Part shown: in pieces, positions 1 through 42,223 of the stretch
Layout: each line of letters starts with the position of its first letter
Position numbering within the stretch: the stretch's first letter is position 1
Source of the DNA: a virus
Virus record (IMG/VR): IMGVR_UViG_3300006919_000113
Span: 1 to 42,223 of that record
DNA: 42,223 nucleotides
Strand: one strand, 5' to 3'
Position numbers and translations under genes: made by a program
The notes under the pieces: model-generated
The model's input: only the letters and a program-made list of their open reading frames with translations
What the model was told of the DNA's origin: nothing
Database searches by the model: none

Positions 1-582
1 GACCTCCTTTTCTCCATACAACCCATCGGTTACTACAACCCGCTCCATCAGGCGAAGCTGGCTCAGTTGCTGCTGTCCATCCTTCAGTTCAGTGCGCCAG
101 CCTAAGATGTCACGCGGCGTATAACTGCACCAATACGGTCTTCCGTTTTCACCACTAGCAGGTGCATCCACAAGCACGCCAACATGCCCGTAACGCACCA
201 TCTTGCGTGCGGTTTCATAGGTCCAGACGTTAAGGTCGTTACCTAAAAGGTCTACGTCAAATAGCTGTTCGCGGACCAGATCAGATACATCGTTTAATCT
301 GACCGGCTTGCGTGTCAACATGCCAGCCAGCATCCGCTCTAGCCGAACGTAATACGGTGCAAGAACAGAGCGAGCAAGCCTGTTGTCGTAACTTTCGTCT
401 AGCTCGCGTGGTTCCTGCGGAAGGTAACGGCGATGGCGGCGCCTCATTTCGTAGGTGCCGCCGATCAGGTCTTCAATCAGAACCCAGTGAGGTTCTTGAT
501 TACGCCAAGCTGCGTTAGGATCATTGACCTGCGCGACGCGACTGGTCAGTTGGCGGTCATAGTGCTGAAAGCCGGAGTACAC
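1..582 (-). CDS. Portal protein, N-terminal part (cut by window start)
   Basis: Reading leftward from a GTG at 582, an open frame of 194 codons runs off the window start. The product resembles the N-terminal half of phage portal proteins of the DUF4055 type: an early WRNQEPHW segment, an ExxGG loop followed by a YLP motif (YLPQEPRE), an 'ARSVLAPYYVRLERMLAGM' helix and a GVLVDAP strand. The last 38 residues repeat, with 31 of 38 identities, the beginning of the frame that enters at 42222, so the two fragments are one gene on a circular map (about 480 aa joined). A TGA lies just upstream in frame (607-609 region). No ATG occurs before the conserved part, so GTG at 580-582 is the best start. Portal forms the dodecameric DNA gate of the procapsid. 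The role is confident; the exact start is less so. Confidence 0.85.
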   Translation of the reverse strand, partial: MYSGFQHYDRQLTSRVAQVNDPNAAWRNQEPHWVLIEDLIGGTYEMRRRHRRYLPQEPRELDESYDNRLARSVLAPYYVRLERMLAGMLTRKPVRLNDVSDLVREQLFDVDLLGNDLNVWTYETARKMVRYGHVGVLVDAPASGENGRPYWCSYTPRDILGWRTELKDGQQQLSQLRLMERVVVTDGLYGEKEV

Positions 583-611
583 CAGATTTATCGCGCAGGC
601 TATGGATCAGT

Positions 612-950
612 TTAAGCAGCGACTGGTTCGCTAACAGCAGCGGACAAGGTTACGGACTTGCCGCGTACTTTGATCTCAAACTCATCGCCAGGCTTAAAGC
701 CCATTTCCTGAACGTAGCCTTCACCAATGGACAGTTTGCCGTTGAACTGCACTTTGGTTTTGTAGGTGAGGCTGCGACCACGCTTAGCGGCAGGCTTTAG
801 ATCAAAGCCCTTGGCTTCAAGCAGTGCCTCGTAAAAGGAGGTAAAGCAGAGCTTGTCGTTTTTGACGTAGCCACACTCGCGGACGAGATCAGACTTGTTC
901 ATGTCGCCACATTCTTTGACTTTGGCGATGAGTTCAGAGCCGGTGAGCAT
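612..950 (-). CDS. cyAbrB-type transcriptional regulator
   Basis: This is a 112-aa protein. Residues 1-50 carry the signature of cyanobacterial AbrB proteins: an LTGSELIAKVKE helix, 'KSDLVRECGY', and 'FTSFYEALLEAKG'. A basic stretch (AAKRGRSLTYKTKVQ) and a swapped-hairpin-like beta region ending FKPGDEFEIKVRGKSVTL follow. cyAbrB proteins are small DNA-binding regulators of carbon/nitrogen balance, redox and photosynthesis-related genes in cyanobacteria, and the family is practically limited to that phylum. The gene sits between the terminase cluster and portal in the leftward operon, 29 bp before the portal start and 21 bp after a small zinc-ribbon gene. The ATG at 948-950 fits the family N-terminus exactly. 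A phage copy is probably host-derived and could mimic or titrate host cyAbrB (inference). Confidence 0.85.
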   Translation of the reverse strand: MLTGSELIAKVKECGDMNKSDLVRECGYVKNDKLCFTSFYEALLEAKGFDLKPAAKRGRSLTYKTKVQFNGKLSIGEGYVQEMGFKPGDEFEIKVRGKSVTLSAAVSEPVAA

Positions 951-971
951 TAGTAGTGTAAAACCGGGACG

Positions 972-1130
972 CTAATGACTATAGCTCAAGTCGTCAAGAG
1001 CGGCATCGACAAGTGCGCAAAAATCATTAACGCAGCAGGCATGGCATACAGTCCTGCCATCCTCAAGTTGCCAGCCATCAGGCGGTCCTTTGTCTTGCCC
1101 GATAGGACCGCCACAATCAGCGCAAGTCAT
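972..1130 (-). CDS. Small CxxC-pair (zinc-ribbon-like) protein
   Basis: This 52-aa frame starts MTCADCGGPIG and has a second cysteine cluster near residue 29 (VCHACC) plus Cys38. The CxxC...CxxC spacing suggests a structural zinc ribbon. Its ATG (1128-1130) overlaps the TGA of the upstream gene as ATGA, a typical translational-coupling arrangement that supports it being real despite its size. Twenty-one bases separate its stop from the cyAbrB start. The function is unknown; it could bind nucleic acid or a protein partner. Confidence 0.6.
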   Translation of the reverse strand: MTCADCGGPIGQDKGPPDGWQLEDGRTVCHACCVNDFCALVDAALDDLSYSH

Positions 1131-1504
1131 GCCCAGTGCTGGATAAGGGTAATTGCGTCAGCGCGGAAAGTAGTAGCAACTTCACGGATCAGTTGGCGGG
1201 TGATCTGGGTGCCAGCACGCTTGAGATCCATCAGGCGGTTAGAAGCGCGACCAAAAGCCAGTTCACGCTCAGCGCGGATTTCCTTGGTGATCTGCTGACT
1301 GGTCTTGCCGCTGTTGCGTGCGGCACAAGTGCGGCCAAAGTGGACAAGCTCACCAAGATCAGACTGCATCAGGACAGTTGCCTTGAGGTTGGTGCGTCCG
1401 CAGCACTCACAAGTAGTGATGCTGTCGTCGGTGCAGATAGCGGTGTAGGTCATTGCGCGTTGGGCGGTGCCGGTCTTGCCGGCGATGTGAGAACTATACA
1501 CCAT
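1127..1504 (-). CDS. Conserved phage protein with CxxC zinc-finger-like motif
   Basis: This 125-aa hypothetical protein has a conserved core of cysteines, TCECCGRTNLKATV followed by 'LGELVHFGRTCAARN'. It resembles a small phage family in which a CxxCGR knuckle and a downstream GxxCA motif could share one zinc. The C-terminal half is basic and helical (KEIRAERELAFGRASNRLMD). A second in-frame ATG at 1451-1453 (MTYTAICTDD) would give a 108-aa product starting nearer the conserved core, and either start is possible. It lies 21 bp downstream of terL and is coupled to the next small gene by ATGA. The opposite-strand open frames here look like shadows. The function is unknown. Confidence 0.65.
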   Translation of the reverse strand: MVYSSHIAGKTGTAQRAMTYTAICTDDSITTCECCGRTNLKATVLMQSDLGELVHFGRTCAARNSGKTSQQITKEIRAERELAFGRASNRLMDLKRAGTQITRQLIREVATTFRADAITLIQHWA

Positions 1505-1525
1505 CCGGGCGGAACCGGGGTGATT

Positions 1526-2881
1526 TTAGTAGAGCCTTACACCAGTTCCTCGTCCGGCACCAGCGTGGAGTGGGTTGAACTCGCGCCATACGAGGTAGCC
1601 GAGGGCGTCATTCATGTGGTCATGCCCGGCATCCTTATCAGGATCGCCCTTTTCTGTGTAGCACTGGAGTTCTAGGCATTCGATCAGGCGTTTGCAGGTA
1701 TGGCTGATCTGTAGGCGCACCTGCCCTTTGCCGTTTTCTAGCAATGCCTGGACAGCGGCTACGCGATCACGCACTGGTGGGTTTGCCCGTGGTGACTGGT
1801 TTGACATGCCATAGCTTTCAAGGATCTGGATATCGGTTTGACTGGCGTTGGTGCTGCGGTTACCACCGGAGGCGTCAGGGTAAATGTAGATCCTGCGGTC
1901 TGGGTAACGTGCTTTAATCTGCTGCGCTAGGGCATCGGTGTCGTGAGCACCGCTGATTTCGTCGATTATTAGCAGGTTGCTGCCGAGCTTGACGCCAATG
2001 ATGGCGGACATGTTGCCAACGTTAAAGTCAACGCCGATGCGTAGCGGTTCGCGGTCAGTGTCTGGCAGGCCACTGATGACGTGCTTGGCGCGGTCAAAGC
2101 GGTCGTAGATAACGCCAGTGGTGAGGTTGACGAACTCACCTTCTAGGTAAGCCTTCAGCAGATTGGGGTCGTAGTTTGCTTCTAGACGCTCGATGAAGTC
2201 CGGCGGCAGGTGTGGGTTATCTGCTGATCGCATCTTGATCAGCTTGCGATCATCGCGGTCTTTAGCCTGCTCGCTGCCGAAGGTGGTCCACATCCAGCGG
2301 AAACCTTCTGGTGTGGATGCTGCACCGAATTGACGGACGTTGCCAGCGCGTAGGCGGCCAAGGATTTTGGGAAATGCCTTGTTGGCAATGCTTGGCGTTA
2401 CGGTGTCGATCTCATCAGCCAGCACCCAAGCTAGGTTCAAGCCGATGATGCGTGACCAGTTCTCGAAGCTACGGCACAGGATCTTGGTATCACCGCCTGG
2501 CAAGTGGAGCATGTATTCAGGAAGCGGCGATGCCCTAAAGGTGTACGGGATGTCGTACGCCTCTAGAAATTGCTCGAAGTCGTTTTGCCAAATATCACGG
2601 ATCAACGGTCCAGTGGGTTCCATGACTGCACCGATGAAACCTTGATTAGCGGCTGCGAGCATTACGGCTTTAGCGCATAACGCTCGCGTTTTACCTGCGC
2701 CGTACCCTGCGCTGATGCCGATGATCTGCGTTGCGGTGTCGTCTACAAAGGCAAGCTGGCCAGGGTGAAGGTCATCACGGATGCGAGTGATTACACCGGA
2801 TACGTCGATATCACCAGTGCCACGGTTTAGCTGTTGCAGCACGCTGCCGGTTGGTGCAGCAGCAAGGATGCTCACGAGCAA
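1526..2881 (-). CDS. terL: Terminase large subunit
   Basis: A 451-aa packaging motor. The N-terminal ATPase shows a Walker A GYGAGKTRA (residues 59-67), a Walker B ending LAWVLADEID with the Asp-Glu pair at 156-157, and a coupling motif AASTPEG (about 187-193). The C-terminal RNase H-like nuclease has its acidic residues at D285 (IGVDFNVGN), D336 (IYPDASG) and the closing DHMNDALGYLVWREF (421-435). It uses ATP hydrolysis to pump DNA through the portal and cuts concatemers. The start overlaps the end of terS by 10 bp, and the portal follows after three small genes. Length and motif order are those of an intact enzyme. Confidence 0.95.
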   Translation of the reverse strand: MLVSILAAAPTGSVLQQLNRGTGDIDVSGVITRIRDDLHPGQLAFVDDTATQIIGISAGYGAGKTRALCAKAVMLAAANQGFIGAVMEPTGPLIRDIWQNDFEQFLEAYDIPYTFRASPLPEYMLHLPGGDTKILCRSFENWSRIIGLNLAWVLADEIDTVTPSIANKAFPKILGRLRAGNVRQFGAASTPEGFRWMWTTFGSEQAKDRDDRKLIKMRSADNPHLPPDFIERLEANYDPNLLKAYLEGEFVNLTTGVIYDRFDRAKHVISGLPDTDREPLRIGVDFNVGNMSAIIGVKLGSNLLIIDEISGAHDTDALAQQIKARYPDRRIYIYPDASGGNRSTNASQTDIQILESYGMSNQSPRANPPVRDRVAAVQALLENGKGQVRLQISHTCKRLIECLELQCYTEKGDPDKDAGHDHMNDALGYLVWREFNPLHAGAGRGTGVRLY

Positions 2882-3195
2882 AGCTGCGCCAGCTTGGCAG
2901 CGGTGTTAATGGCACCTAAGGCGATGTGATACTGCCCAGCACGACGTGCTTCCATCTGCAAGGTGCTGCATTGCGACAGCAGATCAGCGATCATCTGCGG
3001 GCGTTCGATGTCCCAGTCAGCCTTGAGCATGTCCCGCGCCATGGACAGGTATTTGTCACATGAACGCTCACCAACCCCCCAGTTTTCGGCAGCAAAGCGA
3101 ACACAGTCTGATCTGCGCCCACCATTGGCGATGATGCGTGCAAACTTTTGAGCACGCTGTTCGGTTTCTGCTTTTGTGCCTCGTTCGGTGGCCAT
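2872..3195 (-). CDS. terS: Terminase small subunit
   Basis: This 107-aa predominantly helical protein lies directly upstream of terL and overlaps it by 10 bp. Residues 18-60 look like the N-terminal helix-turn-helix of small terminases (GGRRSDCVRFAAENWGVGER). The remainder is a helical oligomerisation segment. It would recognise the packaging initiation site and deliver DNA to TerL. Its ATG shares one base with the TGA of the methyltransferase gene (TGATG at 3193-3197), indicating coupling. The assignment rests on position, size and the HTH-like start; the sequence itself is weakly diagnostic. Confidence 0.75.
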   Translation of the reverse strand: MATERGTKAETEQRAQKFARIIANGGRRSDCVRFAAENWGVGERSCDKYLSMARDMLKADWDIERPQMIADLLSQCSTLQMEARRAGQYHIALGAINTAAKLAQLCS

Positions 3196-4391
3196 CAGGC
3201 GGCCTCCCTTTGTTCCTCAAGGATAGCTTTTTTGCCGGTGAAGTCCTCCCAGCGTTTGATAATTACGTCGCAGTATTTAGGTTCCATCTCCATCATGCGG
3301 CATTTACGGGCAAGGTCTTCACAGGCAATCAGAGTGCTACCGCTGCCGCCAAATAGGTCAAGAACCACTTCGCCTTTTGCGCTGCTGTTGTTGAGAGCAC
3401 GCTTGATCAGGTCTTGAGGCTTGAGGGCTGCGTGCATTCCTTGCTTTGGCTCTCTAGAACATTGCCAAACGTTCACATCGCTAATCTGCCTGTCTTTGGA
3501 GACTGCTGCGGTAGCAGTAATCGAGATGCCAACGTTAGCGCAAACGCCAAACATGATCAGCTCATGTTGTGAGCGATAGGCCTGCCCTAATGCACCATGC
3601 CCCTTGTCCCAAACAATCATGTTTTTGATGGTCAATCCTGCTCCCGAATAGCTATCCATGACAGCAGCCCAGCTTTTCCAGTCAAGACAAGAATAAAAAT
3701 GCGCTCCTTTCTTTGCGGCAAGGAAGATTCCTTTGCCGATGTCTCTAAAGAATGGACGAATCATTTTATCGTCCGCAACGGTCGTTCCCGTACTGTTTCC
3801 AAATAGGGCATAGGGCGGGTCAGTGAACACCATGTCGGCCTTCTTGCCGTCCATAAGGCGTTCGACGTGCTGCGGGTTGGTGCTGTCGCCGCAGAGGAGG
3901 CGGTGGTTGCCGAGAATCCAGAGGTCGCCTGGTTTTGTGATTGGTTCCTCTGGTGGTTCTGGAACGTCGTCTGGATCGGTGTTACCTTCTGCGGTTTCTA
4001 GGACTTCAGCAAGGAGTTCGTCGTCTTCAAACCAAGGGGATAGATCGTGCTCATCGCTGAGCTGACGCAGCATCTCGTTATCCCATTCGCTGAGATCGCT
4101 TGAGCGGTTATCAGCGATGGCTAAACCTACCTTTTCGTCTTCGCTTAAGCCGGTACGACGCACTGCGATGAGTTCATCGCCTTCTGCTTCGATGATGCGT
4201 ACTTTGTCGATGCCAGCTTTTTTAGCGCCTTCGACGGTGCCGTTACCGGCAAGGATTCTGCCGTCTTCGTCGATGACGATGGAGCGTGCAGCGCCGTAGC
4301 GTTTGAGCGATTCAGCGATGAGGGTAGCTGAACGGTCAGTACGCTTACGAGCGTTTTTATGGTCAGATTTTAGGTTATTGATTGAGGTCAC
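3195..4391 (-). CDS. ParB-like N-terminal domain fused to DNA methyltransferase
   Basis: A 398-aa two-domain protein beginning at GTG. Residues 1-100 form a ParB/sulfiredoxin-like domain (LAGNGTVEGAKKAG at 48-61; ADNRSSDLSEWD at 93-104). After an acidic, proline-rich linker (about 138-152) comes an N6-adenine/N4-cytosine methyltransferase: a TDPPYALFG catalytic motif (DPPY 191-194) and a C-terminal SAM-binding LDLFGGSGSTLIA (344-356). DPPY before FxGxG is the beta-group order. ParB-MTase fusions are often found next to phage terminases, as here. Likely roles are self-modification against host restriction or marking of packaging or replication sites. No cognate restriction enzyme is visible, so it is an orphan enzyme. 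Confidence 0.9.
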   Translation of the reverse strand: MTSINNLKSDHKNARKRTDRSATLIAESLKRYGAARSIVIDEDGRILAGNGTVEGAKKAGIDKVRIIEAEGDELIAVRRTGLSEDEKVGLAIADNRSSDLSEWDNEMLRQLSDEHDLSPWFEDDELLAEVLETAEGNTDPDDVPEPPEEPITKPGDLWILGNHRLLCGDSTNPQHVERLMDGKKADMVFTDPPYALFGNSTGTTVADDKMIRPFFRDIGKGIFLAAKKGAHFYSCLDWKSWAAVMDSYSGAGLTIKNMIVWDKGHGALGQAYRSQHELIMFGVCANVGISITATAAVSKDRQISDVNVWQCSREPKQGMHAALKPQDLIKRALNNSSAKGEVVLDLFGGSGSTLIACEDLARKCRMMEMEPKYCDVIIKRWEDFTGKKAILEEQREAA

Positions 4392-4424
4392 GCAGAGCGT
4401 ATGGTGATGCGTGCTGGAATTGTA

Positions 4425-4616
4425 TCAAGAACTGGCTGAGTTGTTAAGTAGGCGGAGTTGGTTGATTTTGGGTTCAACTAGGTGGTGAGAGGAAACGGTG
4501 CCGCAGGTTTGACCGATGCAGACGCGGACGCAGCCATCAGACAAGTTTTCCAAGGTCGGCTGGACGGATGTAGCGGCAGATTCGATCAGGGAATTCAGGC
4601 GGTCTCTGGGGGTCAT
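4425..4616 (-). CDS. Small hypothetical protein (63 aa)
   Basis: An ATG-started frame of 63 codons beginning MTPRDRLNSLIESAAT, with a central pair of cysteines (VRVCIGQTC). It overlaps the preceding 55-aa frame by 80 bp in another frame, which is more than usual in this operon. Either the two are genuinely overlapping genes, or one is the true continuation and a frameshift separates them. It lies 33 bp before the methyltransferase start. I do not recognise the family. Confidence 0.4.
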   Translation of the reverse strand: MTPRDRLNSLIESAATSVQPTLENLSDGCVRVCIGQTCGTVSSHHLVEPKINQLRLLNNSASS

Positions 4617-4704
4617 GGCGCTGGTGGTAAAGGGCTAGGTAGTAGTCATCCAGCAGTTTGAGCATTTCCTGCGGTGTGGCTTGTGGTGGTTTGCGTTTGG
4701 GCAT
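4537..4704 (-). CDS. Small hypothetical protein (55 aa)
   Basis: This frame is taken from the ATG at 4702-4704 (MPKRKPPQATPQEMLKLLDD), which gives 55 aa. The open frame extends further upstream, but that part overlaps the end of the ribbon-helix-helix gene and looks non-coding. The first 30 residues are basic then helical (EMLKLLDDYYLALYHQ). From about residue 30 the DNA is also open in the frame of the next gene. No family is recognised. It sits in the leftward operon between the MobC-like gene and the methyltransferase. Confidence 0.45.
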   Translation of the reverse strand: MPKRKPPQATPQEMLKLLDDYYLALYHQRHDPQRPPEFPDRICRYIRPADLGKLV

Positions 4705-4990
4705 TGGCGGTGGGGTTGTAGACGGTGTTGAGGACTGCTGCGGCGACAGCTTCGATGATTGGACGCGGTGCGCAGCCACAGGAGGCGCTTAAAGCGGCCT
4801 GTACGGCGCGGTGATAGGCGTTAAGGGTCAGAGGCGGCATAGAGCCCTTGGAGCCTGTCGCAGGGTCTCCTAGGGCGCGTAGACGCATGAGGGTTGAGCG
4901 ATCCATGCCAAGGGCTTGCGCTTGACGGGTGATGTGAGCGTTTTCGGCAGCGGTAAGGCCGACTTTGACGGCGGTGCGTTTTTCGCTCAT
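4646..4990 (-). CDS. Ribbon-helix-helix, MobC-like small protein
   Basis: A 114-aa protein whose first 40 residues have the pattern of ribbon-helix-helix / MobC-type accessory proteins: a beta strand (AVKVGLTAAE), then helices (NAHITRQAQALGMDRSTLMR) ending in the xxxRxRAL motif. The C-terminal part is alanine/threonine-rich and low complexity. Such proteins bind DNA as dimers and act as regulators or relaxosome accessories; here a regulatory or nucleoid-type role is more likely, since no relaxase is present. It follows the 80-aa gene by 3 bp. The family call is plausible but rests on the N-terminus only. Confidence 0.6.
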   Translation of the reverse strand: MSEKRTAVKVGLTAAENAHITRQAQALGMDRSTLMRLRALGDPATGSKGSMPPLTLNAYHRAVQAALSASCGCAPRPIIEAVAAAVLNTVYNPTANAQTQTTTSHTAGNAQTAG

Positions 4991-4993
4991 ATC

Positions 4994-5236
4994 TCAGTAG
5001 GGAAGCGGGGTTTCGGCTGGTTCAGGCTGGAAGTCCCTTGGATCAGTGACCTGAACGTGCGGGTTGGCGTAATGCTCAGGATCGCGTAGCAGGTTGCGGT
5101 AGCTGCTGGGGTTTAGGTGCCCTGGTGATGGGGTATCGAGATCTTCCAGCGTGCAGCGGCCTGCAGCGATGAGGCGTTCTAGGAGCTGACGGGCACCGTG
5201 CTCGGTGGACAGGCGCTCTAGGCGTTTGATCGCCAT
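4994..5236 (-). CDS. Hypothetical protein (80 aa)
   Basis: An 80-aa frame starting MAIKRLERLSTEHGARQLLERLIAAGRC, helical at first, then Pro/Asp-rich (LEDLDTPSPGHLNPSSYRNLLRDPEHYAN). One base overlaps the end of the upstream 105-aa gene (TGATG-type junction at 5236). Its tight packing in the operon between the replication initiator and the methyltransferase supports expression. No recognised domain; a replication accessory role is conceivable only from position. Confidence 0.6.
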   Translation of the reverse strand: MAIKRLERLSTEHGARQLLERLIAAGRCTLEDLDTPSPGHLNPSSYRNLLRDPEHYANPHVQVTDPRDFQPEPAETPLPY

Positions 5237-5553
5237 CAGGAAAATGCCTCCTGCCGTTGGCGCTCCTCTTCAGCCCAAGGGTGACGCACGAAGCGCCCGA
5301 TGGGATTTTTGACGCCGGGCGTTTGGACTGGTGGGCAGAACGTGCAGTAGTAGCCCTCGCTGTCGTACATGCCGATGGCGTTCTCGCTGCTGACCGGGCT
5401 GTAGTGGAAACGTGGATCGCCTAGCTCGGTTTCAGCAAAGTTCTGGGAGCCAGCGAGACGATACTGGGTTTTGGGGCTGATGCGTTCTTTGTTGTCAAAG
5501 ACTTGGTGGACGTACTTGGTGCGGTTGTCGTAGTCGAAGAGTTTGAGCGACAT
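5236..5553 (-). CDS. Hypothetical protein (105 aa)
   Basis: A 105-aa protein, start MSLKLFDYDNRTKYVHQVFDN. It is rich in Tyr/Phe/Asn and has a CTFC pair (YYCTFCPPVQTPG). It overlaps the initiator gene stop by one base at 5553. Composition suggests a small folded beta-rich protein. In lambda the gene after O is the helicase loader P, but this protein is much shorter than P and shows no AAA+ motif, so I do not assign that role. Function unknown. Confidence 0.6.
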   Translation of the reverse strand: MSLKLFDYDNRTKYVHQVFDNKERISPKTQYRLAGSQNFAETELGDPRFHYSPVSSENAIGMYDSEGYYCTFCPPVQTPGVKNPIGRFVRHPWAEEERQRQEAFS

Positions 5554-6332
5554 CAGAAGGTGTAGGTGTCGTGGTTGATCATGTCTGGGTTGACCGGGCG
5601 GTCATGGACAGTGGCGTAACGCTCGTCGCGTAACCAGCGGAAGCAATCGGGCAGCGGTGAGACGAAGCTGTCGCCTGCTGCGTGCTGGTAGGCAATCTCA
5701 GCTTCCAATGCTTCAACGATGGTGTCAGGCGATTGGGTGCGGATCGTCTTCTGCCACTGAGCAAGGGCTTTTGGTTTGGACAGCGAGGTAGCGCGTATGG
5801 GTGCCGAGCGGTACAGATCCCAGAAGCGTTCAAACGCGTCATCGCCTTTCGTTTTTGCCCTGCGCTGAACGGGCTCAAACTCTGCTGCAAACTCGCTTTG
5901 CAGCTTTAAGAGTGGGTTGTTGTTACTGGGTTCTTGTTCAGGTGATCTTGTTAGTGGAGCATTTTTGCTCCGGGTAGGTGGGGCATTTTTGCCGGGGGTA
6001 CCCGGAGCATTTTTGACCCGGGTCATTTTTGACCTAGGTTCTTTTTGCTCCAGGTTCTCCAGCTTCATCCGGTACACCGTCGTGCGTCCGGGACGGGTTT
6101 CTATGCCTATCCAGCCTTCTGTTACAAGTGTGCTCAGGCTACGCTGAACAACCTTTTCGCAAATACCTGTTTCGCGGCTAATTGTGGCTACAGATGCAAA
6201 GCAACCATCTGCAGAATTCCAGCCGTGACGATACAGGCAAGCGTAAACAGCCCAGATCTTGTAATCAGGTTGGCTGTCCATTAAGCCGTATGGGATGATG
6301 GTAAAACCAGCCGAGTGTATGGCAGCCTTCAT
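5553..6332 (-). CDS. Lambda-O-like replication initiator with internal origin
   Basis: Start chosen at the ATG 6330-6332 because AGGAG lies 7 bases upstream, giving 259 aa; an upstream GTG at 6395 would add 21 residues that overlap a terminator. Residues 25-90 form a winged helix-turn-helix (WAVYACLYRHGW, then ATISRETGICEKVVQRSLS, then a GWI wing), as in phage O/Rep proteins. Residues 95-126 are a repetitive linker (KNAP/KMT units) encoded by a DNA iteron array. The C-terminal domain (FERFWDLYRSAP, later 'WLRDERYATV') resembles the DUF-type C-terminus of phage initiators that contact helicase or loader. Position immediately after the first leftward regulator mirrors lambda cro/cII-O. It probably binds the iterons and recruits host DnaB. 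Confidence 0.8.
   Translation of the reverse strand: MKAAIHSAGFTIIPYGLMDSQPDYKIWAVYACLYRHGWNSADGCFASVATISRETGICEKVVQRSLSTLVTEGWIGIETRPGRTTVYRMKLENLEQKEPRSKMTRVKNAPGTPGKNAPPTRSKNAPLTRSPEQEPSNNNPLLKLQSEFAAEFEPVQRRAKTKGDDAFERFWDLYRSAPIRATSLSKPKALAQWQKTIRTQSPDTIVEALEAEIAYQHAAGDSFVSPLPDCFRWLRDERYATVHDRPVNPDMINHDTYTF
5956..6051. repeat. Iteron array, putative origin of replication inside the initiator gene
   Basis: Five imperfect copies of a 14-16 bp unit of the form GGNNC-A-TTTTT-GNNCC occur at 5956-5971, 5980-5994, 6004-6019, 6021-6034 and 6037-6051. The TTTTT cores begin at 5962, 5986, 6010, 6026 and 6042, i.e. spacings of 24, 24, 16 and 16 bp. Copies 1 (GGAGC/GCTCC) and 4 (GGTC/GACC) are perfect dyads. 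The array falls in the linker between the winged-helix and C-terminal domains of the initiator, exactly as the four lambda iterons lie in gene O. Origin function is inferred. Confidence 0.75.
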
Positions 6333-6394
6333 TAGAAGGCTCCTGCGTGAGAAAGGAAACGCATGATAAACTTGCGATGTCGAATGTTCAGTCA

Positions 6395-6428
6395 CGCCTA
6401 GCAGGTGCTCGCCTGCTGGGCGTTTTTT
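6395..6428 (+). terminator. Rho-independent terminator pointing rightward, antisense to the leftward operon
   Basis: An 11-bp stem (CGCCTAGCAGG with CCTGCTGGGCG, one T-G pair) and a 6-nt loop are followed by six T's at 6423-6428. The T-tract is on the + strand, whereas both flanking genes are leftward. Its last bases overlap the stop codon of the 57-aa regulator. The arrangement parallels the terminator of the lambda oop antisense RNA between cII and O. A weak extended -10 (TGATAAACT, 6364-6372) lies upstream. Confidence 0.7.
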
Positions 6429-6600
6429 ATTCTGCCACAGATTTCTTGATTCGTGTTGTCAGCTCCTCCCGCAGGGTGACTGCCTCATCTAGCAGCTGAT
6501 TGATGAAGGCTTTTTGCGAGTGGTAGGAGGGCATGACGGCTTTGATGCGGTCAAGGATGGTGTCGTCGATGGCGACGTTGGTTGCTTTGCCGATGGCCAT
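6427..6600 (-). CDS. Small ribbon-helix-helix-like regulator (first leftward gene)
   Basis: A 57-aa protein from the ATG at 6598-6600 (MAIGKATNVAIDDTILDRIK). The frame is open farther upstream but that part crosses the divergent promoter region. Pattern: a short beta strand (ATNVAIDD), helix (TILDRIKAVMP) and a second helix (QKAFINQLLDEAVTLREEL), consistent with an Arc/MetJ-type fold. As first gene of the leftward transcript, facing a dyad-rich promoter, it is positioned like Cro/cII and may control that region. It is followed by an antisense-oriented terminator and the initiator gene. Family assignment is tentative. Confidence 0.6.
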   Translation of the reverse strand: MAIGKATNVAIDDTILDRIKAVMPSYHSQKAFINQLLDEAVTLREELTTRIKKSVAE

Positions 6601-6605
6601 AAGGG

Positions 6606-6660
6606 GTTGCGCTGTGTGCGGACGCGGTGTAGGGTACACCGAAATCGACCATCGCGCAAC
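6606..6660. promoter_or_regulatory. Concentric dyad with candidate divergent promoters
   Basis: A 7-bp inverted repeat (GTTGCGC 6606-6612, GCGCAAC 6654-6660) and an inner inverted repeat (CGGTGT/ACACCG, 6625-6630 and 6636-6641) share the same centre at 6633. Each outer arm supplies TTGCGC; 17 bp inward are TAGGGT (+ strand, 6630-6635) and TACCCT (- strand, 6631-6636), so two mirror-image promoters may overlap. It is the only divergent intergenic interval in the window. Confidence 0.55.
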
Positions 6661-7272
6661 GTGCTGCCGCCAGTCCAAGGGCTTGAATTTCACCCTGATC
6701 TGCATCGCTACCGCTACCAAGGGCGCTGGCTGCCGTTCAGCGTTTCCAAGGTGACGAACCGCACCACGCCAGAACAAGAAGCGCAGTTTGAACGCACGAA
6801 ACACATCTGGGCACCACGCGGTAACGCCGTCCATGCCTTCTGTGAAGCGATGCTGCTAGGGCAGGAGCTACCGGAAACGGAGTACGGCGACTGGACAGAA
6901 GCGGTGCAGGATTGCTGGCTACTGCGGGATTCTGAGCCGTTAGCAGTGGAGTACCGGCTGTGCGATGCACGGAAGGGCATTGGCGGCAGCTTCGATTTTT
7001 TGCTGCGTACACCTAATAACAAGGTGGTGTTAGGCGATCTGAAGACGGTCGGCAGTGATAGTGCGGTTAGCCAGCGCAAGGCTGCTACGCCACAGCTTGG
7101 TGGGTATCTGGCGATGCTGATCGACCACCACCCAAAGCTGACCGTGGATGCGTGTTACACCGTGGTGATCGGTCCTGGCAGGCATCGGCTTATTAAGAGT
7201 GAACCGGATGAATGCCTTGGTGCATGGGTAGATGCGTGGGATGCGTTCAAGATGACGGAGCTGCCGTTTTGA
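6661..7272 (+). CDS. PD-(D/E)XK exonuclease (RecB/Cas4-like)
   Basis: Start chosen at GTG 6661 (MLPPVQGLEFHPDLHRYRY), giving 203 aa; the longer open frame crosses the promoter dyad. Catalytic features: an RGNAVHAFCE helix (H58, E62), E97, a GGSFDFLL strand with D112, GDLKTV with D126 and K128, and a QLGGYLAML helix with Q145. This order is that of the RecB-type nuclease fold found in phage single-strand annealing recombination exonucleases. With the DUF1071-like protein, SSB and RusA it forms a recombination set that could process replication concatemers. First gene of the rightward operon. A long antisense frame (7030-7635) covers part of it but has no recognisable content. Confidence 0.85.
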   Translation: MLPPVQGLEFHPDLHRYRYQGRWLPFSVSKVTNRTTPEQEAQFERTKHIWAPRGNAVHAFCEAMLLGQELPETEYGDWTEAVQDCWLLRDSEPLAVEYRLCDARKGIGGSFDFLLRTPNNKVVLGDLKTVGSDSAVSQRKAATPQLGGYLAMLIDHHPKLTVDACYTVVIGPGRHRLIKSEPDECLGAWVDAWDAFKMTELPF

Positions 7273-7460
7273 GCGATCTTGATTGGAACGCCATCTTTGA
7301 GCGTCGATCTGATCTGGCACCGCCGGGGTATCACGAGGCAGTGCAGCAGGCGCACGAGGATTCCAAGCGGCGTTACGAGCTTCAAGGACGTAAGCGTGCT
7401 GGCAGTAGCGGGCGCAGTAAGGGCGGTCAGTTTCCTGGACTAAAGCATGGGGCAACATGA
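7269..7460 (+). CDS. Small hypothetical protein (63 aa)
   Basis: Starts with TTG at 7269-7271, overlapping the exonuclease TGA as TTGA; an upstream ATG would lie wholly in the exonuclease. Protein MSDLDWNAIFERRSDLAPPG..., charged and helical, with a basic Gly/Ser-rich tail (RKRAGSSGRSKGG). No known domain. Coupling to the exonuclease suggests co-expression; the basic tail hints at nucleic-acid contact but that is speculation. Confidence 0.55.
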   Translation: MSDLDWNAIFERRSDLAPPGYHEAVQQAHEDSKRRYELQGRKRAGSSGRSKGGQFPGLKHGAT

Positions 7461-7569
7461 ACCAATGTTGAAACTGTCCCGCTTGTGTGGGATCTAGGTT
7501 GTTTTTGCTCTGATTCCAGCCATACTGGCTTTGCCGGCAAGAAACGGCACACAACCGCCCATCGCGCTT

Positions 7570-7770
7570 ATGACCGAATCTGACACTTACTGGACATTCG
7601 CCACCGCCTATCAACACGGTGGTGGTTTTATGCAAGCGTTAGCCCAAGCAGGAATGCGTGCTGATCCGCAAAATAAAAGTCGCATTCTTGTCGCATTCCC
7701 TGAACTGATCGACCTTTACGGTCCTACAACCAAACTGCACACACAACTTCGCTCAGGAGCTTCTAACTAA
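7570..7770 (+). CDS. Small hypothetical protein (66 aa)
   Basis: ATG at 7570-7572 is preferred (MTESDTYWTFATAYQHGGGF) over the upstream ATG at 7531. The product is 66 aa, mixed aromatic and helical, with a FPELIDLYGPTT segment, and looks like a small globular early phage protein. The gap 7461-7569 before it holds no other gene; a weak -35/-10 pair (TTGTTT 7499, CATACT 7521) is possible. It shares one base with the next gene (TAATG). Function unknown. Confidence 0.55.
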   Translation: MTESDTYWTFATAYQHGGGFMQALAQAGMRADPQNKSRILVAFPELIDLYGPTTKLHTQLRSGASN

Positions 7771-8024
7771 TGACCAGCCCCACCCTTCCGCATTTCACCA
7801 AGCTGTCACCTACAGCTAGCCAGTCATTCTCTGCTACACCGGCACCCGTAGCCGCACGTCGTCAACCGCGTGCGCGTAAACAGCGCAAGCACAACAAAAC
7901 CCTTAACCTCGTCAACAACTTCATCTGCTTTCTGTTTGCTGCGACTGTCTTCGCCATGATTGGCATTGAAGCCAGCGGCCACCACGGCAGCACCCACAGC
8001 GGCACACAAGAGGTTCAGCGGTGA
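7770..8024 (+). CDS. Small single-pass membrane protein (84 aa)
   Basis: An 84-aa frame with a Ser/Thr/Pro N-terminus, a strongly basic stretch (AARRQPRARKQRKHNK, about 28-43) and then one hydrophobic segment (FICFLFAATVFAMIGIEA, about 51-68) followed by a short His-rich tail. By the positive-inside rule the long basic N-terminus stays cytoplasmic. ATG overlaps the previous TAA by one base. No family recognised. Early cyanophage operons often carry such membrane proteins of unknown role. Confidence 0.6.
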   Translation: MTSPTLPHFTKLSPTASQSFSATPAPVAARRQPRARKQRKHNKTLNLVNNFICFLFAATVFAMIGIEASGHHGSTHSGTQEVQR

Positions 8025-8164
8025 ATCCTTACAACTTGACTTGGCAAACGCGGCTATTGTTCTGGCTGCTATCTAAGCGCCCAGACGTAGACGCTATCAA
8101 CCTATCCACACCGACTGATCACCTCAACCGCTGCTTACTGCACACAAGCATTACACGCCAATGA
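8021..8164 (+). CDS. Very small hypothetical protein (47 aa)
   Basis: GTG-started frame (GTGA overlap with the previous stop at 8021-8024) encoding MNPYNLTWQTRLLFWLLSKR... and ending at a TGA that overlaps the next ATG (ATGA, 8161-8164). Perfect coupling on both sides supports it. An amphipathic aromatic N-terminus (RLLFWLLSKR) might associate with membrane. No known family. Confidence 0.5.
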   Translation: MNPYNLTWQTRLLFWLLSKRPDVDAINLSTPTDHLNRCLLHTSITRQ

Positions 8165-8364
8165 ACTTCCGTAATGTCGTCAAGTCTGTTCCTAGTGAGC
8201 TGATCTTTACCGGCTACACATGGGAAACTACGCGTGAGCATTATTTTATGCGGCACGCTAACTGGTCAAAAGCCAGTGAGGTGCGTGAGTTACGGAAGTT
8301 ATACGCTGCTCGCCTCTGGGATGAATGCGGCATTAGCGTTGACCTTGAAGAGGGTTTTCAATGA
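8161..8364 (+). CDS. Small hypothetical protein (67 aa)
   Basis: MNFRNVVKSVPSELIFTGYTWE..., 67 aa, helical C-terminal half (KASEVRELRKLYAARLWDE). Coupled at both ends by ATGA overlaps. No recognised domain; charged composition suggests a soluble cytoplasmic protein. Confidence 0.55.
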   Translation: MNFRNVVKSVPSELIFTGYTWETTREHYFMRHANWSKASEVRELRKLYAARLWDECGISVDLEEGFQ

Positions 8365-8555
8365 AACGGCTTTGGCGCATCATTCGGCATCTTGCTCTGC
8401 GTTTCCTTGCTTTGTTTGATCGTATCCCTGCTGAGGATTGCATCACGTTTGATCCAATGCAGCGGTACATGCTGGACAGCGAATCTGAGTGGCAAGTTGC
8501 TTACTTGGAGTATTGCTGGCAGTTAGACGCTGCACGGCATTATTACGAACAGTGA
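8361..8555 (+). CDS. Small hypothetical protein (64 aa)
   Basis: MKRLWRIIRHLALRFLALFD... gives a basic amphipathic N-terminal helix that could bind membrane, followed by an acidic/aromatic region (DSESEWQVAYLEYCWQ). The start overlaps the previous stop (ATGA). The same reading frame stays open for 45 codons past its TGA (to 8693), which may represent a separate small gene. Confidence 0.5.
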   Translation: MKRLWRIIRHLALRFLALFDRIPAEDCITFDPMQRYMLDSESEWQVAYLEYCWQLDAARHYYEQ

Positions 8556-8582
8556 TGTTGGGGCATAGCGGAGCAATTTCCA

Positions 8583-8693
8583 TTGGTTGTTCGGCTTGCT
8601 GCCTGCGTAGGGGATGCCACTGGTCGGGCTATCTGGTGGATTCGGACTCCCAAACGCATGAAGCCAAAGGTTCCCAGCGTGGAGACGGTGTAG
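8583..8693 (+). CDS. Possible small gene in frame downstream of a TGA
   Basis: After the TGA at 8553-8555 the same frame continues to a TAG at 8691-8693. Its peptide contains GDATGRAIWWIRTPKRMKPK, which has coding-like composition. Only a TTG (8583-8585) offers a start. It may be a remnant, a TTG-started 36-aa protein, or the result of a mutation that introduced the TGA. Bases 8694-8790 hold no further gene. Confidence 0.25.
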   Translation: MVVRLAACVGDATGRAIWWIRTPKRMKPKVPSVETV

Positions 8694-8790
8694 TTCCGTA
8701 GGGTGCGTTCTCCCTGTTAGAGGCACCGTTTAAGCAGCCTTCCGCTTGTAAGTCCCCTATCAACTAGATCTACACACTACGAGGTTCAAC

Positions 8791-8979
8791 ATGGATGAAC
8801 ATTTCTACTCTTGGGAGCTTCTGGATGCTGATGGCGAATGGCAAGCTGGCGGGCAAGCCAATGCCCTTGAAGATGTAAGGCGTGAGGGATACCGATACCT
8901 CATGCAGTACAACGCGGAAGCACCCCACAAACTGGTCATCACAGAGCACATCACGCGGCTAGTGGCGGAGGTGGTGTGA
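8791..8979 (+). CDS. Small hypothetical protein (62 aa)
   Basis: ATG preceded by GAGG seven bases upstream (ACGAGGTTCAAC). Product MDEHFYSWELLDADGEWQAGG..., acidic, alpha/beta, no cysteines. Reads like the small fold 'W.L.D..G.W..GG.A.ALEDV' seen in several phage hypothetical proteins with a single three-stranded sheet. Function unknown. Confidence 0.55.
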   Translation: MDEHFYSWELLDADGEWQAGGQANALEDVRREGYRYLMQYNAEAPHKLVITEHITRLVAEVV

Positions 8980-9013
8980 CGCCAATCAGAACCCAGTAGT
9001 CAACATCACTTCT

Positions 9014-9136
9014 ATGTCTGAACTTTCACCCGCTGCTTTTGCTGTAGTTGATGCGTTTGTTTGCGCCCATGCCAGAAAGAGCGGCCCATCATCCAATGCT
9101 GACATCGCCGCCGCCCTGCGTGCTGTTGCGGATTAG
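9014..9136 (+). CDS. Very small helical protein (40 aa) of a type common in cyanophages
   Basis: ATG at 9014-9016; MSELSPAAFAVVDAFVCAHA... ending with IAAALRAVAD. Short proteins of the pattern 'LSPAAQAVLDAF ... AIAAALRAAAD' recur in Synechococcus phages, and this one matches both ends though it is short in the middle. It is too small for most gene finders. Function unknown; helix-only. Confidence 0.5.
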   Translation: MSELSPAAFAVVDAFVCAHARKSGPSSNADIAAALRAVAD

Positions 9137-9178
9137 GTGGTGCCCACGCCACTTCGCCCTGACGACTCTTGTTGCGAC

Positions 9179-9241
9179 ATGAATACTGCAGCCATACGCG
9201 CCGAAATCCTCGCCATCGCTAATGAGCTTGAAACCCAGTAG
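9179..9241 (+). CDS. Doubtful 20-aa frame in the gap before dCTP deaminase
   Basis: MNTAAIRAEILAIANELETQ, ATG 9179 to TAG 9241. It resembles the C-terminal helix of the preceding small-protein type. The 12-bp sequence AACCCAGTAGTC that contains its stop is repeated at 8990-9001, suggesting local duplication. Apart from this the interval 9137-9279 shows no gene. Confidence 0.2.
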   Translation: MNTAAIRAEILAIANELETQ

Positions 9242-9279
9242 TCCGATCAACTAAATTCAAAGCCTGTTCTAATCAAACA

Positions 9280-9810
9280 ATGACCATCCTCTGCGACTAC
9301 GAGATCAAAGCACTCTGCACCGATGGCATGGTGCAAAACTACGATGAGGCACTGGTCAATCCTGCCAGCCTTGATTTACGCCTAGGCGACACGATCATGG
9401 TTGAGTCTGCAGAAAGACTAGACATGCGCCCGCTAAGCATTGCAGGCAACACCGCAGACAATCCCTACGAGCTAAAGCCTGGGCAGTTCATCCTTGCTCA
9501 AACCATCGAAGTGTTCAACATGCCAGAAAACATTGCTGGCTTATTCTTCCTGAAGTCGAGCCGCGCTAGGGAAGGGTACGAAAACCTGCACGCTGGCTAT
9601 GCGGATCCTGGTTGGCATGGCAGCGTGTTGACGCTAGAGCTGAAGAACAGTCGTCAGCTACTGCCGCTGCCGCTGTATCCCGGCATGAAGATCGGTCAGA
9701 TGGTGTTTTTCCGCATGAGCAACCCGCCTGTGGTCAGCTACGCCAAGGTCGGGCATTACAACCAAGATTTGAGCACGACCGGATCAAAGCAGCTCGACCA
9801 GCAGGGCTGA
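9280..9810 (+). CDS. dcd: dCTP deaminase
   Basis: A 176-aa member of the dCTP deaminase/dUTPase superfamily. Features: NPASLDLRLGD near residues 27-37, an SSRAREG substrate loop (about 92-98), HAGYADPGWHGSVLTLEL with the catalytic-type glutamate (about 103-120), and PGMKIGQMVFF. A trimeric beta-barrel enzyme converting dCTP to dUTP (or, in bifunctional forms, to dUMP), feeding dTTP synthesis for phage DNA. No thymidylate synthase is seen nearby. Intact length. The early operon position fits nucleotide metabolism. Confidence 0.9.
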   Translation: MTILCDYEIKALCTDGMVQNYDEALVNPASLDLRLGDTIMVESAERLDMRPLSIAGNTADNPYELKPGQFILAQTIEVFNMPENIAGLFFLKSSRAREGYENLHAGYADPGWHGSVLTLELKNSRQLLPLPLYPGMKIGQMVFFRMSNPPVVSYAKVGHYNQDLSTTGSKQLDQQG

Positions 9811-9847
9811 GCAGTCCTTTTCAATTTGTTTCAGGGGTGGATCGCCC

Positions 9848-9900
9848 TTGCTTTCCACCCATTTTGGTGCCATAATGGACCCATGAGGCACCAAGCCTCA
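9848..9900 (+). promoter_or_regulatory. Promoter with two overlapping inverted repeats
   Basis: TTGCTT (9848-9853), 17-bp spacer, CATAAT (9871-9876, five of six to TATAAT). Around the expected start site lie GGTGCC/GGCACC (9866-9871 and 9887-9892) and TGAGGC/GCCTCA (9884-9889 and 9895-9900). These could be operator dyads or a 5' hairpin. It drives the gene pair starting at 9923. Confidence 0.55.
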
Positions 9901-9922
9901 CGCCCAACGCGCATTCAGTCCC

Positions 9923-10108
9923 ATGATCACTACCACTGCCGTATGGCTCCTTGCTCTACTGCTGCTGCCACTGCTCCTGATCTGGCACTTCAGTAAATCC
10001 AAGGCGCAACGCATTACAGAACAACGCCAGCGCGGCTGGACCTGGAAGCAGGTAGCCGAATACTGGCATTGCTCTCCATCAACTGCCCGCCGCTGGGCTA
10101 CTGCATGA
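9923..10108 (+). CDS. Membrane-anchored helix-turn-helix protein (61 aa)
   Basis: Residues 6-21 are a hydrophobic helix (AVWLLALLLLPLLLIW). A basic linker (HFSKSKAQRITEQRQR) follows, then a compact HTH of the Hin/Tc1/resolvase-like class (GWTWKQVAEYWHCSPSTARRW). Such HTHs usually bind DNA; tethering one to the membrane in a 61-aa protein is unusual. It is the first gene after a good promoter and is ATGA-coupled to another small membrane protein. It could be a membrane-linked regulator or a DNA-membrane anchor; neither is demonstrated. Confidence 0.65.
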   Translation: MITTTAVWLLALLLLPLLLIWHFSKSKAQRITEQRQRGWTWKQVAEYWHCSPSTARRWATA

Positions 10109-10287
10109 AACACACCGTTCGCTTACAGCGCGGGCTGTACGTCTTGATGGATTCCTACTCTCGCCCATCACTACGTCGCAGCTTGCCCTTTTTCTTCTGC
10201 CTAGCAGCAGTCCTAACAGCAGGTATCACCCTGCAGTACATCGAGCAACAGCAACTACTCTGCCCCACTGCACAACGCGCACAATGA
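10105..10287 (+). CDS. Small membrane protein (60 aa)
   Basis: Start at the ATG 10105-10107 that overlaps the previous TGA (ATGA). MKHTVRLQRGLYVLMDSY..., basic N-terminus, then one transmembrane helix (LPFFFCLAAVLTAGITL, about 30-46) and a short C-terminal tail with one Cys. Coupled to the HTH-membrane protein upstream and to the next gene downstream (ATGA at 10284). Unknown function; possibly partner of the upstream protein. Confidence 0.55.
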   Translation: MKHTVRLQRGLYVLMDSYSRPSLRRSLPFFFCLAAVLTAGITLQYIEQQQLLCPTAQRAQ

Positions 10288-10598
10288 CCACCGCCAAGGA
10301 TCTGATCAACGAACTCGTAGCCCTGCGTGCTGAACGCGATGATCTAGACGCCCGTGAAGCGTTCCTCAAAGATCAACTACAGGGTGCCATCGCATTAGGC
10401 GAGCTTGATAGCTACGAAACCGATGATGGCACCTATGAGTTTGACAACGCGAAATACATCCGCTGCACACGCAACAGCTACAAGCACAGCAAAGAAGCTG
10501 AGAAGGCTATCCGCACCATTAAAGAACAAGACATTGACGCTGGACTTGCCCAGCGAAACGTGACAATCTACTACCAGCTTCGTATGACGCAATCATGA
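10284..10598 (+). CDS. Hypothetical protein with N-terminal coiled coil (104 aa)
   Basis: MTTAKDLINELVALRAERDD... forms a heptad-like helix to about residue 38, followed by an alpha/beta part (YETDDGTYEFDNAKYIRC) and a charged C-terminus. Phage small proteins with this layout occur in siphophages of Synechococcus. Coupled by ATGA on both sides. Function unknown. Confidence 0.6.
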   Translation: MTTAKDLINELVALRAERDDLDAREAFLKDQLQGAIALGELDSYETDDGTYEFDNAKYIRCTRNSYKHSKEAEKAIRTIKEQDIDAGLAQRNVTIYYQLRMTQS

Positions 10599-11086
10599 GC
10601 AAGCCAAAGCCGCTACCTCCGCTTTCCAGGTTAGATGAACTTTTTGAAGTTCGGGATGGATGGCTTTTTAACCGAATAGGAAGGCACAAAGCTGCCGCCG
10701 GCAGCCGAGCTGGTACATTGCATAAACAATCTGGATACTGGTTTGTTGGAGTTGATTATCAAAGATACAAGATTCATCGAATTATCTGGGCAATGGTAAA
10801 CAGAAAAGATCCAGGTGATCTTGTTATTGATCACATTGATCGAAACAAGCAAAACAATAATCCGGAAAATTTGAGGGCAGTGACCAAAAGATTAAACGCG
10901 CTAAATACTGATTTTTACAGAGACAATTCATCTGGCGCTAGAGGAGTTTGCTGGCAAGCAAGAGATAGGCGATGGGCTGCTTACGCTAAAGAAAACAATA
11001 GAACAGTATGTTTAGGTTATTTCAAAGAAAAAGATGATGCGATTACGGCTCGCCAAAACTGGGAAGAACGTCAGTGGGCAGAATGA
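10595..11086 (+). CDS. HNH endonuclease with AP2-like DNA-binding tail
   Basis: A 163-aa protein. The HNH core is HRIIWAMVNRKDPGDLVIDH followed by IDRNKQNNNPENLRAVT (residues about 68-105), with the paired histidines and asparagines. The C-terminal SSGARGVCWQ...WAAYA...LGYFKEKDDAITA region is an AP2/integrase-type DNA-binding module. This domain pair is typical of free-standing homing-type endonucleases. The gene is visibly AT-richer than its neighbours, a sign of separate origin, yet is joined to both neighbours by ATGA overlaps. Confidence 0.85.
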   Translation: MSKPKPLPPLSRLDELFEVRDGWLFNRIGRHKAAAGSRAGTLHKQSGYWFVGVDYQRYKIHRIIWAMVNRKDPGDLVIDHIDRNKQNNNPENLRAVTKRLNALNTDFYRDNSSGARGVCWQARDRRWAAYAKENNRTVCLGYFKEKDDAITARQNWEERQWAE

Positions 11087-11526
11087 ATAATTCACTTGTT
11101 TTTACTGTTTACGGCATACCAGGAGCCCAAGGCAGCAAGAGATACGTTGGTCGTGGGATCATGGTTGAATCTAGTAAAAAAGTAAAACCGTGGCGCCAAG
11201 ACATCCGATACACAGCATTAGACATTAAACCTGCCGATTGGGATACATCTGTCCCAATGGCGCTATCAGTTGTCTTTTTGTTTCAAAGACCCAAATCACA
11301 CTATGCCAAAAAAGGACTGCGTTCGACCGCCCCCACCCACTGCACGTCTGCATCACTTGGTGACATTGACAAGCTTTTGCGTAGCACCAACGATGCTCTT
11401 ACTGGTATTCTTTTTGATGATGATCGCCAAGTCGTTTCGGTCAATGCTCAGAAACGCTACTGCGTTGGAACCGAGCAGCCCGGCGCTCTCATCGTGCTCA
11501 CTGCGCTTACACCCAACGCCTCATGA
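11083..11526 (+). CDS. rusA: RusA-family Holliday junction resolvase
   Basis: Start taken at ATG 11083 (MNNSLVFTVYGIPGAQGS), which forms an ATGA overlap with the HNH gene; product 147 aa. RusA signatures: N-terminal beta strand with GIPGAQGSKR, then GDIDKLLRSTNDALTGILFDDD near residues 91-112 containing the invariant acidic residues, and a VVSVNAQKRY strand. RusA dimers cut four-way junctions and would resolve recombination intermediates before packaging. Intact. Confidence 0.88.
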   Translation: MNNSLVFTVYGIPGAQGSKRYVGRGIMVESSKKVKPWRQDIRYTALDIKPADWDTSVPMALSVVFLFQRPKSHYAKKGLRSTAPTHCTSASLGDIDKLLRSTNDALTGILFDDDRQVVSVNAQKRYCVGTEQPGALIVLTALTPNAS

Positions 11527-12224
11527 CTTACCCTAACCTCGCGGGCGTCATCACAAAAGATGACGTATTCCGTAAAGGGACTGGATCCTACGCAGCCGAT
11601 TACGTTAGCTGGGCGAGGATTGCTAATCACTTGCACACCAAAGCTCCTGGCTGGGAGTTTGCCTTGCGTGAAGCGCCTGATGGCGGTCACGTCTGGAAAG
11701 CGCCTGACGGCACTGGTTACATCATGGGTTATTTCACAGGACCCGAAGATGAAACCACAGTCTGCTTTCCTTATCCCTGCCAAGATCACCGCAATCAGCC
11801 TATTCAATACGATAAGGTTTCCTGTCGTGTTTTGACCGATACTCACCGCCGTGGGTTATGCGCTGCTGCTGCTTATTTCTTTAGCCTCGGTTTCGAATTG
11901 TGGGCGAAGGAAGAAGTAGCTGAAGCAGCAAAAACAGAGCCAGAATCAACAACTGTTGCGCCTGCTCCTGCTGCCAAGCAAAAGCCTGCAGCCGCTGCTA
12001 CAAAGGAAGAACCGGCACCAGAGCTTGACCCTGAAGAACTCCCTATTACAGACAAAGATCTCAAGTCGATCCGTGATCTGTTAGCTGCTGAACCTGTTGT
12101 TAAACGCAACAAGATCATCAAGGAGTTTAACAAAGAGTTTGCGGTGCCAGAAGGTGAGCTAATGACTGCTCACATCACGCTCCCTAAACACCTGTTGTTT
12201 ATCCAAGAGCGACTGTCCACCTAA
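11523..12224 (+). CDS. DUF1071/Sak3-like annealing protein candidate
   Basis: A 233-aa protein. Residues 1-130 contain SYAADYVSWARIANHL, 'VWKAPDGTGYIMGYF', and RRGLCAAAAYFFSLGFELWA, the layout of phage DUF1071-type single-strand annealing proteins (SYLSWA...; ...LVKAIA..GLGLYLW). After an Ala/Pro/Glu-rich linker (about 140-180) a separate helical domain ends the protein. It sits between RusA and SSB in the same operon. It would anneal complementary ssDNA with the exonuclease encoded at 6661. Moderate confidence; a pure hypothetical label is the alternative. Confidence 0.6.
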   Translation: MTYPNLAGVITKDDVFRKGTGSYAADYVSWARIANHLHTKAPGWEFALREAPDGGHVWKAPDGTGYIMGYFTGPEDETTVCFPYPCQDHRNQPIQYDKVSCRVLTDTHRRGLCAAAAYFFSLGFELWAKEEVAEAAKTEPESTTVAPAPAAKQKPAAAATKEEPAPELDPEELPITDKDLKSIRDLLAAEPVVKRNKIIKEFNKEFAVPEGELMTAHITLPKHLLFIQERLST

Positions 12225-12239
12225 ACCCACGGTAGTGCC

Positions 12240-12455
12240 ATGACGGATGAGATGATGCACGCGCAAATGGCAGCCGCTTACGCTGCACAACGCAACATCA
12301 TGAAGCCTCATCTCCCTGCTGATCTTGACTTACTGCCACCGCACCTGCGTTCGCAGTTGGAGCACTTTATGCAGGCACGTCAGTACACACCGCAACAAGC
12401 TCTTTCAATTATCCTTTCCAAGTTCTTCGGCTCATGCTCCAAATTACCGCAGTAG
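12240..12455 (+). CDS. Small hypothetical protein (71 aa)
   Basis: MTDEMMHAQMAAAYAAQRNIM..., Met/Ala/Gln-rich helical protein, overlapping the SSB start by 22 bp. A C-terminal segment (YTPQQALSIILSKFF) looks like a short helical hairpin. No recognised family. The overlap with ssb suggests coupled expression. Confidence 0.5.
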   Translation: MTDEMMHAQMAAAYAAQRNIMKPHLPADLDLLPPHLRSQLEHFMQARQYTPQQALSIILSKFFGSCSKLPQ

Positions 12456-12772
12456 GCAACCTTGCCGCTGACCCTGAACTGAAAACCGTTGGTGATCGTG
12501 AAGTCGCTAACTTCACCCTGATGGTGAACAAAAAGGTTAAAGGGGAAGACCGCACAACAGCTCTGCGCTGTGCTGTATGGGGTCCACGCGCCAAGGTTGT
12601 TGATGATTACCTGACCAAAGGCAGTCAAGTCACCGTGACCGGGCAGGCTTACATCGAAACGTTTGAGCGTAAAGATGGCAGCCCTGGTGCATCTCTTGAT
12701 GTAGCCGTCAACGACTTCACGTTGCCCCCACGACCCAAGGCTGTAGCAGACGATGATTCAATGCCGTTCTGA
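12434..12772 (+). CDS. ssb: Single-stranded DNA-binding protein
   Basis: A 112-aa OB-fold protein: MLQITAVGNLAADPELKTVG at the start, FTLMVNKKV, an RCAVWGPRA strand, YLTKGSQVTVTGQAYIETF, and an acidic C-terminal tip DDDSMPF that matches the bacterial SSB protein-interaction tail. The linker is almost absent, so it is a minimal phage SSB. It coats ssDNA during replication/recombination and can recruit host RecG, PriA, RecO-type partners through its tip. Confidence 0.93.
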   Translation: MLQITAVGNLAADPELKTVGDREVANFTLMVNKKVKGEDRTTALRCAVWGPRAKVVDDYLTKGSQVTVTGQAYIETFERKDGSPGASLDVAVNDFTLPPRPKAVADDDSMPF

Positions 12773-12785
12773 GCTGTAACAGGCT

Positions 12786-12814
12786 TTGCAGTTCGGCTGA
12801 TTCTGCATTACCCT
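12786..12814 (+). promoter_or_regulatory. Candidate promoter for the sigma-factor gene
   Basis: TTGCAG (12786-12791), 17-bp spacer, TACCCT (12809-12814). The -10-like hexamer is the same as that on the - strand of the divergent promoter at 6631-6636, and the -35 begins TTGC in both. It differs clearly from a host TATAAT. The predicted start would place the hairpin at 12819 in the 5' leader. Confidence 0.4.
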
Positions 12815-12818
12815 ACTC

Positions 12819-12845
12819 GGGGGCTAACCGCCCCCTTTCTTTTGT
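12819..12845 (+). terminator. Rho-independent terminator between ssb and the sigma gene
   Basis: Stem GGGGGC/GCCCCC (12819-12824 with 12830-12835) with a TAACC loop and a T-rich tail TTTCTTTTGTT. It would end or attenuate transcription coming from the recombination genes, isolating the sigma gene, whose ATG is five bases further on. Confidence 0.7.
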
Positions 12846-12849
12846 TCTA

Positions 12850-13770
12850 ATGTCAGACACGCTGCGCGACTACCTCAATCAGATCGGCAAAATCCCTTTG
12901 CTAACTGGCGCAGAGGAGATTGAGCTAGGTCACGCCATTAAGCGGATGGATCAAATCTGCAGCGATCAACCGACTAAAGCAGAGCAACGCATCATCAAAA
13001 TCGGTAGGCGCGCTAAAGATCGCATGATCAAAGGCAACCTACGTCTTGTTGTAGGTGTCGCCAAGAAATACAAGCACATGACAAACCGCCTTACCATGCA
13101 CGATCTTGTGCAGGAAGGCAACATCGGTTTGATCCGTGCCGTAGAACTGTTTGACCCTGAGCGTGGGTATAAGTTCAGCACCTACGCGTATTGGTGGATT
13201 CGGCAAGGCATCATGCGTGCTATTCAAGTGCAGGATCGCATGATCAAACTGCCGTCTGGTGCTACTGATGCACTGCGCAAAGTGCGCACATTTACGCTTG
13301 AATATAACCGCGTGCATGGCATCAATCCAAGTATTGAGCAGTGCGCTGAATTTGCCAATATCACGCCACGAGCAATGAAAGATTATCTGGCAGCTTCTAT
13401 TGATGCCGCTAGCTTAGATGCTCAGGTCAACAGCTCCGGTGAGGCTAGTACATACATCGAACTGATCGCGGCACACGATGATCCAGTAGGAGAAGACCTA
13501 GAACAGGACACCAAGATAGAAGCCGTACAACAAGCATTAGATCATATGAGTGACTTAAGCAGACAGATCATCGAGCTAAGACACGGACTAAAAGACAACA
13601 ATCCTCGATCAATGCGAGACATTTCTAAAACGCTAGGCATTGCACAAGACACCACTAAACGCAAAGTTCACATCGCTGAAAACGAGATGAAGCTAATACT
13701 AAGGAAGGGACCGCCAAAAAAGCATTCAGCACAGAGCAACAGCTCCAGCTTGATCTGGGGTTGGGGTTAA
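12850..13770 (+). CDS. Sigma-70 family sigma factor (phage-encoded, cyanobacterial type)
   Basis: A 306-aa sigma. Region 1.2: DTLRDYLNQIGKIPLLTGAE (3-22). Region 2: NLRLVVGVAKKY (63-74), HDLVQEGNIGLIRAVELFD (84-102), KFSTYAYWWIRQGIMRAI (108-125). Region 3: about 140-200. Region 4: QALDHMSDLSRQIIELRHGL (228-247) and the HTH SMRDISKTLGIAQDTTKRKV (254-273). The core closely follows cyanobacterial group 1/2 sigmas, but the promoter-reading residues differ: Met122 replaces the Thr equivalent to E. coli T440, and the recognition helix has Gln-Asp where Arg-Glu (R584-E585) normally contact the -35. It could redirect host RNA polymerase to phage promoters. Own promoter and upstream terminator are predicted. 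Confidence 0.93.
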   Translation: MSDTLRDYLNQIGKIPLLTGAEEIELGHAIKRMDQICSDQPTKAEQRIIKIGRRAKDRMIKGNLRLVVGVAKKYKHMTNRLTMHDLVQEGNIGLIRAVELFDPERGYKFSTYAYWWIRQGIMRAIQVQDRMIKLPSGATDALRKVRTFTLEYNRVHGINPSIEQCAEFANITPRAMKDYLAASIDAASLDAQVNSSGEASTYIELIAAHDDPVGEDLEQDTKIEAVQQALDHMSDLSRQIIELRHGLKDNNPRSMRDISKTLGIAQDTTKRKVHIAENEMKLILRKGPPKKHSAQSNSSSLIWGWG

Positions 13771-13773
13771 ACC

Positions 13774-14016
13774 ATGGGCGCAAACAAGATGGGTCCGCCA
13801 TGCCCTGAATGTGGCTGCTTGATTACTGAAGTGCGAACAACTGAACGAGGAGAAGATCGTAGCTTTTGGCGATCACGCAAATGTATCTCTTGCGGGCATC
13901 TGTTTCATACTGTGCAGCAAGGTGAGCTATACGCCATTAAAGGCACTGTTACTTGGCATTGCGAAGGTAAGCTACGCAAGCCGATAATCAACTGGAGGTT
14001 CTATGAAGCGGGATAG
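13774..14016 (+). CDS. Zinc-ribbon protein resembling the NrdR N-terminus
   Basis: An 80-aa protein starting MGANKMGPPCPECGCLITEV with CPxCG and then KCISCGHLFHT, an eight-to-ten residue strand between. This is the layout of the NrdR zinc ribbon, without the ATP-cone. Three bases after the sigma stop. Phage zinc-ribbon proteins of this size act as transcription co-factors (Ogr/Delta-type) or stand-alone DNA binders, so a link with the adjacent sigma is attractive but inferred. Confidence 0.65.
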   Translation: MGANKMGPPCPECGCLITEVRTTERGEDRSFWRSRKCISCGHLFHTVQQGELYAIKGTVTWHCEGKLRKPIINWRFYEAG

Positions 14017-14338
14017 GCTAGCGATTAGCAGGTTTCAATCCGTCGAAACCTATGTTGACTGGTCAGGGCGTGTTTTTATCGCTTACTCTTCCGGTGCTAG
14101 CGTCATCGTGCGTGATGTAAAAGCACTGCGTAAATTCTTGGGCTTAGCCCCGAAAACACCTAGCCGTGAGGCTTTGGAGTCTTGGTTGGTTTCACTCGCT
14201 GCCATAGACGATGAACGGCAAACGCGCAAGACACAGCAGCAGACAGGACTGTCAAAAGAGGTTCTAGAAACGGGTTTTGGTCCTGAGTGCCATCTAGATG
14301 AGTCTGATCCAAATCATCAGACGCGCACTGTGATTTAA
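14003..14338 (+). CDS. Hypothetical protein, last rightward gene (111 aa)
   Basis: MKRDRLAISRFQSVETYVDW..., with a beta-hairpin region (VFIAYSSGASVIVRD) and a helical stretch (KALRKFLGLAPKTPSREALE). Overlaps the zinc-ribbon gene by 14 bp. From 14160 onward it runs through the 3' half of a leftward gene on the other strand, and its last 40 residues are low in coding character (charged, Gln-rich). N-terminal 60 residues look real. Function unknown. Confidence 0.55.
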   Translation: MKRDRLAISRFQSVETYVDWSGRVFIAYSSGASVIVRDVKALRKFLGLAPKTPSREALESWLVSLAAIDDERQTRKTQQQTGLSKEVLETGFGPECHLDESDPNHQTRTVI

Positions 14339-14555
14339 CATCCTCTGTCAAAAAGGCTGTCATTTCTAGCTGCGCGATATGACCTGTTGCCTGCTTTAAC
14401 AGCTTGGCGTAATACGCGTTTTGTTTGACGAGCGAGGAGCATAACCTCGCTACTTCTGGTGCATTATGACAATGCAGCACGGTTCTAGCTTGGTTTTCTA
14501 TTTGTAGTTCTTCCTCGATGGAGAACTCTACAACCATCCAATCACCCCAAGACAT
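14160..14555 (-). CDS. Hypothetical protein, last leftward gene (131 aa)
   Basis: MSWGDWMVVEFSIEEELQIE..., with a helical core (APEVARLCSSLVKQNAYYAK, LLKQATGHIAQLE) of a type found in cyanophage genomes. The C-terminal 60 residues overlap a rightward gene antisense and include a hydrophobic segment (LLTVLSAAVSCAFAVH) and a basic tail. Lies 30 bp after the endolysin in the same operon. An internal stop-free C-terminus may be fortuitous; the first 70 residues are the supported part. Confidence 0.55.
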   Translation of the reverse strand: MSWGDWMVVEFSIEEELQIENQARTVLHCHNAPEVARLCSSLVKQNAYYAKLLKQATGHIAQLEMTAFLTEDVKSQCASDDLDQTHLDGTQDQNPFLEPLLTVLSAAVSCAFAVHRLWQRVKPTKTPKPHG

Positions 14556-14585
14556 AGCTGCAATGCGTATTCTTGCAGGGTAGCT

Positions 14586-15644
14586 TCAATAATCCCATCT
14601 GACACGAGGGCGACCTTTACGCATACCAAGGTGAACGAATCCTTTGGGTGCGCCGTAGCCTACGCTGTGCGGCCAGTTCTTATCGCAATACTCTTGCACC
14701 TTGTAAATATCAACACCTTGGATGTAAAAATCAACCGCGCCTACATCAGGTGCATTGTATAAATGCTCAGAGCCGCTAGCACCGCCAACCGTGCGATTAA
14801 CAAAAGGTGGGCGATAACCGCTAGTAATGATCAGCGGTTTGCCGCCAAAATGCGCTCGTACCTTTTCTAAAAAATCAGCTAACTCTGTAGCAGTTTTGAT
14901 CTGATAATCAGCAGCAAAGCGCCGCTCTTCCTTGTATAGCGCAAACTCACCGATAGCAATGTGTGGCGTTAGCTTGGCGCTAAACGGTGATGTAGGACGC
15001 AGCCTGACCGGCTCTTGCTGCTTTGGCAGCGCACCGCCAGTAAACAGTGCAACCTCATCCTTCCGTCTGTTAACAAGTCCTTCTAGCACTTTGCCGCCGC
15101 CTTTATTCCAGCGCGGCAATTCTTCAATGACAACCTTGTTCGGCTCCTCACCAGCCAACAACCGCTTACGCAGTGTGCTTTCTTTTAGCGCACCAAGCCC
15201 GACGTTATAGGCAAAGCTGACGATGGCTGCTACCTGTTCACCGCGCCATTTTTTCGCCAGCGGCAGCAGTTCAAATACACCAGGTGCAAACAGACTTTCA
15301 ACCTCATGCAGCAGCATTTGATCAGCTTCCTGCTGCGTAATCTTGTCGCCTATCCGTACTGCTTGATTTGCCAACCTAGTAGCGCCATAGCCAATGGTCG
15401 GCACACCAGCGGGACAGAGATACGCTTCTAGCCTGCAGCCTTCCCACTTTTTGATAATCTTCAACGCTGATGCTAACCATGCAGCGGGCAGTGGTTCCTT
15501 GGCTACAGGATCAGCGCGATACAGCTCAGCAAACTGTTCTAGCGTTTCCTTGCTGATACGCTCCTGCAGCCAATCCCACGCTGCTAGCTGATGCGGTAAT
15601 TGTTTGAAATGCTTGGCGGCATTACGCAGTTGGATCATGCTCAT
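14586..15644 (-). CDS. Two-domain endolysin: GH24 muramidase + M15 peptidase
   Basis: 352 aa. After an unusual 55-residue helical extension, residues 60-205 are a phage-type lysozyme (EGCRLEAYLCPAGVPTIGYG): catalytic E68, Thr83, with Cys77 at the position of T4 D20, a substitution also present in other GH24 enzymes. Residues 225-352 are a peptidase M15A (D-Ala-D-Ala carboxypeptidase-like) with zinc ligands H294 (GSEHLYNAPD), D305 (VGAVDFY) and H338 (GFVHLG). It would cut both glycan and peptide bonds of peptidoglycan. ATGA overlap with the preceding gene. No signal peptide, so release depends on the holin candidates upstream. Confidence 0.93.
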   Translation of the reverse strand: MSMIQLRNAAKHFKQLPHQLAAWDWLQERISKETLEQFAELYRADPVAKEPLPAAWLASALKIIKKWEGCRLEAYLCPAGVPTIGYGATRLANQAVRIGDKITQQEADQMLLHEVESLFAPGVFELLPLAKKWRGEQVAAIVSFAYNVGLGALKESTLRKRLLAGEEPNKVVIEELPRWNKGGGKVLEGLVNRRKDEVALFTGGALPKQQEPVRLRPTSPFSAKLTPHIAIGEFALYKEERRFAADYQIKTATELADFLEKVRAHFGGKPLIITSGYRPPFVNRTVGGASGSEHLYNAPDVGAVDFYIQGVDIYKVQEYCDKNWPHSVGYGAPKGFVHLGMRKGRPRVRWDY

Positions 15645-15808
15645 TGATCAGACCAAGGCGATTTAATCTGCATTGCACCGCCTAGCTTGCGGCTTTCACC
15701 AGTTTGTAGCTCATCATCTGGCAATTCATGCACGATGACAGGCTTAGGCTGTTCTGGCTGTGTAGCGTGCCATGCACGCTCAGCATCATCAAGCCGACCA
15801 GGGAGCAT
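15641..15808 (-). CDS. Hypothetical protein upstream of endolysin, start uncertain
   Basis: From ATG 15806-15808 the product is 55 aa (MLPGRLDDAERAWHAT...). However, the frame is open and coding-like 28 codons further up, to an ATT at 15890-15892, and that part carries CISCTACDQRKKDLGKTWEQ with a CxxC motif and a conserved-looking Trp-rich helix. No ATG, GTG or TTG lies there, and it overlaps the holin-like gene. It may use a rare ATT start coupled to that gene. ATGA overlap with the endolysin. Unknown function. Confidence 0.45.
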   Translation of the reverse strand: MLPGRLDDAERAWHATQPEQPKPVIVHELPDDELQTGESRKLGGAMQIKSPWSDQ

Positions 15809-15852
15809 GGTTTCAAACCACCACTCCCTAGCAGCTTGCTCCCAAGTTTTGC

Positions 15853-15993
15853 CTAGATCTTTTTTCCTTTGATCGCACGCAGTGCATGAAATACAAGTTG
15901 AACAATGCTGTTATCTTTTAACGGCGACAGCGCAATAATTTCAGAAGCAGCTGCAACCACAATCCAAAAAGCCGGATGTTGAAGGAAGTCCAT
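15853..15993 (-). CDS. Holin-like tiny membrane protein (46 aa)
   Basis: MDFLQHPAFWIVVAAASEII... one hydrophobic helix (about 8-22), then SPLKDNSIVQLVFHALRAIK and a basic end GKK. Very similar small proteins ('HPxFWxVVAxxSEIIxxxP...NSIVQLxxH') are widespread in phage lysis regions. The pattern of one membrane helix, amphipathic helix and basic tail fits a pinholin/holin or antiholin. The start ATG (15991-15993) is 2 bp after the previous gene's stop. Confidence 0.65.
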   Translation of the reverse strand: MDFLQHPAFWIVVAAASEIIALSPLKDNSIVQLVFHALRAIKGKKI

Positions 15994-15995
15994 AA

Positions 15996-16247
15996 TTAGC
16001 GAGATGGTGGACGCACCTCCAGCTTAGAGACTCTTTGTTCAACGGTGTTAAGACGAGAGAAAAACTCTTTTCGGTCTTCCTTAATATCTGTGTGCAATAC
16101 GTCTAGCTGTGTTGCTATGTGTTCCACGGCTGATGTAAGCCTGATAACAGCATCTCGCGCTTCATCGGACTTACGGGTAAAACCCATTGCACCCATTGCT
16201 GCCACTGATATAGAAGCGCCTGCGACAGCGGCGATAACCTCAATCAT
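15996..16247 (-). CDS. Membrane protein with coiled coil (83 aa), lysis-region
   Basis: Residues 1-20 are a glycine/alanine-rich transmembrane helix (IEVIAAVAGASISVAAMGAM). Residues 25-76 form a long amphipathic coil (DAVIRLTSAVEHIATQLDVL, KEFFSRLNTVEQRVSKLE). This TM + coil layout occurs in hemolysin XhlA-like and spanin-like lysis accessories. It is one of four tiny membrane proteins upstream of the endolysin. Role in membrane permeabilisation is inferred. Confidence 0.6.
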   Translation of the reverse strand: MIEVIAAVAGASISVAAMGAMGFTRKSDEARDAVIRLTSAVEHIATQLDVLHTDIKEDRKEFFSRLNTVEQRVSKLEVRPPSR

Positions 16248-16271
16248 GACAGCAAAAGCTACATAGACAGG

Positions 16272-16406
16272 TTACTTGCCCTGTCCGCGCAAAAGTTTGC
16301 GAGTGCCGCGTGGTTTAGAACGTTTGCTGTTGCCTTGCCGCGTCAGCTTGGGTTTACCAGGTTGATGTTCGATGCGTGCGGTGCCGCTTTTGGCGCGTAC
16401 TGCCAT
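16272..16406 (-). CDS. Small basic protein (44 aa)
   Basis: MAVRAKSGTARIEHQPGKPK followed by TRQGNSKRSKPRGTRKLL and GQGK: about one third Arg/Lys, no hydrophobic helix. Short proteins of the pattern 'RIEHQPG.PK.TRQG...KRS' occur in Synechococcus phages near lysis genes, so it is likely a real gene although below usual size limits. It may bind nucleic acid or membrane surface; unknown. Confidence 0.6.
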   Translation of the reverse strand: MAVRAKSGTARIEHQPGKPKLTRQGNSKRSKPRGTRKLLRGQGK

Positions 16407-16435
16407 TTGTAAAAACCTGTAGGCGCTTTACTAAT

Positions 16436-16678
16436 CTATCGACTGCTTTTGCCCAGTTCCTGCATAAGGTATTGTCGCAGCGCACGGTCTGATGGCGTCT
16501 GCTGTGGCTTAAGGTCGATCTCCAGGATCCGTAGCTTGAGCTGCTTCGCGTAATACTCCTCAAGCTGTGCTTTGACCTCAGCCGACTTGGCGTAGCGGGT
16601 TTCAACGGCGATGGTGGTGCCCACGATTGCTGTGAGCACCGCGATCACTGCGCCGCTAGTAGCCAGCCAGCGTTCCAT
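16436..16678 (-). CDS. Membrane protein with coiled coil (80 aa), lysis-region
   Basis: Start at ATG 16676-16678 (a TTG one codon earlier is possible). One transmembrane helix (SGAVIAVLTAIVGTTIAV, about 8-25), then a helical, charged domain (YAKSAEVKAQLEEYYAKQL). Topology as in i-spanin or XhlA-type proteins. It shares one base with the 28-aa gene (TGATG). A cognate o-spanin lipoprotein with a lipobox was not found. Confidence 0.6.
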   Translation of the reverse strand: MERWLATSGAVIAVLTAIVGTTIAVETRYAKSAEVKAQLEEYYAKQLKLRILEIDLKPQQTPSDRALRQYLMQELGKSSR

Positions 16679-16764
16679 CAATCATCACAGGGGTTGATCG
16701 CTACCAAACAATAAGCGAGGCCAACGCCAGCGCACCAAGCAGCGATAAAAAACAACCAAGTCAT
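16678..16764 (-). CDS. 28-aa single-helix membrane peptide
   Basis: MTWLFFIAAWCAGVGLAYCL then VAINPCDD: essentially one transmembrane helix with two or three cysteines and an acidic end. Its TGA overlaps the next ATG by one base (TGATG at 16676-16680), a coupling that supports expression. At 28 aa it would be missed by standard annotation. A pinholin-like or lysis-modulating role is possible. Confidence 0.5.
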   Translation of the reverse strand: MTWLFFIAAWCAGVGLAYCLVAINPCDD

Positions 16765-16782
16765 TGCGACTAGTGGGGGTGG

Positions 16783-17439
16783 CTAGATGTCAGGGAACGG
16801 CGCAGTTGGTGGGGTGAAGTTACTGGTGTAGCGAGCGACGCCTTTGGTGATTCGGAGGTCGTCGATGTAGCCGTTAAAATAATTCTGCAATGTTCTCTCT
16901 GTGCCAATTACCACGGGAGTTTCATCATAGTTGGTGGTATCAGAAACAGAAGATCCCACCGAGCCATTGATAAAAAGCCTGATTGTTCCACTGGACCTTG
17001 AAACCGAAACGTGCGTCCATTGATTCGAGCTTACTGATCCGCTGGTTACGCTACCAAACCACCGAAGTTTATTGGCGTTATCTAAGCCAAACACCCAGGA
17101 TCCGGGATTTGTGTTTGGTGTGGCGACAATTCCCGGATCGGTAACGTTTGCCGTGTAAATCCACGCTTCAATAGTGAAGTCACCAGTACCAAATGCAAAA
17201 TCTGGACTGGTCGCACTTAAGTAATCATTCGCCCCATCCAATGCAATACTTGCCCCGCCAAACTTGCTCTGCGTTGTACTTATCTGTGCGCCATTTGCAG
17301 GGACAACGCTGGTATTATTGCTGCTGCTATCAACAATCGTTGTGCTGCCGTTGGCGCCATCGCCATGAAGCAGTAGGGAGACGTTATTAAATAGTGGATC
17401 AACAGGACTCTTCTGTGCCCCCGTAATTAACCAGCTCAT
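16783..17439 (-). CDS. LamG/concanavalin-like adhesin
   Basis: 218 aa. Nearly the whole chain is one LamG-type jelly roll: [87 protein letters not shown]. These domains bind glycans and are common in phage receptor-binding appendages. Its start has the strongest ribosome-binding site in the window (AGGAGGTGATC, 7 bases before ATG), suggesting high expression. Last gene of the fibre block, downstream of two paralogous adhesin-like genes. Confidence 0.85.
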
Positions 17440-17489
17440 TTGATCACCTCCTCAGCAGTGGTAGTAACATCGTCTTGTGGGTGGGTCAT
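17436..17489 (-). CDS. 17-codon coupled mini-ORF before the LamG gene
   Basis: ATG 17487-17489 overlaps the stop of the upstream adhesin gene (ATGA), and its TGA overlaps the LamG ATG (ATGA). Peptide [17 protein letters not shown]. It contains the LamG ribosome-binding site. It may be a coupling leader rather than a functional protein. Confidence 0.35.
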
Positions 17490-18277
17490 GGGATAGCCGC
17501 TCCGAAGGCGTTGATTAGGTCGGTGACGCGAGCGTCAAGTAGGGCGAGGTCTAAAGATTCGCCGATGCTGTAGAAGGCGAGGCGGGCGTCAGCAAAACTA
17601 TCGTAAGAACCAGTATTGCGACGACGAGCAAAAATACCTTGGTTTTGGTGAGTTACAGCGTATGAAGCAATGTTTGCAGTTTCATTAGATCCAGCACGTC
17701 TGTATAAATAATTTGAACTGTTGTTGCGAGAAACTCCACGAAATCCAATGGTCGTGGTGTCACTGGGCGAGAAAGTGGCTGTACTAACTTGGTACAAGCG
17801 AGAGAATTTTGCGGAAAGAAATGAACCGTATGCGATAGCATCGCCATACCCACCGACTACCGCTCCTGTTGTATCTACGACACTAAAGTACCCAGACATG
17901 TGGCAATTATCTTGCAGAGCCGTTGGGTAGGCATACTGACTATCCAAATACTTCGTACTCCCGTCTCCCACTAAACCCGTCTTCCGGTTGTAATCCCCGC
18001 TCACAAAGTTGTAACTGGTAGGTGCAGTACCAGCCAGCGGAACCAGCGCACCATTCAGCGTCCTAGCACCAGCGAGGATGCAACTCGCCTTGATCGCATT
18101 CCAAATCCCATCCGCCTTACACCCCAGCACAAAGTTATCAATCGCAATCTTGACCGGCTCCTCAAGAGCTTGGCCGTCTGCTGTTTCCACTGCAGTGATG
18201 TAAGCGGCAGCGTCAGGATCCATCGGCTGCCATGACTTCCGCAGCGTCAACTTCGTCGGTTCAGTAAGCGGGCTCAT
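17486..18277 (-). CDS. Tail appendage protein, paralogue A
   Basis: 263 aa. N-terminal part DPDAAAYITAVETADGQAL ... GIWNAIKASCILAGARTLNG, a KTGLVGDGSTKYLDS motif near residue 100-115, a variable beta-rich middle, and a C-terminal FYSIGESLDLALLDARVTDL module. The same architecture is repeated in the adjacent upstream gene, with the middle (about residues 115-205) replaced. Phage proteins with the 'GLVGDGSTKYLDS' motif are virion-surface/adhesin-like. Overlaps its paralogue by 4 bp. Likely a receptor-binding or decoration tip. Confidence 0.7.
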   Translation of the reverse strand: MSPLTEPTKLTLRKSWQPMDPDAAAYITAVETADGQALEEPVKIAIDNFVLGCKADGIWNAIKASCILAGARTLNGALVPLAGTAPTSYNFVSGDYNRKTGLVGDGSTKYLDSQYAYPTALQDNCHMSGYFSVVDTTGAVVGGYGDAIAYGSFLSAKFSRLYQVSTATFSPSDTTTIGFRGVSRNNSSNYLYRRAGSNETANIASYAVTHQNQGIFARRRNTGSYDSFADARLAFYSIGESLDLALLDARVTDLINAFGAAIP

Positions 18278-19068
18278 GGTATTGCTGCTCCAAATGCGGT
18301 GATGAGATTAGTGACGCGGCTGTCGAGAAGGGCAAGGTCTAGGGCTTCGCCGATGCTGTAGAAGGAGAAACGGGAAGCGGTAAAAGCATCAAACACTGTA
18401 CCTGATTTTCGCGCAAAAATACCAGTACTATTGGCTGCAGGAGTTTGACTTGTGATGCTTCCCGTGTAATTAGTTCCAATAATTCTGTAAACAACTTGCG
18501 TAGAATTTAATCGTGCTACGCCAATAAATGTACTCGAATTAATAGGTAGGCTTGCTCCGTTTTGGGGAGTTTCCGCGTTGGCTCTACCAGATGTTGCGCC
18601 GTTGGACAGTGAGGTCAAACTGGTCTGCCCCGTGTTATCTACAGAGCTCTTCCTGGCAGCTGCAAATGCTTGGTTAGCATTACTTACCGTTGTAGCATAA
18701 ACGCTTAAGTGTTTGCTATTCTGCGGATCAGCGTTATTGTTGCGATTACTGTCTAAATACTTAGTGCTTCCATCCCCCACCAACCCAGTCTTCCGGTCGT
18801 AATCACCAGCCACGAAGTTGTAGTTGGTAGGTGCTGTTCCCTTAAGCGGTACCAACGCTCCGCTCAAAGTCCTAGCCCCAGCAAGGATGCAACTCGCCTT
18901 AATTGCATCCCAGATGCCATCAAACTTACAACCAACCACGAAATCGTTGATCGCCTTGCCGACGCCAAACTCCAGCAGTTGCCCATCAGCAGCTTCTACA
19001 GCTTCGATGTAAGCGGCAGCATCAGGATCACTGACGCCATTGAAACTGCTGACGATGTTCAACGTCAT
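18274..19068 (-). CDS. Tail appendage protein, paralogue B
   Basis: 264 aa, tandem paralogue of the next gene downstream. Shared: DPDAAAYIEAVEAADGQLL, DGIWDAIKASCILAGARTL, KTGLVGDGSTKYLDS, and the C-terminal FYSIGEALDLALLDSRVTNL. The middle portion (about 115-205) is unrelated in detail (Asn/Ser/Thr-rich). Length is conserved to one residue. The duplicated, centre-diverged pair suggests host-range variation by duplication. ATGA overlap on both sides. Confidence 0.7.
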   Translation of the reverse strand: MTLNIVSSFNGVSDPDAAAYIEAVEAADGQLLEFGVGKAINDFVVGCKFDGIWDAIKASCILAGARTLSGALVPLKGTAPTNYNFVAGDYDRKTGLVGDGSTKYLDSNRNNNADPQNSKHLSVYATTVSNANQAFAAARKSSVDNTGQTSLTSLSNGATSGRANAETPQNGASLPINSSTFIGVARLNSTQVVYRIIGTNYTGSITSQTPAANSTGIFARKSGTVFDAFTASRFSFYSIGEALDLALLDSRVTNLITAFGAAIP

Positions 19069-19352
19069 ACAACACCCCCATCAGCCATAGCAGTGTCAAT
19101 GTCTACGAGGCTGGGGTCTGGGTCAGGAACCACGCCGAATAGTGTGCCGTCAGCATTGAACTGTGGATCCACAGGTCCGGTGTAGTAAGGACCAACCTTG
19201 TAGAGCTCAGCGCGTTGTCGGATCGTTTCGATCACGCTGGTCGTGAAATACTCCTCAGGAGTGGTGGCAGTTGTGCTGCCTTGCACCAAGACAAACTCAG
19301 CAGCCAGTGCAGGCAGCAGTTCGTCAGGAACGTCGATAGTGAATTGAGCCAT
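19065..19352 (-). CDS. Hypothetical tail-region protein (95 aa)
   Basis: MAQFTIDVPDELLPALAAEF..., an alpha-helical N-terminal half with TTPEEYFTTSVIETIRQRAE and a Pro/Asp-rich C-terminus (GVVPDPDPSLVDID). Good ribosome-binding site (TGGAGG, 9 bases upstream). Sits between tail fibre and appendage genes, so probably a virion or chaperone component for fibre assembly. No domain recognised. Confidence 0.55.
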   Translation of the reverse strand: MAQFTIDVPDELLPALAAEFVLVQGSTTATTPEEYFTTSVIETIRQRAELYKVGPYYTGPVDPQFNADGTLFGVVPDPDPSLVDIDTAMADGGVV

Positions 19353-19369
19353 GATGGTGTCCTCCAGAG

Positions 19370-20503
19370 TCAGGCTTTAATGACTGCGAAGCCAATAACA
19401 ATGGCTTCACTAAGGCTGCCCGCAGTGATGTTGCGGACATTGATGGACGCTGATCCTGCTGCCGCTTGTGCATTGAGCAGGTAAGAGCCAGCAGTACCAC
19501 CACTGACGTGGTTCAGCACCAGCAGATCAGTAGCAGTAATAGAAGTGTTGGTAAGCGTAAAGCTGACGGTAGTATCTGCAGCCAGTGCAGCACCGTTCAT
19601 AGTGATTCGACCCGATGCACCGTTCAATGTGACGCCAGTGCTTTTGTTGGTGGCTTGAGTAACGGTGCCACCAGTGGAATAACCAAGGGTGCCAGCTGTG
19701 GAGTCATATACCGGACCACCGGCATATGCTCCGGCATTGTTATAGACAAGCTGCCCATTAGACCCCGCCACTAATGCGACGGTCCCAGTTGCATCTGGGA
19801 TCGAAACAGTGCGATTCGCCGTGGGCGTGATCGTTTGCAGCGTGGTGGTGTAGGTGCCGCCGTCACTGAGGTTCACGTCCCCAGTAACGGTCATCACGTT
19901 GGTGGTTTTGTTCCAGGTCAGATCTGCGTCGCCACCAAAGCTGCTGGCGTCGTTGAACTGGATCTGCGTGTCGCTACCGCCAGGGGTGCCGCCACCACCG
20001 CCAGCCGGCGCGGCCCACGTACCATCGGCGCGAAGGAAGTTGGAGGTGCCTCCTCCACTCAATGGAGTCAGACCAGCATCAGTGCTGGTGAATAACGGAA
20101 GCGTGGCGTCTGTACCTGTGCTGCTCGCCAGCACACGAGTGTTCGCCGTGTAGGTCAGGTTGGTTGCAAACCGGCTGTCATCGCCAGCAGCGACAGTGCC
20201 TGCGGTAGTGCCTGTGTTCTTTGTCGCTGCGTCACCCAATCCAAGCGTTGTGCGCTGGGCTGCAGCATCGGCGTCATCGAGGAGTGCCTTACCTGCGGTT
20301 GTAATGTCTCCACCTAGCTTGCTTGTGCTGACAACGCCGCTGTCAATTGTCCAGGTAGCGCCTGAAGCGCTGACGGTAATATCGCCTTTGTCGCCATCGG
20401 TAATCCCGCCGCCACCACCACCAGCCGGACCCTGTACTCCAGGAACAGCAAGGGTTATTTGCGTGTTCTGCTGATCAATGACAGCAATTTGTACGTCAGC
20501 CAT
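19370..20503 (-). CDS. Tail fibre protein (377 aa)
   Basis: Low-complexity fibre sequence: a collagen-like/Gly run (VQGPAGGGGGGITDGDKGD), repeated short beta units (TTLGLGDAATKNTGTTAGTV, FLRADGTWAAPAGGGGG), and a C-terminal beta-rich knob ending AIVIGFAVIKA. Motifs LGLGDAA and LRADGTW are typical of phage tail fibres. It is 3 bp from the preceding gene's stop. Probably trimeric, contacting host surface or linking appendages to the tail tip. Confidence 0.8.
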   Translation of the reverse strand: MADVQIAVIDQQNTQITLAVPGVQGPAGGGGGGITDGDKGDITVSASGATWTIDSGVVSTSKLGGDITTAGKALLDDADAAAQRTTLGLGDAATKNTGTTAGTVAAGDDSRFATNLTYTANTRVLASSTGTDATLPLFTSTDAGLTPLSGGGTSNFLRADGTWAAPAGGGGGTPGGSDTQIQFNDASSFGGDADLTWNKTTNVMTVTGDVNLSDGGTYTTTLQTITPTANRTVSIPDATGTVALVAGSNGQLVYNNAGAYAGGPVYDSTAGTLGYSTGGTVTQATNKSTGVTLNGASGRITMNGAALAADTTVSFTLTNTSITATDLLVLNHVSGGTAGSYLLNAQAAAGSASINVRNITAGSLSEAIVIGFAVIKA

Positions 20504-20506
20504 GGC

Positions 20507-21091
20507 TTAGATCCGCGAGTAGGTGGTCTGCACAGTCGCCACGCCCTTGACCCAATAGTAACGGGCACCACCTGCGCTAGTCAGACTTACGTCGTAGCCG
20601 TAACGGCCTGGGTCAAGTCCAACACTAGTTGCCGGCGCTAATTCCAGCGTAAATTCACCATTGGCGGCGTCAGTCAATGCCGGCGTAAAAGTTGCTACCT
20701 GCACAAGATCCGACAAACCTTTGATGTCTGCGTCAACGGTGTAGCCGGTCAAATTCAGTGGTTCTGCGACATAAAACGTCCCGGTAGCACTGCCGCTAAC
20801 GCTGATGCTGCTGCCGCCGCTAGTGGCGCTGACCTGAAAGGCGTCAGTGGTCAAGCCTGCTGCGATGACGTAGTAGACAGCATTAAGCGTCAAGCCACAG
20901 GGTACGGTTGTACCGCCGGTAAAGATTACCTTGTCGCCAGCGCTTAAGCCGTGACACGTACAGCCAAATGTCGGCGTACCAGTGTCGATTGTTATGCCTG
21001 ACAGCTCTTGCCGATTTTGCGTCGCCCTAAACGTCCCGCTCCACGTCGCGTTTTGCAGAATCGTAATGTCATAGGTGGCGGGATAGATCAT
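20507..21091 (-). CDS. Tail-fibre-associated protein with FCCH-like beta domain
   Basis: 194 aa. N-terminal strand ATYDITILQNATWSGTFRAT is followed by an inserted small beta domain (VYYVIAAGLTTDAFQVSATS, GGSSISVSG) that also occurs in the major tail protein at 33765-34523. The C-terminal part continues with GYTVDADIKGL and GRYGYDVSLTSAGGARYYW. Resembles baseplate/fibre-linking proteins of siphophages that precede fibre genes. Function as fibre adaptor is inferred from position. Confidence 0.6.
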   Translation of the reverse strand: MIYPATYDITILQNATWSGTFRATQNRQELSGITIDTGTPTFGCTCHGLSAGDKVIFTGGTTVPCGLTLNAVYYVIAAGLTTDAFQVSATSGGSSISVSGSATGTFYVAEPLNLTGYTVDADIKGLSDLVQVATFTPALTDAANGEFTLELAPATSVGLDPGRYGYDVSLTSAGGARYYWVKGVATVQTTYSRI

Positions 21092-21435
21092 GACAGCGCA
21101 ACCCAGCGCAGTAAGCCTTCATCCCAAGTGTAGGCCCGCCCGTCTACAGGCATTGGTTTTGGTGCTACCCATTGGCAAGTGTCTGCGTCAAGAGTCCAGC
21201 TTGAATACGGCCGTGGCGAGATAAATGCATCCAGGCTTGCGTCGTAGCGATAGCCACGACCGGCAAAATTCTTGCGGAAGTTGGCGTTGTAGCTGGTTTG
21301 CTTCCAGTGGGTGTCAGCGCCAAATAGCTCACGGCATAGCGTGATACCGTCGTTCTCGGTGCTGATGTCATCGTTGTTGATAACGACAACGCGAAGCACG
21401 ATGTTGTTTGCATTTAGCTCAGCGAAGTGCGCCAT
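21088..21435 (-). CDS. Conserved phage tail-region protein (115 aa)
   Basis: MAHFAELNANNIVLRVVVIN..., then WKQTSYNANFRKNFAGRGYR and YDASLDAFISPRPYSSW. The pattern 'MAHFAELDENNVVLRV...WKQTSYN...RKNYAGIGYTYD...DAFI.PKPYPSW' is a widespread small protein of marine and freshwater phages, encoded near tail fibres; its role is not established. Complete, with ATGA overlap to the adjacent gene. Confidence 0.75.
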   Translation of the reverse strand: MAHFAELNANNIVLRVVVINNDDISTENDGITLCRELFGADTHWKQTSYNANFRKNFAGRGYRYDASLDAFISPRPYSSWTLDADTCQWVAPKPMPVDGRAYTWDEGLLRWVALS

Positions 21436-22229
21436 TAGGGGGGAGTTGTGTAACGGATGATCACAATGCCAGAGCCACCATTTTTGTAGCCACCGCCACC
21501 GCCGCCGGTATTAACGGCGCCAGCAGTTGATTGAGAAAAGTTGTTGTTTGTGTATCCAAGTCCTCCGCCGCCTAATCCCCCTAGACCACGCGCAATCGCT
21601 GCATTAGCTGCACTACCACCAGCACCGCCTGCGTAATAAGTGGCGGTGCCGCTAATTGAAGATTGTTGACCATCTCCACCTTTGCCTGCCTCCAAGTTTG
21701 GGACTGCATTGCCGCCTGTTGCGCCACGTCCACCACCGCCGCCCCCACCTTGGCCAGCCGTACTTGCACCTCTACCACCCGCATTACCTTGGCCTGTTGT
21801 GCCTGCACCACCTAAATTATTGAAGCTACTTACGGCGCCACCACCGCCCGATCCACCAGCAGAACCGCTAGTGCTACCTGCACCGCCTAATCCGCCTCCA
21901 GCAGAAGTGACGCCGTTAAAGCTTGAATCACTACCATTGCCGCCGGATCCGCCTGCACCAACCGTGACCGTATAACTACCGCTAGCAAGCGACATTGAGC
22001 CTGTCCTCATGCCACCGGCACCGCCTCCGCCTTGGTAACCATATCCGCCGCCAGCAACGACGAGATATTGAACGCTGAATCCAACTGGCGCATTAGTGAC
22101 TACAAACGTGCCACTGCCAGTAAAAGTATGCACAGTATCAGCGCCATCGGTAGTGATAGTGCCGCCTGTTGCGGAAAAGGCGGGCAATTCGCTAGTGCCA
22201 CCGCCAAGGATCAGCTCAATGTTAGACAT
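21435..22229 (-). CDS. Glycine-rich tail fibre/adhesin (264 aa)
   Basis: N-terminal beta segment (HTFTGSGTFVVTNAPVGFSV, QYLVVAGGGYGYQGG), then about 180 residues of Gly/Ala/Ser repeats with runs of GGGG, ending GGSGIVIIRYTTPP. This is the 'glycine-rich domain' type whose known relatives (phage S16 gp38 adhesin) form polyglycine-II helices tipped with variable loops. It likely makes a receptor-binding tip. The GC-rich repetitive DNA (about 21480-22050) is coding, not a separate repeat element. Confidence 0.8.
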   Translation of the reverse strand: MSNIELILGGGTSELPAFSATGGTITTDGADTVHTFTGSGTFVVTNAPVGFSVQYLVVAGGGYGYQGGGGAGGMRTGSMSLASGSYTVTVGAGGSGGNGSDSSFNGVTSAGGGLGGAGSTSGSAGGSGGGGAVSSFNNLGGAGTTGQGNAGGRGASTAGQGGGGGGGRGATGGNAVPNLEAGKGGDGQQSSISGTATYYAGGAGGSAANAAIARGLGGLGGGGLGYTNNNFSQSTAGAVNTGGGGGGYKNGGSGIVIIRYTTPP

Positions 22230-24721
22230 CAGGTAATACCAGTGCCAGTGATGACAAATACGTCTGCAGCTACGCAGAGAATCGTAGCGACACCGTAGTT
22301 TGCAAGCGTGCGATTGCCTGTTGACGTAGAACCACCAGCTCGAAGTGTTACACCGGAACCTTGTGTAATCGTTTGATTGCTGGTGGAGTTGTTGAAAATG
22401 GTTACGTTATCGCCAACGCTGAACACAGATGCCGGCACTGTGATACCGCCGGTTGTGATGCTGATGTGCTTGCCAACATCACTTGCGATCAAGGTATAAG
22501 CGGCAGTCTTGGCGTTTTGCGGGATGCGGCGGATGCTGCCAGCGCTATCAGTGATTGTGCCGGTTGTTGTAATCGTGCCGCTGGTGTTAATTGCAGTGCT
22601 GCCACCAATGGTGCCGCTGGTAATAGCGCCACCGCTTACCTTGCCTGCAGTCGAGATCGTCGCCAGTTTGCTGTCAGCAATGCTGGCGCCAGATGCAATG
22701 TCTGCGTTGGTAACGTTGCCCGTGAGGTTTAGCTTGCTGTAAGCGATGGCTGCGCCAGTTGCAATGTCGGCGTTTACGACACTGCCAGTGATATTGAGTT
22801 TGCTATATGCAATGGCAGCTGTCGGGCTAACGTCGGCATTAGCAATACTGCTCGCAAGGTTTAGCTTGCTGTAAGCGATTGCTGCGCTAGCGCTAACGTC
22901 GGCGTTAACGACAGTGCCTGTAAGCGCAAGCTTGCTGTACGCAATACTGCCCGCCAACATCGTGTTGGTGACGGTGCCGGTGTCGCCCGTGGTAATAACA
23001 GTGCCGCTGCGGTCTGGGAATGTAATTGTGCGATCGGCAGTCGGATCAACGGCAGCCAATGCAGTTTCGTAGGTATCAACAGTCGAGCCTTCAAAACGCA
23101 ATGTGCCGGCGCCAACCGTAATTGCAGCGCCAGGACCAATAATTACATCGCCAGTTAATGTGCCACCAGCCTTAGCAAGCTTTTCGTTATCAAGTTCTTC
23201 CAGTGCATCTTGCACGTTGGAAGCAGCGATATTGCCGCTCGACGTAAAGGTAATGTTGGCGGCTGTATTGCCGGTAATGGTGCCCGAAACATCAAGCAGG
23301 TTCCACGAGGAACCATCCGAAACGATTTGATCCGGTGCGGCAAGTGCAACGTTTGGAGCATTGCCTGAGCCTGTGCCGCTGTCCTCAACGACAAAGTAAT
23401 ACTGATTGTTTGCTGCGTCTGCAGCAGGCAAGGCGCTACCAACAGTAAACGTAGAAATAGTTTGGCCAGCTGCCGTCAGTGAAGAAATCGTGTTAGTGGA
23501 CGCGCTGTAAACGCCGGCGAATACAAGCTCGCCAGCTGTAATCGTGACAGGTAGCCAAGCAGAACCCGACCAGATATACAGATCACCCCTCGATTCTTCG
23601 TAGAAAAATTGACCGCGATATTCGGCAGTTGGAAATACGGTGATCCCCGCCGTAGACCCCGGGCCGCCAAATTGAGTTACAGAGAAATCAGCAAAGCTTG
23701 TGCCCGCAATTCCATTGATTGGAAACAGTGTGGTATCTAGTGTGCCAGATGTAAGCTTGCTAGCTGGGATGTTTGGAATATCACCTTCTTCTAAATTAGC
23801 GGTTGAAATAATGTGACCTTCACTGTCAAAGCTGACCTTTGCTGCCGTGCCAGCCACAATCTGGTTGGTGTGCGATAGCTGGCCAGCTCCATCAACACTT
23901 AACCCAGCGCCAGGGGAAACGACACCGACAGATGCAGCAGTCGCCGCAGGAAGATCATTGCCTTGTAACAAGCGACCTGCAGTAATAAGACCGTTGGCGT
24001 CATATTGAACAACGTGGTAACTTGCGCTTTCTGGCGTTACGACATTATCAATAGTGATTGTGTCGCCCGACATTGCAAGGCCATTGCCGTTTACCGTGAC
24101 GGCGCCTTTGCTTGTGGTGCTTGCTGTTGGTAGATCAGTTCCAACGATTGCGCGACTAGATACAGCACCACCACTTGCGGCAGGACCAGCCAGAAAGATG
24201 CCGCCCGTAGTAGTGGTTTGTGGGTTGACGGTTAGCGTTGCGACATCGCCAACCGTGCTAACCGAAATTGCAATCGGTCCTGATGTGCCGGCAATTAACT
24301 GGTTAATGGAACCAGCAGCTTTGTAGGCAACCCACTGGCTGCCGTTCCACACATAAGATTTGTTGGTGCCAGTCTCAACAGCAATCTGCCCAGTAAATGC
24401 ACCTAGTGCTGGCAACGATGCGCCAAGTGTTGTGGAAGAATTATCGGCAAGGTTGGATGACGTAACGCCATCAGAAGCAATCTGAGCAGACCCCACGCCG
24501 CCGTTAACCAATGCGCCGCCGGGAATACTGCCCGTACCAAAGAGTATCTTGTCGCTCGGAATGGTGTCGTCCGAGATCAGCGTGACCGCCTTAGCCAAAA
24601 AGTCATTGGCGGTGATCTTCTTGGATTCGCTAGCCGAGCGATCCGCTACCGCAAGCCAGTCGCCTGCTGCAAGGTCTGCCGATGCAAGCGGCGTTAGCTC
24701 ACTGATGCGGAGATCGGCCAC
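22229..24721 (-). CDS. Large tail fibre protein (830 aa)
   Basis: Begins MADLRISELTPLASADLAAG, a conserved N-terminal attachment segment of cyanophage fibres (…DWLAVADRSASESKKITAND). The body is beta-rich with repeated VT/GT motifs and 'YIWSGSAWLPV'-like units. Residues 593-680 are four tandem 22-residue repeats. A C-terminal NVTIFNNSTSNQTI...VFVITGTGIT trimer-like tip ends it. It is probably the main side or tip fibre. Its position immediately after the tail-tip genes fits. One-base overlap with the glycine-rich gene. Confidence 0.85.
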   Translation of the reverse strand: MADLRISELTPLASADLAAGDWLAVADRSASESKKITANDFLAKAVTLISDDTIPSDKILFGTGSIPGGALVNGGVGSAQIASDGVTSSNLADNSSTTLGASLPALGAFTGQIAVETGTNKSYVWNGSQWVAYKAAGSINQLIAGTSGPIAISVSTVGDVATLTVNPQTTTTGGIFLAGPAASGGAVSSRAIVGTDLPTASTTSKGAVTVNGNGLAMSGDTITIDNVVTPESASYHVVQYDANGLITAGRLLQGNDLPAATAASVGVVSPGAGLSVDGAGQLSHTNQIVAGTAAKVSFDSEGHIISTANLEEGDIPNIPASKLTSGTLDTTLFPINGIAGTSFADFSVTQFGGPGSTAGITVFPTAEYRGQFFYEESRGDLYIWSGSAWLPVTITAGELVFAGVYSASTNTISSLTAAGQTISTFTVGSALPAADAANNQYYFVVEDSGTGSGNAPNVALAAPDQIVSDGSSWNLLDVSGTITGNTAANITFTSSGNIAASNVQDALEELDNEKLAKAGGTLTGDVIIGPGAAITVGAGTLRFEGSTVDTYETALAAVDPTADRTITFPDRSGTVITTGDTGTVTNTMLAGSIAYSKLALTGTVVNADVSASAAIAYSKLNLASSIANADVSPTAAIAYSKLNITGSVVNADIATGAAIAYSKLNLTGNVTNADIASGASIADSKLATISTAGKVSGGAITSGTIGGSTAINTSGTITTTGTITDSAGSIRRIPQNAKTAAYTLIASDVGKHISITTGGITVPASVFSVGDNVTIFNNSTSNQTITQGSGVTLRAGGSTSTGNRTLANYGVATILCVAADVFVITGTGIT
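22682..22945 (-). repeat. Four tandem 66-bp repeats within the fibre gene
   Basis: Encodes four copies of a 22-residue unit of the form IAYSKLNxxxxVxNADxxxxAA plus a partial fifth (IADSKLATIS). Copies differ by several substitutions, so they are old. Such repeats lengthen fibre shafts and can change in number by recombination. Confidence 0.85.
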
Positions 24722-24757
24722 GACTACCTAGCTGTTCTGCGTAGGCACAGTCTAGCC

Positions 24758-25648
24758 TCAGTCATCGTTTTCAAGTAGTAGGTAACCGCCTTGCTCCAGC
24801 AGGATCGGATCACCTGCTTCTTGCAGTAACCTGCGTTGCGGTGCCGTGCGTGCTTTCAGGCGGATGGGTCCGGTTGCCACGAAGTCAATCGTGGATACCA
24901 CGATGTCGCCAGGTGAAAAGGACGTTGCACTGTTGGTAACGAGCGCGTCAAACTCCCACCAAAGCGAGTCGTTGACTTGACTGGCATCAAACGCACCAGC
25001 AGATGGCTGACCGCCTTCTGTTTTGATGTAGAGCTTGGCACCAAACGCTGATCCAATCTCGGTGCGCAGCACCAGCTGCATCAAATAGTGGACAGGCTCT
25101 ACGTCGCCGATGTTGCCGTAATCCCATTGCGCAGTCAGCCTGCCACTTCCAGTAATCAAGCTGCTGTACTGCTGACGGTATTCGTCGCTTAACGCGGTGA
25201 CATCAACGACTTCTCTGCTTGTGTTCAGTTCATAGTCAGTCACGCAGGCAAGCAGTCTGCCGCCGCGATCTCGCACGCTAACTGCAATAGGAATATCTCT
25301 TGCAATGTCAACAATGTTGACAGCTAATTCTTTCGTGCCTTCTAGGCTGTCATCAAAAGTGTTGTAGAGGCGAATGCCGCCAAGCTCATCAATGAAGATG
25401 TACCAGTTGCCGCTCTCGTAAACAGTGGCATCTGACCAGCCATCCGTATCAATGAAATCCAGCGTGGTTCCGTCAGTGGTTTTGATCTCGATGAGATCGC
25501 CAGTGATCAAATAGCCTTCGTCAAAATCAAAGCTGAAGCGTTTGCGCCCGCTGTTGACATCCGAAGGATTAACAATGGACTCTTTGACGCCCTCTAGCGA
25601 TTTGCGTGTCAGCTCAACGTTGCCGATATTGCCAAGATATACAGCCAT
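24758..25648 (-). CDS. Minor tail protein (296 aa)
   Basis: MAVYLGNIGNVELTRKSLEG... a beta-rich protein (RKRFSFDFDEGYLITGDLIE) with a C-terminal motif ILLEQGGYLLLEND. That closing motif, with variants 'ILLEDGGYLLLE', occurs at the end of tail proteins in many environmental siphophages. It overlaps the preceding gene by one base and lies between tail-tip and fibre genes, so a tail-tip or fibre-attachment role is likely. The 36-bp gap after it (24722-24757) holds nothing evident. Confidence 0.7.
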   Translation of the reverse strand: MAVYLGNIGNVELTRKSLEGVKESIVNPSDVNSGRKRFSFDFDEGYLITGDLIEIKTTDGTTLDFIDTDGWSDATVYESGNWYIFIDELGGIRLYNTFDDSLEGTKELAVNIVDIARDIPIAVSVRDRGGRLLACVTDYELNTSREVVDVTALSDEYRQQYSSLITGSGRLTAQWDYGNIGDVEPVHYLMQLVLRTEIGSAFGAKLYIKTEGGQPSAGAFDASQVNDSLWWEFDALVTNSATSFSPGDIVVSTIDFVATGPIRLKARTAPQRRLLQEAGDPILLEQGGYLLLENDD

Positions 25649-26073
25649 TACAGCGTTACCTCCGCCAGTGCTCCAGTGGCTTGAAAGCTGATCTGTGCTG
25701 AGCTGACTTCACCAACGCTGGCGCCATATGTAACGCTTGTGATGTACGCAGTCAGCTGCACATCGTGATTGGTGTTGCCTTCGACAAGGCGTAGCCGCAT
25801 GTCTACGGTATCGCTGTCGGCAACGCCGTCAATACGCAGAATTTTGCGCAATGCGGTTGCCGCGTCATTTCGCCCGGTTCCGTCGTTGTAATACAGAAGT
25901 GTTGCGCTGCCGTTGAACTCCTGAACACCTGGCGCATAAGTGCGCTGTGATTCGCCAAGGCTTGTGGTTTCCAGTACCTCAAGCGATCCGGTCAATGACC
26001 AGTTGGTTACCTTGACTTGCTCAAGGCTGTCGATTAGCAAACGGCCATCGCGTCCGGTATAGGTTTTAGCCAT
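25648..26073 (-). CDS. Tail tube-like protein (141 aa)
   Basis: MAKTYTGRDGRLLIDSLEQV, KVTNWSLTGSLEVLETTSLG, and EVSSAQISFQATGALAEVTL: a small beta-barrel pattern like tail tube/tube-cap proteins (NWSL...E.L.TT.LG is typical). Because a separate, larger major tail protein lies upstream of the tape measure, this one near the tip could be a distal tube homologue used as adaptor. One-base overlaps on both sides. Confidence 0.65.
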   Translation of the reverse strand: MAKTYTGRDGRLLIDSLEQVKVTNWSLTGSLEVLETTSLGESQRTYAPGVQEFNGSATLLYYNDGTGRNDAATALRKILRIDGVADSDTVDMRLRLVEGNTNHDVQLTAYITSVTYGASVGEVSSAQISFQATGALAEVTL

Positions 26074-26450
26074 CAGATCACCGCCACCAAATTCACTGTA
26101 ACGCTGCTACGGCCCGGTCTTACGCTGCGGACTTGTGGTTCGCCTTCGTAACGCCACGTTGTGCTTGGTGGCGCATCAATACTTGCGTCGCTGCCGCTCC
26201 AGCCAGTGCGCGCAGCTGATGGCAACGTGAAGGTGCGCAATGTGCCGTATTGCGCGGCGTAATCATCCAGAAACAGCTGAGCGTTGGCGTCCGTGATGTT
26301 GTCGTAGCCGAGGCTGAGCTTGGCGTTGGTGCGCTGGCTGCCGTAAAGGATCCGCACTTCAGCGCCAGATTGCGCGTTGAAGCGCTTGATCGGCCAGTCG
26401 CCGGGGCTGAAATCACGGCTAGTTGGTGCCAGTGTCGGAAACGCCATCAC
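26073..26450 (-). CDS. Minor tail protein (125 aa)
   Basis: MAFPTLAPTSRDFSPGDWPI, KRFNAQSGAEVRILYGSQRT, then SLGYDNITDANAQLFLDDYA and GTLRTFTLP. This pattern is shared with small tail proteins of cyanophages that follow the tip protein, and resembles the N-terminal half of distal-tail-like or lambda gpM-type proteins. Four-base overlap with the tip gene (ATGA). Exact function unknown. Confidence 0.6.
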   Translation of the reverse strand: MMAFPTLAPTSRDFSPGDWPIKRFNAQSGAEVRILYGSQRTNAKLSLGYDNITDANAQLFLDDYAAQYGTLRTFTLPSAARTGWSGSDASIDAPPSTTWRYEGEPQVRSVRPGRSSVTVNLVAVI

Positions 26451-29400
26451 TCAAGCACCCGGAAATTGGATTCCGTCAACACGTCATTTGCCACAATGCT
26501 AGCCCCAGTGGCATCAACTGGAACTTCAACGGCTGACACGTTGACCAAGCCATCCTCATCAAGTGTTAGCTGCTCGACTTGGTAGACGCCCTTGCTGATA
26601 GTCTCGCTTAACAGCGTGAACAGCGTGCCGTACAAGCTGCTGTCGTTAACAGCATTGCCGCTGATGGTAATTTCGCGCTCAAGCACGCTGCTATCGGCCG
26701 GGTTGTAAACCATTGCGTTGTAGGTGCCATCAGCGATGGTGCTGATTGAGACGAGCGTGCCAGCGTCAGTGATGGCACCATTGTTGGTGGCGCTGTAGGT
26801 AGTGGCGGACGTGATCACGCGGATGTAAGAGCCAGGTTGGATACCAAGGGCATCGGGCACGGTCTTGAAGCTGACCGTATGAGTGACACGGCGGCGAACA
26901 CTCAACAGGAATCGCGCTGTTCGCAAAGCTTGAGCACGGTTAGTGCAGAAATCGGTGAGATCAAATGCTTGCTGTGTTGTGGCGCGACTGCCCTCAGCAA
27001 TATCGGCCCAGTCCACCAGTGCTGATGCCTGCGTTGGCAGATCGTTCTCGACAGTGACGCGCCAGCTGACCAATGCACGGAAATTGGATCGTTGGGCAGC
27101 GTCGATGTACTGCACTTGCAGGCTGTCGGCAATAATGTTGCCTGCAGTGAAAATCTGTTCAACAGCGACGGGCTGCGTGCTGATCCGGTAGCTGCTGTCA
27201 TAGGGCAGCGCTGGCATCATGCCAAAACGGCCGTTTTTGATGGTGAAATTACAGAGCTGTAGCGCTGCATTGTCGTAAAGAAAAGAGCGGAAGCTTTCGC
27301 TGTCTTCCACTACGCCGTCATAAAAGATCTGATTGGCGCGTTGGAACTTCGCCGCAATGAGAAGCGAGTCTGTGTCAATTAGCTCAGCTGGAACCACATT
27401 GCCGACACCCTGGCTTTTGCTGGTGAGCAAGTAGTAAACCAGATCAGCAAACAGGTTGCTCGGCTTGGTGTCGCCTTCAATCAGGCGTTGCACATTGATG
27501 CCTGTTGGCGTCCACATGCGTATTTGATTTACGCTACCCAGTTGACCGCTTGATTTGACTACAAAGCCAACGGTGGACATTGCGTAATAGCTGGGTTCAG
27601 TTTCATTGTCTACAAACTCGTTGACATAAACAATTTCGTGCTCCGGCCCACCTTCGTTGGACTTTTCGAGCTCTAAGTAATGACTGCAATCTGACACTTG
27701 CGAGGCCTGCTCAAAGATCCTTTCCTCTTTACTGGTCTGATCGCTTGTGTCAGCAGCAGAAGTTGAAGCCTGTAGTGCGCTAACGCGAAACTGAAAATGA
27801 ACTTGGCTATAACCTTCTTGCGTAGCAAACGCATTACTGGTGTTTCTAGTAACGGTAAATCCATCATTGTTGTTCCATGCGCCAGTGGCGCTTACAACCG
27901 CAAACGTGTAATCACGCCAGCCATATTTAGAATTTGAGGCGTTTGTCACTGTCTGCGCCGCACTGCGATACTTAGCACCTTCAACATCACCCAGCGATCG
28001 CGCCCTTACTTTTAATGTGATCTCGCGGTCTCCATTCGGCTTGTAGTGCGTAAACTCCACTTCCCGCCATTGGTTTTTGTAGTCCCATGCATAGCCAAGA
28101 AGCGTTTGCAGCCATGCCTGCTCTCGCAGGCTTTGACTGGAGCCGTTTGTGGCTGTTTGCGTCAAAGAGACTGCGCTAGGAATGTTTGTTTGCACCGGGA
28201 TGACTCCCGCCGGCGCATCAACAAACTCTGCGGCACGAGTTGTTAATTCACCATTAACAAGCAGATCTTGTATTAGTACGTTTTCGCCTGATACTGTTAC
28301 CCGAAACTCTCCGTATGGCGTTGCGTAATCTGCGCCAATGACCGAACCTGTTTGTGCATTTAATCGCGTTGCATAGTTGGTTTCGATGCTGTTAATTGCA
28401 ACATCAGACCCAGTGCGAGGGATAAAGCGATACTCGTAATAGCCTTCCTCTTTTGCGCGAATGCGCAGCCAGTTGTATTGGTTGATGGGGCCTGTGCCTG
28501 TGACGCAGAACAGGCGAGGAATACGCGCCCATTGCTGTAACGGCTCACCATATGCTTGAACGGGTCGCACCCATACAGAAAAACACGAAGTTCTCTTAAA
28601 ATATTTATTCATTACAGGCGTATTTAGCGTAATATCGCGCCGGTCAAAATCTTTTAGTTTGCTAGGGGTAGGAATAGCGTTGAAGTTGCAGAGGCCGTTA
28701 GCGCGATTCCAGACTTGGCTGCGGATGCCAAATTCGATGACTTGGCAATCGCGGCGAACAGGTCTAACTGTTGCCCTGTTGTAACGGCACAAGTTGTAAA
28801 AAGCTGCGCCGCAGTGCTTGTTGGGGTTAAAGGTGTCGCCCTCGTATCCGCCAAGCGGTTCTTCAACAGTGCGCGTACCAGCAATACCTATTTCCGGTAC
28901 GCCGACAATTGCCGCACAGCGCAGTGTAATATCAAGGTTGCCATTTTTGCGCCAAGTAAAGTCGCTGCGTTTTTCGACAACCCACACAGAACTCGAAATA
29001 ATCCACTTGGAGCCAATTTGAAGGAGATCTGATGCTCTTGTGCGCCAAGCATCTGCAGAACTTTGCAGATCGTCTAGGTTGACTTCTACGCCTTTTGCCT
29101 TGAAGCCGTCACTGTCAATAAGATCACGTTTTTCTAGCTCTCTGTAGTTATTGCCGTTAATCCGAAAAACAATCGTATCGCCTTCGCTGATTGTCACTCG
29201 CTGTCTGTTTTGCTGGGCAGCACCGCCAGCAGTTCCGCTATGTGCAACGATTCCCATACGGCGGGAATAGGCGCGACCTACGCCAGGCATCCCACGCTCA
29301 GGCGTGTTGTCGTGAATTACATCCGCTTTACTACCCGCAATTTTGCGTCGCTTAGCAATTAACTCGTAACGTGTGTCTTTATAGTCTTCTCCTTTCGTTG

Positions 29401-30304
29401 TGCTCCAAGGGGCACTGACTATTTCCCAGTTGAAGCGGTATGCAGTTCCGTTATGAATAGGCTCTGATACGCCGAACGTTGTGTTTTCCTGCGGCGTATA
29501 TGCCATGCAAAAAGCATTGCCAAACTCAAGTGGCGGATCAAACGATGGAGCATTAAAAATTGCCCCGCCACCTGTAGCGCTAGACGCCCCGTCTTGCGTG
29601 CCTGCAATTTTGTTGGCGCTTGTCAGCTTGTTTTCTGCATTTGTGGACGACCAAAACAAGGCGTATTCGCTGCCGCCGAGGCTGTTTAGCGCGGCTGTAC
29701 CTATGCGAACACCGCCGATTTCGGGAGGTTGTACGCCAGCTTCACCAGCAACATAAATGCCTTCAAAACGCTGAAAAGCGCCATAAGCGGAAAGGCGACT
29801 CCACACCAAGGCAGGTGCAAGAATCAAGCCGCCAGTTAGCGCACCATCAGCTCCGGTGCCGCGTTTGCCGAATGGAATTGGAATCGGCTGGCCGTATTCC
29901 GCAAGGCTGCTGACGTTATCGAAACTGGTGGTTTGGTTGAAACGTGTGGGGCCGATTTGATCAGCGAGCTTTTTGCCTTTGATCTTGGCGGGCGTTTCAA
30001 GCGCTGGTGCCTTAGGTGCCAGCAAAATGCTGACGGCAGTTGATGCCACGCCCAGCACCAAGCTGACAATGGCTACTGTTAACGGGTCGTTTACGACATT
30101 AGGAATGTGCGCATATTCCGCCGGACGCACACGCGCCTGCAGTTGTGCGTGCCGGACAAATTGACGGTATTCCTGTTCAGTGCAGCCCAGCGCTTCGATT
30201 AGCGCGATTTCATACGGTAGGAGCGGCGGATTGTAAGGGCGTGCGCCGGTTTCCAGTCCACCGCCTTGAGCTGCTGGTTGATGTACAGAATCCCGGTCTG
30301 CCAT
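26447..30304 (-). CDS. Tail tip / host-specificity protein (lambda J-like, 1285 aa)
   Basis: A very large tail protein. Residues 1-110 include a hydrophobic segment (PLTVAIVSLVLGVASTAVSI), then FGKRGTGADGALTGGLILAP and other motifs of the N-terminal tip domains. The C-terminal 400 residues have RANQIFYDGVVEDSESFRSF, LYDNAALQLCNFTIKNGRFG and GSYIRVITSATTY, the hub/fibronectin-like order of central tail tip proteins. It seals the tube, initiates tail assembly with the tape measure and contacts the host. It overlaps the NlpC-like gene by 106 bp. Complete length. Confidence 0.85.
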   Translation of the reverse strand: MADRDSVHQPAAQGGGLETGARPYNPPLLPYEIALIEALGCTEQEYRQFVRHAQLQARVRPAEYAHIPNVVNDPLTVAIVSLVLGVASTAVSILLAPKAPALETPAKIKGKKLADQIGPTRFNQTTSFDNVSSLAEYGQPIPIPFGKRGTGADGALTGGLILAPALVWSRLSAYGAFQRFEGIYVAGEAGVQPPEIGGVRIGTAALNSLGGSEYALFWSSTNAENKLTSANKIAGTQDGASSATGGGAIFNAPSFDPPLEFGNAFCMAYTPQENTTFGVSEPIHNGTAYRFNWEIVSAPWSTTKGEDYKDTRYELIAKRRKIAGSKADVIHDNTPERGMPGVGRAYSRRMGIVAHSGTAGGAAQQNRQRVTISEGDTIVFRINGNNYRELEKRDLIDSDGFKAKGVEVNLDDLQSSADAWRTRASDLLQIGSKWIISSSVWVVEKRSDFTWRKNGNLDITLRCAAIVGVPEIGIAGTRTVEEPLGGYEGDTFNPNKHCGAAFYNLCRYNRATVRPVRRDCQVIEFGIRSQVWNRANGLCNFNAIPTPSKLKDFDRRDITLNTPVMNKYFKRTSCFSVWVRPVQAYGEPLQQWARIPRLFCVTGTGPINQYNWLRIRAKEEGYYEYRFIPRTGSDVAINSIETNYATRLNAQTGSVIGADYATPYGEFRVTVSGENVLIQDLLVNGELTTRAAEFVDAPAGVIPVQTNIPSAVSLTQTATNGSSQSLREQAWLQTLLGYAWDYKNQWREVEFTHYKPNGDREITLKVRARSLGDVEGAKYRSAAQTVTNASNSKYGWRDYTFAVVSATGAWNNNDGFTVTRNTSNAFATQEGYSQVHFQFRVSALQASTSAADTSDQTSKEERIFEQASQVSDCSHYLELEKSNEGGPEHEIVYVNEFVDNETEPSYYAMSTVGFVVKSSGQLGSVNQIRMWTPTGINVQRLIEGDTKPSNLFADLVYYLLTSKSQGVGNVVPAELIDTDSLLIAAKFQRANQIFYDGVVEDSESFRSFLYDNAALQLCNFTIKNGRFGMMPALPYDSSYRISTQPVAVEQIFTAGNIIADSLQVQYIDAAQRSNFRALVSWRVTVENDLPTQASALVDWADIAEGSRATTQQAFDLTDFCTNRAQALRTARFLLSVRRRVTHTVSFKTVPDALGIQPGSYIRVITSATTYSATNNGAITDAGTLVSISTIADGTYNAMVYNPADSSVLEREITISGNAVNDSSLYGTLFTLLSETISKGVYQVEQLTLDEDGLVNVSAVEVPVDATGASIVANDVLTESNFRVLE

Positions 30305-30543
30305 GTAACCCCAAATGCCAACGGTGCTGCCGTCAGCAGCGCAATGTCTCCATCGTAGGAGGGCGCGTCAATCCGAGAGCAGTATTGTTCAAGCTCGCGC
30401 AATACTTGGCGTGGCGTCATTGCGTACCAGCTGGTTTGCACTGCCGGCGGACTCATGCCCATCAGCTGCAATGCGTCGATCACAAGGTGGATGCAGTCGG
30501 CATCGCCGTAGCTGTAACGTCGTCCAATCAGGTGCTCACACAC
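30199..30543 (-). CDS. NlpC/P60-like tail peptidase (114 aa)
   Basis: Start chosen at GTG 30541-30543 (MCEHLIGRRYSYGDADCIHL), which overlaps the previous stop; the longer frame lies inside the upstream gene. The motif RYSYGDADCIHLVIDAL gives the nucleophile Cys of NlpC/P60 hydrolases. DGDIALL is the usual second strand. Where a catalytic His is expected (typically ILH) the sequence reads GILYIN, so the active site may be altered. Position between tape measure and J equals lambda gpK. It would locally open peptidoglycan or serve structurally in the tip. Confidence 0.75.
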   Translation of the reverse strand: MCEHLIGRRYSYGDADCIHLVIDALQLMGMSPPAVQTSWYAMTPRQVLRELEQYCSRIDAPSYDGDIALLTAAPLAFGVTWQTGILYINQQLKAVDWKPAHALTIRRSYRMKSR

Positions 30544-30988
30544 TGATCTGTGCCGTAAACGGGATGTTGCCGACTTGCCAACGGTGCAACCGGCGGCCTG
30601 GGATGTTCGCCTGCACTGCATCCAATACAGAGTTCAAGCTCATTTGAATTGCAGTTTCATCCCATCCACCGCTAGAGCAGCTACCCCAGTAGGTATAAAG
30701 GGTGCTCTGAACAGCCCCAGATGAAGGCTCCCAGAGCACCGTAGTAACCTTGGCAACCCACAGGTTATCGAGCGCTTCCGTAATCCAACTGCGCGTCATG
30801 TCAGTGTTGGCAAATTGCAACGTTGCATCCAGATTGTCACCCTGCAGCGTTGCGACAGCGCCACCAAAACCAAACGGCAAAAACAGGTAACCGTTAACGT
30901 TTTGTCCGATGGCGTAGTTCTGGAAGCGATACTGCGCCGCTTGACCGCTGGGGCCAATGTCGAGCAGGTGACCGTAGGCGTATTCCAT
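30536..30988 (-). CDS. Minor tail protein (150 aa)
   Basis: MEYAYGHLLDIGPSGQAAQY, RFQNYAIGQNVNGYLFLPFG, LQFANTDMTRSWITEALDNL, then CSSGGWDETAIQMSLNSVLD and RRLHRWQVGNIPFTAQISV. Matches the layout of siphophage minor tail proteins between tape measure and NlpC gene (lambda gpL/M position; the final LP..G.IP.TA.I.. is usual). Role in tip initiator complex inferred. Confidence 0.7.
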   Translation of the reverse strand: MEYAYGHLLDIGPSGQAAQYRFQNYAIGQNVNGYLFLPFGFGGAVATLQGDNLDATLQFANTDMTRSWITEALDNLWVAKVTTVLWEPSSGAVQSTLYTYWGSCSSGGWDETAIQMSLNSVLDAVQANIPGRRLHRWQVGNIPFTAQISV

Positions 30989-33195
30989 TAGATGCCAACT
31001 CCTCTACGTGTGGCGGCGCTGTTTTTGAGGCTGCGCATGGCGCGGCGCTCGCCTTGTACGGCGCCTTGTTGGGCTGCTTGTGCCATGCCGCGCTGGAACT
31101 GATCAGCGGTGACGTAATCCACGTTGTTGATGCGCTCCACGCTGTAACGCACGTCGATTGGTTCCATTGTGGCGACACCACCGCCTGCGGTAGCGGATTC
31201 GCCGCCATTGCCGGGGATGACGTTTTTCCCGCGTGCGCCAGCTGAGTAGCGACCCATTGCGGTGCGCATTTTGCTGGCGGGGATAACGTACTCGGGTTCT
31301 CCGCCTTCGCCGATTAAAGCGTTGGTGGGTCCGGTAACAAATCCACCTTCGGCATAACCGCCAACTTTGAGACCGGGCACAGCTGAAGGTGACTTCAGTG
31401 CGCCAGTTCCAGTCAGGTTTTTATTTGCAGTGCCAAATGTACCACCGCCACTTAAGGCATTAAGGATAGTTTGCAGAATGATTAGCGTCATCTGCTTGGC
31501 AATAATTTCAACTGCCATGCTGATAAAAGCATCGCCAATCTTTTTGAACGCATCGGCAAGTGCCTGCTGTGTTGATTTGGCGCCAGTGATTACCTCGCCA
31601 AATGCCGTACTGAAAGCGTCGCCTATAGCAGTCGCTCCATTGACGATTGTATCAATTTGTAGCTTGACTGGGTTTAGCTCTTCTTTGAGCTTGGTAATTG
31701 CGTCAGTCAAACCAGATGCAACTGTGCCTTCACCTGCCACGCCAAACTCAGTTTCACTTAGTGCTTTTTTGAATAGCTTTTCTGCTTCCTCTGCCTGCTT
31801 TTTCAGCGCCTCGGTTTGAAGATCAATGATTTCTAGCCTGCGAATTTCATCATTAAGTTGATCAAGATTGATGCGCTGTTCTGCGTTTTTTAGCTCTGCA
31901 ATTTGCCTAGCGCGATCTTCGTAGTCAAACTGAATCTGCAGGCGTTTCTGCTCAATCTCATTTGCTTCGTCTAATAGCAATACTTGCCGTGAAAACTCAG
32001 TGCCAAGACGGTTGCCCAACTCAAGTGAACGCTGAATTTCTTGCGCAAGCTTTTCGGCTTCACGCGCTGCTTTGTCAACGCCTTTGCTCTTCCCTTTGCC
32101 AGTTGCTTCCATCAAGCCAGGCAGTGTCGCAGCAGCAGTTGGCGGTGCAGCAGTCGGTGGCGTGATGATACCTTGCTGATAACCGTATGTCCGCATCAAA
32201 TCGCGAAAGCGTTCTTCGCGGAGTCTTTGAAACTCCTCAGAACGAATCATTGCGCCACTGCGCCCAAACTGTCCCGCATTTCTTCCACCGCGTAGTTTGG
32301 CAATTTGCAGCGCTTCTTCGCCGGCTTGCTTAAACAGCCGATCACGCATTGCCGGTGCAAGATTTGCACCTAACTGTCGCTGCAATAGAATCGTTTCAAA
32401 AACATTGTTAACTTGATTGGCAATATCAATCGCAAGCCCAAGGATGCTTTGCATCGCTGGTGCAAGGATCGTACCCAAACGTTGCGCTAGGTTTTGTACT
32501 GCGTCTTGCAATGTGCTCAACCGACCGGCAAGTGTATCGCTTTGTGCAACGGCACCGTTGGCATATTTGCCCCCAGCATCAGTTAACTTTTGAATGGCAT
32601 ATTCAACCGCTTCTGCACTAATCCGGCCTTTGCTTAGTGCATCTTGGAACTCTTCGCCACTTAGCTTGTATTCCTCGCGCAGCACTTGCTGCAATGCAAC
32701 ACCGCGTTCTTGGAACTGCAGCAGTTCTTCACCTTGCAGCCTGCCTTTGGCTTGCACTTGGCCGTAGGCAGTCACCAAGCCTTGTAGCTCAGCACCAGTA
32801 GCGCCGCTTACGTCAGCAAGTCTGCGCGTAGTCTCAACAACCTTGTTCGTCTGTACGCCAAAAGCCTGCAGCCGTTTAGCCGAATCAATCAGCTCCGTGC
32901 TAGTAAATGGTGTTACAGCACCAATATCTTTTAGCTCTTTGATAATCTGCGCAGCTTTTGTTGCACTGCCAGTCAACACCTCAAGGCTACGTGTTTGCTT
33001 TTCAAGCTCAGCAGTCTGCACAAAAACAAATTTGGCAGCCTGAATAGCACTAAATGCTGCTGCTAACTTGCCAACCGCAGCGCCAAGCCCGTTAACTGCG
33101 CGTTCGGTTGCCTGCGACTGCGATTGCACTTGCCGCAGCTTTTGTGTCGCGCCACGACTGTCAACATTGATGGCAACGTTGGCGACAACCGACAC
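30988..33195 (-). CDS. Tape measure protein (735 aa)
   Basis: Starts at GTG 33195 (MSVVANVAINVDSRGATQKL). Contains the tape-measure N-terminal domain (LEVLTGSATKAAQIIKELKD, FTSTELIDSAKRLQAFGV, ADVSGATGAELQGLVTAYGQ), a long coiled coil (about 370-470: QEIQRSLELGNRLGTEFSRQ etc.) and a hydrophobic C-terminal half with MTLIILQTILNAL. Ruler for tail length: at roughly 1.5 angstrom per residue this implies a tail near 110 nm. Follows the frameshifted chaperone genes, which is the conserved order. Confidence 0.9.
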   Translation of the reverse strand: MSVVANVAINVDSRGATQKLRQVQSQSQATERAVNGLGAAVGKLAAAFSAIQAAKFVFVQTAELEKQTRSLEVLTGSATKAAQIIKELKDIGAVTPFTSTELIDSAKRLQAFGVQTNKVVETTRRLADVSGATGAELQGLVTAYGQVQAKGRLQGEELLQFQERGVALQQVLREEYKLSGEEFQDALSKGRISAEAVEYAIQKLTDAGGKYANGAVAQSDTLAGRLSTLQDAVQNLAQRLGTILAPAMQSILGLAIDIANQVNNVFETILLQRQLGANLAPAMRDRLFKQAGEEALQIAKLRGGRNAGQFGRSGAMIRSEEFQRLREERFRDLMRTYGYQQGIITPPTAAPPTAAATLPGLMEATGKGKSKGVDKAAREAEKLAQEIQRSLELGNRLGTEFSRQVLLLDEANEIEQKRLQIQFDYEDRARQIAELKNAEQRINLDQLNDEIRRLEIIDLQTEALKKQAEEAEKLFKKALSETEFGVAGEGTVASGLTDAITKLKEELNPVKLQIDTIVNGATAIGDAFSTAFGEVITGAKSTQQALADAFKKIGDAFISMAVEIIAKQMTLIILQTILNALSGGGTFGTANKNLTGTGALKSPSAVPGLKVGGYAEGGFVTGPTNALIGEGGEPEYVIPASKMRTAMGRYSAGARGKNVIPGNGGESATAGGGVATMEPIDVRYSVERINNVDYVTADQFQRGMAQAAQQGAVQGERRAMRSLKNSAATRRGVGI

Positions 33196-33198
33196 GAC

Positions 33199-33387
33199 TT
33201 ACCTACGGCGTTGCTTCAGTCTACGATCTTGCTCCTCGTTCTGCAGATCAAAGTAACTGGACCAGATCAATAGCTCTTCTAGTGTTACTTCACGGTTGAG
33301 CCGGGCTAGTGTGTAGCCCAGCTCTTTCGCAACGCCAAGCTGTAACAGCAAGAGGTTGTCTTTACTTAGTTCCCTTTTCAGGGCTTT
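33199..33387 (-). CDS. Tail chaperone frameshift extension (GT-like second part)
   Basis: An open frame of 62 codons with coding character (KRELSKDNLLLLQLGVAKEL, GYTLARLNREVTLEELLIW) but no ATG or GTG near its beginning; only a weak TTG inside. It lies in the +1 (equivalently -2) frame relative to the 118-aa chaperone and overlaps its 3' end. It is therefore likely translated by programmed frameshifting at about 33362-33380, giving a 175-aa fusion as in lambda G-GT. A canonical -1 heptamer AAAGGGA (33371-33377) is present, but a -1 shift would hit TAA after one codon. Confidence 0.7.
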   Translation of the reverse strand, partial: KALKRELSKDNLLLLQLGVAKELGYTLARLNREVTLEELLIWSSYFDLQNEEQDRRLKQRRR

Positions 33388-33718
33388 TCATATCGGTTTC
33401 AGCTTCCTCAGGGTTGGTAATGATTGCCAGCATCATGCCTTGCAAATCGCTGTCAAGCACTTCGTTTTTCAGTTCAGCAATTTCACCAGCTTGAAACAAG
33501 CGCTGACCAGCATCGTCTACAGCTTTAGTCACCAGTAAGTTCAAAGCAAAACCATTGGGATCGTCACCGCCAGGCATTTTTTGCGCCCGCTCACGTTCTG
33601 CCATCGTCAACGCCGTAGCGTAAAACTCAAACGTGTCGCCATTGCCAAGAGTGACGACACGCTTGATTGGCTCAAGATTGGCAGCCTTCTTAAGACGTGC
33701 CAGTGCGGATGATGCCAT
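33362..33718 (-). CDS. Tail assembly chaperone (lambda G-like, 118 aa)
   Basis: MASSALARLKKAANLEPIKR, VVTLGNGDTFEFYATALTMA, ERERAQK..., helical acidic C-terminus ending MKSPEKGTK. Located between the major tail protein and tape measure, the invariant place of the G/GT chaperones that hold the tape measure during tube polymerisation. The terminal codons GAA AAG GGA ACT AAG TAA form the likely shift window. Assignment by size, position and the overlapping second frame. Confidence 0.75.
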   Translation of the reverse strand: MASSALARLKKAANLEPIKRVVTLGNGDTFEFYATALTMAERERAQKMPGGDDPNGFALNLLVTKAVDDAGQRLFQAGEIAELKNEVLDSDLQGMMLAIITNPEEAETDMKSPEKGTK

Positions 33719-33734
33719 GAAATAAATGTAGGTG

Positions 33735-33756
33735 GCCCCAGCATACGCTGGAGCCG
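33735..33756 (-). terminator. Hairpin after the major tail protein gene (attenuator?)
   Basis: On the - strand, GGCTCCAGC/GCTGGGGCC pairs (one T-G) with a GTAT loop, followed by ACCTACATTTATTTC rather than a solid T-run. It falls between the strongly needed major tail protein and the chaperone gene, so a partial terminator or mRNA-stability element is likely. Confidence 0.45.
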
Positions 33757-33764
33757 TTCAACTA

Positions 33765-34523
33765 TCAAGCGGAAGTGCTGAAGTCGAAGGTTGGTACACC
33801 AGCCGGGCGGAAGGTGATTTCCACCTGCTGAGCATCATCAGGGTTGATGTTCAGGCTAGCGGTCAACAGCACAGCATCCATAGCAATGGAGCGGCTCAAT
33901 GCTTCAGAGCTTTGCTTGTCGGTATAGAGCTTGAAGGCACAACCAACTTGCTGGCGCTGCAGCACGTCTTCCACCATGCGGTTAGACAGTGCGCTGTCTT
34001 CGTTGGTGACGTACACAGTTGCAGAACCGGAGCCATCAGCGAAACCAGGGATGTAAGCACGAAAAGGTGCATACTGCCCAGCGGTTTGACCGATGGTTGT
34101 AACATCAATTTCTGAACGTGAAATTTCAAAGCTCCAGCTTTGTACCTGGCCGACAGCGGCATAATCCGCGTAAGCAACCTGAAACTCGTTGGGAGCTGCA
34201 GCAGTACCATCATCGGTGATAGTAATGGCTGCGCCACCAGCAGTAGCAGAAACCTGCAATGCACCAGAGGACGCGGTGTAGCTGATGACGTAATAGGTGG
34301 TTGCAGCAGCAATGCCTGCAGGCAGCGTGCCAGTACCGGCGCCACCAGTTTGGCTATTGACGACACTGAACACCACAGGATCGCCAACCTTGAAATTCAG
34401 GTAAGGCTCAACGGTGATGGTATCAGTGCCAACGTTGACACCGGCTTCGGCAAAGGTTCCGGTGGTGCCAGCGGGCTTGTAGTAAAGGGCGCCGGACGTA
34501 CCGGACAAAACAGTAACAGCCAT
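33765..34523 (-). CDS. Major tail protein (252 aa)
   Basis: Tube-protein core: VGQVQSWSFEISRSEIDVTT, GQYAPFRAYIPGFADGSGSA, TVYVTNEDSALSNRM, KLYTDKQSSEALSRSIAMDA, and PDDAQQVEITFRPAG. Residues about 40-115 are an inserted small beta domain (ATTYYVISYTASSGALQVSA, TAGGAAITITDDG) like that in the protein at 20507-21091; such insertions decorate tail surfaces. It polymerises as hexameric rings around the tape measure. Followed by a hairpin and chaperone genes. Confidence 0.85.
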   Translation of the reverse strand: MAVTVLSGTSGALYYKPAGTTGTFAEAGVNVGTDTITVEPYLNFKVGDPVVFSVVNSQTGGAGTGTLPAGIAAATTYYVISYTASSGALQVSATAGGAAITITDDGTAAAPNEFQVAYADYAAVGQVQSWSFEISRSEIDVTTIGQTAGQYAPFRAYIPGFADGSGSATVYVTNEDSALSNRMVEDVLQRQQVGCAFKLYTDKQSSEALSRSIAMDAVLLTASLNINPDDAQQVEITFRPAGVPTFDFSTSA

Positions 34524-34546
34524 GTTGTGAACGGTAGTGGCTACGC

Positions 34547-34966
34547 CTAGTCTAAATAGGCTTCAAAGGTAAAGGTTAGCTGAGTTTGAAAATAAGGCTC
34601 AGGTGCTGCGGGCGTTATTTGCGCTGGCCCTGAGGCTGCATCAAAGATGATGCTGGCAACAGTGACGCGATCAAATAGGTCTTTAATCCGTTCTGCAATG
34701 GTGAAGTTTGAAGCAGTACCTTGACCCTGCGGCGTAAATACGTTGACAACTAGCGTACCAGTTTGGCGGTTAAAGCCAACAGTAGGACTAGTCAAGGTAG
34801 CGTAATTGTTGTCGCCAAAGCGGATAAACACCTGCACCCATGGTGTGTTGTTAGGCGGTGTGAACGGTACGTTTTGGTAACTGACAGGATAAACAGGAGC
34901 TAGCGCCATTTCTGTTGCGATGCGTCCTTCAATAGCAGCGCGAACATCGTTAAAAGTGCTGCTCAT
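34547..34966 (-). CDS. Tail terminator protein (139 aa)
   Basis: MSSTFNDVRAAIEGRIATEM, ALAPVYPVSYQNVPFTPPNN, TPWVQVFIRFGD..., VNVFTPQGQGTASNFTIAER, IKDLFDRVTV. This is the DUF4128/tail-terminator pattern: N-terminal helix, 'YQNVPFTPP...WV' and 'ER..LFDR'. It caps the tail tube at its head-proximal end. Located just upstream of the major tail gene, as expected, and overlapping the preceding gene by 4 bp. Confidence 0.8.
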   Translation of the reverse strand: MSSTFNDVRAAIEGRIATEMALAPVYPVSYQNVPFTPPNNTPWVQVFIRFGDNNYATLTSPTVGFNRQTGTLVVNVFTPQGQGTASNFTIAERIKDLFDRVTVASIIFDAASGPAQITPAAPEPYFQTQLTFTFEAYLD

Positions 34967-35445
34967 GATGTCCTCCCAATACGGTCAGCGTTGACGCGCA
35001 CGAAGCCTTGAATGTCTTTGGCGATGCCTTGCACCCAGCCAGGACCATCAGTTTGAATACTGCTGCCGCCACCGGATGATGCCCATGTAGTTACGGTGCG
35101 CCTTGGGTTGTAGCGCGTAACTTGCTTACTGCCAGATCCAGCGGCACCAGAGGCAAGTGCTTCGGCATACGGCAAATTATTATGCACGCTGTAGATGTTG
35201 CCGATGCGCTCTTTGCTGTAGCCGATGCGCTCAATCGGTAACTGCTGCGGATAGCTACCTTTCGGCTTGCGACCACCAGTTGCTGAGTTTTCGCCTACTT
35301 GCCAGCTAGCGCGAAAGCGACCAAGGTCAACCGGACTCAACTGTTTAACTCTATTGTCTGTTTCCAACACCGCCACACGCAGCAGCTTTTCAAACTGCTG
35401 TTCAGCGTAGTTGCCAATATCACCGACCTTGATAGTGCGTGCCAT
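34963..35445 (-). CDS. HK97 gp10-like tail completion protein (160 aa)
   Basis: VGDIGNYAEQQFEKLLRVAV, RVKQLSPVDLGRFRASWQVG, IYSVHNNLPYAEALASGAAG. The SPVDLGRFRASW and NNLPYAEALASG segments match the gp10/DUF-type head-tail joining proteins of siphophages. One-base overlap with the next gene. Acts at the head-tail interface. Confidence 0.8.
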   Translation of the reverse strand: MARTIKVGDIGNYAEQQFEKLLRVAVLETDNRVKQLSPVDLGRFRASWQVGENSATGGRKPKGSYPQQLPIERIGYSKERIGNIYSVHNNLPYAEALASGAAGSGSKQVTRYNPRRTVTTWASSGGGSSIQTDGPGWVQGIAKDIQGFVRVNADRIGRTS

Positions 35446-35801
35446 TATGCCCTCAAGATCAGCTCGTGGGTGATTGCTGTATTGTCTTGCTCAATCGTAG
35501 TCACGCGGATGATTTGATACGTCGTGCCGCTAATCAGCACTTCGTCTGCGGTTGTAGGCACTGCGCTTGTGTCAGCAGCAGCAATTAACAAACGCTTGTC
35601 ACTCGCTTGAATCAGATCATTAACCTCGCGCAGGTTCACATCCTCCAGCACACCACGCACCACGGTGTCAGCAGTGGTTTCGCTAACGGTGCCAGTAGTT
35701 GGGTTGTAAGCACCGGCTGTAACAGTGCGAATGGTTGCTACACCGCCAAACTTTGCCATCAATTTAGAGGCAGTCTTCCGTAGCGAAGTAGCAAGTGCCA
35801 T
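35445..35801 (-). CDS. Head-tail joining (head closure) protein (118 aa)
   Basis: MALATSLRKTASKLMAKFGG, VATIRTVTAGAYNPTTGTVS, ETTADTVVRGVLEDVN..., VLISGTTYQIIRVTTI. The 'YNPTTGTVS.T..D..V.G...' segment and C-terminal 'Y.I..V..I' are typical of SPP1 gp16 / lambda FII-type closure proteins. Order connector - closure - gp10 - terminator - tube is complete in this operon. Confidence 0.75.
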   Translation of the reverse strand: MALATSLRKTASKLMAKFGGVATIRTVTAGAYNPTTGTVSETTADTVVRGVLEDVNLREVNDLIQASDKRLLIAAADTSAVPTTADEVLISGTTYQIIRVTTIEQDNTAITHELILRA

Positions 35802-36055
35802 TAGATTTTATACGCGATACAAGCGCCGTTCTGTAGTTTGATGCTGGTAAAGTAACCAGTCATGTGAGCGCCTTGGTCAACTGAAGCGCCAGAGAAGTTG
35901 TTATCAGTGATGTTGGTTGAAATGATCGCATCAATCGTGCTGTTCTCGTAAAAGTCGATGTGCATGAACTTACCCGTATGGGCAGCCGTGTCATTGATGA
36001 CTTCAGCGCCAATGCTGTAGTTAACGTCAGATGCGCCGCCGTGTGATTTTGCCAT
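35801..36055 (-). CDS. Virion-region small beta protein, paralogue 2 (84 aa)
   Basis: MAKSHGGASDVNYSIGAEVI, NDTAAHTGKFMHIDFYENST, IDAIISTNITDNNFSGASVD, ending SIKLQNGACIAYKI. Same length and layout as the neighbouring 84-aa protein (YSIG..., TG+aromatic, xDAIxxxN, C-terminal G..IAY+I). Likely a small all-beta virion protein. One-base overlap with the next gene. Function unknown; capsid or connector decoration is a guess. Confidence 0.65.
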   Translation of the reverse strand: MAKSHGGASDVNYSIGAEVINDTAAHTGKFMHIDFYENSTIDAIISTNITDNNFSGASVDQGAHMTGYFTSIKLQNGACIAYKI

Positions 36056-36057
36056 GA

Positions 36058-36312
36058 TCAGATCCGGTAAGCGATAACAGAACCGCCAGTAGCAAGAGTA
36101 AAGGCGGTAAACACACCCTGCAGCTCAAAACCTGCGGGGAAACCTTCTCCGACAAGACTATTGCCGGTGTAGTTCTGTGCGGTGATTGCATCAAATGCGG
36201 TATTGTTTTTGACGATCACCAACCGATTCCAACGCCCAGTTTGCGCGTCGGTGGTATTCACGAAATCCCCGCCGATGCTATAGGCAGGATCAATGCCGTT
36301 ATGTCTGGCCAT
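36058..36312 (-). CDS. Virion-region small beta protein, paralogue 1 (84 aa)
   Basis: MARHNGIDPAYSIGGDFVNT, TDAQTGRWNRLVIVKNNTAF, DAITAQNYTGNSLVGEGFPA, ending ATGGSVIAYRI. Tandem paralogue of the following gene, with a 2-bp gap between them. Both are flanked by the connector and closure genes, so they are probably structural. Conserved DAITAQN-type motif is shared. Confidence 0.65.
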   Translation of the reverse strand: MARHNGIDPAYSIGGDFVNTTDAQTGRWNRLVIVKNNTAFDAITAQNYTGNSLVGEGFPAGFELQGVFTAFTLATGGSVIAYRI

Positions 36313-36314
36313 GA

Positions 36315-36881
36315 TCAGCTCCGGCGGATTGCAAAGTTACCTGGTCCACTAATTCTAAGCCCGGTCAAATACCGCTCATAGATGGGTGGCACGCGATCAG
36401 CACCTGTAGCACTGGCGCTAGCACCTGCGTTTTCAATCCGCAGGCTACCGATAGCAACCGACTTGTAATCCTCGATGCCGCTCAGACCCATGCCATCCTT
36501 GTTGTTGTTCAGGTAAACAGCAAGGACACACTGAGCAAACTCAATACGATCAGGGATCTCGGAGTCGGTGTAATAATCTGTTGTAATGCGGAAGGGGAAA
36601 CCTACGGCGTAGGTATTGATGTAGGTATCAGGCTTTCGCACACCAGTACGCGGCCACTGCAATGCTTGCGTATCAGTGGCACGAGCACCTAAAAAGCGTT
36701 CACGGTCAATACGCTGCGTGGCAGAAAACAGCGCACGGTTCTTTTGATCCGTCGTAGCAGATGCCCAAGCTACAACGTCATCATCTTGCACGAAGCCTTC
36801 AATGATCAGCTCCGCTGCTGCCAGCGTTAGGTAGCTGTTGGCGTTTGCGCCCCCTACCGTTGCGTCGATTGTGATTGCCAT
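36315..36881 (-). CDS. Head-tail connector / adaptor protein (188 aa)
   Basis: MAITIDATVGGANANSYLTL, AAAELIIEGFVQDDDVVAWA, RIDRERFLGARATDTQALQW, PRTGV, YYTDSEIPDRIEFAQCVLAV. The 'ANSYLTLAEAE..+ ... ATQ.ID...F.G.R....Q.L.WPR.G' pattern matches the adaptor family annotated as DnaT-like, a connector in many siphophages. It bridges portal and closure proteins. Its start overlaps the preceding small gene by 83 bp. Confidence 0.75.
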   Translation of the reverse strand: MAITIDATVGGANANSYLTLAAAELIIEGFVQDDDVVAWASATTDQKNRALFSATQRIDRERFLGARATDTQALQWPRTGVRKPDTYINTYAVGFPFRITTDYYTDSEIPDRIEFAQCVLAVYLNNNKDGMGLSGIEDYKSVAIGSLRIENAGASASATGADRVPPIYERYLTGLRISGPGNFAIRRS

Positions 36882-36996
36882 CGGTAGGTTCCGTGGTCAG
36901 TTCAAGTTTAGGTGCGGGCTCAGCAATAGGAAAAGAGGCTGCCTCCTTAGAAGCAGCCTCACGTTCCTGGCGTCGCCGGAAGGCGAACAAACCCAT
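36799..36996 (-). CDS. Small charged protein (65 aa) overlapping the adaptor gene
   Basis: MGLFAFRRRQEREAASKEAA, SFPIAEPAPKLELTTEPTDG: basic N-terminus then Glu/Pro-rich. Short 'FRRRQER..A..P..K.E.' proteins occur near capsid genes of cyanophages. The start shares a base with the previous stop (36996). The last 27 residues lie in the adaptor gene in another frame and look non-selected, so only the first part is well supported. Confidence 0.5.
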   Translation of the reverse strand: MGLFAFRRRQEREAASKEAASFPIAEPAPKLELTTEPTDGNHNRRNGRGRKRQQLPNAGSSGADH

Positions 36997-37409
36997 CAGG
37001 CAACAGCAGCAGCAGTGCTACCGAGACCGTACAGGGTGATTGCTTCAGAGCCACCAGCAACGGCGGTTACACGACCAAGGAAAACCTTGGAGGCATTCTG
37101 AGCAACAGTTGCCACACCGCTAACGGTGACGCCAGTACCACCGCCGATGGTGATGGTGTTAGCGCCAGCCGATGCGTTCAGCACCACCAGCATGAAAGTG
37201 GTGCCCACTGCACAGTCACCGCCGATAGCGGCAACGATTGCAGCAGCGGTAGCGGTGGTGTAGGTAGCAGCAGCAGTAGGAACACCACGGATGATGGTGT
37301 TGTAGCTGTTAGCTGCACTCAGGGTTGCGGTAGCAGTAGGAGCTGCCAGACCCATTTGCCCAGGCAGAAGACCGCCGGGGATGTCACTGAGTTCGAAGAT
37401 CGAAGCCAT
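36996..37409 (-). CDS. Capsid decoration-like protein (137 aa)
   Basis: Ala/Thr/Gly-rich beta protein: MASIFELSDIPGGLLPGQMG, TATLSAANSYNTIIRGVPTA, FMLVVLNASAGANTITIGGG. It follows the major capsid gene by 14 bp with a strong ribosome-binding site (GAGGAGG, 10 bases before ATG), implying high copy number. The composition fits a head decoration/cement protein or head fibre. Family not certain. Confidence 0.6.
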   Translation of the reverse strand: MASIFELSDIPGGLLPGQMGLAAPTATATLSAANSYNTIIRGVPTAAATYTTATAAAIVAAIGGDCAVGTTFMLVVLNASAGANTITIGGGTGVTVSGVATVAQNASKVFLGRVTAVAGGSEAITLYGLGSTAAAVA

Positions 37410-37423
37410 GATTAAGTACCTCC

Positions 37424-38449
37424 TCAGTCCATGTTGGAGACGTTGGTGGCACGCACGATGCCGATGTTCTTCAGCTCATACACCTTGGACCAGTTGGCCA
37501 CGGTTTCAAGCTGAGCACGGGTCGGGTTCACCGTGGTAACGCCCCACTTAGCACCAACGGGGTGGTAGCAGTAGTGAAGATCAATCGACATGGCATCGCT
37601 CTTAGCGAGGATGTCACGGTCGGTTTCAGTTTGCATTGCGAGCTGTTCGCCCGATGCAACTGCACCTGCGGTGAAGAAGAAGGTGCCGTATTCAGTGCTA
37701 GCGCCGGAACCGGCAGTAGGCACATCATCGGACACCAAAACTCGGAGGCCCATGTACGTCGGCACTTGCACGTTGCCGTATGCAGGAGCAATGCTGCCGC
37801 CAGAAGCAGTAGCACCACCACCAGAGGCATCAGTAGCGAGCACATAATCCACTGCTTTGCGCTCAACCAAGTCATAGTAAATTTTGCTATGCATGGCAAC
37901 CGCAGTCAGCTTGTCACCCTGATCGCCAAGGATGGCGCGGGCTTCAGCAACGTGACGGGGGCTAAGTGCAGTGGGGGTATCAGCAGCTTCGGAGTCGATA
38001 CAAAGATCGAAGAAAGCCGAGCTGCTGGTGTTGCTGTTCAGGCTGCCGAAGCAACCTTGCAGGCAGGACAGCAGATCCTTTTGACGCTGGTTAGCGACGT
38101 AATCAGCGATTTTGGCGCCGATGGCAGCCATAGGATCAGAACCTGCAGCAAGAGCTGCAAGATCACGAGCCTCGAAAGCGCGACCACGGTGCAGGATCAC
38201 ACCAACTTGCTTGTCGGCAGTGATTTTGCCAGGGGTGAGGCTGCTGGAATCAGTCAGCACCTCAAAATCGCCGGAAAGGTTGGCTTTCCAGAAGGGAACG
38301 TTGATAAAATCACCGCCCTCGGTGGCATTCAGCTCCGCCATAGGCTGCACCACACCGGAAGCCAAGAAGGCATCACGCTGAGTGGTTTGCTCAATGACGT
38401 AAGGCGTAAATACCTCGGGGATGATGATGTCAGAGCGAAGAGTCGCCAC
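37424..38449 (-). CDS. Major capsid protein (341 aa)
   Basis: Starts at GTG 38447-38449 with TTGAGGAC upstream (MATLRSDIIIPEVFTPYVIE). Conserved stretches: QRDAFLASGVVQPMAEL, GGDFINVPFWKANLSGDFEV, ITADKQVGVILHRGRAFEAR, DYVANQRQKDLLSCLQGCFG, and VPTYMGLRVLVSDDVP. These belong to the gp13/coat-protein type of HK97-fold capsid proteins. Position between scaffold and decoration genes agrees. The gap 38450-38532 before it holds only the ribosome-binding site. Confidence 0.93.
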   Translation of the reverse strand: MATLRSDIIIPEVFTPYVIEQTTQRDAFLASGVVQPMAELNATEGGDFINVPFWKANLSGDFEVLTDSSSLTPGKITADKQVGVILHRGRAFEARDLAALAAGSDPMAAIGAKIADYVANQRQKDLLSCLQGCFGSLNSNTSSSAFFDLCIDSEAADTPTALSPRHVAEARAILGDQGDKLTAVAMHSKIYYDLVERKAVDYVLATDASGGGATASGGSIAPAYGNVQVPTYMGLRVLVSDDVPTAGSGASTEYGTFFFTAGAVASGEQLAMQTETDRDILAKSDAMSIDLHYCYHPVGAKWGVTTVNPTRAQLETVANWSKVYELKNIGIVRATNVSNMD

Positions 38450-38532
38450 GACAAGTCCTCAAGATTGGTTTACGGTTTGGGCGCAGCCCTCGGCTCAGCG
38501 TGGCGCAGCCATCACGAGCGAACACATAAATA

Positions 38533-39210
38533 CTAACGCCCCGCTGCTACTTTCAATTTTTCGTACAAATCACGGTCAGTGCGGAACAGACGTGACTGTT
38601 CGGTGAGGTTGAAAGATTCTGGTGCGAACGGGTTTTTGATGCCTGCTGGGATGTCGCCAGTACTGCGACCAACAGGTGCGCCACTGCCTTGCGGCTTGGG
38701 TTGCTTCTGCATCCAAGCTGGCAGTTGCTTTGCCCACTCTTGTACGGGTGTGCGTTGGTAGCCGTCTACTACGACGACGGTGCCATCAGCTTCACGCTCG
38801 ATCTTGTCCGGTGACAGCTTGGTTTTCATTACCAAGTCAGGATCATGCACGATGTCAGCCAAGGCGCTGACAGCAGGCGTAAGCAGCTCAAGCTCACGGA
38901 CACGGGCTTCAAGCTCTGAGATGCGCTTGTCCTTTTCCGCCGTCGCCTCACGGAACTGCTGCTCCAGAGCTTGCCTTGCTTCTTGGTACTTGCCCTGTGA
39001 TTCGAGCTGTTGCTGCTCGTAGTTGCGCTTGAACTCAAGTAGCTCATCGACGTTTACCCCATCCGGCAGCTTTGGTGCTTTGGACTTGGCTTGCCGCAAT
39101 TCAGCGATCAGTTCTTGGTTTTTACGCTCAAGAGCTTCTACGCTGCGCTGCAACGCTTCAGCATCAACCGTAGGAGCCGCAGACTCTACGGTTTGGTTTT
39201 CTTCGGACAT
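38533..39210 (-). CDS. Scaffolding protein (225 aa)
   Basis: Acidic N-terminus, then a long coiled coil (residues about 15-115: ALERKNQELIAELRQAKSKA, ARQALEQQFREATAEKDKRI). A proline/glycine hinge and a short basic/hydrophobic C-terminal segment follow (SRLFRTDRDLYEKLKVAAGR), which usually contacts capsid subunits. Upstream of the capsid gene, as for most scaffolds. Its ATG lies one base from a strong intergenic hairpin, so its translation may be regulated. No protease gene seen nearby. Confidence 0.85.
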   Translation of the reverse strand: MSEENQTVESAAPTVDAEALQRSVEALERKNQELIAELRQAKSKAPKLPDGVNVDELLEFKRNYEQQQLESQGKYQEARQALEQQFREATAEKDKRISELEARVRELELLTPAVSALADIVHDPDLVMKTKLSPDKIEREADGTVVVVDGYQRTPVQEWAKQLPAWMQKQPKPQGSGAPVGRSTGDIPAGIKNPFAPESFNLTEQSRLFRTDRDLYEKLKVAAGR

Positions 39211-39211
39211 G

Positions 39212-39249
39212 GATAACCCGCAGGGTTAAATTGCACCCTAAAGGTTATC
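39212..39249 (-). promoter_or_regulatory. RNA hairpin abutting the scaffold start codon
   Basis: On the - strand: GATAACC, TTT, AGGGT, an 8-nt loop, ACCCT, GCG, GGTTATC, one base, then the scaffold ATG. The two perfect stems (7 bp and 5 bp) are separated by a symmetric 3x3 internal loop. It covers the upstream stop codon and leaves no free ribosome-binding site. A second folding (TAACCC/GGGTTA, 39214-39228) is possible. It has no T-tail, so it is not a terminator. Confidence 0.65.
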
Positions 39250-39478
39250 ACTTTTTGAGCGGCGCTTCACGTAGCTCTGAACGTAGCTTCAAAACCTTGG
39301 CGCCAGTGGATTCTGATTTGAGTTCAAGGACAGGATCACCAGGCTGCGCCAGCCTGACAACCTGACCGCCACTCTGCGTGGTAATGGTGGCACGCTTACT
39401 AGCAGTGCCGGTCACTTTGCCGAAAGTGCGAACGCCTTGATAAACCCAGCTAACGCGAGAGCCGATACCGATTGCCAT
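39248..39478 (-). CDS. Small SH3/KOW-like protein (76 aa)
   Basis: MAIGIGSRVSWVYQGVRTFG, KVTGTASKRATITTQSGGQV: a short beta-barrel of the type 'G..V.W.Y.G...GKV......' found in small DUF2945-like proteins. The C-terminal half is charged. It abuts the previous stop (39479) with no gap. It lies before scaffold and capsid, a place where phages often carry small head-assembly proteins. Function unknown. Confidence 0.6.
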   Translation of the reverse strand: MAIGIGSRVSWVYQGVRTFGKVTGTASKRATITTQSGGQVVRLAQPGDPVLELKSESTGAKVLKLRSELREAPLKK

Positions 39479-39619
39479 TTACTTAGCCTTCCGCTTGCGT
39501 GATTTTCCGGCTTTTGCGTAAGCGATTGCTACCGCTTGCTTTTGCGGTTTGCCCGCCTTGATTTCGCGTTTGATGTTTTCCTGAATTGTCTTTTTGCTCT
39601 TGCCTTTCTTCAATGGCAT
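39479..39619 (-). CDS. DUF6496-like small basic protein (46 aa)
   Basis: [40 protein letters not shown], ending RKRKAK. Very characteristic small phage protein ('[19 protein letters not shown]...[18 protein letters not shown]') of unknown function, seen next to portal/MuF genes. It is encoded in a different frame within the last 140 bp of the 101-aa frame. TAA is immediately followed by the next ATG. Confidence 0.8.
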
Positions 39620-39788
39620 AACGCCAGTCCTCGATGCCCGTTAGCAGTGTAGAGCCATCAGCGGTTGCCCAGCCCTTATCGGTGTAAATAGCGGGAATCC
39701 ATGCTTCACCGTGCAGTGCTTCTACGGTGTCGCTTTTGATATGGAAGATGCCTTCGTTTTTGAAGTGCCTAAGACTGGGCAGATCCAT
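39483..39788 (-). CDS. Hypothetical protein (101 aa) overlapping the DUF6496 gene
   Basis: [60 protein letters not shown]. Residues 1-57 look like a small globular protein. The last 44 residues (Gln/Lys/Ser-rich) are read from the same DNA as the DUF6496-like gene and are probably passively encoded. Overlaps the MuF gene by 20 bp. Function unknown. Confidence 0.5.
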
Positions 39789-40962
39789 AGCGTCGTCTGA
39801 GCTGTTCCAAGGTTAGTTCGCTGCCATCATCGCGGACAAGTTTGGCCATGGCATCCTTGGCGCCATATTTCTCTACAAGCTTGTTGAAGTATGGCACCCG
39901 TTCTTTGCCTAACACTTCGGCTTTGGTAGCAGCGTCTTGCTTGTTTAGCCACTGACCGTAGGACAGATCAGCAGGCACCTGACCATCCATGCTGGCACGC
40001 TTGCCTGGGGGTGGTGGAGTGAAGCCTAATTCGTCGTAATCGATAACTGGCACTGTGGTTGATCTGCAGTTGAAATGCTGCGGTGGTGTTGGACCTTTGC
40101 CGTATGGAAACTCTCTACCATCCAATGCACGGCAAATGCTGCTGGTGCGGGTATCCAGTGTTGCCACATAACGATATTTTTGAGTGATGTCTTGATTGGC
40201 TTCATACACTTGCTGGCTGGAAGCGTTGGCTACTTGATTGACGCTAGTGCGCACTAGGGTTATCACCTGATTGTTTGTCGCCTGCGTTAACTCACCACCT
40301 TTTTGAGTAATTTGCCTGACGCTGCCAGCTTCACCTAGCTGTAGGTTGCCGATCAGGCGTTTGGCAATAGCAGGCGTTGGTTCGCCAGTCAAAAGCCCAT
40401 TTCGTACAACCTGTGCAAAACGCTCAGCTTGATCAACGGAGATGCCGCGAAATGCCTTTTGTACAACCTGTCCATTTGGCAACGTGATGGTGGCACCCTT
40501 AGCAGCGGTCAAGCTGTAGGTTTGCGGTGCGCCTTGTACAGCGGCAAACAGATCATCGCTCAGTGTTACAACGTTGATCTGCGTTGGATCTGTGGTGACG
40601 ACCGACTGCGCAAACTGCGGGCTGATTTCTACGGTGCGAACTGCATCACGAGCACCAGCAGGCAAAGCGCGACGCAGTTGATCGGTAACAAACTCAGACT
40701 GCAACAAGGCTAAACCCTGCAAATCTGCTGCGGTAATTTCGGTTGCATCACCTGCCCACGTAGCAAGGCTGTCTTTTAGTTGCGCCAAAATGCCACGCAG
40801 CCTGGCAGCCTTAACCGGCGCTGCTAACTCATCAATGGTGCGTAGCTGGTTTACGGCATCAATGATGATGTCGTTGTAGCTGTTGATGATACGCCGCGCA
40901 ACGCTATTGCTGTAGCGGTTCAGATCAATGGCATTACGGTAGAGGCTAGCTGGTGTGCTCAC
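39769..40962 (-). CDS. Minor head protein, MuF / SPP1 gp7-like (397 aa)
   Basis: Helical N-terminal 230 residues (SVARRIINSYNDIIIDAVNQ and on), then the MuF domain: LVRTSVNQVANASSQQVYEA, YRYVATLDTRTSSICRALDG, FPYGKGPTPPQHFNCRSTTV. The D...C..L.G and PP.HFNCRS motifs are diagnostic of PF04233. The C-terminus (LSYGQWLNKQDAATKAEVLG) is the usual MuF follow-on segment. It binds portal and enters the procapsid, sometimes being ejected with DNA. No toxin domain appended. Confidence 0.9.
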   Translation of the reverse strand: MSTPASLYRNAIDLNRYSNSVARRIINSYNDIIIDAVNQLRTIDELAAPVKAARLRGILAQLKDSLATWAGDATEITAADLQGLALLQSEFVTDQLRRALPAGARDAVRTVEISPQFAQSVVTTDPTQINVVTLSDDLFAAVQGAPQTYSLTAAKGATITLPNGQVVQKAFRGISVDQAERFAQVVRNGLLTGEPTPAIAKRLIGNLQLGEAGSVRQITQKGGELTQATNNQVITLVRTSVNQVANASSQQVYEANQDITQKYRYVATLDTRTSSICRALDGREFPYGKGPTPPQHFNCRSTTVPVIDYDELGFTPPPPGKRASMDGQVPADLSYGQWLNKQDAATKAEVLGKERVPYFNKLVEKYGAKDAMAKLVRDDGSELTLEQLRRRYGSAQS

Positions 40963-41234
40963 GGATCTATCCCAATATCAGCAGGATGACAAGCTGTAAT
41001 TGAATGCACGTCTGCGCCTTGTTTTAACGCTTCTTTGAATAGCCCCAATACTGCCTCACCAGTATCATCGCCAGCATCTTCAATGCTCATTTCTTCTACA
41101 GCGTAGATTTTGCCCTGCTTAAACCATGACACCCTAACGATGGCAAATAAATTAGGCGGCAGCGTACCCTGCACGCAAGACAACTGCTGCTTGCGTGGTT
41201 TCTTGAAAGCGCCCATCATCAGCCACATCAGCAT
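40959..41234 (-). CDS. Hypothetical protein between portal and MuF (91 aa)
   Basis: Start placed at ATG 41232-41234, 7 bp after the portal stop (MLMWLMMGAFKKPRKQQLSC); the longer open frame lies inside portal. Contains VQGTLPPNLFAIVRVSWFKQ, GKIYAVEEMSIEDAGDD, EAVLGLFKEALKQGADV. It ends 4 bp inside the MuF start (ATGA-type overlap). No known domain; head-assembly accessory by position. Confidence 0.55.
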   Translation of the reverse strand: MLMWLMMGAFKKPRKQQLSCVQGTLPPNLFAIVRVSWFKQGKIYAVEEMSIEDAGDDTGEAVLGLFKEALKQGADVHSITACHPADIGIDP

Positions 41235-41241
41235 GGTTACA

Positions 41242-42223
41242 TCATGCCGGGATTTCTTCGTCAGACTCGTCATCCAACGATTCCTCAGGCATTTGTTGCA
41301 TTGCCCGTGGCTCAGGCTGCGCCATTTCAATCAGCCCGCCGTTTTGCGTAGCCTCCAGTTCCTCTTCTACGTCAAACTCATCACCTAGCACTTCGCCTTC
41401 GCTGAGCTGATCGAGGAGTGTTTTCTGCGTGATAGTGCCAGCGGTGTAAAGCTGCAGTAGCGACTGGATTTCCTGCGGTTCAAGGCGTGAACCAAGGAAG
41501 TCGCGGTTGACGAAGCTACTACCAGCTTCAGGGATGTTTAGGTATTGAGCGTGGTAGAACAGGCAGTTGTCGATCAGATCCTGCATATTTTGAGCGATCA
41601 CCATCATGGTGGAATCACCCTGGCTGCGGTCAATACGCTTAGCCTCGGCAGTTTCAGCCGATAGCTTCTGACCAAGCACAGCAGATAAGCCTAGCTCGTT
41701 GATTTGATAGGCAATCTGCTCTAGGCGTTTGAACTGCGCTTCAAAGCTGTTACCGCTAGGTTCGATGTACTCTGCCCGCCCTTCTGATGGGAAGGCGATA
41801 GCCTCACCAGGACCAGCGGATACTTCCTCGGCGCTAGACGGGAAGCCGAAGAATGCCAGCATCGGCACTGCTGAAATGTGCAGTTGATTATCTAGGTCTG
41901 ATTGGATTTGATACGCCTTGAGGTTTAGCTCCGCGATGTCTTCCATCGGCGGGCGTGATTCCATAAAGTTGACACGATTAGCGTAAGCAACGCTGAAGGG
42001 GATAGCGTCTAGCGTTGTGGTGCCGCTGTCATGGATCTGGAAATCGCCAGACTTTTCATCACGGCGGTGCAGTTCAAAACCACCGGGCGTCAGGACACGC
42101 ACCTGCTCAACTTCCTTTTCGCCGTAAAGCCCATCAGGCACGATTACCTTTTCTAGCAGGCGTAGCTGGCTAAGCTGCTGCGCTCCATCTACCAGCTCTG
42201 TACGCCAACCAAGGATCTCACGC
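41242..42223 (-). CDS. Portal protein, C-terminal part (cut by window end)
   Basis: The frame enters at 42222 without a start; residues include LNLKAYQIQSDLDNQLHISA, VPMLAFFGFPSSAEEV, FPSEGRAEYIEPSGNSFEAQ, GLSAVLGQKLSAETAEAKRI, DRSQGDSTMMVIAQNMQDLI, an acidic C-terminal tail (EESLDDESDEEIPA). These are the wing/stem segments of DUF4055 portals. The first 38 codons repeat, with differences, the last 38 codons of the fragment at 1-582. Followed by a small gene and MuF, the canonical order. Confidence 0.9.
   Translation of the reverse strand, partial: REILGWRTELVDGAQQLSQLRLLEKVIVPDGLYGEKEVEQVRVLTPGGFELHRRDEKSGDFQIHDSGTTTLDAIPFSVAYANRVNFMESRPPMEDIAELNLKAYQIQSDLDNQLHISAVPMLAFFGFPSSAEEVSAGPGEAIAFPSEGRAEYIEPSGNSFEAQFKRLEQIAYQINELGLSAVLGQKLSAETAEAKRIDRSQGDSTMMVIAQNMQDLIDNCLFYHAQYLNIPEAGSSFVNRDFLGSRLEPQEIQSLLQLYTAGTITQKTLLDQLSEGEVLGDEFDVEEELEATQNGGLIEMAQPEPRAMQQMPEESLDDESDEEIPA
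42109..42223. repeat. Diverged terminal overlap with bases 1-115
   Basis: Bases 42109-42223 align without gaps to 1-115, about 83 of 115 identical by eye, encoding 31 of 38 identical portal residues. The alignment stops only because the window ends. It is too divergent for a physical terminal repeat or an exact assembly overlap. Confidence 0.75.

Follow-up and report, generated by a model that had tools for sequence, protein, structure and literature searches.

The window, i.e., the whole stretch of viral DNA that was analysed (42,223 bases), is a siphophage-like genome of roughly 42 kb and carries a gene for a sigma-70 factor at the end of its early operon. The features of the locus are the following:

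12434-12772 (+): ssb, the gene of a single-strand binding protein (Pfam SSB, 1.6e-19), upstream of the sigma gene
12819-12843 (+): intrinsic terminator GGGGGC-N5-GCCCCC-TTTCTTTT between ssb and the sigma gene; its T-run ends 6 nt before the ATG
12850-13770 (+): sigma-70 factor, 306 aa, with regions 1.2, 2, 3 and 4 and a disordered C-terminal tail
13213-13215 (+): codon of Met122, at the position of E. coli T440 (alignments; WWIRQGIMR)
13258-13260 (+): codon of Gly137, at the position of E. coli H455, an extended -10 contact (alignments)
13645-13659 (+): Q266 D267 .. K270 of the region 4.2 recognition helix, in gapless alignment to E. coli R584, E585 and R588
13702-13710 (+): Shine-Dalgarno-like sequence AGGAAGGGA upstream of the heptamer, a possible stimulator
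13716-13722 (+): slippery heptamer A_AAA_AAG, in frame for -1 ribosomal frameshifting (sequence comparison)
13722-13808 (+): -1 frame extension AFSTEQQLQLDLGLGLNHGRKQDGSAMP-stop, giving a predicted frameshift product of 319 aa; the stop codon (13806-13808) is inside the zinc-ribbon gene
13741-13768 (+): predicted 11-bp stem-loop over the dual-coded tail (-15.2 kcal/mol)
13746-13763 (+): beta-clamp-binding-like hexapeptide QLDLGL in the -1 frame (QLQLDLGL from 13740)
13774-14016 (+): NrdR-like zinc-ribbon protein, 80 aa; its start overlaps the -1 extension of the sigma gene

The portal gene is divided between the two ends of the record (1-582 corresponds to profile residues 7-194 and 41242-42222 to residues 159-481), thus the genome is circularly permuted and close to whole. 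No end repeat was found in the window record; end repeats of 84-127 bases, as in closed circles, are present in the relatives G002, G003, G009 and G010. The early module (about 6514-14338, +) contains genes for a dCTP deaminase, RusA, a Sak-type annealing protein, SSB, the sigma factor and the zinc ribbon, and the opposite strand carries the genes for an O-like replication initiator, terminase, capsid, tail and endolysin. Matches of tail proteins are few and mostly involve the cyanosiphophages S-CBS1, S-CBS3 and S-LBS1. Since the best subfamily model of the sigma factor is also cyanobacterial (see below), a cyanobacterial host is likely.

Three other features of this genome must be mentioned. 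An HNH endonuclease gene with a weak AP2 domain (10595-11086, +) has almost no nucleotide match in nine relatives while its flanks match, and is probably a recent mobile insertion. A strong intrinsic terminator (6394-6423, +; 13-bp stem and T-run) is oriented rightward where the leftward O-like initiator gene starts; a comparable terminator is localized at the start of this gene in G002, G007, G008, G009 and G010, an arrangement reminiscent of an OOP-like antisense RNA. The initiator gene also contains three 24-nt repeats in tandem (5954-6055, GCATTTTTGC...GGGT), possibly origin iterons, which appear in relatives in the versions CGACCTGGGT and TTTTTGACC.

In the sigma ORF, the Pfam regions r1.2 and r2 of Sigma70 are well above the cutoff, and r3 and r4 are present below the cutoff; the PHROG match is PHROG 351, sigma factor. 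The best subfamily model is TIGR02997 (cyanobacterial RpoD), with 252 bits for a cutoff of 384.5: judged on this score, the window sigma is a diverged relative of TIGR02997 and not a member. The AlphaFold2 model has a mean pLDDT of 77, with values mostly below 50 for the tail (residues 291-306), and its fold matches in the PDB are primary sigmas (SigA) and RpoS. The window sigma belongs to the sigma-70 family and is group 1/2-like. The initial annotation had described its core as following cyanobacterial group 1/2 sigma factors. Substitutions relative to the relatives are concentrated at third codon positions (0.41 vs. 0.11 and 0.07 at the other two), which indicates a selected gene under strong purifying selection. 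The segment FSTYAYWWIRQ is invariant across the alignment of phage sigmas.

Homologues in S-CBS1, S-CBS3, KBS-S-2A and S-LBS1 have the same genome position as the window sigma, with the early module on one side and the convergent lysozyme/structural module on the other. These cyanosiphophage group 2 sigmas (rpsD4 of S-CBS1 and S-CBS3, RpoD of KBS-S-2A and of S-LBS1) share 33-42% identity with the window sigma over the matched part, but they differ from the window clade (the group of closely related phage sigmas that includes the window gene), whose -35 helix is degenerate and whose zinc-ribbon neighbour is conserved. In IMG/VR scans, relatives were present on well over 100 contigs, and putative sigmas have been listed in 65/153 cyanophages (review, PMC10452541). 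Full-length sigmas, said at first to be rare in siphophages, are on the contrary common in cyanosiphophages. Cyanobacterial group 2 sigmas (Nostoc, Leptolyngbya, plasmid copies of Chroococcidiopsis) also comprise regions 1.2-4, with about 32-37% similarity; unlike the window sigma, these cellular copies stop soon after region 4.2, have no QLxL tail and retain an R/K-E-R helix. On the tree, phage sigmas are separate from the cellular cyanobacterial group 2 copies.

In 30/30 clade members examined, the stop codon of ssb and the ATG of the sigma gene are separated by a GC hairpin with a T-run, whose end is in each case no more than about ten bases from the ATG. For most relatives, only a few bases separate the ssb stop codon from the hairpin, which leaves no room for a promoter, and a consensus scan upstream of the sigma gene gave none. 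A promoter proper to the sigma gene thus has no support, and one placed between the hairpin and the ATG does not fit. Of the isolated promoter and terminator proposed earlier, the terminator is thus strong and conserved and the promoter is unsupported. The simplest reading is that the hairpin would be a partial terminator behind a highly expressed gene and that read-through would yield a smaller amount of the sigma factor. Terminators of this kind are also found after the capsid gene and, for some relatives, after one further structural gene. In the window, an 11-bp terminator hairpin (36935-36960, -) is localized about 460 bases past the end of the capsid gene and is kept in most relatives.

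Regarding the residues expected to read the promoter, the alignments bear out two points made at the outset: Met122 is at the position of E. coli T440, and Gln-Asp (Q266/D267) replaces Arg-Glu in the -35 helix, in gapless alignment with R584/E585. Gly137 at the position of H455 is a further substitution that had not been mentioned. Met occupies the T440 position in every clade member examined. Over 134 phage sigmas, this position is N (38), T (34), S (25), M (13), G (12) or another residue (12), and Met also occurs there in cellular sigmas (Ignavibacterium, Herbaspirillum and others), although these bacterial matches came from a pattern containing Met and prove occurrence, not frequency. Met122 was thus discarded as the key feature: the position varies freely in phage sigmas, and Met122 alone implies no new specificity.

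The recognition helix is variable inside the clade: QD-K in the window, RD-S in L009, QD-A in L013, KE-R in L019 and RE-R in L021 and L026. This points to a -35 contact that is drifting or unimportant rather than to one fixed new specificity. The mean pairwise identity is 0.85 for region 2 vs. 0.42 for region 4.2; in terms of sequence, the half predicted to read the -10 element is conserved and the half predicted to read the -35 element drifts. Such a drift would fit a sigma factor independent of one fixed -35 sequence, and plain relaxed constraint explains it equally well. Two related ideas were rejected: (i) a link between the clamp motif described below and the loss of the -35 residues (16/50 vs. 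41/84 for intact residues, with no signal in phylogenetically independent pairs); (ii) a late promoter motif, since the CTARACT-like words given by 7-mer enrichment on the late strand have no spacing in common and are for the most part orthologous copies of a few sites. Among intergenic words, none was convincing as a shared late promoter.

The 3' end of the gene has quite different properties. A slippery heptamer is kept in frame in 40/40 clade sequences whose site is intact, as A_AAA_AAG (9) or G_GGA_AAG (31) with no intermediates; this total includes the window, and the sequences were collected by a core search and by a search with the three X positions free. With the X positions thus open, only AAAAAAG and GGGAAAG were returned. 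The context is CC[A AAA AAG] in the window and CC[G GGA AAG] at the same place in more distant members: the three X bases change together, PKK becomes PGK (K to G), and the site remains shifty. Both heptamers, the first being the dnaX site, are among the shiftiest in E. coli (PMC5009743). For codons 286-300, compared among 15 clade members, the same codon is used in 90% of same-residue pairs, vs. 40-63% elsewhere in the gene; the silent positions appear frozen here because of the in-frame -1 shift heptamer.

The possible stimulators are less constant. The Shine-Dalgarno-like sequence is good in the subclade of the window and weak in some other relatives. The conserved stem-loop begins 18 nt past the heptamer, i.e., further than is usual for a stimulator, and it was not retained as a proven RNA structure since there are no compensatory changes and no covariation. 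The sigma genes of the clade appear to carry a conserved candidate programmed -1 frameshift site. The heptamers are identical to those of E. coli dnaX and of tail-chaperone (g-t) -1 frameshifting (PMC5009743); in contrast to these cases, the putative shift is in a sigma gene and would change a short C-terminal linear motif.

The peptide encoded by the -1 frame contains QL[DE]LG[LV] in 40/40 of these clade sequences. The core variants ATC/ACC/AAC (codon 302, I/T/N in frame 0) give D/D/E in the -1 frame, and AAC instead of AGC at codon 298 of L295 changes S to N in frame 0 and Q to Q in the -1 frame. In other words, substitutions that change frame 0 are conservative or silent in the putative -1 product. 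The frame-0 tail, SSSL[IT]WGW[GS], is conserved too; the 3' end of the gene is, as far as its substitutions indicate, dual coding, with perhaps a stem-loop besides. When synonymous codons were drawn at random for the given frame-0 protein, QL[DE]L appeared in the -1 frame in 2-4% of draws, a figure that applies to one ancestral event and not to each genome.

The bacterial beta-clamp-binding consensus is QL[S/D]LF, Ser and Asp being the commonest central residues, and E. coli Pol IV uses QLVLGL, in which Gly lets the flanking leucines into the pocket (PMC3716654; PMC9690074). QLDLGL fits both and can be considered as a predicted clamp motif, QLxL being short. A search for DnaN-type proteins found no beta-clamp gene in the window phage and 8 relatives (9 records).

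Comparable motifs are found in frame at the C-terminus of related sigmas: TEQLSLFAA (L141, L143, L147), TQLALFGPLE (L153), GQLALPLV (L155), QQLTLVQ (L090, L096), SQLTLIQ (L094) and, among isolates, LQLPLIP (KBS-S-2A) and LQLVLVEAP (S-LBS1). The KBS-S-2A and S-LBS1 sigmas thus end in QLxL in frame, whereas the motif of the window clade is present only in the -1 frame behind the heptamer. Outside this clade, 36/131 phage sigmas have QLxL in the last 14 residues vs. 0/11 cellular sigmas (these counts include close relatives and are not independent); the background is 3/515 for phage proteins in general, with a slightly stricter pattern. The S-CBS1 and S-CBS3 sigmas have no QLxL tail. On the tree, the frameshift clade has a single origin (SH-aLRT 99) and the motif-bearing sigmas belong to several separate lineages. 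Candidate clamp-binding tail peptides are TEQQLQLDLGLGL, EQLSLFAA and LQLPLIP. It must be noticed that many S-LBS1-type sigmas (L105-L150) have two QLxL, i.e., a QLVLV immediately after region 4 and a C-terminal one. Some of them are devoid of the terminal QLxL and end instead in an unrelated GGFPRNW...GGSW, which may be a reading-frame change.

The zinc-ribbon gene adjoins the sigma gene, as had been noted from the start, and the pair is kept in 16/16 records. The Pfam NrdR zinc-ribbon is found in 16/16 homologues (best E 2.7e-10); a relationship with P2 Ogr/Delta, an idea drawn from the layout only, was abandoned in view of this NrdR type. The zinc-ribbon type switches between near-identical sigmas: in L002, the sigma is 94% identical and the zinc ribbon 42%. 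L022 and L025 also carry different zinc-ribbon types, as if exchanged as a module. The NrdR-like protein may be a partner of the sigma factor.

The initial annotation had proposed a dedicated transcription switch acting on host RNA polymerase. It is very likely that the phage sigma redirects host RNA polymerase; the arguments drawn from single residues and from rarity are mostly weak. The best evidence for a dedicated switch is the frameshift signal together with the clamp-binding-like tail, both absent from that annotation. From the gene, the conserved heptamer, the -1 peptide, the QLxL tails of the relatives and the lack of a detectable clamp gene, we infer ribosome shifting, binding of the peptide to the clamp, late genes as the target and coupling to replication, in the following way. 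The sigma factor would bring host RNA polymerase to phage promoters, probably late ones. A -1 frameshift at A_AAA_AAG (13716-13722) would give a fraction of the sigma another C-terminus with QLDLGL, able to bind the beta clamp of host DNA polymerase III. As the phage has its own initiator and SSB and no clamp was found, host clamps would load on replicating phage DNA; the tailed sigma would tether the polymerase to the clamps left there, and late transcription would need replication. The frame-0 sigma could serve basal transcription, and the frameshifted sigma clamp-dependent late transcription. A probability of roughly 0.55 is given to this two-form sigma, in which the -1 frameshift adds a tail binding the host clamp and ties late transcription to replication.

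The nearest known system is T4 gp55, which is related to sigma-70 and binds the sliding clamp gp45 by a C-terminal motif on a variable linker; T4 late promoters consist of a -10 element only, the -35 contact is dispensable and it is through the clamp that the polymerase is tethered to replicating DNA (PMC7892883, PMC2988020). The window sigma is likewise a sigma-70 family factor; its tail is predicted to be disordered, and the putative clamp motif of the window clade is encoded in the -1 frame only. However, gp55 is a minimal region-2 protein whereas the window sigma has regions 1.2-4 and group 1/2 sigmas as best matches. Moreover, gp55 uses a phage clamp and the co-activator gp33; here, the clamp would presumably be that of the host and the tail would come from putative frameshifting. 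The chances are about even that a phage lineage outside the T4 group has gained replication-coupled late transcription by these means, i.e., a full sigma with a host-clamp tail, its dose set by a -1 frameshift, and relatives carrying the tail in frame.

Other explanations must be weighed against the same data. The window protein could be an ordinary group-2-like phage sigma that competes with host SigA, only the frame-0 protein being of importance and the 3' end being kept for another reason. Group 2 is indeed the annotation of its homologues, and expression of S-CBS3 RpsD4, a sigma devoid of the clamp motif, altered the metabolism of S. elongatus (Sawa et al. 2019, as cited in PMC10452541); the conservation of the frame-0 tail itself also means that selection may act on frame 0 or on the RNA. 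Nevertheless, this leaves unexplained why exactly two shifty forms of the heptamer are found in 40/40 sequences and why related sigmas have QLxL tails in frame, and it is considered unlikely, without being negligible. It is more doubtful still that the slippery site and the stem-loop make the 3' end an RNA element tuning translation of the zinc ribbon, frameshifted ribosomes passing its start and the -1 peptide being a by-product. The -1 frame does cross the zinc-ribbon start codon and stops 33-35 nt inside the gene (13806-13808), and the stem-loop overlaps the tail with a G-rich 3' arm that could be a ribosome-binding site. But compensatory changes are lacking in the stem, and the conservation of the -1 peptide is that of a protein (D/E exchange, synonymous CAG/CAA); the peptide also matches a known motif that is in frame elsewhere. 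The simpler idea that the conserved tail is solely a ribosome-binding site for the next gene was dropped when the -1 frame was read, and persists only within this explanation.

The tail could also occupy the beta clamp of the host and interfere with its replication or repair, with no coupling to transcription. This relies on the same motif evidence as the two-form sigma, and many proteins do share the single clamp site (PMC9690074). Yet the motif is part of a sigma factor, a fusion that T4 gp55 already uses for transcription (PMC7892883), and a phage that seemingly uses the host replisome (O-like initiator, no clamp found) would gain little from a clamp block; this is the least credible of the explanations, and a very improbable one.

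In the open-access literature, no report was found of clamp-binding motifs or frameshifting in sigma factors beyond the T4 group. Such a sigma factor is thus likely to be novel, which is not certain since the search covered few subscription papers. Clamp-activated transcription has been described as unique to T4-related phages (PMC2988020), and further cases have been expected (PMC7892883). If the two-form sigma is real: (i) small cyanosiphophages would apply the T4 principle by means of the host's clamp and a sigma factor that is nearly complete; (ii) a simple peptide tail would suffice to couple transcription to replication; (iii) recoding would have a new use in gene regulation, namely a frameshift that fixes how much of the sigma is tailed; (iv) a route to late-gene timing would be suggested for phages that have few regulators and encode no clamp.

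Heptamers of the same kind are also present elsewhere in these phages. The tail-chaperone-like genes of G002 (7376-7732, in L062) and G009 (27298-27657, in L067) have an A_AAA_AAA heptamer near their end, followed by a -1 extension of about 60 aa (RLSQDSWLFFEFFLATELG...), i.e., the usual tail frameshift of siphophages.
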